From IMG/VR virus record IMGVR_UViG_3300024059_000013, positions 1-37,898 of that record: a stretch of DNA of 37,898 bases; one strand, given 5' to 3'. A model generated the notes under the pieces. The model worked only from the letters and a program-made list of their open reading frames with translations. It did not search any database and had not been told where the DNA came from. Positions 1-37,898 of this stretch are shown here, in pieces. The translations under genes and the position numbers were made by a program. The stretch's first letter is position 1; every line of letters starts with the position of its first letter. This DNA is from a virus.

Positions 1-1
1 G

Positions 2-148
2 ATGATGGTTAACGTTCCGCCGCAATTGGCAGACGCACCTCCACCAGCTGAGCCGCCGAATAAGGAAGTGGCGGATGCAGTTGCAGCTGCCGTGGAATCG
101 TCAGGAAACTCTGAAAAGTCTCCCGCGGTGGAGAAAGCGGAGAAGTAA
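2..148 (+). CDS. C-terminal fragment of an upstream virion gene (5' end outside the window)
   Basis: An open frame starting at base 2 runs to a TAA at 146-148 and is entered from the left edge, so only about 48 codons are visible. The fragment is rich in Pro, Ala, Glu and Lys (for example ADAPPPAEPPNKE), which is typical of a flexible C-terminal tail. ATG codons at 2 and 5 could be internal methionines or a start; there is no upstream sequence to judge a ribosome binding site. Its place just before lysis and adaptor genes makes a portal or other head protein plausible, but nothing in the fragment itself identifies it. Confidence 0.5.
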   Translation: MMVNVPPQLADAPPPAEPPNKEVADAVAAAVESSGNSEKSPAVEKAEK

Positions 149-150
149 AT

Positions 151-525
151 ATGGCAAGTAAGGCGGAAGTTAAAGAAGCGGGAATTCGTATAGGTGTTAA
201 TCAAATTATCACCTACGCAGGTCTCGTTCCTATTTTCTGGTTCATCATCCAGCCCATTCTGGTGAGTGCGTTGGCTGAGGAGATGCAACAGTCAATTGAA
301 CAGACAGTTGCGAAGCAGGTGGACCCGATCAACAGTGCCTTCGTCGCCTTGCTGCAACGGGACATCAACGCCACGAAAAAGGACATCGCGGCGTTGAAGT
401 TCCGACAACGACAGGATGAGGACTGGACAGTAGATGACGCAGAGTATCTGGCAGACTTGGAGATTCAATTAGCTGCGCTGGAGGAAGCGAAAGAAGCCCT
501 TCTGGCAAAAGAGAATACAAGCTAA
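151..525 (+). CDS. Small membrane protein with one TM segment and a coiled coil (possible inner-membrane spanin or holin partner)
   Basis: This 124-residue protein has one hydrophobic segment at about residues 20-43 (ending IQPILVSALA), followed by a long charged, heptad-like helical region to the C-terminus (about 45-120). A single N-terminal membrane anchor followed by a coiled coil is the general shape of inner-membrane spanins, although it is also seen in phage anchor proteins of unknown role. It starts two bases after the previous stop and its own stop overlaps the next ATG by one base, so it is translated with the lysis-like cassette (DUF5675 protein, holin-like protein, lipoprotein). 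The spanin role is an inference from shape and neighbours only. Confidence 0.75.
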   Translation: MASKAEVKEAGIRIGVNQIITYAGLVPIFWFIIQPILVSALAEEMQQSIEQTVAKQVDPINSAFVALLQRDINATKKDIAALKFRQRQDEDWTVDDAEYLADLEIQLAALEEAKEALLAKENTS

Positions 526-1013
526 TGAATCTGACACTGGAGAGATTTAGTTATGCACCATCGGAAACTGAGGGTGTGCTTAATTTGTCTACTCATGATC
601 TGGCTACTATTGAACGTCCGTGGGTGCCTTGGGATTCTCGTGGAGGAAAGCCGTTCGCATCCTGCATTCCGGACGGGGAATACATACTTGACCCTTGGAC
701 ACGACCGAACAGAGGTGAAGTATATATTTTGTCGAACCCGGAATTGGGTGTGTACAGATTGAAAGATGACAGGCCGCGTGAATTTGGTCGTTATCTCGTG
801 CTTCTGCATATTGCGAATTTTGTGGGAGACATTGTTGGCTGTGTTGGACCGGGAACTCGGCGCACAGTAATGAGAAATCGTAAAACAGGAGAGTACGAAC
901 GTGCAGTTGCAAGCAGTGGTGAAGCAATGAAAATCATCACTGAACAATTAGGACGTGAGGAAACTCATCGTTTAACTATCCGCCCAAGATGCGGAACAGG
1001 GGGAACGACATGA
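525..1013 (+). CDS. DUF5675-family protein (candidate lysis-associated enzyme)
   Basis: This 162-residue protein resembles the DUF5675 family. The recognisable parts are an Ile-Pro-Asp-Gly-Glu-Tyr turn (IPDGEYILDPW) near residues 48-58, a central strand-rich section containing LLHIANFVGDIVGC, and a late Ser/Ala-rich helix (SSGEAMKIITEQL). DUF5675 proteins are known next to phage lysis genes and in secretion clusters, but their reaction is not established to my knowledge. It lies between a membrane/coiled-coil gene and a holin-like gene and overlaps the latter by ATGA. No lysozyme, amidase or transglycosylase is visible nearby, so it is the best candidate for a cell-wall-acting partner; that is inference. 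Confidence 0.7.
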   Translation: MNLTLERFSYAPSETEGVLNLSTHDLATIERPWVPWDSRGGKPFASCIPDGEYILDPWTRPNRGEVYILSNPELGVYRLKDDRPREFGRYLVLLHIANFVGDIVGCVGPGTRRTVMRNRKTGEYERAVASSGEAMKIITEQLGREETHRLTIRPRCGTGGTT

Positions 1014-1234
1014 ATACAATTATAGGCGCGCTTATCGCAACCATCATAGCCATGGCGACGGCAGCACTGGCACTGTTGAGTGGACCGGACGTCACTTCTT
1101 TGAGTGACATCTCCGGTCTCCAGTGGACCATATTGTTGATTGGTGGCTTGATCACATTCGGTAAAGACTTCCAAGCGATTTCTGCCCGACGTTTGGTGAA
1201 TAAAGTCACAGGCACGGGTGATGGAGGTATCTAG
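1010..1234 (+). CDS. Holin-like protein with two TM segments
   Basis: The start at 1010 is chosen because it gives an ATGA overlap with the DUF5675 gene and has a purine-rich GGGGGAA ribosome site just upstream; an earlier in-frame ATG at 989 would add seven residues. The 74-residue product has two hydrophobic segments, at about residues 2-24 (IIGALIATIIAMATAALALL) and 38-53 (WTILLIGGLITFG), and a short basic C-terminus containing SARR. Size, topology and position fit a class II holin, which forms the inner-membrane lesion that times lysis. Sequence alone cannot exclude another small membrane protein. Confidence 0.7.
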   Translation: MNTIIGALIATIIAMATAALALLSGPDVTSLSDISGLQWTILLIGGLITFGKDFQAISARRLVNKVTGTGDGGI

Positions 1235-1235
1235 T

Positions 1236-1658
1236 ATGAACCACGTAATCGTAGGAGTGCGTCAGTATCAGACGTTTTATCTACTCGCAATTATGCTCTT
1301 GCTGCAAGCATGTGCAGGAGCGAATCCGATTGCGAAGGCAGAGACAACTGAACAGAGGGCGTACGCTACGTACGGCACATTCGTGATCATCGAGGAGCAG
1401 GCTGCGAAGCTGGTCTCCAGTGGACAGATTCCGGACAGTGCTGTGCGTGCCATCGCACGTGCAGATTCACAAGTGAAGTCAGTAGCAGATTCCCTGCTAG
1501 ATGCGACGCTCGAATTCACAGTGATTCGGGCAGAGTTTGAAGCTGGCGGAACAGGGGAGGAGAAATTCGTTCGAGCTATGAATGAGCTAAACAGCTGGAT
1601 CGAACGAGCGAGACCCCTCATCGCTAACTTAATATCCGCTGTGAAAGGAGCTGAGTAA
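1236..1658 (+). CDS. Lipoprotein (candidate outer-membrane spanin)
   Basis: The start at 1236 is preceded by a strong GGAGG at suitable spacing; an upstream in-frame ATG at 1218 has poorer context. The 140-residue product begins with a signal peptide whose hydrophobic core (FYLLAIMLLL) ends in a lipobox, LQAC, with Cys26 as the lipidated residue. The mature part is mostly helical and polar. In a lysis cassette such a lipoprotein is a natural candidate for the o-spanin that links to an inner-membrane partner across the periplasm. It is longer than the small Rz1 class and could instead be a lipoprotein of other function. It implies a Gram-negative host. Confidence 0.65.
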   Translation: MNHVIVGVRQYQTFYLLAIMLLLQACAGANPIAKAETTEQRAYATYGTFVIIEEQAAKLVSSGQIPDSAVRAIARADSQVKSVADSLLDATLEFTVIRAEFEAGGTGEEKFVRAMNELNSWIERARPLIANLISAVKGAE

Positions 1659-2098
1659 TGGGCATTGTAGAACTTGCCTTAGTGGCGATAAAAGGACTGT
1701 CCGTGGTTCTGAACAATCCTGCAGTCGGCGGTAAAAGTAGTGTCCAGTTTCAGGATGCTTCCGAGCTGCTTGCATTACTGGGCGAATTGCTGACGCGTGG
1801 TGATGAAGCTCACGATGAGCTTGTTGCGTTCACGAAGGTCGTGGAAGGTATGGCAGCTCAAGGGCGGCAACCTACACGAGCAGAATGGGACACTCTCCGC
1901 GGTCGTAGCGACGCTGCTCACGACATCATTCAGGAAGCAGCAGCAGCCACAGAAGAAGAAGAGACGGAGCAAGTCTTTTTGGAAGAACTGACCAAGGCTG
2001 AGTTGTTAGCACTGGCAGCGGAGGAGGACGTCAATGTTCCTTCTTCTGCAACGAAGGCTGAGATCATCCAACTGTTAGAGATTAACGGAGAGGAATAA
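1658..2098 (+). CDS. Hypothetical protein with C-terminal HeH/SAP-like helix-extended-helix motif
   Basis: This 146-residue protein is preceded by an AAAGGAG ribosome site and overlaps the previous stop by one base. The N-terminal two thirds is helical, followed by an acidic linker (about residues 97-108). The last 35 residues contain LTKAELLALAAEEDVN and TKAEIIQLL, the pattern of an HeH/LEM or SAP/Rho-N-like fold, which often binds nucleic acid or partner proteins and is common at the C-termini of phage head and connector proteins. Its place directly before the adaptor suggests a virion or assembly role. Function is not identified. Confidence 0.65.
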   Translation: MGIVELALVAIKGLSVVLNNPAVGGKSSVQFQDASELLALLGELLTRGDEAHDELVAFTKVVEGMAAQGRQPTRAEWDTLRGRSDAAHDIIQEAAAATEEEETEQVFLEELTKAELLALAAEEDVNVPSSATKAEIIQLLEINGEE

Positions 2099-2101
2099 TC
2101 C

Positions 2102-2746
2102 ATGGCTGTCTCGATGACATTCGATTCGCTTCAGGAAGATATGCGTAAGTATCTGGAGCGAGGTACTGCTGTCGATCCGACCGTGTTCGAGCAGCTCCCC
2201 AGCTTGATTAATCTGGCTGAAAGGGAGCTGGCGAACCGGTTGAAAATCTTAGGATTTGTAAAGGTCGTCACAGATACGTTTGGTGTCGGGCAGTCCGTGG
2301 TGCCGAAGCCTAATCGATGGCGTGACACGATTTCGATCAACTTCGGGGTGGGAACCGAGCAAAAGAGGACACCACTGTTTGCTCGTTCTTACGAGTACTG
2401 TCGGCGCTATTGGCCGGATGAAGACGTCACCGCGCAGCCCAAGTTTTACGCGGACTATGATTACTTCAACTGGCTGATAGCACCGTCAGCGGATCTTGCG
2501 TACCCGTTTGAAATTAATTACTGGGAGTTGCCTGCACTGCTGGACGATACGAATCAGACGAACTGGACGACGGACTTTGCCCCGAACTCCTTGCTTCATG
2601 GTGCGTTGTTGCAGGCGACTCCCTTTTTGAAAAATGATGAACGCATTCCCACGTGGGAAGCCATCTACGAAAAAGATGTTGCAATACTCGAGGCGCAGGA
2701 TGTTAAGCGCATCATCGATAGGAACGTTACGAGGGAGAATGTCTGA
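2102..2746 (+). CDS. Head-tail adaptor protein (SU10 adaptor-like)
   Basis: The 214-residue protein has the look of the SU10-type adaptor family that docks under the portal of short-tailed phages. It opens with a helical segment (TFDSLQEDMRKYLERG), then a helix pair with LPSLINLAERELANRL, a strand-rich middle, the segment YPFEINYWELPALLDD, and closes with a helical domain (NSLLHGALLQATPFLKND). Adaptors of this kind form a dodecameric ring that joins the portal to the nozzle. The gene has a GGAGAGGAA ribosome site and its stop overlaps the tail fibre start by TGATG. The gp10-like nozzle gene downstream supports the assignment. Confidence 0.7.
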   Translation: MAVSMTFDSLQEDMRKYLERGTAVDPTVFEQLPSLINLAERELANRLKILGFVKVVTDTFGVGQSVVPKPNRWRDTISINFGVGTEQKRTPLFARSYEYCRRYWPDEDVTAQPKFYADYDYFNWLIAPSADLAYPFEINYWELPALLDDTNQTNWTTDFAPNSLLHGALLQATPFLKNDERIPTWEAIYEKDVAILEAQDVKRIIDRNVTRENV

Positions 2747-5241
2747 TGGGTTACACCGACGTCTTTGGTGGAGAAACAATCTTCCCGTCGCAGCTTAGTT
2801 ATCTCTTAATTACTACTGCCATAGATATCGAACTGCAGTGGCCGCGTGAACAACAGATCGAAGGTCAGAATGTTGTCGCGGACTTCTTGGACATCGACGC
2901 TACGGCTGGTTCGCTTAACATCAGCATGCCGGATGCCCGTAACACTTCCACGGGTAATAAAACCACAGTCAATAACGTGGGCTCCAATGATTTCGACATA
3001 GTCGATAACACGGGGGGACCGATTGTAACTGTAGAGCCGGGTAAGCAATGGGTTGTTGTTCTCACTGATAACTCGACTCAAGCTGGCGCGTGGTCAACCT
3101 TTCAGATGGGCGCTACTGTTTCTACGGCACAAGCTGCCGCACTGGGTGGTGCGGGCATCAAACCTATTTCGAATACGTTGAATCAGAAAATCGATTCTGA
3201 TGAAGAGTCGTCGTCGCCAGTTACTGTTGTCGATGGCGACCGAGCTAAGTGTCTGATTTGGATATCAGGTGCAGGACAGGTTGATCTACCTGATCCGGGC
3301 GTGGTTATGGACGACTGGTTCTTCATGATCCGTAACTCTGGTACGGGTACGTTGACGATTACACCTCCGTCCGGACAGATTGATGGTTCTTCAGACATCA
3401 CTATTGAACCGAGCGGCAGCACGTTCATCTTCACGGATGGCACGGACTTCTTCACCATTGGACTCACGCAGTCTTCAGTGATTGGATTCGACTTCGTCTC
3501 GATTCCTGTTCCGGGGTCAGGTGACTTCGTCTTGTCTGGCGCGAACGTAGATCGCATCTCGTATCGCTTCACAGGTGCATTGACAGGCAACCGACGCATC
3601 GTCGTACCAAATACCACGCAGCAGTACTGGTGTGATAACCAAACAACTGGTGCCTTCCAGTTAACAATTTCGACGAATGCGCAGGCCTCACCTCCGGAAC
3701 TGGAGCAAGGTGAGACTGCAATTTTCTACAGTGACTCTGTTGATGTAATCAATGCAGTAAATGCCACTTCAATTTCGCTTCCACTCTCGGTCGTGCAGGG
3801 TGGTACCGGTGCGAACAACCCCACCGATGCGCGGAATAATTTGGAGGCTGCACATGACGAGTTAGACATGATCGCAGGAGATGGTCTGATCGGTGGTGGT
3901 CTCCTTCAATCAGACCTGACATTTGCTGTGGGTGCAGGAGTAGGTGTTGGCGTCAACGCCGACGATGTCTTCCTTGACTACACCACTGTCACGACAGCAG
4001 TGCCTGCTTCGGGAGACTTCATAGCATTTCAAGATATCGATGACACTGACATCACGAAGAAGGCGACAATCTCTGACATCCTCACGGCAATTCCAACCAT
4101 TGCTAATGAACTGGTAGATATCTCTGCCAATGTACGCGTGAGAGCTGAAACCGGCGGCAGAGCAGAACTGCGAAGTGACGGTAATACAGATGGTGAAGTC
4201 CGTGAGCTGGTAGGAACTCATCAGGATGGGACTGTCGTCTGGGGACTCGGTCAACCTACTGTTTCACCTGATTTTGTAATTGAAAACCAGCTGACTGGTG
4301 GAGCTATCGAACTCAGGTCTGGTCCTTCGTCCAGCGTTGCCATGTATGCCGCGGGTACATTACGAGCAATTGCTTCAACGTTGGTAGGTCAGTTCGACAT
4401 ATATGCTGATGGCAATACTGCCACTGAGCAACAACTACTTTCACTCAGAGACTCTTCGGGTAATGCCAAAGGTGTCTGGGGTTGGACCAGTACCGAAGCT
4501 AAGATGCACATAGCAAACCACATCAACGGACAAGAGTTTGAGCTTAAAGGGTTTGATTTTGGTGGCAATCCTCGCACGTATCTCTTAGCTGATCCCGACA
4601 TTGATGTGAAGCTGTTTCATGATGGGGTAGAAACCCTCAGAACGGCTGCGGCTGCGAGTGGGGGTGCTGAGGCTAACAATCTATCAACCGGAGCAGGATT
4701 TGAACGAGTACTGACCACATCAGATCTTGGTGGTGGTGGATCTGTGTACCGAGGATGCAAAGCGTATCGGTCTTCAACTCAGAATTGGCCTCTGAATAAT
4801 ACTCCGAACTTCTCAATCCCCGGTCTCGGTGCTGGTGCTGACGAGGTAGCGGTCTCGTTCAACTTCAACCTGACGGATACGGAAGCGCTCCTCGTTCACA
4901 ATCCCGCCATCAACCCCACTCGATTCACTGTACCGCCGGGAATAACTAAGGCAATCATTCGTGCTGGATACGGAATACAAGGTGACACGTCCGGCGGCTA
5001 TCGTCACATGCGCATAAGAAGGAACGGTGGTTATCTTTCCACTGGTCTAGGTCAAGGGTCTTACATTATGCACAACACGAACAGTGCCGCCGGGTCTGGC
5101 AGTTGGTGGGGAACGCAGTTCAACACCGGAGTTCTTGATGTGAATCCGGGAGATTTCTTTGAAGCGTACGTGTTGCGTCAGAATTCCAGCGGCTTCACGG
5201 TGTTCAGTTCAGTCTGGATGGAACTGGAGTTACTACTATGA
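2746..5241 (+). CDS. Tail fibre / receptor-binding protein
   Basis: At 831 residues this is the largest structural gene before the ejection proteins. The N-terminal part is strand-rich. Near residues 349-366 it carries the short tail-fibre signature GGTGANN followed by DARNNL, seen in many phage tail fibres near a trimeric shaft. A Gly/Val-rich beta stretch follows. The last ~165 residues (from about 666) form a separate domain with FTVPPGITKAIIRAGYG and a terminal WMELELL, resembling the jelly-roll (C1q/TNF-like) tips used for receptor binding. It overlaps the adaptor gene by one base and the next gene by ATGA, so it is part of the same transcript. Host range probably depends on the C-terminal domain. 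Confidence 0.8.
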   Translation: MGYTDVFGGETIFPSQLSYLLITTAIDIELQWPREQQIEGQNVVADFLDIDATAGSLNISMPDARNTSTGNKTTVNNVGSNDFDIVDNTGGPIVTVEPGKQWVVVLTDNSTQAGAWSTFQMGATVSTAQAAALGGAGIKPISNTLNQKIDSDEESSSPVTVVDGDRAKCLIWISGAGQVDLPDPGVVMDDWFFMIRNSGTGTLTITPPSGQIDGSSDITIEPSGSTFIFTDGTDFFTIGLTQSSVIGFDFVSIPVPGSGDFVLSGANVDRISYRFTGALTGNRRIVVPNTTQQYWCDNQTTGAFQLTISTNAQASPPELEQGETAIFYSDSVDVINAVNATSISLPLSVVQGGTGANNPTDARNNLEAAHDELDMIAGDGLIGGGLLQSDLTFAVGAGVGVGVNADDVFLDYTTVTTAVPASGDFIAFQDIDDTDITKKATISDILTAIPTIANELVDISANVRVRAETGGRAELRSDGNTDGEVRELVGTHQDGTVVWGLGQPTVSPDFVIENQLTGGAIELRSGPSSSVAMYAAGTLRAIASTLVGQFDIYADGNTATEQQLLSLRDSSGNAKGVWGWTSTEAKMHIANHINGQEFELKGFDFGGNPRTYLLADPDIDVKLFHDGVETLRTAAAASGGAEANNLSTGAGFERVLTTSDLGGGGSVYRGCKAYRSSTQNWPLNNTPNFSIPGLGAGADEVAVSFNFNLTDTEALLVHNPAINPTRFTVPPGITKAIIRAGYGIQGDTSGGYRHMRIRRNGGYLSTGLGQGSYIMHNTNSAAGSGSWWGTQFNTGVLDVNPGDFFEAYVLRQNSSGFTVFSSVWMELELLL

Positions 5242-5612
5242 GCACACTTATTCTTTTACCGGGACACAACTTCGAAGCTCTTAATGACTTCGCAGGTAAT
5301 GAAGGCCTGATGACGTCTTGGGATGAAACTACTCTGGAACTTGAGATGCCTGCTATTGATCAGGCAACTGCCGATCAGGCACTGATTGACTACATCGCTG
5401 ATCAGGCAAACATCGACGCTGACTTTGTAGATAAGAGAGCCGATCAAGCGAAGGACCGAGCAAAGGACGAGTTCGATGAGAAAGATGACCTGACTGCACT
5501 CATCAAAGTCATGGTTGAGGAACTCAACGTGCTACGTGCTCTGCACGCTCTTCCGGATCTGAACTTCGGTCAGGTCAACGCAGCCATCAGGAGCAGAATC
5601 GGTAATCCATAA
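5238..5612 (+). CDS. Small hypothetical protein after the tail fibre (possible fibre accessory/assembly protein)
   Basis: This 124-residue protein starts with a short strand region (STLILLPG), contains a run of ATADQAL, DYIADQAN and KRADQAKD in which Asp-Gln-Ala recurs about every seven to twelve residues, and ends in a helical tail. The DQA spacing suggests a helical bundle or coiled coil. The ATGA overlap with the tail fibre and the one-base overlap with the nozzle gene tie it to tail assembly. It has no recognised family and could be a fibre chaperone or a minor tail part. Confidence 0.6.
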   Translation: MSTLILLPGHNFEALNDFAGNEGLMTSWDETTLELEMPAIDQATADQALIDYIADQANIDADFVDKRADQAKDRAKDEFDEKDDLTALIKVMVEELNVLRALHALPDLNFGQVNAAIRSRIGNP

Positions 5613-7159
5613 TGGCTGAGCAACCTGCACTCCTCGTCTCGTCACCCGGTATCAAACGGGACAGTACTCGTTTTGACAGCGAGCACTACATCGACGGTCA
5701 GTGGTGCAGGTTTCAACGTGGCAAGCCAAAGAAAATGGGGGGCTACCAGCAGGTCACTGACACGGTGCCGGAGATTACTCGCGGCATGACTAGTTTCTCC
5801 GAAGATAATATTCAGTACCTGCATCTGGGTCATCCGATGACGCTTGGGCAATACCAAGTCTCGAACGGTACGCTAAGTATTTTCGCCGACCGCACGCCGG
5901 TAGGTTTCAATGACGATATCAACAACCTGTGGCAGTTCGATGTCTTCGCCGACACGGAAGGAACAGGTAACCATATCCTCGTTGCGCATGCTGCACAGAA
6001 TGCAATCGAAATAGATAACTCAATTGGTGGCGACATCTACATCGATTCCATGACTGCAACTACTCAGCTTTCAACAGCTGGCTTACATGCGGATTGGAAT
6101 GCTAATGAGGGACCCGTAAGCGGAGGTATTGTTGTCAGCGGTGTGTACATATTCGCATACGGTAGTGGCGGGCTTATTCTCCAGTCTCAACCCAATGATG
6201 TGACGTCTCAGCCTGTCGCATTTAATCTTGGCGTACAAAAGATTGTTAAAGGCCTTCCTCTTCGAGGCGCAGGTCAGGGTCCTGCAGTTCTGATGTGGGC
6301 ATTGGACTCACTCATTCGAGGAACGTTCGTGCCGGGTCTGGGACCAAACTTTGCGTGGGACATCATTGCGAGAGGCATCACGGTATTGAGTTCGCAGGGC
6401 ATCGTCGAGATGGACGGCATTTACTATTGGCCGGGAGTGGATCGCTTCCTGATGTTCAATGGTGTCGTGCGTGAAATGCCCAACGACATGAACCAGAACT
6501 GGTTCTTCGACAACCTCAACTTCAATCATCGAAACAAAGTTTTCGGTTTCAAAGTACCTCGCTACGGTGAGATCTGGTGGTGCTATCCCCGTGGGAATGC
6601 AACTGAGTGCACCCACGCAGTGATCTTCAATGTGCGTGAAGGATATTGGTACGACACCGCGCTTCCTGATTCTGACGATACCAATCAGGGACGAACAGCA
6701 GGCATCTTTGCAGACGTGTACAAACGTCCGTTCATGGTAGACAACGAGAAAACTTTTAACGGTCGTACACTGTGGCAACACGAGACAGCGTTCGACAAGA
6801 TTCGCACCTCGCAGATCAGTGCTGTTCAGTCGTTTTATGAAACGCATGAGATGTCTCTGCTCGATACTGGGCAGAGTACTAAGTCAGTTCATTGTGCGCG
6901 AATCGAACCCGACTTTGTACAGATCGGTGACATGACTGTGACCTTGAAGGGACGTGCCAATGCGAAAGCTACAGTGACCGAGGCAGGTACCCGGACCATC
7001 TTCGAAACACCTTCCACACCCGACGAAGAAACTGTGAAGTTCAAAGACGTGCGCCGATTGATGAGCTTCAGGTTCGAGTCGAACACGGGTGGAGGGAATT
7101 ACGAACTGGGCAAGACGTTTGCACACATCGAACCTGCTGACGGAAGGGTTGAGTCATGA
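5612..7159 (+). CDS. Tail nozzle / hub protein (P22 gp10-like)
   Basis: The 515-residue protein opens with GIKRDSTRFDSEHYIDGQ, then WCRFQRGKPKKMGGY, a start I associate with gp10-like DNA-stabilising nozzle proteins of short-tailed phages. The rest is repeated beta strands with aromatic/Gly turns (YYWPGVDRFLMFNGV, IWWCYPRGNATEC), compatible with a beta-propeller-like hub. Its length is close to the roughly 470-500 residues usual for gp10-type proteins. In the particle it would close the tail channel beneath the adaptor. It overlaps its neighbours at both ends, so it is co-translated with them. Confidence 0.7.
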   Translation: MAEQPALLVSSPGIKRDSTRFDSEHYIDGQWCRFQRGKPKKMGGYQQVTDTVPEITRGMTSFSEDNIQYLHLGHPMTLGQYQVSNGTLSIFADRTPVGFNDDINNLWQFDVFADTEGTGNHILVAHAAQNAIEIDNSIGGDIYIDSMTATTQLSTAGLHADWNANEGPVSGGIVVSGVYIFAYGSGGLILQSQPNDVTSQPVAFNLGVQKIVKGLPLRGAGQGPAVLMWALDSLIRGTFVPGLGPNFAWDIIARGITVLSSQGIVEMDGIYYWPGVDRFLMFNGVVREMPNDMNQNWFFDNLNFNHRNKVFGFKVPRYGEIWWCYPRGNATECTHAVIFNVREGYWYDTALPDSDDTNQGRTAGIFADVYKRPFMVDNEKTFNGRTLWQHETAFDKIRTSQISAVQSFYETHEMSLLDTGQSTKSVHCARIEPDFVQIGDMTVTLKGRANAKATVTEAGTRTIFETPSTPDEETVKFKDVRRLMSFRFESNTGGGNYELGKTFAHIEPADGRVES

Positions 7160-7422
7160 CTGTCATCGATCCCCGCGGTTTCAAAGATGTAATCACGTGG
7201 GCAGATTTCATGTCCGGTGCACTGGGATTCTTCACTGATCCTGTGGCTGGATCAGATGAGCAGTTTGAGCGTTTGGACGATCCAGAAAAATGGCAGGATT
7301 GGGCAGCTGGTGTGTTCGGAGGAACAGATGCCCTTGGGCAGGACGTACCAGATCCGTTCGCATATGATGACTGGCGCGAGTGGGCAGAAAGACTTTTCGC
7401 AACTTCAAATTTTACAGGATAG
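7156..7422 (+). CDS. Small acidic hypothetical virion-region protein
   Basis: This 88-residue acidic, Trp-rich protein contains WADFMSGALGFF and two similar aromatic-acidic segments (PEKWQDWAAGVFGG and YDDWREWAERLF), which may be an internal duplication of a short helix. It starts within an ATGA overlap of the nozzle stop, and its TAG lies four bases before the next ATG. It is probably a minor structural or ejection component. No family is recognised. Confidence 0.6.
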   Translation: MTVIDPRGFKDVITWADFMSGALGFFTDPVAGSDEQFERLDDPEKWQDWAAGVFGGTDALGQDVPDPFAYDDWREWAERLFATSNFTG

Positions 7423-7426
7423 AGCG

Positions 7427-9568
7427 ATGCCAAACGGTAACAGGACACGGGGTAAAGAACTGGTTGGTCAGGGGCGAATGCTCGCAGGTGTATCCCGCGG
7501 AGAAGGCATGGCAGCACTCGATCCTAATCGATCCAGACTGGCAGCTGGACAGGAGTCTGCTCGACGCATGATGGAAGGTACGATGATGCAGAACCAAGGA
7601 AGACAAGATCCGTATTCAGACCTTGGACGCTACGTTCGGTCAGGGAGAATCCCGCAACAGCAAAACCAACAAGCAATGGCTGACACCATAGGTGCTAAAG
7701 GTGGGCTGGCTGCGATGATGAAATCGCAGGGCGCATCAAAATCCATGGTCAAGGATGTGGAGAAAATCGAAGCTACTCCGGGCGGCAAGGAGTTGCTCTA
7801 CACGGTCGCTGCTGAGGAGCTGATGGGGAAGGCAGGCGTGCCGAAGAAAGACGCCAAGAAAGTTCGTCTCTACAAATACGGTGGTGCAGTCGAGCAAGCC
7901 TACGCTAAGGGTGGCGACGTTAAAGCTGCAGCAGCAAAGGCACGAGCTGGTGGACGTGGCGAAGATGAGATGCTGGTCCACATGACCGAGGACGAGTTCG
8001 GTGTCATCAAAGGCATGTGGGGCGAACCGGATATTAATCCAAACACGGGATTACCTGAGTACGGCTTCCTGAGCAAGCTGTGGAAAGGCGTCAAAAAAGT
8101 TGTGAAGAAAGTTGTCAGCTCAAAAATCTTTCAGGTCGTCGCACCTATCGCACTGTCAATTTTCGCGCCGGGGCTTGGCACTGCTCTTGGCGGCATGATA
8201 ACTGGAGGAGCTGCGTCCGGTGTCGGAGCTTCCATGTTGGGTAACGCTCTTATACGGGGCGGATTGAGTGCGGCTGGTGGTGGTGACTTCCGAAGCGGAG
8301 CAATTTCCGGGGCTATCTCTGGAGGACTTGGTTCAGTAGCCGGTAAATATGTCGGCAAGATTGCTGGCGATACCTTGTCCGACCGGACTGCAGAAATTAT
8401 TGGCTCCAGCTTAGCAAGTGGCGCAGGCGCTGAATTGACTGGCGGAGAATTCATGGAAGGTGCAGTCGCTGGAGGTCTCAGCGAATACATGCGTCCCGGA
8501 ATAGAAAAGATTACTTCAAGGGGTCGCGAGGCACTTGGATTCCGTGAGCCTCTGGAAGGTGAGGTCTTGGGCGTACGTCAGGTCGCTGCAGAAGATCTGC
8601 CGACAGACGAGCTGGGGGAGATCGATCTCTCAACACTTCCGCAGCCACGGGGTGGGTTAGAAGACGTTACTGCCGGTGCGGGTGTGGTCGGTGGTGGGGA
8701 TAAACAACAACAAGCGGCTGTGGCGCAAGCAACCCCTGCGACGGGTGGTGCACAGGAGCCCAGCCTGATAGATAAATACGCGTTCCCTGCACTGATGGCT
8801 GCTGGCGCACTGGGTGGTGGCGAATACGAACCGGGTCCGCCTCCTGCGTTGCCGGAAGGCTGGGACGAACCATTGCCGCTCTACGATATGAATCGGCAGT
8901 TCCAAGGCATGGACCCCGGTGGGTATTACACGTACGGACAGGCAGGTGCACCCCAGTCCGGACAACATCTGTTCATGGACCCACAGCCGTTCGCCGGAGT
9001 GCCCCAAGACCCGACAACCCCAACCCCCGGAGCTGGGGGCGAGATGCAAGCCATGATCGCAGCTGGTCAGCCGGTGCCTGCCAACATGGTAGGAATACAG
9101 GGACCGCAGGCCTTGGTGCAAGCGGGCTACACCCAAGACCCCGGCACAGGTAACTGGAATCCTCCGCAGCTGGGAGCAGGCTTGCCACAGGCTCGTGGTG
9201 GTTACCAGCGTGGGGGTGAGTTTGACTACTGGTCGCAGAATGCCGACGTCCCTGCTGCAGCGCCCTCAGTGAGCGCTCAGGGACGTTATGTTAAAGGGCC
9301 GGGTAGTGGCAGGTCGGACGACATCCCTGCACGCCTGAGCGACGGTGAGTACGTCATGGACGCAGAAACGGTAGCACTCTTGGGTGACGGATCTGGTGAC
9401 ACAGGCGCTCAACGACTCGATGAGATGCGTCAGAATCTCCGGAAGCACAAAGCGACGAATCTCAAGAAGGGTGGCTTCAGCCACAAGGCGAAACAGCCGC
9501 ACCAATATATGGCACGAGGTGGTATGGCAAAACTGCGTCGAGCGATGACCGCATCAGGGAGAGTGTAA
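7427..9568 (+). CDS. Large ejection / internal virion protein with glycine-zipper region
   Basis: The start at 7427 is preferred: it follows the upstream stop by four bases and removes 70 unlikely residues that would overlap the previous gene in another frame. The 713-residue product has an Arg/Gln-rich N-terminus, a Gly/Ala-rich hydrophobic stretch at about residues 235-350 (APGLGTALGGMITGG, GAISGAISGGLGS) able to insert in membranes, a Pro/Gln-rich linker, and a C-terminus with SDDIPARLSDGEYVMDAE, a motif common in podovirus ejection-type proteins. Short Gly-Gly boxes recur (KGGLAAMM, YKYGGAV, ARGGYQRGG, ARGGMAK). It probably leaves the capsid with the DNA and helps form the transfer channel. 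Confidence 0.7.
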   Translation: MPNGNRTRGKELVGQGRMLAGVSRGEGMAALDPNRSRLAAGQESARRMMEGTMMQNQGRQDPYSDLGRYVRSGRIPQQQNQQAMADTIGAKGGLAAMMKSQGASKSMVKDVEKIEATPGGKELLYTVAAEELMGKAGVPKKDAKKVRLYKYGGAVEQAYAKGGDVKAAAAKARAGGRGEDEMLVHMTEDEFGVIKGMWGEPDINPNTGLPEYGFLSKLWKGVKKVVKKVVSSKIFQVVAPIALSIFAPGLGTALGGMITGGAASGVGASMLGNALIRGGLSAAGGGDFRSGAISGAISGGLGSVAGKYVGKIAGDTLSDRTAEIIGSSLASGAGAELTGGEFMEGAVAGGLSEYMRPGIEKITSRGREALGFREPLEGEVLGVRQVAAEDLPTDELGEIDLSTLPQPRGGLEDVTAGAGVVGGGDKQQQAAVAQATPATGGAQEPSLIDKYAFPALMAAGALGGGEYEPGPPPALPEGWDEPLPLYDMNRQFQGMDPGGYYTYGQAGAPQSGQHLFMDPQPFAGVPQDPTTPTPGAGGEMQAMIAAGQPVPANMVGIQGPQALVQAGYTQDPGTGNWNPPQLGAGLPQARGGYQRGGEFDYWSQNADVPAAAPSVSAQGRYVKGPGSGRSDDIPARLSDGEYVMDAETVALLGDGSGDTGAQRLDEMRQNLRKHKATNLKKGGFSHKAKQPHQYMARGGMAKLRRAMTASGRV

Positions 9569-10693
9569 ATGGGCGCGAACTTAGACTTCCTTTTTGAAGG
9601 AAAACCTCCACAGTCGGTCACAACCTACGGGCAGACCGTAGAAGGTACTCCGAAATGGATGTCGGATTACACGCAGGGACTGATCGCACGAGCGAACGCT
9701 GCGGCGGCTGAACCTTACATCCCGTACGGTGGTCCGCGGATCGCGGGCTTCACGCCGGAACAGCAGGATGCATTTGGACTTGTTGAGCAGAATATCGGTG
9801 CGTGGCAACCTTACATGGAGGCTGGAGCCCAAGGTGTTGCTGGAGGCTTAGAAGCTGCCGGAGGTATGCGCGGTAGAGCGCAACCGTACATCGATGCGGC
9901 GAGCGGGAAGTGGACTGATCCCGGCGTCGTCGAAGACTACATGAGCCCGTACATTGGTAACGTGCTCGACCGGCAGGAACAACTTGCTACTCGTACTCTT
10001 GAAGAGAAATTCCTTCCCGGCTTGCAGGGTGCATTCGCAGGTGCAGGACAGCTGGGTTCACGAGGTGGCACTGGCTCGATGGAAGACATCGGTGTGCAGG
10101 GTATGAGGGATATTCAAGAGGGACTCGAAGCGCAACGTCTTGAAGCACTTCACGGAGCGTACGGTCAGGCAGCTGACATTCGCGGGCAGGACATTACGAG
10201 TGCACGGGAACTGGCACGTGTATCTGGTGCCCTCGATGAGGCTCAGGCTGGTGCACTGTATCAAGGTGCTGACGTAGCAGGCCGCATGGGCGAAGCAGCT
10301 TCAGGCTTGGGTTACACAGATGCTGCAGCACTCGAAGCTATCGGTCGCCAGATGCAAGGAATGGATCAGGCGAGTATCGATCTTGCGTATCAGGATTTCT
10401 TGGAGCAACGTGACTTGCCATGGGATCGTCTCGGAAAGATGTCAGAATTGATTCGTGGCTTGCCGCCATCATTTGTACCGAGATCACAGACACGCACCGA
10501 TGTTGGACCCGCGTCGGTTTACCAGCCATCACCGCTGTCACAAATCATCGGTGGCTACGGTGTGTACCGCGGACTCAGTCCGGGTCAAGCTGAGGGCGGC
10601 TACATTGAGCCGGAAGAATATGCAATAGGAGGTCTTGCCAAAGCAGGGTGGCAAACGATGTATAACTTGGGAAAAGCGGGTGGGGCGGACTGA
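9569..10693 (+). CDS. Ala/Gly-rich ejection-type virion protein
   Basis: The ATG directly abuts the preceding TAA. The 374-residue protein is mostly helical and Ala/Gly/Gln-rich, with PYGGPRIAGFTPEQQDAF near residue 52 and a run of helices with regular RQEQLATRTLEEK and REALRVS-like composition. The C-terminus carries two Gly-Gly boxes (EGGYIEP and AIGGLAKAG) of the kind seen in the preceding gene. The composition, location and boxes fit an internal virion protein that is ejected with DNA. No enzymatic motif is visible. Confidence 0.65.
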   Translation: MGANLDFLFEGKPPQSVTTYGQTVEGTPKWMSDYTQGLIARANAAAAEPYIPYGGPRIAGFTPEQQDAFGLVEQNIGAWQPYMEAGAQGVAGGLEAAGGMRGRAQPYIDAASGKWTDPGVVEDYMSPYIGNVLDRQEQLATRTLEEKFLPGLQGAFAGAGQLGSRGGTGSMEDIGVQGMRDIQEGLEAQRLEALHGAYGQAADIRGQDITSARELARVSGALDEAQAGALYQGADVAGRMGEAASGLGYTDAAALEAIGRQMQGMDQASIDLAYQDFLEQRDLPWDRLGKMSELIRGLPPSFVPRSQTRTDVGPASVYQPSPLSQIIGGYGVYRGLSPGQAEGGYIEPEEYAIGGLAKAGWQTMYNLGKAGGAD

Positions 10694-10833
10694 GCCGCTG
10701 GGCTCGCTCACTCCGTCCCGACCCAAGCAATAGCATAGGTGTTATAGGTGGGCATACATTGTTTCAAGACGATTCGGACGAAGGCCCCAAGCGTGACTTG
10801 AAGTGGAAACAGGATTAACGGTGGAGTAAGAAA
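10694..10833 (+). other. 140-bp intergenic gap within the ejection-protein operon
   Basis: There is no gene here. A short inverted repeat, GAGCC at 10692-10696 and GGCTC at 10701-10705 around a 4-base loop, begins at the previous stop codon but lacks a T-tract, so it is at best a weak attenuator. No convincing -35/-10 pair was seen. A GGTGGAG ribosome site for the next gene lies at its right end. It is the largest gap in an otherwise abutting operon, so a processing or regulatory site remains possible. Confidence 0.4.
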
Positions 10834-12195
10834 ATGCCAGAACATGAAGAGGAAGCGATCCCTGTTAACCAGCTTATAGAGCGTGTTGTCGATCCAACAC
10901 CGGGACAGAATCTGCCGAAGATGATCATGGAACATCGTGACCAAGCTTTGGAAAGATTACGTGTAGGTCAGGATGAGATGCAGGCACGTCACGTAAGGCA
11001 GAGAAAAGACGCTGAACAGGCTAAATGGTTCTCGCTCGCGCAAGGTATGTTGGCACCAACAAAGACCGGTGGCTTCGGTGAATCACTGGGTACGACTGCG
11101 GGTTTGATGCGTCAAGAAGCATCTCTGCGTCAACAACAAGAACAAGCCATGGCGGAAGAAGCAATGGCATATCAGGAGCAGGAAGCGGGTATCGGGGCAG
11201 GGGCTATCGAGCAACTGACGGACGTTGAAGAGATGCAACACAGAGCAAGCCAAGCTGGTCGCCCACGTGTTGCGGGACAGACAAAGATTTATAACGAAGA
11301 CGATCTTCGTGCCTTCAGAGCCGGTGAAGAAAATCCAGCCACGGGTGAGAAGTGGAAACGTGAAGACATGCGCATCAACTGGGTGAATGCGAAGTTGATG
11401 TCAGACGGCAAAACACGATATGAGATCGCTGGTTCAGAGGGAGGAGAACCCTTCCAAGTTGTCGATGAAGATGCTGACCCGCAACTGGCAGCTCTGCTGG
11501 CAGCGGCAACGAAATCCGGCACACTGGGTACCGAAAACATCATTATGGATGCACGGGCAGGCTTAGATGTCATGCAATCGGTACGGAATTATCAGAAGGC
11601 AGGGACACTACTGCAGAATCTGGTGAATAATCCCAGTGGGCTGCGAGAGAAGGTACGTACGTTTGCTCAGTGGGTTGGTCTTTCTGAGGAGCTTGTTCCG
11701 GACAATGTCTCACTTGCTCGTTTGCAGGGTCTCTTCGGTGAACAGGTTCTCAATGATTTAGGTCGCCTTACGGGTACGAAGTCTAACTTCGAGTACAAGA
11801 AGGTCGAAGCCAACAATGCAAACTTGGGTGGGAACGTCGAAGAGAATATGGGCCTTGTTATGGACAGTCTTGCAGCCCTGCATAGGGTCATTGACGAGGG
11901 AGAGAGAGCAGCGGGTGCATTAACTGGCGTTCCGGGTATCAATCAGGACTATATGCTCAATCGATACTCACGTTTCCGAGATGACCAAAAACAAATGCAA
12001 CTGTCACAAGAGGAAGACAGTCGCGTGCCGGTCCCCGGAGCAACCGATGTTTTACTGCAGCAGATTAAAGCCCTTGGTGAGGGTGCAAGTAAAGAGGATC
12101 ACGACAAGGTTCTTAATATGTTCACGGAAACGAAGGGTTGGGATATTCCGGAAGAAACGAAGATCGAGCTGCGTAAGCTAGGGGTTGGGATCTGA
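10834..12195 (+). CDS. Internal virion / ejection-type protein, helical
   Basis: This 453-residue protein begins with a GGAG ribosome site at good spacing. It has an acidic N-terminus, a long Gln/Met/Ala-rich coiled-coil region at about residues 35-140 (LRQQQEQAMAEEAMAYQEQE), and a C-terminal helical domain with GLFGEQVLNDLGRLTGTKSN and a DYMLNRYSRF segment. That last type of helical domain resembles regions in pilot proteins of other podoviruses, but no enzymatic motif is visible. The stop overlaps the next start by TGATG. A virion role is inferred from position and composition. Confidence 0.6.
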   Translation: MPEHEEEAIPVNQLIERVVDPTPGQNLPKMIMEHRDQALERLRVGQDEMQARHVRQRKDAEQAKWFSLAQGMLAPTKTGGFGESLGTTAGLMRQEASLRQQQEQAMAEEAMAYQEQEAGIGAGAIEQLTDVEEMQHRASQAGRPRVAGQTKIYNEDDLRAFRAGEENPATGEKWKREDMRINWVNAKLMSDGKTRYEIAGSEGGEPFQVVDEDADPQLAALLAAATKSGTLGTENIIMDARAGLDVMQSVRNYQKAGTLLQNLVNNPSGLREKVRTFAQWVGLSEELVPDNVSLARLQGLFGEQVLNDLGRLTGTKSNFEYKKVEANNANLGGNVEENMGLVMDSLAALHRVIDEGERAAGALTGVPGINQDYMLNRYSRFRDDQKQMQLSQEEDSRVPVPGATDVLLQQIKALGEGASKEDHDKVLNMFTETKGWDIPEETKIELRKLGVGI

Positions 12196-14291
12196 TGGCT
12201 ACGACAGAAGAAGAACTGTTACAACAATTGGCACAGCTTGAAGCCACTGCTCCGCCGGGTCCGGAACCTGTTCCAATTCCGGAGGAGCAGCAACTGGAAC
12301 TGCGATCAGACATTGCGGCAGCAGGTAAAGAACAAGAGCTGGAAGATATCGCTGCCATGGAGCCTACTCCGATAGACCCGTATGCAGAGGTCGAGAAACG
12401 TTACGAGACGGAGCGGATGTTCATCGATCCGTACGCTCGACTTGCTCCCGGTTATGAACCACCCCCAGAACCTGAATTCCCTAGCCCTTTTCCGATGGAA
12501 CCGGGAACATCACGTGCATCACTTCAGTTGCCTGAGTTAGTGGAGACCGGGACCGGTGCGTTTTTACCCCCAGAGTTACCGGGTTTAGCAAAAGCTGGAA
12601 TCACTGCTGCGATGCTGACGACGACTGATCCGAATGAGATCGCGGAGATGTTTACCCAAACCTACACCGATGACAACGGTGTAGAAACGCCAGTGTTTCC
12701 TAATGTAGGGATAGCAACTGCACCGGATGGCACTCTCATTGTTGCCAATAATAAAACCGGGAAGCAAGCTATCATCAATCGTCCGGGGATTAGTGGCATG
12801 GATATCCTTCAGTTGATGGGACTGGGCACGACGTTTACTCCAGCTGGGCGAGTGTCAGCAATGATGTCAGCACCTGCCCGGTCACTGGCTGCAAAAGCTG
12901 CGACAGAGACAGCTAAAAAACTGGCACTGAAAACAGCAAGGAGACGTGGTGCCGGGACAATGATGGCAGGCTCAGGTGTAACCGAGGCAGCGTTACAAGG
13001 GGGACAAGAATTAGCTGGTGGTTCATTCGATCCGGGTGATGTTGCTCTCAGCACTGTTGCAGGTGCGTTGCCTGACTACGCCCTCGATCCTCTTGTACGT
13101 GCGGGTACCAAACTGCCTGCAGTACTACCTGTAGTAGGACAGAAAGTGGAACAAGTTCTTGCTGCCACCCCCGGTGGTAAGAGCATCATGGATGCATTGA
13201 GGTTCGCAAAAGAAACAGGTCGAAAGATTCAAACTTCGGATGCATTAGCGGAGCACTTGACGCCTGCGATGAATATCTTCTTCAAGATTACAGAGCGTAT
13301 TCCAGTCATGGGTACAGGTGGAGCACGCGTCACGCAGAGAGCCCAACGCGCCGACGCTCTTACTGAGATTGCCGACAAATTTGGCATCGACATTGAAGGG
13401 GAATACGGTAAAGAAGTCATAGAAAGTTTCGTTGATCGAATGATCCTGCGACGGTTCTGGGGAAAAAACGAAGAAGTCTTTCGTTTCAAGCCAAGCAGAA
13501 TGAAAGAAATGTTAAAGCGTGCGTATCAGAAAGAGGGGGAGGAAATTGAGTCAGAGATTCTCAGCCGTTACATTCGCAAGGGGAAAATCAACGAAGACAT
13601 TGTAGACACAGTACTGGATGCTGGTAACACCAAACAGCTGAGCGAGATGCTGAACAAACTGCTACCTGAAGGTAAAGAAGCTGCCAAACAGCGCTTCATA
13701 GCCAGAGGATTGGAGCGGGCAGGCTGGACACCAGAAGCCCCCATCAATGCAGACCCCTCTAAGTTCATGGCATATCTCAACAGTCCTTCAGCCCGCAAAG
13801 TCATCAAGACTATGTTCGATGAAGTTGATCAGGATGTCTTGGTTGGTGCCAAAGAATACCTGCGACTTACTCTTCCTGCACAGACGGCTGGCAAGGGTGC
13901 AGGTATGGCTGCAGCAATGGCAGGTGGTGCAGGTTTTGCAATAGGTATTCTTGATGCGGTGGTAGGTGCCGGTTTCCTAATGGGGCGTAGTGGTGCAGTA
14001 ATGCAAAGTGCCACGGCACGAAACTTCTTGTTGAAAATGGCTCATGCAAAAGGTGATGAGAAATTAACCGCATCAATCATGGCAGAGGCGCGACCATATT
14101 TCGTAGCTCTAGAGAATCAATGGAAGCAGGAGAATTGGGAGTTGCCTTCGATGGAAGTCACGCAAGATATGCTCATGGAAGAAGGCACCAGCGCAATGGA
14201 TGCATTGAAAGCAAGAGGTATAGAAGTGGGTGAACAAATCATGACTGCTCCGCAACGTTTAATGCAAATGCTGGGGGGTGGCGAAGAGTAA
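12195..14291 (+). CDS. Large internal virion / ejection protein with two hydrophobic Gly/Ala segments
   Basis: This 698-residue protein starts with an acidic, Pro-rich, probably disordered region (about 1-115). A helical, Ala-rich section follows at about 200-300 (ARSLAAKAATETAKKLALK), then a charged helical domain at about 360-550, and a strongly hydrophobic Gly/Ala stretch near 573-600 (MAAAMAGGAGFAIGI, VVGAGFLMGRSG). That organisation suits a protein that crosses or fuses with the cell envelope during ejection. The ATG overlaps the previous stop by one base, and its stop abuts the small terminase start. No lytic transglycosylase signature was seen. Confidence 0.65.
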   Translation: MATTEEELLQQLAQLEATAPPGPEPVPIPEEQQLELRSDIAAAGKEQELEDIAAMEPTPIDPYAEVEKRYETERMFIDPYARLAPGYEPPPEPEFPSPFPMEPGTSRASLQLPELVETGTGAFLPPELPGLAKAGITAAMLTTTDPNEIAEMFTQTYTDDNGVETPVFPNVGIATAPDGTLIVANNKTGKQAIINRPGISGMDILQLMGLGTTFTPAGRVSAMMSAPARSLAAKAATETAKKLALKTARRRGAGTMMAGSGVTEAALQGGQELAGGSFDPGDVALSTVAGALPDYALDPLVRAGTKLPAVLPVVGQKVEQVLAATPGGKSIMDALRFAKETGRKIQTSDALAEHLTPAMNIFFKITERIPVMGTGGARVTQRAQRADALTEIADKFGIDIEGEYGKEVIESFVDRMILRRFWGKNEEVFRFKPSRMKEMLKRAYQKEGEEIESEILSRYIRKGKINEDIVDTVLDAGNTKQLSEMLNKLLPEGKEAAKQRFIARGLERAGWTPEAPINADPSKFMAYLNSPSARKVIKTMFDEVDQDVLVGAKEYLRLTLPAQTAGKGAGMAAAMAGGAGFAIGILDAVVGAGFLMGRSGAVMQSATARNFLLKMAHAKGDEKLTASIMAEARPYFVALENQWKQENWELPSMEVTQDMLMEEGTSAMDALKARGIEVGEQIMTAPQRLMQMLGGGEE

Positions 14292-14875
14292 TGCCTGCAC
14301 GACGACTGACAAACGGGAAGAAGAGACAGTTTGTGCGTAACAACGCAGGACATCTGCTGGCTGAACAACACCGTCTGTTTCTCCCTGAACACCTCGATCA
14401 GGTGCGTGCGATTGCAATGCGAGGCATCAGTGAAGAACAGATGTCCGAAATCTTTGACATCAGTCGCAAGCAGATGGGTAAGTGGAAAGCACAGTACCCG
14501 TTGTTCAAGGACGCGCTCGAAGCAGGTTACACCGACGCTGATGCTGCAGTGCTGGGCGCGTTGTACCAGAGTGCTGTCGGTTACACGCACGACGAAGAGA
14601 AAATTTTTCAGTGGGACGGAGAGATTGTCCGTGCCGAAACGGTTAAGCATTACAAGCCCGACGTGTCAGCAATTAAATTGTGGCTGACCAACCGGCAGAA
14701 AGAAAACTGGAAGGATCGTCATCACACGAACGTGTCTGGTAAGGATGACAACTCGCCCATCGGTATCCGTGACGAGACAAAGATGGAGGTTATCTCCAGC
14801 ATCCTGTCACTGATCAAACCGAAACCAGACAACGTGACCATCGACGGCAGAACGGGAGAGGTGGACGATGGCTGA
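14291..14875 (+). CDS. terS: Small terminase subunit (TerS-like)
   Basis: The 194-residue protein has a helix-turn-helix at about residues 45-68 (GISEEQMSEIFDIS then RKQMGKWKAQYP), followed by a helical oligomerisation region and the typical late block VGYTHDEEKIF, YKPDVSAIKLWL and TNRQKENWKDR (about 97-143). This set is characteristic of phage small terminases, which recognise packaging DNA and load the large subunit. It lies between ejection-protein genes, well away from where a large subunit would be expected, and no large subunit is in the window. It overlaps the next gene by 8 bases. Confidence 0.75.
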   Translation: MPARRLTNGKKRQFVRNNAGHLLAEQHRLFLPEHLDQVRAIAMRGISEEQMSEIFDISRKQMGKWKAQYPLFKDALEAGYTDADAAVLGALYQSAVGYTHDEEKIFQWDGEIVRAETVKHYKPDVSAIKLWLTNRQKENWKDRHHTNVSGKDDNSPIGIRDETKMEVISSILSLIKPKPDNVTIDGRTGEVDDG

Positions 14876-15455
14876 CCCTGTACTAAGACGTCCGGGACTG
14901 TTGGGTCCACCTGAAAAGCCGACTGCAGATGAATCGATGCAGGAGTTCCTTGATAAAGCTGCTTTGGCTACGGCAGCAGTGCCTATTGCTGGTGACATTG
15001 TAGGTGGCGCAGCTGATGTGGGGCATCTTATTGAAGACCCTTCATTAGGGAATGCAGGGCTTCTTGCTGCGGGATTAATACCGGGAATTCCGGCAGGTGC
15101 CGTACTACGTGAAGCTGGAGCGTTTGCAAAAAAACTTACCCCTTCTGAAGGGAAATTCTTTAAAGAGATTCTAGATAGTCCTGCCGACAGGCGCGAGTTA
15201 TTGGAAGAGGTACCCGGTATTCGTTTCGAAGGTGAACGTCTGATTGTTCCGGATGCAACAACAGCAGATAAGCTGGCTAACTACGTAGAAGAAACTGTAA
15301 TTTTGAATATGGGAGAAGGAGCTAAGTTACCTCCATCGTTTTATAAAGCTGACTTCATTAAGAAGTTCGGAGAACTGGCTAAAGGTGGTGCTGTAAAATC
15401 AGCACAGATGACTGCCTTACGTTATGCAGCCGGTGGTTACGTCCGGAGAATATAG
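14868..15455 (+). CDS. Small ejection-type virion protein
   Basis: The 195-residue product starts 8 bases inside the terminase gene, with a GGGAGAGG ribosome site. An Ala/Gly-rich hydrophobic stretch at about residues 32-80 (ALATAAVPIAGDIVGGAADVG, GLLAAGLIPGIPAGAVL) resembles the glycine-zipper segments of the larger ejection proteins, and the C-terminus again carries Gly-Gly boxes (AKGGAVKSA and YAAGGYVRRI). It is probably a minor virion protein. No enzymatic domain is recognised. Confidence 0.6.
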   Translation: MADPVLRRPGLLGPPEKPTADESMQEFLDKAALATAAVPIAGDIVGGAADVGHLIEDPSLGNAGLLAAGLIPGIPAGAVLREAGAFAKKLTPSEGKFFKEILDSPADRRELLEEVPGIRFEGERLIVPDATTADKLANYVEETVILNMGEGAKLPPSFYKADFIKKFGELAKGGAVKSAQMTALRYAAGGYVRRI

Positions 15456-15457
15456 AG

Positions 15458-17695
15458 ATGCCATCAAAGACTCCGAAGCAGGCGAGATTTATGCGTGCTG
15501 TTGCACACGGATGGAAACCATCTCGTGTCAAAGCACCTCCCGTTAGCGTGGCGAAGGAGTTCGTTGAAGCTGATAAGAAATCCCGAGGTGGTCTTGCTGC
15601 TATGAGCAGTGTGGACTCTGGCAGTGAACGACAGAGACCCCTTAACCAGCTTGGATGGGAGGAAGGTGGCGACGTTGATTACCAAGTAGAACCCGGAGTG
15701 TACGAGGCACCAAACGTTGAAGAAATGGGTCCTGCATTGGAACAGATGTTTTCTGACATGGAAGATATAAGAAAAGCTCGTCAGAGCGCGGACATCGACT
15801 ACACGTGGGACAAAACTACATCGGACCCCGAAGTCCAGACCGATATGGATGACAAACTGGCAGAGATGAGCGGACCGGAACAGGTAGATTTCGTCAAGCC
15901 GCGATTACTCAGCGCCATGGAAAAAATGAAAATCATCGGTGAGTCGCCGACGTTTAAAAATTACTCGATTGCTCAATACATGGATCAGAAACACCAAGTA
16001 CATCTGTGGCGAAGTTTGTGGACCAAAGCACTGCAGCAGCAGGCGCGAGAAGCTGAAGGCGAGGAGAAAGGTATGCGCAGGGGAGGTCGAGTTATTCCAT
16101 TGCAACCGGGTACCAGTGGTCACATAAGACGTACTGCTCTTGCAGAACAGGGGTATACATACGATCCCAACACGAACTCGATGCAGGAGCCGGAAACTAC
16201 TATCGCTGCAGGTGCAGCAGAGACTCCGACTTACGATCCCTACTACGGTGCGGGCAACTACGCCAACGCGTGGAATCTTGGGTCGATGCCTTGGCGCAAC
16301 TGGGAGAATTACCAACCAGACGGTGAAGGAGGCTATACATTTGAGCCCCCGGAAGACTGGTATGACCCCGGAGGAGGAGGTCCCGGTGGTCCCAGTGAGC
16401 CACCTCCAAGAATTATTCCGACCGATCCTGCGGCTTATGTAGGTGCGTCATCCGACACGTCAGGTCGAGGAAGTGAATACCGAAAACAATTACGTAAACA
16501 TCAGAACAGAGTTGCAAAAATATTAGGCAGTGCCCGAGGAGGTCACGTGAATTACTATCAAGAGGGGGGAGCAGTACGTCCCGGTCATGCGGAAGGTCCG
16601 AATCCTTACAACGAAGCAGATCCACTGCTCCGTAAGTCCTACGCACGGTGGGAGGCAAAGCATCACATTGATCCTGCTCCTCCGCCCCCGCCTGCAGCTG
16701 CAGCTCCGGCAGAAGACGTTCCGTGGTGGAAGAAGCTGATAGGCTACGAAGCCGGACCAACACGAACTGAGGAAGAACTTGAAGCAATAGGCGAGGCTCG
16801 TGGTGGTCGCATCAATTATCAGACTGGTGGTCTGGCGATAGCTGCGCCTGCTGGTGGAGTGCCACCGTGGATAGAACCGACCGGCATCGATCCCGGATAC
16901 ATGGATGAGCCTCAGGGATATCAGTTCGGTGGGGCAGCTAGAGGGTACCGTGGAGTTCCTCCGCAGAGAACACCCATGCAACCCGGTGGTGGTAGATTCA
17001 GTCGTCGTTTCCAGAGGCGAGCGCCGGGTGGTGATGGAATGATGAGTCGTGTTGGAGGCGCACCTCAACGTGGTGGCTTAGCTGCGATGATGCAGCAAGC
17101 ACAAGCTCAACGAAGTGGACTCACGCCGGGTGGACCCGGTTACACTCCGGGAGGTCCGGGAACGTTCAACGCTGTCCAAGAGAGAGCCCGAGCAGCCATG
17201 GACGCACAAAGAGGCGCACCGGGAGGTGGGGCACAGGTTATTGGAGACTTCGGAGGGACAATGGGACCGGATGTAATCACTGATTACTGGGGACCTCCGG
17301 GTGGACCGCAAGACCCGTACAGAAATCCGGGTCCAATCGCCCAACGCAAACCAACACCGCGCTTACCACCTATAGGTAGATTGCCTCCTCCCAGTGGTGG
17401 GGGCATCCCGCCATGGAAGCAGCCACCGGGTGGTCGCATCGCACCTCCGCCGGGTAAAGACATGGGTGGGAGTGAACCTATACAAGGTGGACCGAGAGTG
17501 CCACCGAACATGCAAGGTTACTTACAGAAAATGCGAATGCAGAACCGTCCGCCTAGCGGACCTGTCGGTGGGGGCGGAAACCGTGTCGGGATGCAAGACC
17601 AGCAAGGCGCATTCGCAAGGGCGATGCAGAGAGGGACCGGTCGTGCTCCGATGTCACGTCGGATGGCGTTCGGGCGTGCAGGCCCAACCCAGTAG
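15458..17695 (+). CDS. Long disordered Gly/Pro-rich virion protein with PSKTPKQ-type N-terminus
   Basis: This 745-residue protein starts with SKTPKQARFMRAVAHGW and VAKEFVEADK, a short N-terminal module found in many podovirus proteins of unknown function. After that it is mostly low complexity, increasingly Pro/Gly/Arg-rich (PPPPPAAAAP; many GGxP and PGG turns), with recurrent boxes RGGLAAM (about 44 and 542), ARGGHVNYYQEGG (about 359), ARGGRINYQTGG (about 448) and GYQFGGAARGY (about 487). It is the last gene of the plus-strand virion operon and faces the minus-strand operon. Its length and disorder suit a flexible internal or ejected protein; the specific role is unknown. Confidence 0.6.
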   Translation: MPSKTPKQARFMRAVAHGWKPSRVKAPPVSVAKEFVEADKKSRGGLAAMSSVDSGSERQRPLNQLGWEEGGDVDYQVEPGVYEAPNVEEMGPALEQMFSDMEDIRKARQSADIDYTWDKTTSDPEVQTDMDDKLAEMSGPEQVDFVKPRLLSAMEKMKIIGESPTFKNYSIAQYMDQKHQVHLWRSLWTKALQQQAREAEGEEKGMRRGGRVIPLQPGTSGHIRRTALAEQGYTYDPNTNSMQEPETTIAAGAAETPTYDPYYGAGNYANAWNLGSMPWRNWENYQPDGEGGYTFEPPEDWYDPGGGGPGGPSEPPPRIIPTDPAAYVGASSDTSGRGSEYRKQLRKHQNRVAKILGSARGGHVNYYQEGGAVRPGHAEGPNPYNEADPLLRKSYARWEAKHHIDPAPPPPPAAAAPAEDVPWWKKLIGYEAGPTRTEEELEAIGEARGGRINYQTGGLAIAAPAGGVPPWIEPTGIDPGYMDEPQGYQFGGAARGYRGVPPQRTPMQPGGGRFSRRFQRRAPGGDGMMSRVGGAPQRGGLAAMMQQAQAQRSGLTPGGPGYTPGGPGTFNAVQERARAAMDAQRGAPGGGAQVIGDFGGTMGPDVITDYWGPPGGPQDPYRNPGPIAQRKPTPRLPPIGRLPPPSGGGIPPWKQPPGGRIAPPPGKDMGGSEPIQGGPRVPPNMQGYLQKMRMQNRPPSGPVGGGGNRVGMQDQQGAFARAMQRGTGRAPMSRRMAFGRAGPTQ

Positions 17696-17748
17696 CACCG
17701 CAGCCTCGAATGCATTTGCCGTCGGTACCCCAGTGATGAAATAGCCAG
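17696..17748. other. Convergent gene junction without a clear terminator
   Basis: Only 53 bases separate the ends of the plus-strand virion operon and the minus-strand replication operon. I see no stem followed by a T-tract in either direction. Transcripts from the two operons may therefore overlap, or termination may be Rho-dependent. Confidence 0.4.
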
Positions 17749-18237
17749 TCATTTGCGCAGTGGATGTTCATCGGACTCTCCCTCTATCTGGAGGAAAGCG
17801 TTCGGATGGTAAGCCATGATGTCCCGGTGTAGCTCGCGGATCTTATCACGTACTTCTTCTCGATCATCAACTACGATTGCAGGATCGTACTGACGTACCC
17901 ACTGGACCACTAAATCCGGGCCTTTGATCTTGGTCATGTGGGGTTCGCGCTGTATCAGCTCGACGTGATTCAACAGGTCGTGCGCTTCGAGCCACTGGCG
18001 TTCGTGATTGTATTTGTTGACGAAACGAGTGCTGTAAATAATGGGACGCATCCCGTCACGGATGTACTCGTGCACAAGGTCCATGATGTGCTGCCGGGGA
18101 GGATCGTGAAGGAGCCCCTTGTAATAGGTCTTCCACGCCTCCCGGTCGCGTCCTTTGTATTTTTCTTCGTTCGCCAGAAGGATTTTTAAGCGAGCACTGT
18201 GATCGCTTAACGTCCCCTCCAGATCGATCATGATCAT
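17749..18237 (-). CDS. HAD-superfamily phosphatase (polynucleotide 3'-phosphatase-like)
   Basis: The 162-residue protein shows the HAD motifs in order: motif I MIDLEGTL with nucleophile Asp5, motif II IIYSTR with Ser69/Thr70, a Lys near 103-105, and motif IV IVVDDRE with Asp124-Asp125. The spacing and the helical cap around residues 20-50 resemble the phosphatase half of T4-type polynucleotide kinase, which removes 3'-phosphates from nucleic acid ends. One oddity is that the second Asp of DxDGT, the usual general acid/base, is Glu7 here. It is the last gene of the minus operon and overlaps the upstream gene's stop by ATGA. A nucleotidase or other HAD role cannot be excluded. Confidence 0.7.
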   Translation of the reverse strand: MIMIDLEGTLSDHSARLKILLANEEKYKGRDREAWKTYYKGLLHDPPRQHIMDLVHEYIRDGMRPIIYSTRFVNKYNHERQWLEAHDLLNHVELIQREPHMTKIKGPDLVVQWVRQYDPAIVVDDREEVRDKIRELHRDIMAYHPNAFLQIEGESDEHPLRK

Positions 18238-18431
18238 CTGCGTCTCTTGATCTTCTTCTTACGCTTCTTCTTTGTCGGGTTGAACTTCAACAACTGCTTA
18301 CGCATCTCACTGATAAACTCAATGAGCATTTCGCGGTCGCCCTGATTCGTCAGGCTCACGTCGAAGTGACCCTTCAGCTTGCGCCCCTCCACCTCAAGGG
18401 TGCCTTTGCGGTGCTGCTTTAAAAATGCCAT
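18234..18431 (-). CDS. Small basic protein with poly-Lys/Arg tail
   Basis: This 65-residue protein has a short strand/helix N-terminal part (LEVEGRKLKGHFDVSLTNQG and an amphipathic helix around MLIEFISEMRKQL) and a strongly basic C-terminus (PTKKKRKKKIKRRR). It is preceded by an AAAAGGAA ribosome site and overlaps the HAD gene. The basic tail suggests nucleic acid binding, in line with similar tails on several other products of this operon. No family is recognised. Confidence 0.65.
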   Translation of the reverse strand: MAFLKQHRKGTLEVEGRKLKGHFDVSLTNQGDREMLIEFISEMRKQLLKFNPTKKKRKKKIKRRR

Positions 18432-18434
18432 GTC

Positions 18435-18617
18435 TTATTTCCTTTTTTTACGACGCAGGTAGGCTGCTCTGAATCTACATTCGTCAGAGCAGTAGTTCGT
18501 GATGGCGAGGCCTTCAAACCTCCTACCACATTCCGAGTTAGCGCACGTTTTCTTGCTGCGCTTGCGCATCATTGCCAGCTGGGCACCGATGCTATCAGTT
18601 GGGGCTCTTACTGCCAT
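18435..18617 (-). CDS. Small zinc-ribbon protein
   Basis: The 60-residue product starting at ATG 18617 is preferred over a GTG at 18641 because a GGAG lies 8 bases upstream of the ATG. It contains four Cys arranged CANSEC and, about 14 residues later, YCSDEC, followed by a basic helix (FRAAYLRRKKRK). This is a treble-clef/zinc-ribbon pattern of the kind that binds DNA or RNA. It is three bases downstream-operon from the basic protein gene and has its own promoter-like sequence upstream (18649-18676). A regulatory or nucleic-acid-binding role is likely but unproven. Confidence 0.65.
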   Translation of the reverse strand: MAVRAPTDSIGAQLAMMRKRSKKTCANSECGRRFEGLAITNYCSDECRFRAAYLRRKKRK

Positions 18618-18648
18618 GGTCCTTTCTCCGAGGGGTTTCACAGATTCC

Positions 18649-18676
18649 AGTATACACAGATCCGCTTACGTGTAAA
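18649..18676 (-). promoter_or_regulatory. Sigma70-like promoter on the minus strand
   Basis: Read on the minus strand, TTTACA (18671-18676) and TATACT (18649-18654) are separated by 16 bases; each matches the consensus hexamer in five of six positions. It lies in the 64-base gap before the zinc-ribbon gene, so transcription would start near 18642 and give a short leader. This would let the last three minus-strand genes be expressed separately from the replication operon. Confidence 0.55.
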
Positions 18677-18681
18677 GGGAG

Positions 18682-18876
18682 CTACGTCCCATTTCCACGC
18701 TCCATATTTTCGGCCTCAATCGCGTGCTTTTTCAGGGCTTTAGCAAGTTTTCTTGCGGCTTTTGGTGGGTAGCCGACCATATTCGTTTTCTGTGAGAAAA
18801 TAAGAAGAACGTTGCCGTTCTCTACACCGATAGATGTTTTGAATTCTTCGTCTTCTGTTGATTTTTCGTCAGTCAT
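18682..18876 (-). CDS. Small hypothetical protein, acidic N-terminus and basic helix
   Basis: The start at 18876 is chosen for its GGGGAG ribosome site at six-base spacing; a longer form from 18915 would overlap the MazG-like gene more deeply. The 64-residue product has an acidic N-terminus (TDEKSTEDEEF), a strand region (GVENGNVLLIFSQ) and a basic helix (PPKAARKLAKALKKHA). It overlaps the upstream MazG-like gene by 8 bases. No family is recognised. Confidence 0.6.
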   Translation of the reverse strand: MTDEKSTEDEEFKTSIGVENGNVLLIFSQKTNMVGYPPKAARKLAKALKKHAIEAENMERGNGT

Positions 18877-19291
18877 ATTGTCTCCCCACTGGTCCTCGTG
18901 GCAGGTCGTCTTCAACTACCGGGAATAAATACAGGAAGTTACCGTCGCCCTCAACTGCAACACGGATAGCCATTGCACCGACCTGCACTGCTTCACGTAA
19001 CACCTCTTGTACGCTGGTACCGAGCTTGCGGTCGTGTTGAATCATAGCTTGCGCCAGCTCACCTACTTCTTCCATCAACGCAGCAAGTTTGTGCGTGTTC
19101 TCAGGGAATGCTTCACGTGCAGCGACTAACTCATCAGTGATCATCTTCATGACCAAACCGTCGGGACTGGTCCAACGTTCTTGGGCCTGTTCGTTAGGTG
19201 TTGGGCATTGGCAGAGACTGAGATCACTGCCGCATTCAGTGCAGCATAATGTGTTGTGTTTGTCTCGGTAGGTACAGGTTCGTTCTGTCAT
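18869..19291 (-). CDS. MazG-like nucleotide pyrophosphohydrolase with N-terminal Cys-rich segment
   Basis: The 140-residue protein has a Cys-rich start (CTYRDKHNTLCCTECGSDLSLCQC, residues 6-29, too broken to be one standard finger) and then an all-helical MazG-like core: ALMEEVGELAQAMI with Glu74, Glu75 and Glu78 as the likely metal-binding set, and EVLREAVQVGAMAIRVA with Glu96 and Glu100. The position usually held by Asp in the second motif is Gln103, as I recall from phage MazG-like subfamilies. MazG-type enzymes hydrolyse NTPs or dNTPs to monophosphates, which could tune nucleotide pools or counter host alarm signals. It overlaps both neighbours. Confidence 0.7.
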   Translation of the reverse strand: MTERTCTYRDKHNTLCCTECGSDLSLCQCPTPNEQAQERWTSPDGLVMKMITDELVAAREAFPENTHKLAALMEEVGELAQAMIQHDRKLGTSVQEVLREAVQVGAMAIRVAVEGDGNFLYLFPVVEDDLPRGPVGRQYD

Positions 19292-19746
19292 CGTGGGTAC
19301 TCCGCAAATAGTCTGAAGTTAGCGTCTGTTTTAAGTGCATTGTTTAATATCTTGGCTGCTTCTTTGGGTGCACTGCGGTGCACTATCTGCCATGCCATTG
19401 CGATCAGGTCGTCGTGTGTTGCACCGTTAAATTGGTCAGCGTCCTTACCATGGATGATGTAGATGGCACCCGGTGTCTCCGCAATGATCCAAACGACACC
19501 TCCACATATTAGATTCGATCTGATCCACTTCAGCTGGGATACGTGTAGTCCTTTCTCCTCATCAGGGAAAGGTACTGTTGCTGGACGGTGGTTGGCTTTG
19601 AGTTCGATGGTGCCACACCCCTTCTCTCCGATCTGGTACTGAACGTCAGGAAATCCCGGTGCAGTATCTGGAGATTCGATTCTGGAGTAATGCCCTGTGG
19701 GCAGAACAATGTCTCTCAACCACTCCCATAAATTTGACTCTTTCAT
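19288..19746 (-). CDS. Small PD-(D/E)XK nuclease (VRR-NUC/resolvase-like)
   Basis: This 152-residue protein has the compact nuclease core: RIES with Glu24, GFPDV with Asp34, then TIELKAN with Glu48 and Lys50, and a following Gln (VSQLKWI, Gln71). This order is typical of VRR-NUC and Holliday-junction-resolvase-like phage nucleases that cut branched DNA. It would act in recombination or in debranching replicated DNA before packaging. A 50-base gap with an imperfect palindrome separates it from the SNF2 helicase gene upstream. It overlaps the MazG-like gene by ATGA. Confidence 0.7.
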   Translation of the reverse strand: MKESNLWEWLRDIVLPTGHYSRIESPDTAPGFPDVQYQIGEKGCGTIELKANHRPATVPFPDEEKGLHVSQLKWIRSNLICGGVVWIIAETPGAIYIIHGKDADQFNGATHDDLIAMAWQIVHRSAPKEAAKILNNALKTDANFRLFAEYPR

Positions 19747-19765
19747 AAAACCGAAATTCCCAGCA

Positions 19766-19783
19766 AAAATTTGATCAACTTTT
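19766..19783 (-). repeat. Imperfect 18-bp palindrome between helicase and nuclease genes
   Basis: On the plus strand AAAAT, TTGATCAA, C and TTTT follow each other, giving a near-symmetrical site centred on GATC with one mismatched pair. Read on the minus strand it ends in a T-rich run, so it could be an operator or a weak terminator after the SNF2 helicase gene. Confidence 0.35.
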
Positions 19784-19796
19784 CGCAGATTCGCCT

Positions 19797-21212
19797 TTAG
19801 GCAATGAGCGCACGGGGTTTGCGAATTCTCCGCGCACCTTTGCGAGTTGCTCCTCGACGGTGCCGTACCTTTTTCTTACGGTACCGGTCGAGGACAAGTT
19901 GCGAGAAGTCTTTTTTCTTCGCAATCGCTTCATAATATTCATCCTCAATTGTGTCGCGTGCCATCAGGAAGAAGTACTTCACCCAGTCCGTGTTCTCCAT
20001 GTGCATGATGCGCATACGTGATTGTTCGAATGTGATGTGACTGTGATCCCAGCTGTACAATACGTAGGTGTTCGCTGCCGACAGATCGAAGCCGAGTCCA
20101 CTCTTTACCTGCAATAGCACAAAGTCTACGTCGAACTGTCCGTCCCACTCGTGCTGTCCTGAGATGATTTTGTAAGACCAGTTGAACTCGTCGAACTTGG
20201 CAGCGATGGATTCGATCTCGTGCGTAAATCGACAGCAGATGACTGCTTTCTCTTGACCGAAGCCTGACAGCAGCCCCATGAGCCTGTCCAACTTCTCCGT
20301 ACCGACGGGAACGACAATTCGTTTGCGTTTTTTTTCACCCGGAATTCTCTCCTGATGCAAAAGATGACCACCGCACACTTGCTGTAATTTTTGGATTAGG
20401 TGCATGGGCAACGGCACATCAATCGTGATGTCTTCGATGGTGGTTTCCAAATCTTCCTTCAGTTCCTCGTAGATGTGACGGGTGTTGCGCTTAAGATCGA
20501 AAAGAATTTTCTTCCTACGTACCTTCACGGGCTGTTTACCCATGGACCTGCGGGCTTCGTTGAACGTGATGCGGTAGCTGTACGTGTGGATCTTTTCCAT
20601 GATCTCGTCGTCATATCGGTACCCGACGATCACAGGGTATGTTCGTTTATCACGCCGCTGACGTTCTTCGAAAATGATGTAGCGTTCCTTGAAATCAGTG
20701 TACGTGCCGAAGATTTCATTCTTCCCGATGAAATCAAATACCGCCCAGTACTGCTCGAAGCCTTCATCAACAGGTGTGCCGGTGAGCGCAAGTTTCCAAA
20801 CGCAACGCTTGGCGAGTGTACGTGTGAACCGAGACTGGGCTGATCCCGGTTTCTTGATCATGTGTGCCTCGTCGGCAATGATCATCATCTGGACACCTTG
20901 TTTTTGCCACCTCAGTGTTTCGGCGTACCACTCTTTCCGGAGCTGCATGTCTTTCACAGGTTCCTGATACGTGATGATGTAAATCTCGCAACCCCAATCG
21001 TTGTCGAGATGTTTCTCAATTTCTGTTTCCCACGTCAGGACTGCTTTCTTCGGACAGAGAATGACCAGTACCTCTGGCTTACGTTCATCGACGAGAGCCA
21101 GAGATACCAGACATTTCCCCGTGCGTTGTTCAGGAAAAAGAGCGAAGCCGTCGTAGGGCATAGCCGCAGCGACAGCTTCACTTTGATACGGACGAAGTTC
21201 CGTCCGAATCAT
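19797..21212 (-). CDS. SNF2-type DNA helicase/translocase
   Basis: The 471-residue protein carries superfamily 2 motifs in order: an N-terminal LRPYQSEAV (residues 6-14), a Walker A variant EQRTGKC (28-34), ADEAH (113-117), ALTGTP (142-147), and motif VI FEQSRMRIMHM (396-406) preceded by YSWDHSH. This is the SNF2-like class common in phage replication modules, which remodels or unwinds DNA using ATP. The Walker A has Arg before TGK in place of the usual Gly. The C-terminus is a basic tail (RKKKVRHRRGATRKGARRIRK). Stop and start overlap by one base with the DUF669-type gene upstream. Confidence 0.8.
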   Translation of the reverse strand: MIRTELRPYQSEAVAAAMPYDGFALFPEQRTGKCLVSLALVDERKPEVLVILCPKKAVLTWETEIEKHLDNDWGCEIYIITYQEPVKDMQLRKEWYAETLRWQKQGVQMMIIADEAHMIKKPGSAQSRFTRTLAKRCVWKLALTGTPVDEGFEQYWAVFDFIGKNEIFGTYTDFKERYIIFEERQRRDKRTYPVIVGYRYDDEIMEKIHTYSYRITFNEARRSMGKQPVKVRRKKILFDLKRNTRHIYEELKEDLETTIEDITIDVPLPMHLIQKLQQVCGGHLLHQERIPGEKKRKRIVVPVGTEKLDRLMGLLSGFGQEKAVICCRFTHEIESIAAKFDEFNWSYKIISGQHEWDGQFDVDFVLLQVKSGLGFDLSAANTYVLYSWDHSHITFEQSRMRIMHMENTDWVKYFFLMARDTIEDEYYEAIAKKKDFSQLVLDRYRKKKVRHRRGATRKGARRIRKPRALIA

Positions 21213-21988
21213 TAGGCCTTCTTCAGCTCATCGAGCGGAATCTCCCACTCGCCTTCTTCGTCATCAACAACGATTGCCACATCGTCCTCGATGCCTTCGA
21301 TGACACCCTGAATCTCGTCTCCGTCTTCGTCATCGAATACGACACGAGCACCGGGGCGCAGAGCCTTGCCTGCTTTCTTCTTGGCAGGCTTTTTCTTTGC
21401 CACTTTTTTCTTCGACGCCTTCTTCTTGGGAGGTGGGGCTTCCTCTTCTTCCTCTTCTCCGTCGTCTTCTTCTTCGTACTCGCCCTCCTCCTCTTCTTCG
21501 TCTTGCTCAGGTACTTCGCCCCCTGCTTCCGCAACATACTGTTCTGCTGTTTCTGCAGTGAGGTACCCGGTTACACGCGGCTGATCCTTCTCTTCGTACT
21601 CCTCGTTGACTATCTCCAGACCACATTTCTCGCCGACCAGATCGTCAACATCCAGATCGAACGGACCATCCGGTGTGTCGTAGCCCATGCAGTCCAGTGC
21701 AGTACGGAGTACCCAGAGTGATTGCGGTAGCAACACGAAGCGGTCGAATACAGTCGAGCCGATGTTTGTCTTCCAACGCACGACGACCATCTCGTTAGCG
21801 TTTGAGCTGACTTCCTGTTTAGCTTCCATGATCTCAGCGACATAGTAACCGTCAGGTGTGGGCATCCCACCTCCAGCTTCGACATCAGTGAAGTCAACAG
21901 AGATTACATTGCCCTTGTTTCTGCGCCCACCACGTCCTGCTTTTTTCTTGCTGCCTTTTTTTGCGGGTCTTTTCTTTCTCGTAGCCAT
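21212..21988 (-). CDS. DUF669-type putative ssDNA-binding protein with histone-like tails
   Basis: This 258-residue protein has a Lys/Arg/Gly N-terminus (KKRPAKKGSKKKAGRGGRR), a DUF669-like core at about 30-145 (DGYYVAEIMEAKQEV, MVVVRWKTN, DRFVLLPQSLWVLRTALDCMGY), a very acidic stretch at about 155-185, a second Lys/Ala region (SKKKVAKKKPAKKKAGK), and a small beta domain (RPGARVVFDDEDGDEIQGV) resembling Tudor/KOW folds. DUF669 proteins accompany phage recombination ATPases and are thought to act as ssDNA-binding or annealing partners. The Sak4-like ATPase gene is directly upstream with a one-base overlap. The histone-H1-like tails are unusual. Confidence 0.65.
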   Translation of the reverse strand: MATRKKRPAKKGSKKKAGRGGRRNKGNVISVDFTDVEAGGGMPTPDGYYVAEIMEAKQEVSSNANEMVVVRWKTNIGSTVFDRFVLLPQSLWVLRTALDCMGYDTPDGPFDLDVDDLVGEKCGLEIVNEEYEEKDQPRVTGYLTAETAEQYVAEAGGEVPEQDEEEEEGEYEEEDDGEEEEEEAPPPKKKASKKKVAKKKPAKKKAGKALRPGARVVFDDEDGDEIQGVIEGIEDDVAIVVDDEEGEWEIPLDELKKA

Positions 21989-22851
21989 TAACTTGATCTC
22001 CTAACTTTTTTCCGTCTTGGTTTTTGTTTGCCCGTAGTCAGGTCCCGGATTTTCTTGAACGTCGGATTGACGATCAGTTCCGGAATAGGACCAGCGGACA
22101 CCGGTCTGCGAATCTTCGTTGAGTAAAACGCGTGAGGACCGATTCGCATACAGTAGTCCACATGGCGCACTTCTTCTTTGTCTTCTGTCTCCCAGCGTTC
22201 TTTAATGAACGTGGACCCGATGGAATCAACTGCACCATCGAGGAAGGAACTTACTGAGGGCATCACACGTGCCCCGATGCTGGGCTCGATTGCTTCTTCG
22301 TCGTCGTCGCCCCCGTCATCTACACGTTCATGTGCAATGAGCAGCAGGTTGTAATCATCAGAGAGGTCCCGGAAGTCAGTGATCCACTGCTTCAGCATTC
22401 CGGATAGTTGTCCCCAGTTACGCTGTGTGAAAGTTTCGTCTCGTCCCTTGCGTCCCTTACGTAACACCTCTGCCATGCCGATGTCCTGCAGGTTGCTCAC
22501 CTGATCGACGACGATGGACGCGTACTGAACGTCGGTGGTCTTGTCAAGGAGTGCCCAGTACAGCTCATCCATTTCACTCCACTCAGTGACGCGCACGACA
22601 TCGATATCTTCTTCCTGAGCAATGGTCTCAGTGCCACGCTCGTTCGTATCGATGAACAAAATAGGTTTTGGGAACGTCGAACCGAAGTGCGTCTTGCCTG
22701 TTCCGGAGCGACCGTACACCATCATGACCAAGTTGGTCTTGAGTTCAGCGACCGGTTTAATTTTGTCGAGGATCGATGTTGTCTTCGCCGCTACCTTTTT
22801 CTTTGCAAGACGTTTCTTCTTCTTTGCTCTGGGTTTCTTTCTAGCTACCAT
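21988..22851 (-). CDS. Sak4-like RecA-fold ATPase
   Basis: The 287-residue protein has Walker A GRSGTGKT at 47-54, a Walker B-like strand SIVVDQV with Asp116, and a sensor-type strand NLLLIAHERVDD near 168-179. This compact RecA-like arrangement without extra domains matches phage Sak4-type single-strand annealing/recombinase ATPases, which work with a single-strand-binding protein; the DUF669-type gene directly downstream fits that. Both ends are strongly basic (RKKPRAKKKKRLAKKK and KQKPRRKKVRRSS). The start has a GGAGAG ribosome site, and it overlaps the nuclease gene by 11 bases. Confidence 0.75.
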   Translation of the reverse strand: MVARKKPRAKKKKRLAKKKVAAKTTSILDKIKPVAELKTNLVMMVYGRSGTGKTHFGSTFPKPILFIDTNERGTETIAQEEDIDVVRVTEWSEMDELYWALLDKTTDVQYASIVVDQVSNLQDIGMAEVLRKGRKGRDETFTQRNWGQLSGMLKQWITDFRDLSDDYNLLLIAHERVDDGGDDDEEAIEPSIGARVMPSVSSFLDGAVDSIGSTFIKERWETEDKEEVRHVDYCMRIGPHAFYSTKIRRPVSAGPIPELIVNPTFKKIRDLTTGKQKPRRKKVRRSS

Positions 22852-23842
22852 GTCTCTCTCCTCGCGGCTGGTACTCAGCTTTCATTACGTAGTCAGCATC
22901 AAGCCCGCGGACTTCGGCTTCGCACAATGTGCGGAACTCACAGGTTTTGCAATTAAAAGATGACATGCTGCGTGCGCAGCGTCCGCCATCACGTTTGGCC
23001 TGAATCTCACCCGTGGTCTGCAGGAAATCATTGACCACTTCAACGACCATGTCGGTGTTGGGCGCAGGCAGGAACACACGCTCAAAGAACGTATCCTCTT
23101 TGCCTTCGAGCAACTCCAGCATGTCCACATATTGTTTCGCGTCGAGGCGCTCCCTTCGAATTACTTTGAGATAAGTGTACGGATCGCAATCCAGATTCTT
23201 ACGCTTCGATAACTCTCCGCTCTTCAGTACGTCAGGTTCAGTCGGTGCTTTCGCCCGTGCGTAGTCCCAACACACACCGTCGAGTTTTTTCTTCGGGTCC
23301 TCCATGCCGACAGCCCATATGTACAGCAGCAATTGCAGTTCGGAGAACCGATCCTCTGCAGTCGGGATGGACGCTAGGAATTTATGGTCCATGAGCCAGC
23401 GACGTTCCTGTCGATCACGTGCAACCTTATCGATGAAACCGATGAACTTAACAGGTAATGCACCACTACCCAGACTGCTCAGGTCCACCTCGACTTTAAT
23501 TTCACTCGCTTCGTAGGTCAGCGGGTCCTGCCGATATTTGCGCAGGTAACCTTCGAAAATTGTGCCGCAGTCACCAATGATATCTCCGTGCATGTCTTTT
23601 TCTTCTTCGAAATATGCACCGAACTGTTCGGCATACTCTTCGAGCACATCCCACGGATCATTGCCGTCGTAGCCTTTAATTATTTTCTGATTCACATATG
23701 CATTGAGCATCTCGTGCAGAATCTCGCCACGGAGTAATCGCACACCTTTGAACTTGCGCTTGAGGCGCTTCAGGTACCGGTACTCCCACGCCTTTGGACA
23801 CCGTCGATAGGAACTAACTTCACTGAAACTAATCTGATTCAT
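22841..23842 (-). CDS. Cas4/RecB-like PD-(D/E)XK exonuclease with putative Fe-S cysteines
   Basis: This 333-residue protein shows SEVSSYRRCPKAWEYRY (Cys15), RGEILHEML (His43), FIGFIDKV (Asp138), MDHKF (Asp152, Lys154) and LQLLLY (Gln170, Tyr174), the RecB-family nuclease order. The C-terminus holds four Cys at 289, 298, 301 and 307 (NCKTCEFRTLC); together with Cys15, three of them would match the iron-sulphur cluster of Cas4 and AddB-type nucleases. The enzyme probably resects DNA ends to produce single strands for the Sak4/DUF669 pair encoded next. It overlaps both neighbours by 11-14 bases. Confidence 0.75.
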   Translation of the reverse strand: MNQISFSEVSSYRRCPKAWEYRYLKRLKRKFKGVRLLRGEILHEMLNAYVNQKIIKGYDGNDPWDVLEEYAEQFGAYFEEEKDMHGDIIGDCGTIFEGYLRKYRQDPLTYEASEIKVEVDLSSLGSGALPVKFIGFIDKVARDRQERRWLMDHKFLASIPTAEDRFSELQLLLYIWAVGMEDPKKKLDGVCWDYARAKAPTEPDVLKSGELSKRKNLDCDPYTYLKVIRRERLDAKQYVDMLELLEGKEDTFFERVFLPAPNTDMVVEVVNDFLQTTGEIQAKRDGGRCARSMSSFNCKTCEFRTLCEAEVRGLDADYVMKAEYQPRGERHGS

Positions 23843-24011
23843 CTGGATGCCTCATTACGTCTGCGATGGTTAATGCAACCTCACTGATGAGGATCATCAA
23901 TTGCTGGAGTAAGTGGTCTTCCCCACTGAGTTGCTCACGACGTGCTTCTAGTCGGTCGGCGAACTCTTCCAGCAAGTGTGCTGTCTGTAAATCTTCGTCA
24001 AGCTGCGGCAC
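23829..24011 (-). CDS. Small coiled-coil protein (GTG start)
   Basis: A GTG at 24011 is chosen because GGGGAG lies seven bases upstream and it limits the overlap with the polymerase end to 14 bases; an ATG at 24053 would overlap by 56. The 60-residue product is nearly all helix with heptad-like spacing (LLEEFADRLEARREQL, LLQQLMILISEVALTI). Tight overlaps with the polymerase and nuclease genes suggest a replication accessory or bridging peptide. No family is recognised. Confidence 0.6.
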   Translation of the reverse strand: MPQLDEDLQTAHLLEEFADRLEARREQLSGEDHLLQQLMILISEVALTIADVMRHPDESD

Positions 24012-26505
24012 TATACTTCTCCCCTTTACCCCATGGTCCCAACTCTGCCTCACCTTCCATGGGCACGCTGAGTTTGATTTTGAATGTATCCATCAGCTTC
24101 GGTCGCTCTGCGATCTTTAGCATTTTTGGTACGCACTCATCGATGTACTCATTCTTCACGAGGGTCAGCACTGAGTCGTGGTGCTCGCCAACGAGGCGCA
24201 CTTTCTTGCGCGAGAATGTCTTGTGAATTTCAATCAGGATCATCGCTTTGTAATCCCCGATCATTGCCTGCACCCCTGAGTTGACTGCCTGACGCTCAGC
24301 TTCCATGCGCACCATCTTATCCTTGGCATGGATGCCGGGGAGTCTACGCAATCGACCGGTGAGACATCTTACGTGACCGTTTGCACGTGCCAGTCGTTTC
24401 GTTCGCTTATGCCAATCCTCCAGTCGTGAGTACAGTCGGAAGTATGCGCGACGTGCGTTCTTTGCTTCCTGAAAGCTGGGCTCCCAGCCATAGTCTTTTG
24501 TTGCCTGCTGGATGAACTTTTTCTCATACATACCGTAGATGAAACCAAAGTTCACCGCTTTTGCTCTGGTCCTACCTTCGTACCACTTACCTTCGACTGC
24601 GGTACACGCCTTTGGGCCTGCTTCGAGCAGTCGCTCCAGTGCTGCGGTGTAGTATGCGTATGCTTTTTCGTCGAGCTTCTCAACTGTATCCCACACGAGA
24701 TCGGCGAACTCTCCCTGCGTGCCGACCGATAGCGTTTCTATCAGGGTGCGCCAGTGCACGTCGATGCCCTCGATAAAACATCGTCTCATTTCAGGATCAC
24801 GAGAAAGGTGCGCAGCTACACGCATCTCTGCGGTGGCAATGTCCATGGCGCACAATGTCCAACCGTCGGGTGCAGTAACGAGGTTGCGGATCGATCCGTC
24901 CCGTGGAATAGGATGGAGGGGTGAACTGTAACGCCCGGTGACAGTGCCGTGGATTTTGTAGTCGAAGTAATACTTGTCTTCGATACGATATTTCTGCCAC
25001 CCCTTGATGTATGTGTTGAAAAACTTTCCTGCATTGCGGTACTCCAGAATCTTCTTGACTACCGGTTGGTGGATGATGCTGAGCAAAGCTTCTTCAGATG
25101 TGGACGGTTTCTTTTTCTTGGTAAAAACTTTGCAGCGATATCCCAGCTCTTCATAGAGGAGTTTTGCAATCTGCGCAGGGCTGTCCCAGTTCAATTCATA
25201 TCCTGCGATCCCGTTTAACTCCTCGCGCAGTGTGATCTTCTTTGCGAGCAGTTCCATGCCAATCTCTTTACGCGCAGCAGGATCTATGGTCAGGCCTTCC
25301 ATCTCCGCGTCTTCCATTGCGCGAGCCCCCGGCATCGTCAGCTTCCAGAAGAGACGATGTAGGTTTGGCTCAGCACGTAGCATCTGCTCGAACAGAATGC
25401 CCAACCTGAGCGTGTACGCGCCGTCCTGCCCGCAATATTTGTAGTTCCGCATGGGCTTGTCGCTCTTGCCCTGCTTCTCCTCCAGTGAGATGTCGTACTC
25501 AGGCTCATCGAGGTAGGTGCGGCACAGGCTGGTCAGATCGTGCGCGAGGTTTTCATCGAGCACGTGATGTGCGAGCATGACATCGAAGGTCAGGCGGAAA
25601 GAACCTCCGAACTGGCAGCGCATCCACTTATTATCGAACTTCCCATTTTGTGCGAACGTCTGTTTCTGATCACGATGAGCAATAAAAAACAGCAGCTGCA
25701 TCAATCGACGCAAAGCGTTACCGTGAGCGAAGGGGCTATGGGAAAATTGCTGATACTCCGGATGCATAAAACCCGGAATCACCCACGTCTTGTGGTCAAG
25801 GGCAATCGAAATTGCAGTGATGTACCCATCAGGGTCGAATGGGAAAAGCCCCGATGTCTCGCAGTCAAATGCGAATCGGGGTGCTGCCTCAAACTCTCGG
25901 ATAAAGGTGTCGAGGTTACCTTTGCGCACAACCGACCAGTTGACTGTGTCATCGCGCAAGCCGCCTCCTATGAGTCGGGCGAGGCGGGCGAGATCGTCTT
26001 GAAAGCCGGGGAGCTTCGACGGATCTCGAAGAGTGTACGCTGGATGAAATATTGGCATCCCGATATACGAGACTTTAGGGTTATCAATGACCTCGCCATG
26101 GAATTGGTTGATCTTCGCTTTTCCACGGAACAACGTCTTCGTCGCAGGCACACCCGCGGTGACGACGTAACGGGGCTTTAACGCTGCGAGTTCTTTATCA
26201 AGGTAAGGACGGCATGCTTTGATTTCCGCTGCCGTGGGAGTTCTGTTATTCGGCGGACGACATTTGACGAGGTTGGTGATGTAGGTTTTGCCAGTCAGGT
26301 CATTGCGTTCTAGTTCGTTCCTGAGGATTCGACCTGACTCACCGATGAAAGGTTTGCCCCTTCGATCTTCGTTCGCGCCGGGAGCTTCCCCGATTACGAA
26401 CACCTCAACGTCATCGAGTTTGCGCGGACTGTCCCCGGACATGCATACCGTCCTCGCATTTTCATGGAGGCTGCACTCGGTGCAGTGGGGGTTTAGACTC
26501 GTCAC
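23998..26505 (-). CDS. Uracil-DNA glycosylase (family 4-like) / 3'-5' exonuclease / family A DNA polymerase fusion
   Basis: The 835-residue protein has three parts. Residues 1-180 resemble family 4 uracil-DNA glycosylase: GEAPGANEDRRGKPFIG (39-55), FHPAYTL (153-159), and Cys8, Cys11, Cys82 and Cys98 placed for a 4Fe-4S cluster. Residues 205-370 are a DEDDy exonuclease: Asp214/Glu216, Asp291, Tyr357/Asp361. The rest is polymerase I-like: motif A Asp555/Glu560, motif B Arg645, Lys649, Phe653, Tyr657, and motif C His776-Asp777. All catalytic residues are present. The GTG start is preferred because a later ATG (residue 22) would lose two cluster cysteines. A comparable UDG-polymerase arrangement is, as I recall, known in SPO1-type phages. 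Confidence 0.85.
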   Translation of the reverse strand: MTSLNPHCTECSLHENARTVCMSGDSPRKLDDVEVFVIGEAPGANEDRRGKPFIGESGRILRNELERNDLTGKTYITNLVKCRPPNNRTPTAAEIKACRPYLDKELAALKPRYVVTAGVPATKTLFRGKAKINQFHGEVIDNPKVSYIGMPIFHPAYTLRDPSKLPGFQDDLARLARLIGGGLRDDTVNWSVVRKGNLDTFIREFEAAPRFAFDCETSGLFPFDPDGYITAISIALDHKTWVIPGFMHPEYQQFSHSPFAHGNALRRLMQLLFFIAHRDQKQTFAQNGKFDNKWMRCQFGGSFRLTFDVMLAHHVLDENLAHDLTSLCRTYLDEPEYDISLEEKQGKSDKPMRNYKYCGQDGAYTLRLGILFEQMLRAEPNLHRLFWKLTMPGARAMEDAEMEGLTIDPAARKEIGMELLAKKITLREELNGIAGYELNWDSPAQIAKLLYEELGYRCKVFTKKKKPSTSEEALLSIIHQPVVKKILEYRNAGKFFNTYIKGWQKYRIEDKYYFDYKIHGTVTGRYSSPLHPIPRDGSIRNLVTAPDGWTLCAMDIATAEMRVAAHLSRDPEMRRCFIEGIDVHWRTLIETLSVGTQGEFADLVWDTVEKLDEKAYAYYTAALERLLEAGPKACTAVEGKWYEGRTRAKAVNFGFIYGMYEKKFIQQATKDYGWEPSFQEAKNARRAYFRLYSRLEDWHKRTKRLARANGHVRCLTGRLRRLPGIHAKDKMVRMEAERQAVNSGVQAMIGDYKAMILIEIHKTFSRKKVRLVGEHHDSVLTLVKNEYIDECVPKMLKIAERPKLMDTFKIKLSVPMEGEAELGPWGKGEKYSAAA

Positions 26506-26528
26506 GAGTCGCTGTCGCTCAAGACCAT
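26502..26528 (-). CDS. Possible 8-residue leader peptide coupled to the polymerase fusion gene
   Basis: On the minus strand an ATG at 26526-26528 is preceded by GGAGCAC at eight-base spacing, matching the ribosome site used by many genes here. It opens a frame of only eight codons (MVLSDSDS) whose TGA overlaps the GTG start of the polymerase fusion as GTGA. The polymerase GTG has no good ribosome site of its own. Translation of the mini-frame could deliver ribosomes to the GTG. This is a prediction from signals alone. Confidence 0.4.
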   Translation of the reverse strand: MVLSDSDS

Positions 26529-26665
26529 TTCCAGTGCTCCGGTTGCTCTGCTAGGATGGTCCGCCCCAACAGACAATAAACACTCAGTGAAGTGGAGAAA
26601 GAGGGAATCCCAACAGAGGAAAACCCTCCCCTCCGGTTCTCGCATCAGCCGCAAGTCGAGACGAG
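26529..26665. promoter_or_regulatory. Divergent control region between polymerase and PrimPol-helicase genes
   Basis: The two replication transcription units diverge from this ~137-base gap, so promoters in both directions are expected here. I see no pair of hexamers close to the sigma70 consensus on either strand, which could mean activator-dependent promoters or transcription entering from elsewhere. Long purine and pyrimidine runs occur around 26589-26640. The plus-strand gene has only a weak GAG-type ribosome site. Confidence 0.4.
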
Positions 26666-28771
26666 ATGGCACAGAATAAAGCAGGGTTTGATCCAACGCA
26701 AACAGCAAAGTATTGGCTGGAAAAAAAGGTCTACACGGTACCTCTCCGGAGTAGATCAAAGCGACCAAAATCAACGAATTGGCCTCATCTCCGACTGGTC
26801 GAGGACGATCTCGAAAACGGCGCTTTCAAGCTGGGAGATAACATCGGTGCGCTCTGGGGGGACGCTTCTGACCATGCTGTGGATGTCGATCTGGACATGG
26901 AAGAAGCGATCTGGGTAGCTGACTACATCCTCCCCGAGACCTTCGTATACGGGCGCACAGGCAAGGAGCGCTCACACTACGTATACAAGGTCATGGGTGC
27001 CCAGACTCGCAAGTGGCAGGTGCAGGAACTGGGCACCATCATCGAGATCAGGTCCACAGGAGCACAGTCTGTCATCCCCCCGTCCCGGCATCCTGAGGGC
27101 GGCATCTACTGCACCGACGAGGATGAGGATTTCACACAGCTGACCAAGCTGGACCTCGAACGGTTCGCTGATGAGATTGCTGTCGCTTCCGTGTTTGTCC
27201 ACCATTATCCAGAGTCAGGTTCGCGCCACGATTATGTGCACGCATGCACAGGTGCGCTCTGTCATCAGGAGTGGCCCGATGAAAAGATCGGACGCGTCAT
27301 GGAGGCAGTCCTCAATATCATCCAAGAAGAAGAGGACGAGATCAGTGACCGGGTGAATGCCGTGCGCAACACTGTCGAGCATCACAAGGCAGGTGATCGC
27401 ACAAAAGGATTCACGTCACTCGAAGCATGGATAAGCATGCCTGTGATTGCTGCGCTTAAACGGTGGTCAACAGCAGGGAAGATGGAAGGCAAGCTGGTGC
27501 TGACACCACCGAACTTGAAACCTGAGCCGTCACGGTTAGCGTTCGATGAATCTCTTTTAGAGGTACCGGGGCTGGTAGGGGACATTACAAAATGGGCTAA
27601 CCGCGAATCGTTTATTGATCAACCTATCTTCGGACTGGCGACCGGACTCACATGCACTGCACTGGCGACATGTAATCACTACCTCGTAGAAAGTTGGGAC
27701 ACACCTCTGCAACCCTACATGATGATCACTGCACCGACTGGCGGAGGGAAAGACACATGTCATCGTTCGGTCGCAAAGTTCGCGCTCAAGCTTGGGCTCG
27801 ATGAAGCTGTCATTCAACACTTTCAATCTTACTACGCGATGCTCGATCACTTAGGTGAAGAAGGTATCGGGTGCTGGTTGTGGGATGAAGCTGCTCGTTA
27901 CATGGCGAGCGCAAAGAAACCCAGTTCGACAGATTTTCAAACACTCAGTCACGTCATCTCCCTTTACGGCTCAGCTAACAAATTCGTTCCCGGCGCACCG
28001 GGACGCAACCGAGCCATTCCACCGCTGGATAATCCTTTCCTCGTTGTCTGCGCTACTGCGCAACCTGAGATGCTGATGGAGGCACTGACTAGCGCTGCGC
28101 AGGAGACTGGTTTCGTAAATCGATTCTTACTCTTCGACACAGGCGTCGAATACCACGGTGTCAACCAGAGGCGCAGTCATGTCTTCCCTTCTGCAATCAG
28201 CAAGCAGGCAAAACTCCTGCGTGATCATGAACCGATGGACGGTGACTTCACTCAAATTAAGTTCGCAGATACACGGACGTTCACTTCATTCCAAGAGTTC
28301 GAAGAGGCATCACGTCGTCGAGCAATGGGGGGACAACATACGTGGAGCCGAGCGAATCAAAACGCATTAATTCTGGCAGGCATCGCAGCTGTCGGTGCCG
28401 ATGCACGTCGTCCTATTATTGATATCGATCTGGGTAAGTGGGCAATTCAACTCGTAACATGGAGCAATGATTGCTGGGATGAAAAGCTACGCATGACAGC
28501 TGCGAGTGACAGCTACACCGAGAAAGATTCATTCAAGATCGAACGCATCATCAACAACCCTTTTAAGTACGCTGAACAAAAAGCTAACTCCACACCACAA
28601 CGCATCCTACTCAGGGAAGGCTTCACCCCTCACAGTGTAATCACTCGCAACACTCGCGGCCTCGATGCAAAAAGACGCACACAAATTCTCGATGACCTGC
28701 ATGAAGCAGGACTAGTTGGTTCGACCGAAAAGAACGATCAAGTCGTGTATTTCCCGCACGCTCCCAAATAG
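26666..28771 (+). CDS. Primase-polymerase (PrimPol-like) / helicase fusion
   Basis: The 701-residue protein begins with a PrimPol-type domain: KVYTVPLRSRSKRPKS (21-36), AVDVDLD with Asp73/Asp75 as metal ligands, RSHYVYKV with His104, and IIEIRSTGAQSVIPPS (125-140). A P-loop ATPase follows, with APTGGGKD (356-363) and Walker B WLWDEAA (Asp407, Glu408), and an Arg-containing GFVNRFLLF that may act in trans. The C-terminus looks like a winged helix. Such proteins prime and unwind at phage replication forks. It is divergent from the polymerase fusion, so the two replication arms share a control region. The helicase part could alternatively belong to the DUF3987-like group. Confidence 0.75.
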   Translation: MAQNKAGFDPTQTAKYWLEKKVYTVPLRSRSKRPKSTNWPHLRLVEDDLENGAFKLGDNIGALWGDASDHAVDVDLDMEEAIWVADYILPETFVYGRTGKERSHYVYKVMGAQTRKWQVQELGTIIEIRSTGAQSVIPPSRHPEGGIYCTDEDEDFTQLTKLDLERFADEIAVASVFVHHYPESGSRHDYVHACTGALCHQEWPDEKIGRVMEAVLNIIQEEEDEISDRVNAVRNTVEHHKAGDRTKGFTSLEAWISMPVIAALKRWSTAGKMEGKLVLTPPNLKPEPSRLAFDESLLEVPGLVGDITKWANRESFIDQPIFGLATGLTCTALATCNHYLVESWDTPLQPYMMITAPTGGGKDTCHRSVAKFALKLGLDEAVIQHFQSYYAMLDHLGEEGIGCWLWDEAARYMASAKKPSSTDFQTLSHVISLYGSANKFVPGAPGRNRAIPPLDNPFLVVCATAQPEMLMEALTSAAQETGFVNRFLLFDTGVEYHGVNQRRSHVFPSAISKQAKLLRDHEPMDGDFTQIKFADTRTFTSFQEFEEASRRRAMGGQHTWSRANQNALILAGIAAVGADARRPIIDIDLGKWAIQLVTWSNDCWDEKLRMTAASDSYTEKDSFKIERIINNPFKYAEQKANSTPQRILLREGFTPHSVITRNTRGLDAKRRTQILDDLHEAGLVGSTEKNDQVVYFPHAPK

Positions 28772-28777
28772 CATAGA

Positions 28778-28787
28778 ATTATGTTAA
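28778..28787 (-). repeat. Motif TTAACATAAT, inverted copy
   Basis: The sequence ATTATGTTAA here is the exact reverse complement of a 10-base motif that occurs twice upstream of the UvrD-like helicase promoter (34276-34285 and 34292-34301). It lies about 40 bases upstream of the -35 of the 28827 promoter. The shared placement in promoter regions suggests a regulator binding site. Confidence 0.35.
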
Positions 28788-28826
28788 ATACTAAGTGATT
28801 GATTTATAAGGTTTTTTTGCCTCTCC

Positions 28827-28855
28827 TTTACACAGCAGCACTGCCGTGATAAAAT
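28827..28855 (+). promoter_or_regulatory. Sigma70-like promoter for the small early-gene operon
   Basis: TTTACA (28827-28832) and TAAAAT (28850-28855) are 17 bases apart, each matching the consensus in five of six positions. The predicted start is near 28862, about 36 bases before the first gene. A 7-bp inverted repeat overlaps the -10 and start site. Confidence 0.65.
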
Positions 28856-28869
28856 GAATTTCATTCATT
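28853..28869 (+). promoter_or_regulatory. Palindromic operator candidate at the 28827 promoter
   Basis: AATGAAT (28853-28859) and ATTCATT (28863-28869) are perfect inverted repeats around three bases. They cover the end of the -10 and the predicted start site, where a repressor dimer would block RNA polymerase. No repressor gene is obvious in the window. Confidence 0.45.
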
Positions 28870-28897
28870 ATACAGGCACACGCAAAAGGAGCACGAC

Positions 28898-29200
28898 ATG
28901 GCAAAGACCCAGACACAAGACCTGACCAAGCTTGCCGATGAACTCGGCAGCATTCGCGCACACATGGCTGACCTGAAAGATCGCGAGAAAGAGATTCGCG
29001 AGACCTTCATCGAAGCCGGTGTGACCGCTCTCGAAGGCGAGAGCTTCCGCGCACTGGTAGTGGAGTCAATCCGCACCCTGATCGACTGGAAGGCAGTCGC
29101 TGCGAAACTGGAGCCCAGCCGTCAGTTGGTCACCGCGCACACGACCGAGAAGGAAGTCATCTCGATCCGTGTCAATGCACGCCGAGGAGGATCGGCGTGA
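28898..29200 (+). CDS. Hypothetical early protein: coiled coil plus C-terminal small domain
   Basis: This 100-residue protein is preceded by an AAAAGGAGCACGAC ribosome site, the form repeated before several genes in this arm. The first ~45 residues form a coiled coil (LADELGSIRAHMADLKDREKEIRETF), and the rest a small mixed domain (FRALVVESIRTLIDW). Such short helical-hairpin proteins are common as the first gene of phage early operons. No family is recognised. Confidence 0.65.
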   Translation: MAKTQTQDLTKLADELGSIRAHMADLKDREKEIRETFIEAGVTALEGESFRALVVESIRTLIDWKAVAAKLEPSRQLVTAHTTEKEVISIRVNARRGGSA

Positions 29201-29385
29201 AATTCCGAGTAGAGGTAAACACTGTTGGTGACCCGGACGATTCATGGTCCGGGAATGCCATCACTCATGCGTCACGGGCGCAAGCAAAGTGGGCGGCAGA
29301 GAATCTGTTCGACCGCTGGACTGCAGTCGAGAAATGGCGCGTCGTAGATCAGAACGGCAAGGTTGTTTTGGAGGGACCCGAATGA
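29197..29385 (+). CDS. Small hypothetical protein (GTG start)
   Basis: A GTG at 29197 overlaps the previous stop (GTGA) and has a strong GAGGAGG ribosome site. The 62-residue product alternates strands and a helix (FRVEVNTVGDPDDSW, SRAQAKWAAENLFDRW, WRVVDQNGKVVLEG), a compact alpha/beta fold. Function is unknown. Confidence 0.6.
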   Translation: MKFRVEVNTVGDPDDSWSGNAITHASRAQAKWAAENLFDRWTAVEKWRVVDQNGKVVLEGPE

Positions 29386-29657
29386 GGATCGCTCTCGCCT
29401 TCACTGGTAAGTCCAAGACTGTGGCTCAGTACCTGCCGGATAACTTCCGGGTACTGGGCCGCAGCTTGGATAACACCAAGACCATTATTATAGGTGTCGA
29501 TGACCACGGTTGGTCACTCGACGCTTACGTGATCCCACGTCTGGGATCGGCACTCATCCACTGCGAAGAGGTCTTCGAGATCAACGGTCTCAACATCACG
29601 CAGCTGGAACTCAATCTGAAAAGGGAGCAAGACAGATGCCAAGAGTCACACACGTAA
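29382..29657 (+). CDS. Small hypothetical protein
   Basis: The start at 29382 is set by an ATGA overlap with the previous gene and a GGAGGG ribosome site. The 91-residue product contains FTGKSKTVAQYLPDNF, TIIIGVDDHGWSLDAYVIPRLG and a helical C-terminus. Its last 22 bases overlap the next gene in another frame. No family is recognised. Confidence 0.6.
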   Translation: MRIALAFTGKSKTVAQYLPDNFRVLGRSLDNTKTIIIGVDDHGWSLDAYVIPRLGSALIHCEEVFEINGLNITQLELNLKREQDRCQESHT

Positions 29658-30277
29658 AGTCAGCCCGGAAAGACAACCCGGTCTGCAAGAAAGGCGAGAG
29701 CTACTACTGGTGGAAATTCCGCTACGGTGGCAAGCGTTACTCTCTTACACGTCCCCGGCCCAGCCAGCTGACGCAGTCAGCGTACTACTCACAGATCCGC
29801 GGACTGGTCGAGCAGATCGAAGACACCGAGGTCAACGACAACGACGACTTCACATCGCTGCGCGATGAGGTGTCCAGCGAACTGCAGACCATCGGTGGCG
29901 AGTGTCAGGAGAACCTCGACAACATGCCCGACCAGTTGCAGTACGCGCCGACAGGTGAGTTGCTGCAGGAACGTATCGATGCGTGTGAGAACGCGTCGTC
30001 CGAAGTCGATGGCGTCGAGGAGTTCGATGAGGAAGAGCCTGAGATCGCTGACTACGATCAGGACTGTCCCGACTGCGATGGTACGGGTGACAACCCTGAC
30101 TATGACAAAGATGATCCGGATGACGATGAAGAGTGCAGCACATGCAGTGGCACGGGCGAAGGCGTCATCAAAGAGGAGTATCACGACGCTGTGTCCGAGT
30201 ACAAAGAGAAGCTCGCCGAGTGGGCTGACACATGCAAGCAAGAGCTGATGGATTACGTCAGCGAAGCGGAGGTGTGA
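29636..30277 (+). CDS. Protein with a pair of DnaJ-type CxxCxGxG zinc-binding motifs
   Basis: The ATG at 29636 has a GGGAGCAAGAC ribosome site and lies inside the end of the previous gene. The 213-residue product has an N-terminal basic, aromatic segment (YYWWKFRYGGKRYSLTRPRPS), a helical acidic middle, and two DnaJ-like knuckles, CPDCDGTG and CSTCSGTG, about 20 residues apart with an Asp-rich spacer, then a helical tail. Two such motifs can hold one zinc ion, as in the DnaJ cysteine-rich domain. There is no J domain, so it is not a DnaJ homologue. It may bind proteins or nucleic acids; the role is unknown. Confidence 0.65.
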   Translation: MPRVTHVKSARKDNPVCKKGESYYWWKFRYGGKRYSLTRPRPSQLTQSAYYSQIRGLVEQIEDTEVNDNDDFTSLRDEVSSELQTIGGECQENLDNMPDQLQYAPTGELLQERIDACENASSEVDGVEEFDEEEPEIADYDQDCPDCDGTGDNPDYDKDDPDDDEECSTCSGTGEGVIKEEYHDAVSEYKEKLAEWADTCKQELMDYVSEAEV

Positions 30278-30278
30278 C

Positions 30279-30578
30279 ATGAAGTTCAAACTTGAAAGCG
30301 CACAAGGGATGGCAGTACAGCATCCCGACACGTTCGAGGTGGCAACCATCGACAAGCTGCGCGAGGTCGTGCAGCCCGGAGTGTTCGCAAAGATCTGCAT
30401 CCTCGACGATGGAGGCGAACGCATCTGGACCAAGGTCACCAAGGTTGAGGGTGTCAAGGTCAAGGCGACGTTCGCCAACGAACCTTTCGACATCGATGCC
30501 CAGCACGGTGACCGAGTCGAGTACCAGCTGCACAACATCTACAACGTCACGTCGGAAGACGGGAAGGAGCTGGCGTGA
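30279..30578 (+). CDS. DUF2314-like small protein
   Basis: This 99-residue protein is preceded by GGAGGTG. The stretch FAKICILDDGGERIWTKV, then KATFANEPFDIDAQHGDRV and a final HNIYNV, resembles the DUF2314 pattern (Glu-Arg/His-Ile-Trp core with a later Gly-Asp). The family is uncharacterised; members occur in phages and bacterial immunity-type loci. It is followed by a 4-base overlap with the next small gene. The family call is by eye and moderate. Confidence 0.6.
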   Translation: MKFKLESAQGMAVQHPDTFEVATIDKLREVVQPGVFAKICILDDGGERIWTKVTKVEGVKVKATFANEPFDIDAQHGDRVEYQLHNIYNVTSEDGKELA

Positions 30579-30748
30579 GCAAGAGTGACAATCCGTTCAA
30601 GGTAGGTGAGACAGTCAGCATCCAACGTGGTGCTGGCTGGCTCACCGGGACTGTCATCAAGACGATACTGGCACGCGTGCACATTCAGATCGGCGACAGG
30701 GTGTTCGTTGAAGACTGGCACGACTGCAAACTAGGAGCAATATCGTGA
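30575..30748 (+). CDS. 57-residue KOW/SH3-like small protein (GTG start)
   Basis: A GTG at 30575 overlaps the previous stop as GTGA, with GGAAGGAG just upstream, and the frame ends at a TGA at 30746-30748 that again overlaps the next GTG. The product contains FKVGETVSIQRGAGWLTGTV and VHIQIGDRVFVEDWHDCKLG, the alternating-strand pattern of small KOW/SH3-type barrels. It fills an otherwise empty stretch between tightly coupled genes, which supports its reality. Function is unknown. Confidence 0.65.
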   Translation: MSKSDNPFKVGETVSIQRGAGWLTGTVIKTILARVHIQIGDRVFVEDWHDCKLGAIS

Positions 30749-37211: not shown

Positions 37212-37484
37212 ATGAGTAACGCAGCAAACACGACGGGAAAATACGAGGTCAAAGAGACCGTGATTTACGGTTACAAACTGGAGCTGGAACTGTTCGAAGA
37301 GCAAGGCGACGAGCGCTCCGATTGCAGTGTGACGCGGACGGTAAACGGGCAAGAGTTCGGCGGATCACTGGGCATGTTGATGGGGTTCGGTACGCTCGAA
37401 GACTATCAAACTGGCGATGAGTACGTGGTATCCGACACGCATCAAAAGGCGATTATAAAGTGGGCGGAGGAGAACGGGTACTGA
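37212..37484 (+). CDS. Hypothetical protein; last gene of the plus-strand arm
   Basis: The ATG follows a GGGAGCACAA ribosome site. The 90-residue product has a strand start (YEVKETVIYGYKLELELFEE), a Gly-rich middle (QEFGGSLGMLMGFG) and a helical end. It is followed by a terminator. The bases flanking the gene are repeated beyond the terminator (TACACGGGAGCACAA and CGCGCAGACTT), as if the gene had once been duplicated or inserted as a cassette. No family is recognised. Confidence 0.6.
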   Translation: MSNAANTTGKYEVKETVIYGYKLELELFEEQGDERSDCSVTRTVNGQEFGGSLGMLMGFGTLEDYQTGDEYVVSDTHQKAIIKWAEENGY

Positions 37485-37516
37485 TAAAACTCGCGCAGAC
37501 TTTTAGATCCGAGAAG

Positions 37517-37544
37517 GGCGCGCACATGTTGCGCGTCTTTTTTT
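37517..37544 (+). terminator. Rho-independent terminator closing the plus-strand arm
   Basis: GGCGCGCA (37517-37524) pairs with TGCGCGTC (37530-37537), with one G-T pair, around the loop CATGT, and seven T follow (37538-37544). Confidence 0.9.
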
Positions 37545-37556
37545 GTGCGTTACTGT

Positions 37557-37586
37557 TACACGGGAGCACAATATCCGCGCAGACTT
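37557..37586 (+). repeat. Second copy of the two sequences that flank the 37212 gene
   Basis: TACACGGGAGCACAA (37557-37571) repeats 37192-37206, and CGCGCAGACTT (37576-37586) repeats 37492-37502. Around the gene they lie 285 bases apart; here they are four bases apart with no gene between. This is consistent with a duplicated cassette that lost its gene. Confidence 0.6.
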
Positions 37587-37601
37587 ATAAAACGGGCTCG
37601 C

Positions 37602-37834
37602 GATTGCAGGAGGATTGCAGCACGATTGTTTTTTAAGTGTATGATTAAGAAGGCGATTGCAGGATTGCAGGGATTGCAGAGTAAAAGAGAGGTAGAGGGG
37701 AAAAGGGAAAGGGTTGCAGAGGTAGTATATAACTCACTCACTCTATACAATCCTGCAATCCTACAATCCTGTTACTAACTTACTGATATATATACTCGCA
37801 TCGCGATTGCAAAAATACAATCCTCAAACAATCC
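37602..37834. repeat. GATTGCAG iteron cluster in a gene-free region (origin or packaging-site candidate)
   Basis: GATTGCAG occurs at 37602-37609, 37613-37620, 37655-37662, 37663-37670 and 37672-37679. An inverted copy CTGCAATC lies at 37753-37760, flanked by partial CAATCC copies at 37748-37753 and 37764-37769. Further partial copies are GATTGC at 37805-37810 and CAATCC at 37818-37823 and 37829-37834. A purine-rich run (37680-37713) and AT-rich stretches (37629-37650, 37723-37735, 37772-37796) separate the direct and inverted arrays. The 414-base stretch 37485-37898 has no supported gene. Iterons beside AT-rich DNA are typical of replication origins; a terminase recognition site is the main alternative. 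Confidence 0.6.
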
Positions 37835-37898
37835 GCATAGGTAAGCCATTCCCGTGGGTTGCGTAGCCGTGTAACGCGCAGTGCAAAACAGATCCGGT

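Follow-up and report, generated by a model that had tools for sequence, protein, structure and literature searches.

The window analysed here, 37,898 bases long, is a linear record of the IMG/VR virus collection and represents part of the genome of a phage, an uncultivated bacterial virus. From 1 to 17.7 kb the plus strand carries phage genes, structural for the most part. A replication block on the minus strand (17.7-26.5 kb) encodes an exonuclease, an AAA protein, a SNF2-type helicase and a PolA-family polymerase, and an early-type operon on the plus strand, starting at 26.7 kb, contains a PrimPol-DUF3987 protein and a UvrD-type helicase. By sequence, the N-terminal part of the polymerase (gene at 23998-26505, minus strand) resembles a uracil-DNA-glycosylase-type domain fused to PolA. 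The best match to this polymerase in the GenBank phage collection has 40% identity, and blastn found no DNA match to the window there, indicating that the collection holds no close relative. A small terminase gene (terS, phrog_309) is located at 14291-14875; no large terminase (terL) was identified within the window, and one was found in relatives. Piecing contigs together suggests a full genome of ~65-70 kb.

The longest stretch of the window left gene-free by a codon-usage gene caller is 37485-37898. Two ORFs of 77 aa (plus strand) and 64 aa (minus strand) in this stretch were ignored by the caller, in agreement with an earlier, sequence-only reading that saw no credible ORF here. That reading had described five direct copies and one inverted copy of the 8-bp word GATTGCAG, together with partial copies. 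This observation was confirmed: exact copies start at 37602, 37613, 37655, 37663 and 37672 on the plus strand, one lies at 37753-37760 on the minus strand, and about seven partial iterons are found at 37624, 37710, 37746, 37762, 37805, 37816 and 37828. The array proved more ordered than had been described, with boxes in the order A, B, purine-rich tract, C, AT-rich segment, D and a 60-bp distal segment. The features considered below are:

26666-28771, plus strand: PrimPol-DUF3987 helicase (Pfam PF09250, PF13148) with a putative C-terminal winged-helix-like domain; candidate initiator
37515-37543, plus strand: Rho-independent terminator-like hairpin and T run (terminator scan), terminating the rightward operon, whose last ORF has 90 aa (37212-37484)
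37602-37628, plus strand: A box, direct iterons 11 bp apart start-to-start, two of them exact and the third partial (GATTG)
37629-37652: A-B spacer, AT-rich in the window
37653-37679, plus strand: B box, GCGATTGCAG-GATTGCAG-GGATTGCAG, three contiguous direct iterons at 8-9 bp
37680-37729, plus strand: polypurine tract, strand-asymmetric; partial iteron at 37711 (GGGTTGCAG)
37746-37769, minus strand: C box, TACAATCC-TGCAATCC-TACAATCC, three inverted units following a CT-rich stretch
37757-37802: AT-rich low-stability segment with a conserved TACTGATA, overlapping the end of the C box; candidate DNA-unwinding element
37803-37836: D box, GCGATTGCA (plus strand), then inverted TACAATCC (37816-37823) and ACAATCC (37828-37834)
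37837-37897: distal conserved non-coding segment

Across the whole window GATTGCAG occurs 10 times versus 2.06 expected, a number reached in none of 100 shuffles. The gene-free stretch itself contains six copies; Markov shuffles of the stretch had none in 1964 of 2000 cases and one in the other 36. The start-to-start spacings of the direct copies are 11, (11), 31, 8 and 9 bp, with the partial copy in brackets. Thus, three direct copies ~11 bp apart (one of them partial) are followed by three at steps of 8-9 bp. The earlier suggestion of a spacing close to one helical turn therefore holds for the first cluster (11 bp), but not for the later copies (8-9 and 31 bp). The inverted units are mostly TACAATCC, an imperfect complement of GGATTGCAG, and form an exact 8-bp tandem at 37746-37769.

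The flank preceding the array contains duplicated sequence. The motif CGCGCAGACTT(T/A)TA found after the stop codon (37492) is repeated at 37576, and the gene-leader sequence TACACGGGAGCACAA (37192) recurs at 37557 with no gene behind it. From its sequence, the duplicated flank (37485-37600) looks like a lost gene cassette.

Conservation of the array in related phages

A helicase search returned eight contigs of at least 69% helicase identity (over most or part of the length) that share the gene set, plus shorter or more distant ones. Eight relative contigs were fetched and mapped, two of which (G008 and G009) stop before the array site. In the close relative G001 (locus L002) the array is located at the same place, with iterons at +0, 11, 22, 53, 61 and 201 and inverted units at +150 and +157. 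The corresponding positions in the window are +0, 11, (22), 53, 61, 70 and 203, and 144, 152 and 160. The A box of L002 has three exact copies with the spacing of the window (11, 11), and the terminator has a counterpart at the same place; a similar hairpin with T run was read by eye in L003, L004, L005 and L007. In the divergent relative G005 (locus L006) the array has a similar box order and lies after a DUF7227-like gene, not before it. It has three exact direct iterons and several with one mismatch, and C-box units TACAATTA/TACAATTG; none of 1000 shuffles scored as high as its alignment to the window and L002 elements (z 4.8 to 8.7).

Both L002 and L006 have counterparts of the C box and retain GCGATTGCA of the D box. 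The A-B spacer measures ~24 bp in the window, ~20 bp in L002 and ~47 bp in L006, where it is not AT-rich. The 60 bp from 37670 are 82% purine; the L006 counterpart is pyrimidine-rich on this strand. Identity between the window and L002 is 64-76% in the iteron boxes, 50-60% in the A-B spacer and purine tract, 73% in the AT-rich segment and 84% in the distal segment, with 80-83% in coding genes, a pattern that would be expected of a selected DNA site. No other non-coding region of the window is as long as the one that contains the array, and the same is true of G001, where the gap was overstated by a missed conserved gene; its gap in G005 is among the longest of that contig (495 versus 528 bases). 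Because two relatives keep the same layout, we consider the array to be a real control site.

The array is missing at the locus in G002, G003, G004 and G006, in which TTTAACATAAT boxes and a promoter of sigma-70 type come directly after the terminator. These four contigs encode an orthologous polymerase (74-78% identity), PrimPol (61-73%) and terS. Apart from coding-type repeats, the array-less contigs, which miss roughly 10 kb of genome or more, showed no iteron cluster elsewhere. In all, two relatives (G001 and G005) keep the array and four lack it at the locus; the G005 contig does not cover its replication genes.

Further copies of the element were sought more widely. In the whole viral collection (2.9 million contigs) the B-box core GCGATTGCAGRATTGCAR was found only in G001 and G005, apart from two chance matches in coding sequence, and a pattern search of viral contigs with the distal segment returned G001 only. 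Scans of viral and genome contigs for three copies of GATTGCAG gave, among the matches listed, mostly heptanucleotide-type microsatellites and coding repeats of regular period, and the present layout was not found among them. Plasmid and phage record collections gave no blastn match to the element. Searches based on the helicase alignment, the DUF7227-like neighbour and a 345-aa protein of the window (see below) produced no further array, the last returning known contigs only. As far as seen, the array would thus be confined to a small phage group, of which the region is, judged by these comparisons, a real, selected and sequence-specific cis site.

The different gene context of the L006 copy and the missing array at the locus in close relatives would also suit a small mobile (MITE-like) element, as would the near-perfect 17-bp terminal inverted repeats of L006 (ATGAGCGATTGCAGGAT/ATCCTGCAATCGCTAGT). 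However, the elements of the window and L002 lack comparable end repeats, no copies were found elsewhere in viral contigs by the pattern searches, and blastn gave no match in the plasmid and phage records; we consider such an origin of the array highly improbable.

The sequence-only reading had also considered a terminase-binding packaging site at the border of the early arm. A pac or cos site would suit the proximity of the array to the contig end and the presence of a small terminase gene. Position 37898 was rejected as a genome end: it is an assembly end, and G001 continues 6 kb beyond the equivalent site. In relatives whose contigs run through the site it is internal; terS is 23 kb away, terL starts ~10 kb past the array in G005, and the four relatives lacking the array at the locus have orthologous terS. 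The array is therefore neither at or near terminase genes nor at a genome end, and of all the readings weighed here packaging is the least credible.

Folding, duplex stability and strand composition

The direct and inverted arrays could pair as a long imperfect hairpin, acting either as a structured RNA or as a stem-loop origin like that of the pRN1 PrimPol-winged-helix replicons, which use a large stem-loop (PMC4234260). The potential for the cruciform proposed earlier is indeed present: in each of the three genomes the element folds better as RNA than dinucleotide-shuffled sequence does (z -2.6, -3.4 and -4.1), and the window element reaches z -2.6 as RNA, -3.5 on the other strand and -1.9 as DNA. 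One compensating pair was found in L002, between GATTGTTG of B3 and AACAATCC of C1. However, good folding follows from inverted copies in any array, the predicted L006 fold lacks the B-C stem, a C.A mismatch is retained in most units, and there is no promoter directly upstream. A known structured RNA was rejected, as no Rfam match was obtained. Only one in nine C-box units of the three genomes perfectly complements GATTGCAG; the other eight, mostly of TACAATCC type, would fit direct recognition of the sites better than selection for a hairpin. We therefore rank a hairpin or RNA below direct protein recognition and regard it as a rather unlikely account of the array.

As the sequence-only reading had noted, AT-rich stretches adjoin the repeats. 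The segment beside the C box has the second-lowest duplex stability of the window over both 40 and 100 bp (120.8 over 100 bp; window mean 144.5, sd 6.1). The equivalent segment is the weakest in G005 (115.8; mean 147.6) and also in the 40-52 kb piece of G001. Thus, two features looked for in an iteron-type origin, at least three short direct repeats in a non-coding region and an adjoining AT-rich, easily melted segment, are both present. Since intergenic DNA is commonly AT-rich, low stability is taken as supporting and not as decisive. The stability minimum of the window, and of the equivalent G001 piece, lies in the intergenic region 3' of the PrimPol gene (28771-28898), where a T run and one TTAACATAAT box are found. 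This region has no iterons, and only its melting would make it a second origin candidate.

GC skew showed no change at the locus of the kind that the sequence-only reading had proposed to look for: there is no lasting sign change across the array, and the skew is similar in the array-less G003. Since skew mainly follows gene direction and a switch is not seen at every phage origin, a change in strand composition would support an origin but does not define one. For the origin reading, GC skew is at best uninformative and at worst unfavourable.

Promoters and candidate binding proteins

The array could alternatively serve as an operator or enhancer, its iterons being bound by a phage or host regulator of the early operon that begins a few hundred bp downstream. 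In L002 it is situated between the terminator and the promoters of this next operon (13678 and 13857), in L006 it is likewise intergenic and upstream of further early-type genes, and its lack in some relatives would be expected of an accessory control element. On the other hand, the nearest strong promoter in L002 is ~170 bp past the conserved segment, the array-less relatives have a consensus sigma-70 promoter before the next operon, and the array itself contains no promoter-like match except for one weak reverse match in L006. We rank an operator array next after an origin and consider it unlikely.

A separate dispersed box, TTTAACATAAT/TTGACATAAT, recurs in the intergenic DNA of the group, often paired just upstream of an early promoter or of the UvrD helicase gene:

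Window 34276 and 34292 (plus strand) and 28778 (minus strand); L002 13618-13853; L003 12334 and 12350; L004 11729 and 11755; L005 12980-13084; L007 12038 and 12064: TTTAACATAAT/TTGACATAAT boxes

The exact form TTAACATAAT is present three times in the window versus 0.035 expected, and the box is a candidate operator or regulon box on the basis of its sequence and placement.

Iteron arrays also serve in plasmid partition, and an array that is not universal in its group would be compatible with a centromere-like or other nucleoprotein site that is not for initiation. No ParA/ParB-type gene was detected among the scanned genes, a subset of the total, and we view this alternative as improbable.

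Two proteins were weighed as binders of the array. The PrimPol-DUF3987 protein, encoded 9 kb from the array, gave a poor model overall (mean pLDDT 47), with residues 620-700 at pLDDT 77-90. Many of the Foldseek matches listed for this C-terminal part are winged-helix proteins, none of them significant (E above 0.3). Over its last 41 residues the protein shares 88% identity with G001, 93% with G008 and 32-71% with the others. The second candidate is the function-unassigned 345-aa protein (gene at 30972-32009), which is common to the window, G001 and G008 and was not detected in G002, G003, G004, G006 and G009. Its C-terminal part has a weak match to phrog_10678; no PDB relative was found, and the model (mean pLDDT 32) was unusable.

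A putative iteron-type origin and its relation to known systems

Taken together, the array is best explained as a conserved site on dsDNA at which a protein docks sequence-specifically; we tentatively regard it as an iteron-type replication origin, to which a phage initiator would bind. This initiator may be the PrimPol-helicase with its C-terminal winged helix. The repeat count beyond chance, the conserved box order and spacing, the low-stability segment, the non-coding location and the replication genes encoded by the window (PolA-family polymerase, PrimPol-helicase, SNF2-type and UvrD-type helicases, exonuclease) fit this explanation. Of the initiator- or terminase-binding site proposed by the sequence-only reading, the initiator half thus accords with the ordered repeats, the unwinding-like segment and the two relatives, but the terminase half fails. 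The strongest objection to an origin is the missing array at the locus in four relatives with orthologous replication genes; the lack of a GC-skew switch, the 9 kb between the site and the PrimPol gene and the poor whole PrimPol model also count against it. We infer that protein would bind the array, that the binder may be the PrimPol-winged-helix protein or alternatively another protein, and that replication most likely starts here.

In such an origin, copies of the phage initiator would bind the GATTGCA-type iterons of the A and B clusters and, in inverted orientation, those of C and D. The assembled complexes would face each other over the polypurine tract, and the AT-rich segment beside the C box would melt. 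The phage helicase/PrimPol machinery would next load and prime, with extension by the family-A DNA polymerase of the phage. A bolder version, which we consider doubtful, is a new origin design: opposed clusters with distinct units, GATTGCAG and GGATTGTA, would flank the polypurine tract and melting segment and be read directly by the PrimPol-helicase-winged helix protein. One polypeptide would then recognise, melt and prime a dsDNA origin away from its own gene, and sister phages with orthologous enzymes would start elsewhere.

To our knowledge, few origins of PrimPol-encoding phages have been mapped. The presence of the array in some members of the group, and its lack at the same place in others, would make recognition of the site by an initiator directly testable, and a compact conserved array could provide a marker for origins in uncultivated phages.

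Known systems share individual features with the array. The pRN1 replicons and phage BIP-1 have a replication protein of similar domain order and a foldable inverted-repeat region; in the protein of the window the PrimPol and DUF3987 domains are present, and the winged helix is suggested by the C-terminal model segment only (Foldseek E above 0.3). The stem-loop origin of pRN1 and BIP-1 is located directly 3' of the replication gene and has no iterons (PMC4234260). A stem-loop of this type was rejected for the window, as the DNA just 3' of PrimPol (28760-28900) has no unusual fold (z -0.61). For the PrimPol of phage NrS-1, the 8-nt word TTTGGTTA was proposed as a specific initiation site (PMC8718748), with only two copies per genome (PMC7102993). 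This enzyme shows that a PrimPol can depend on an 8-nt word (PMC8718748, PMC7102993), but NrS-1 has no array and the words are unrelated. The PLE satellite of Vibrio cholerae requires for its replication RepA_N iterons in a large non-coding region (PMC7145576). The location of the present repeats is similar, whereas iteron sequence and layout differ and no RepA_N protein was identified in the phage. The lambdoid origins (lambda, Stx phages) contain O-protein iterons, short repeats recognised as a set beside an AT-rich segment (PMC7466680). These iterons number 4-6 and lie inside the initiator gene. The 8-bp repeats of the window, by contrast, are in a gene-free region 9 kb away from the candidate initiator and form direct and inverted clusters that oppose each other around a purine tract. 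Both systems belong to dsDNA phages and have several short repeats beside an AT-rich segment.
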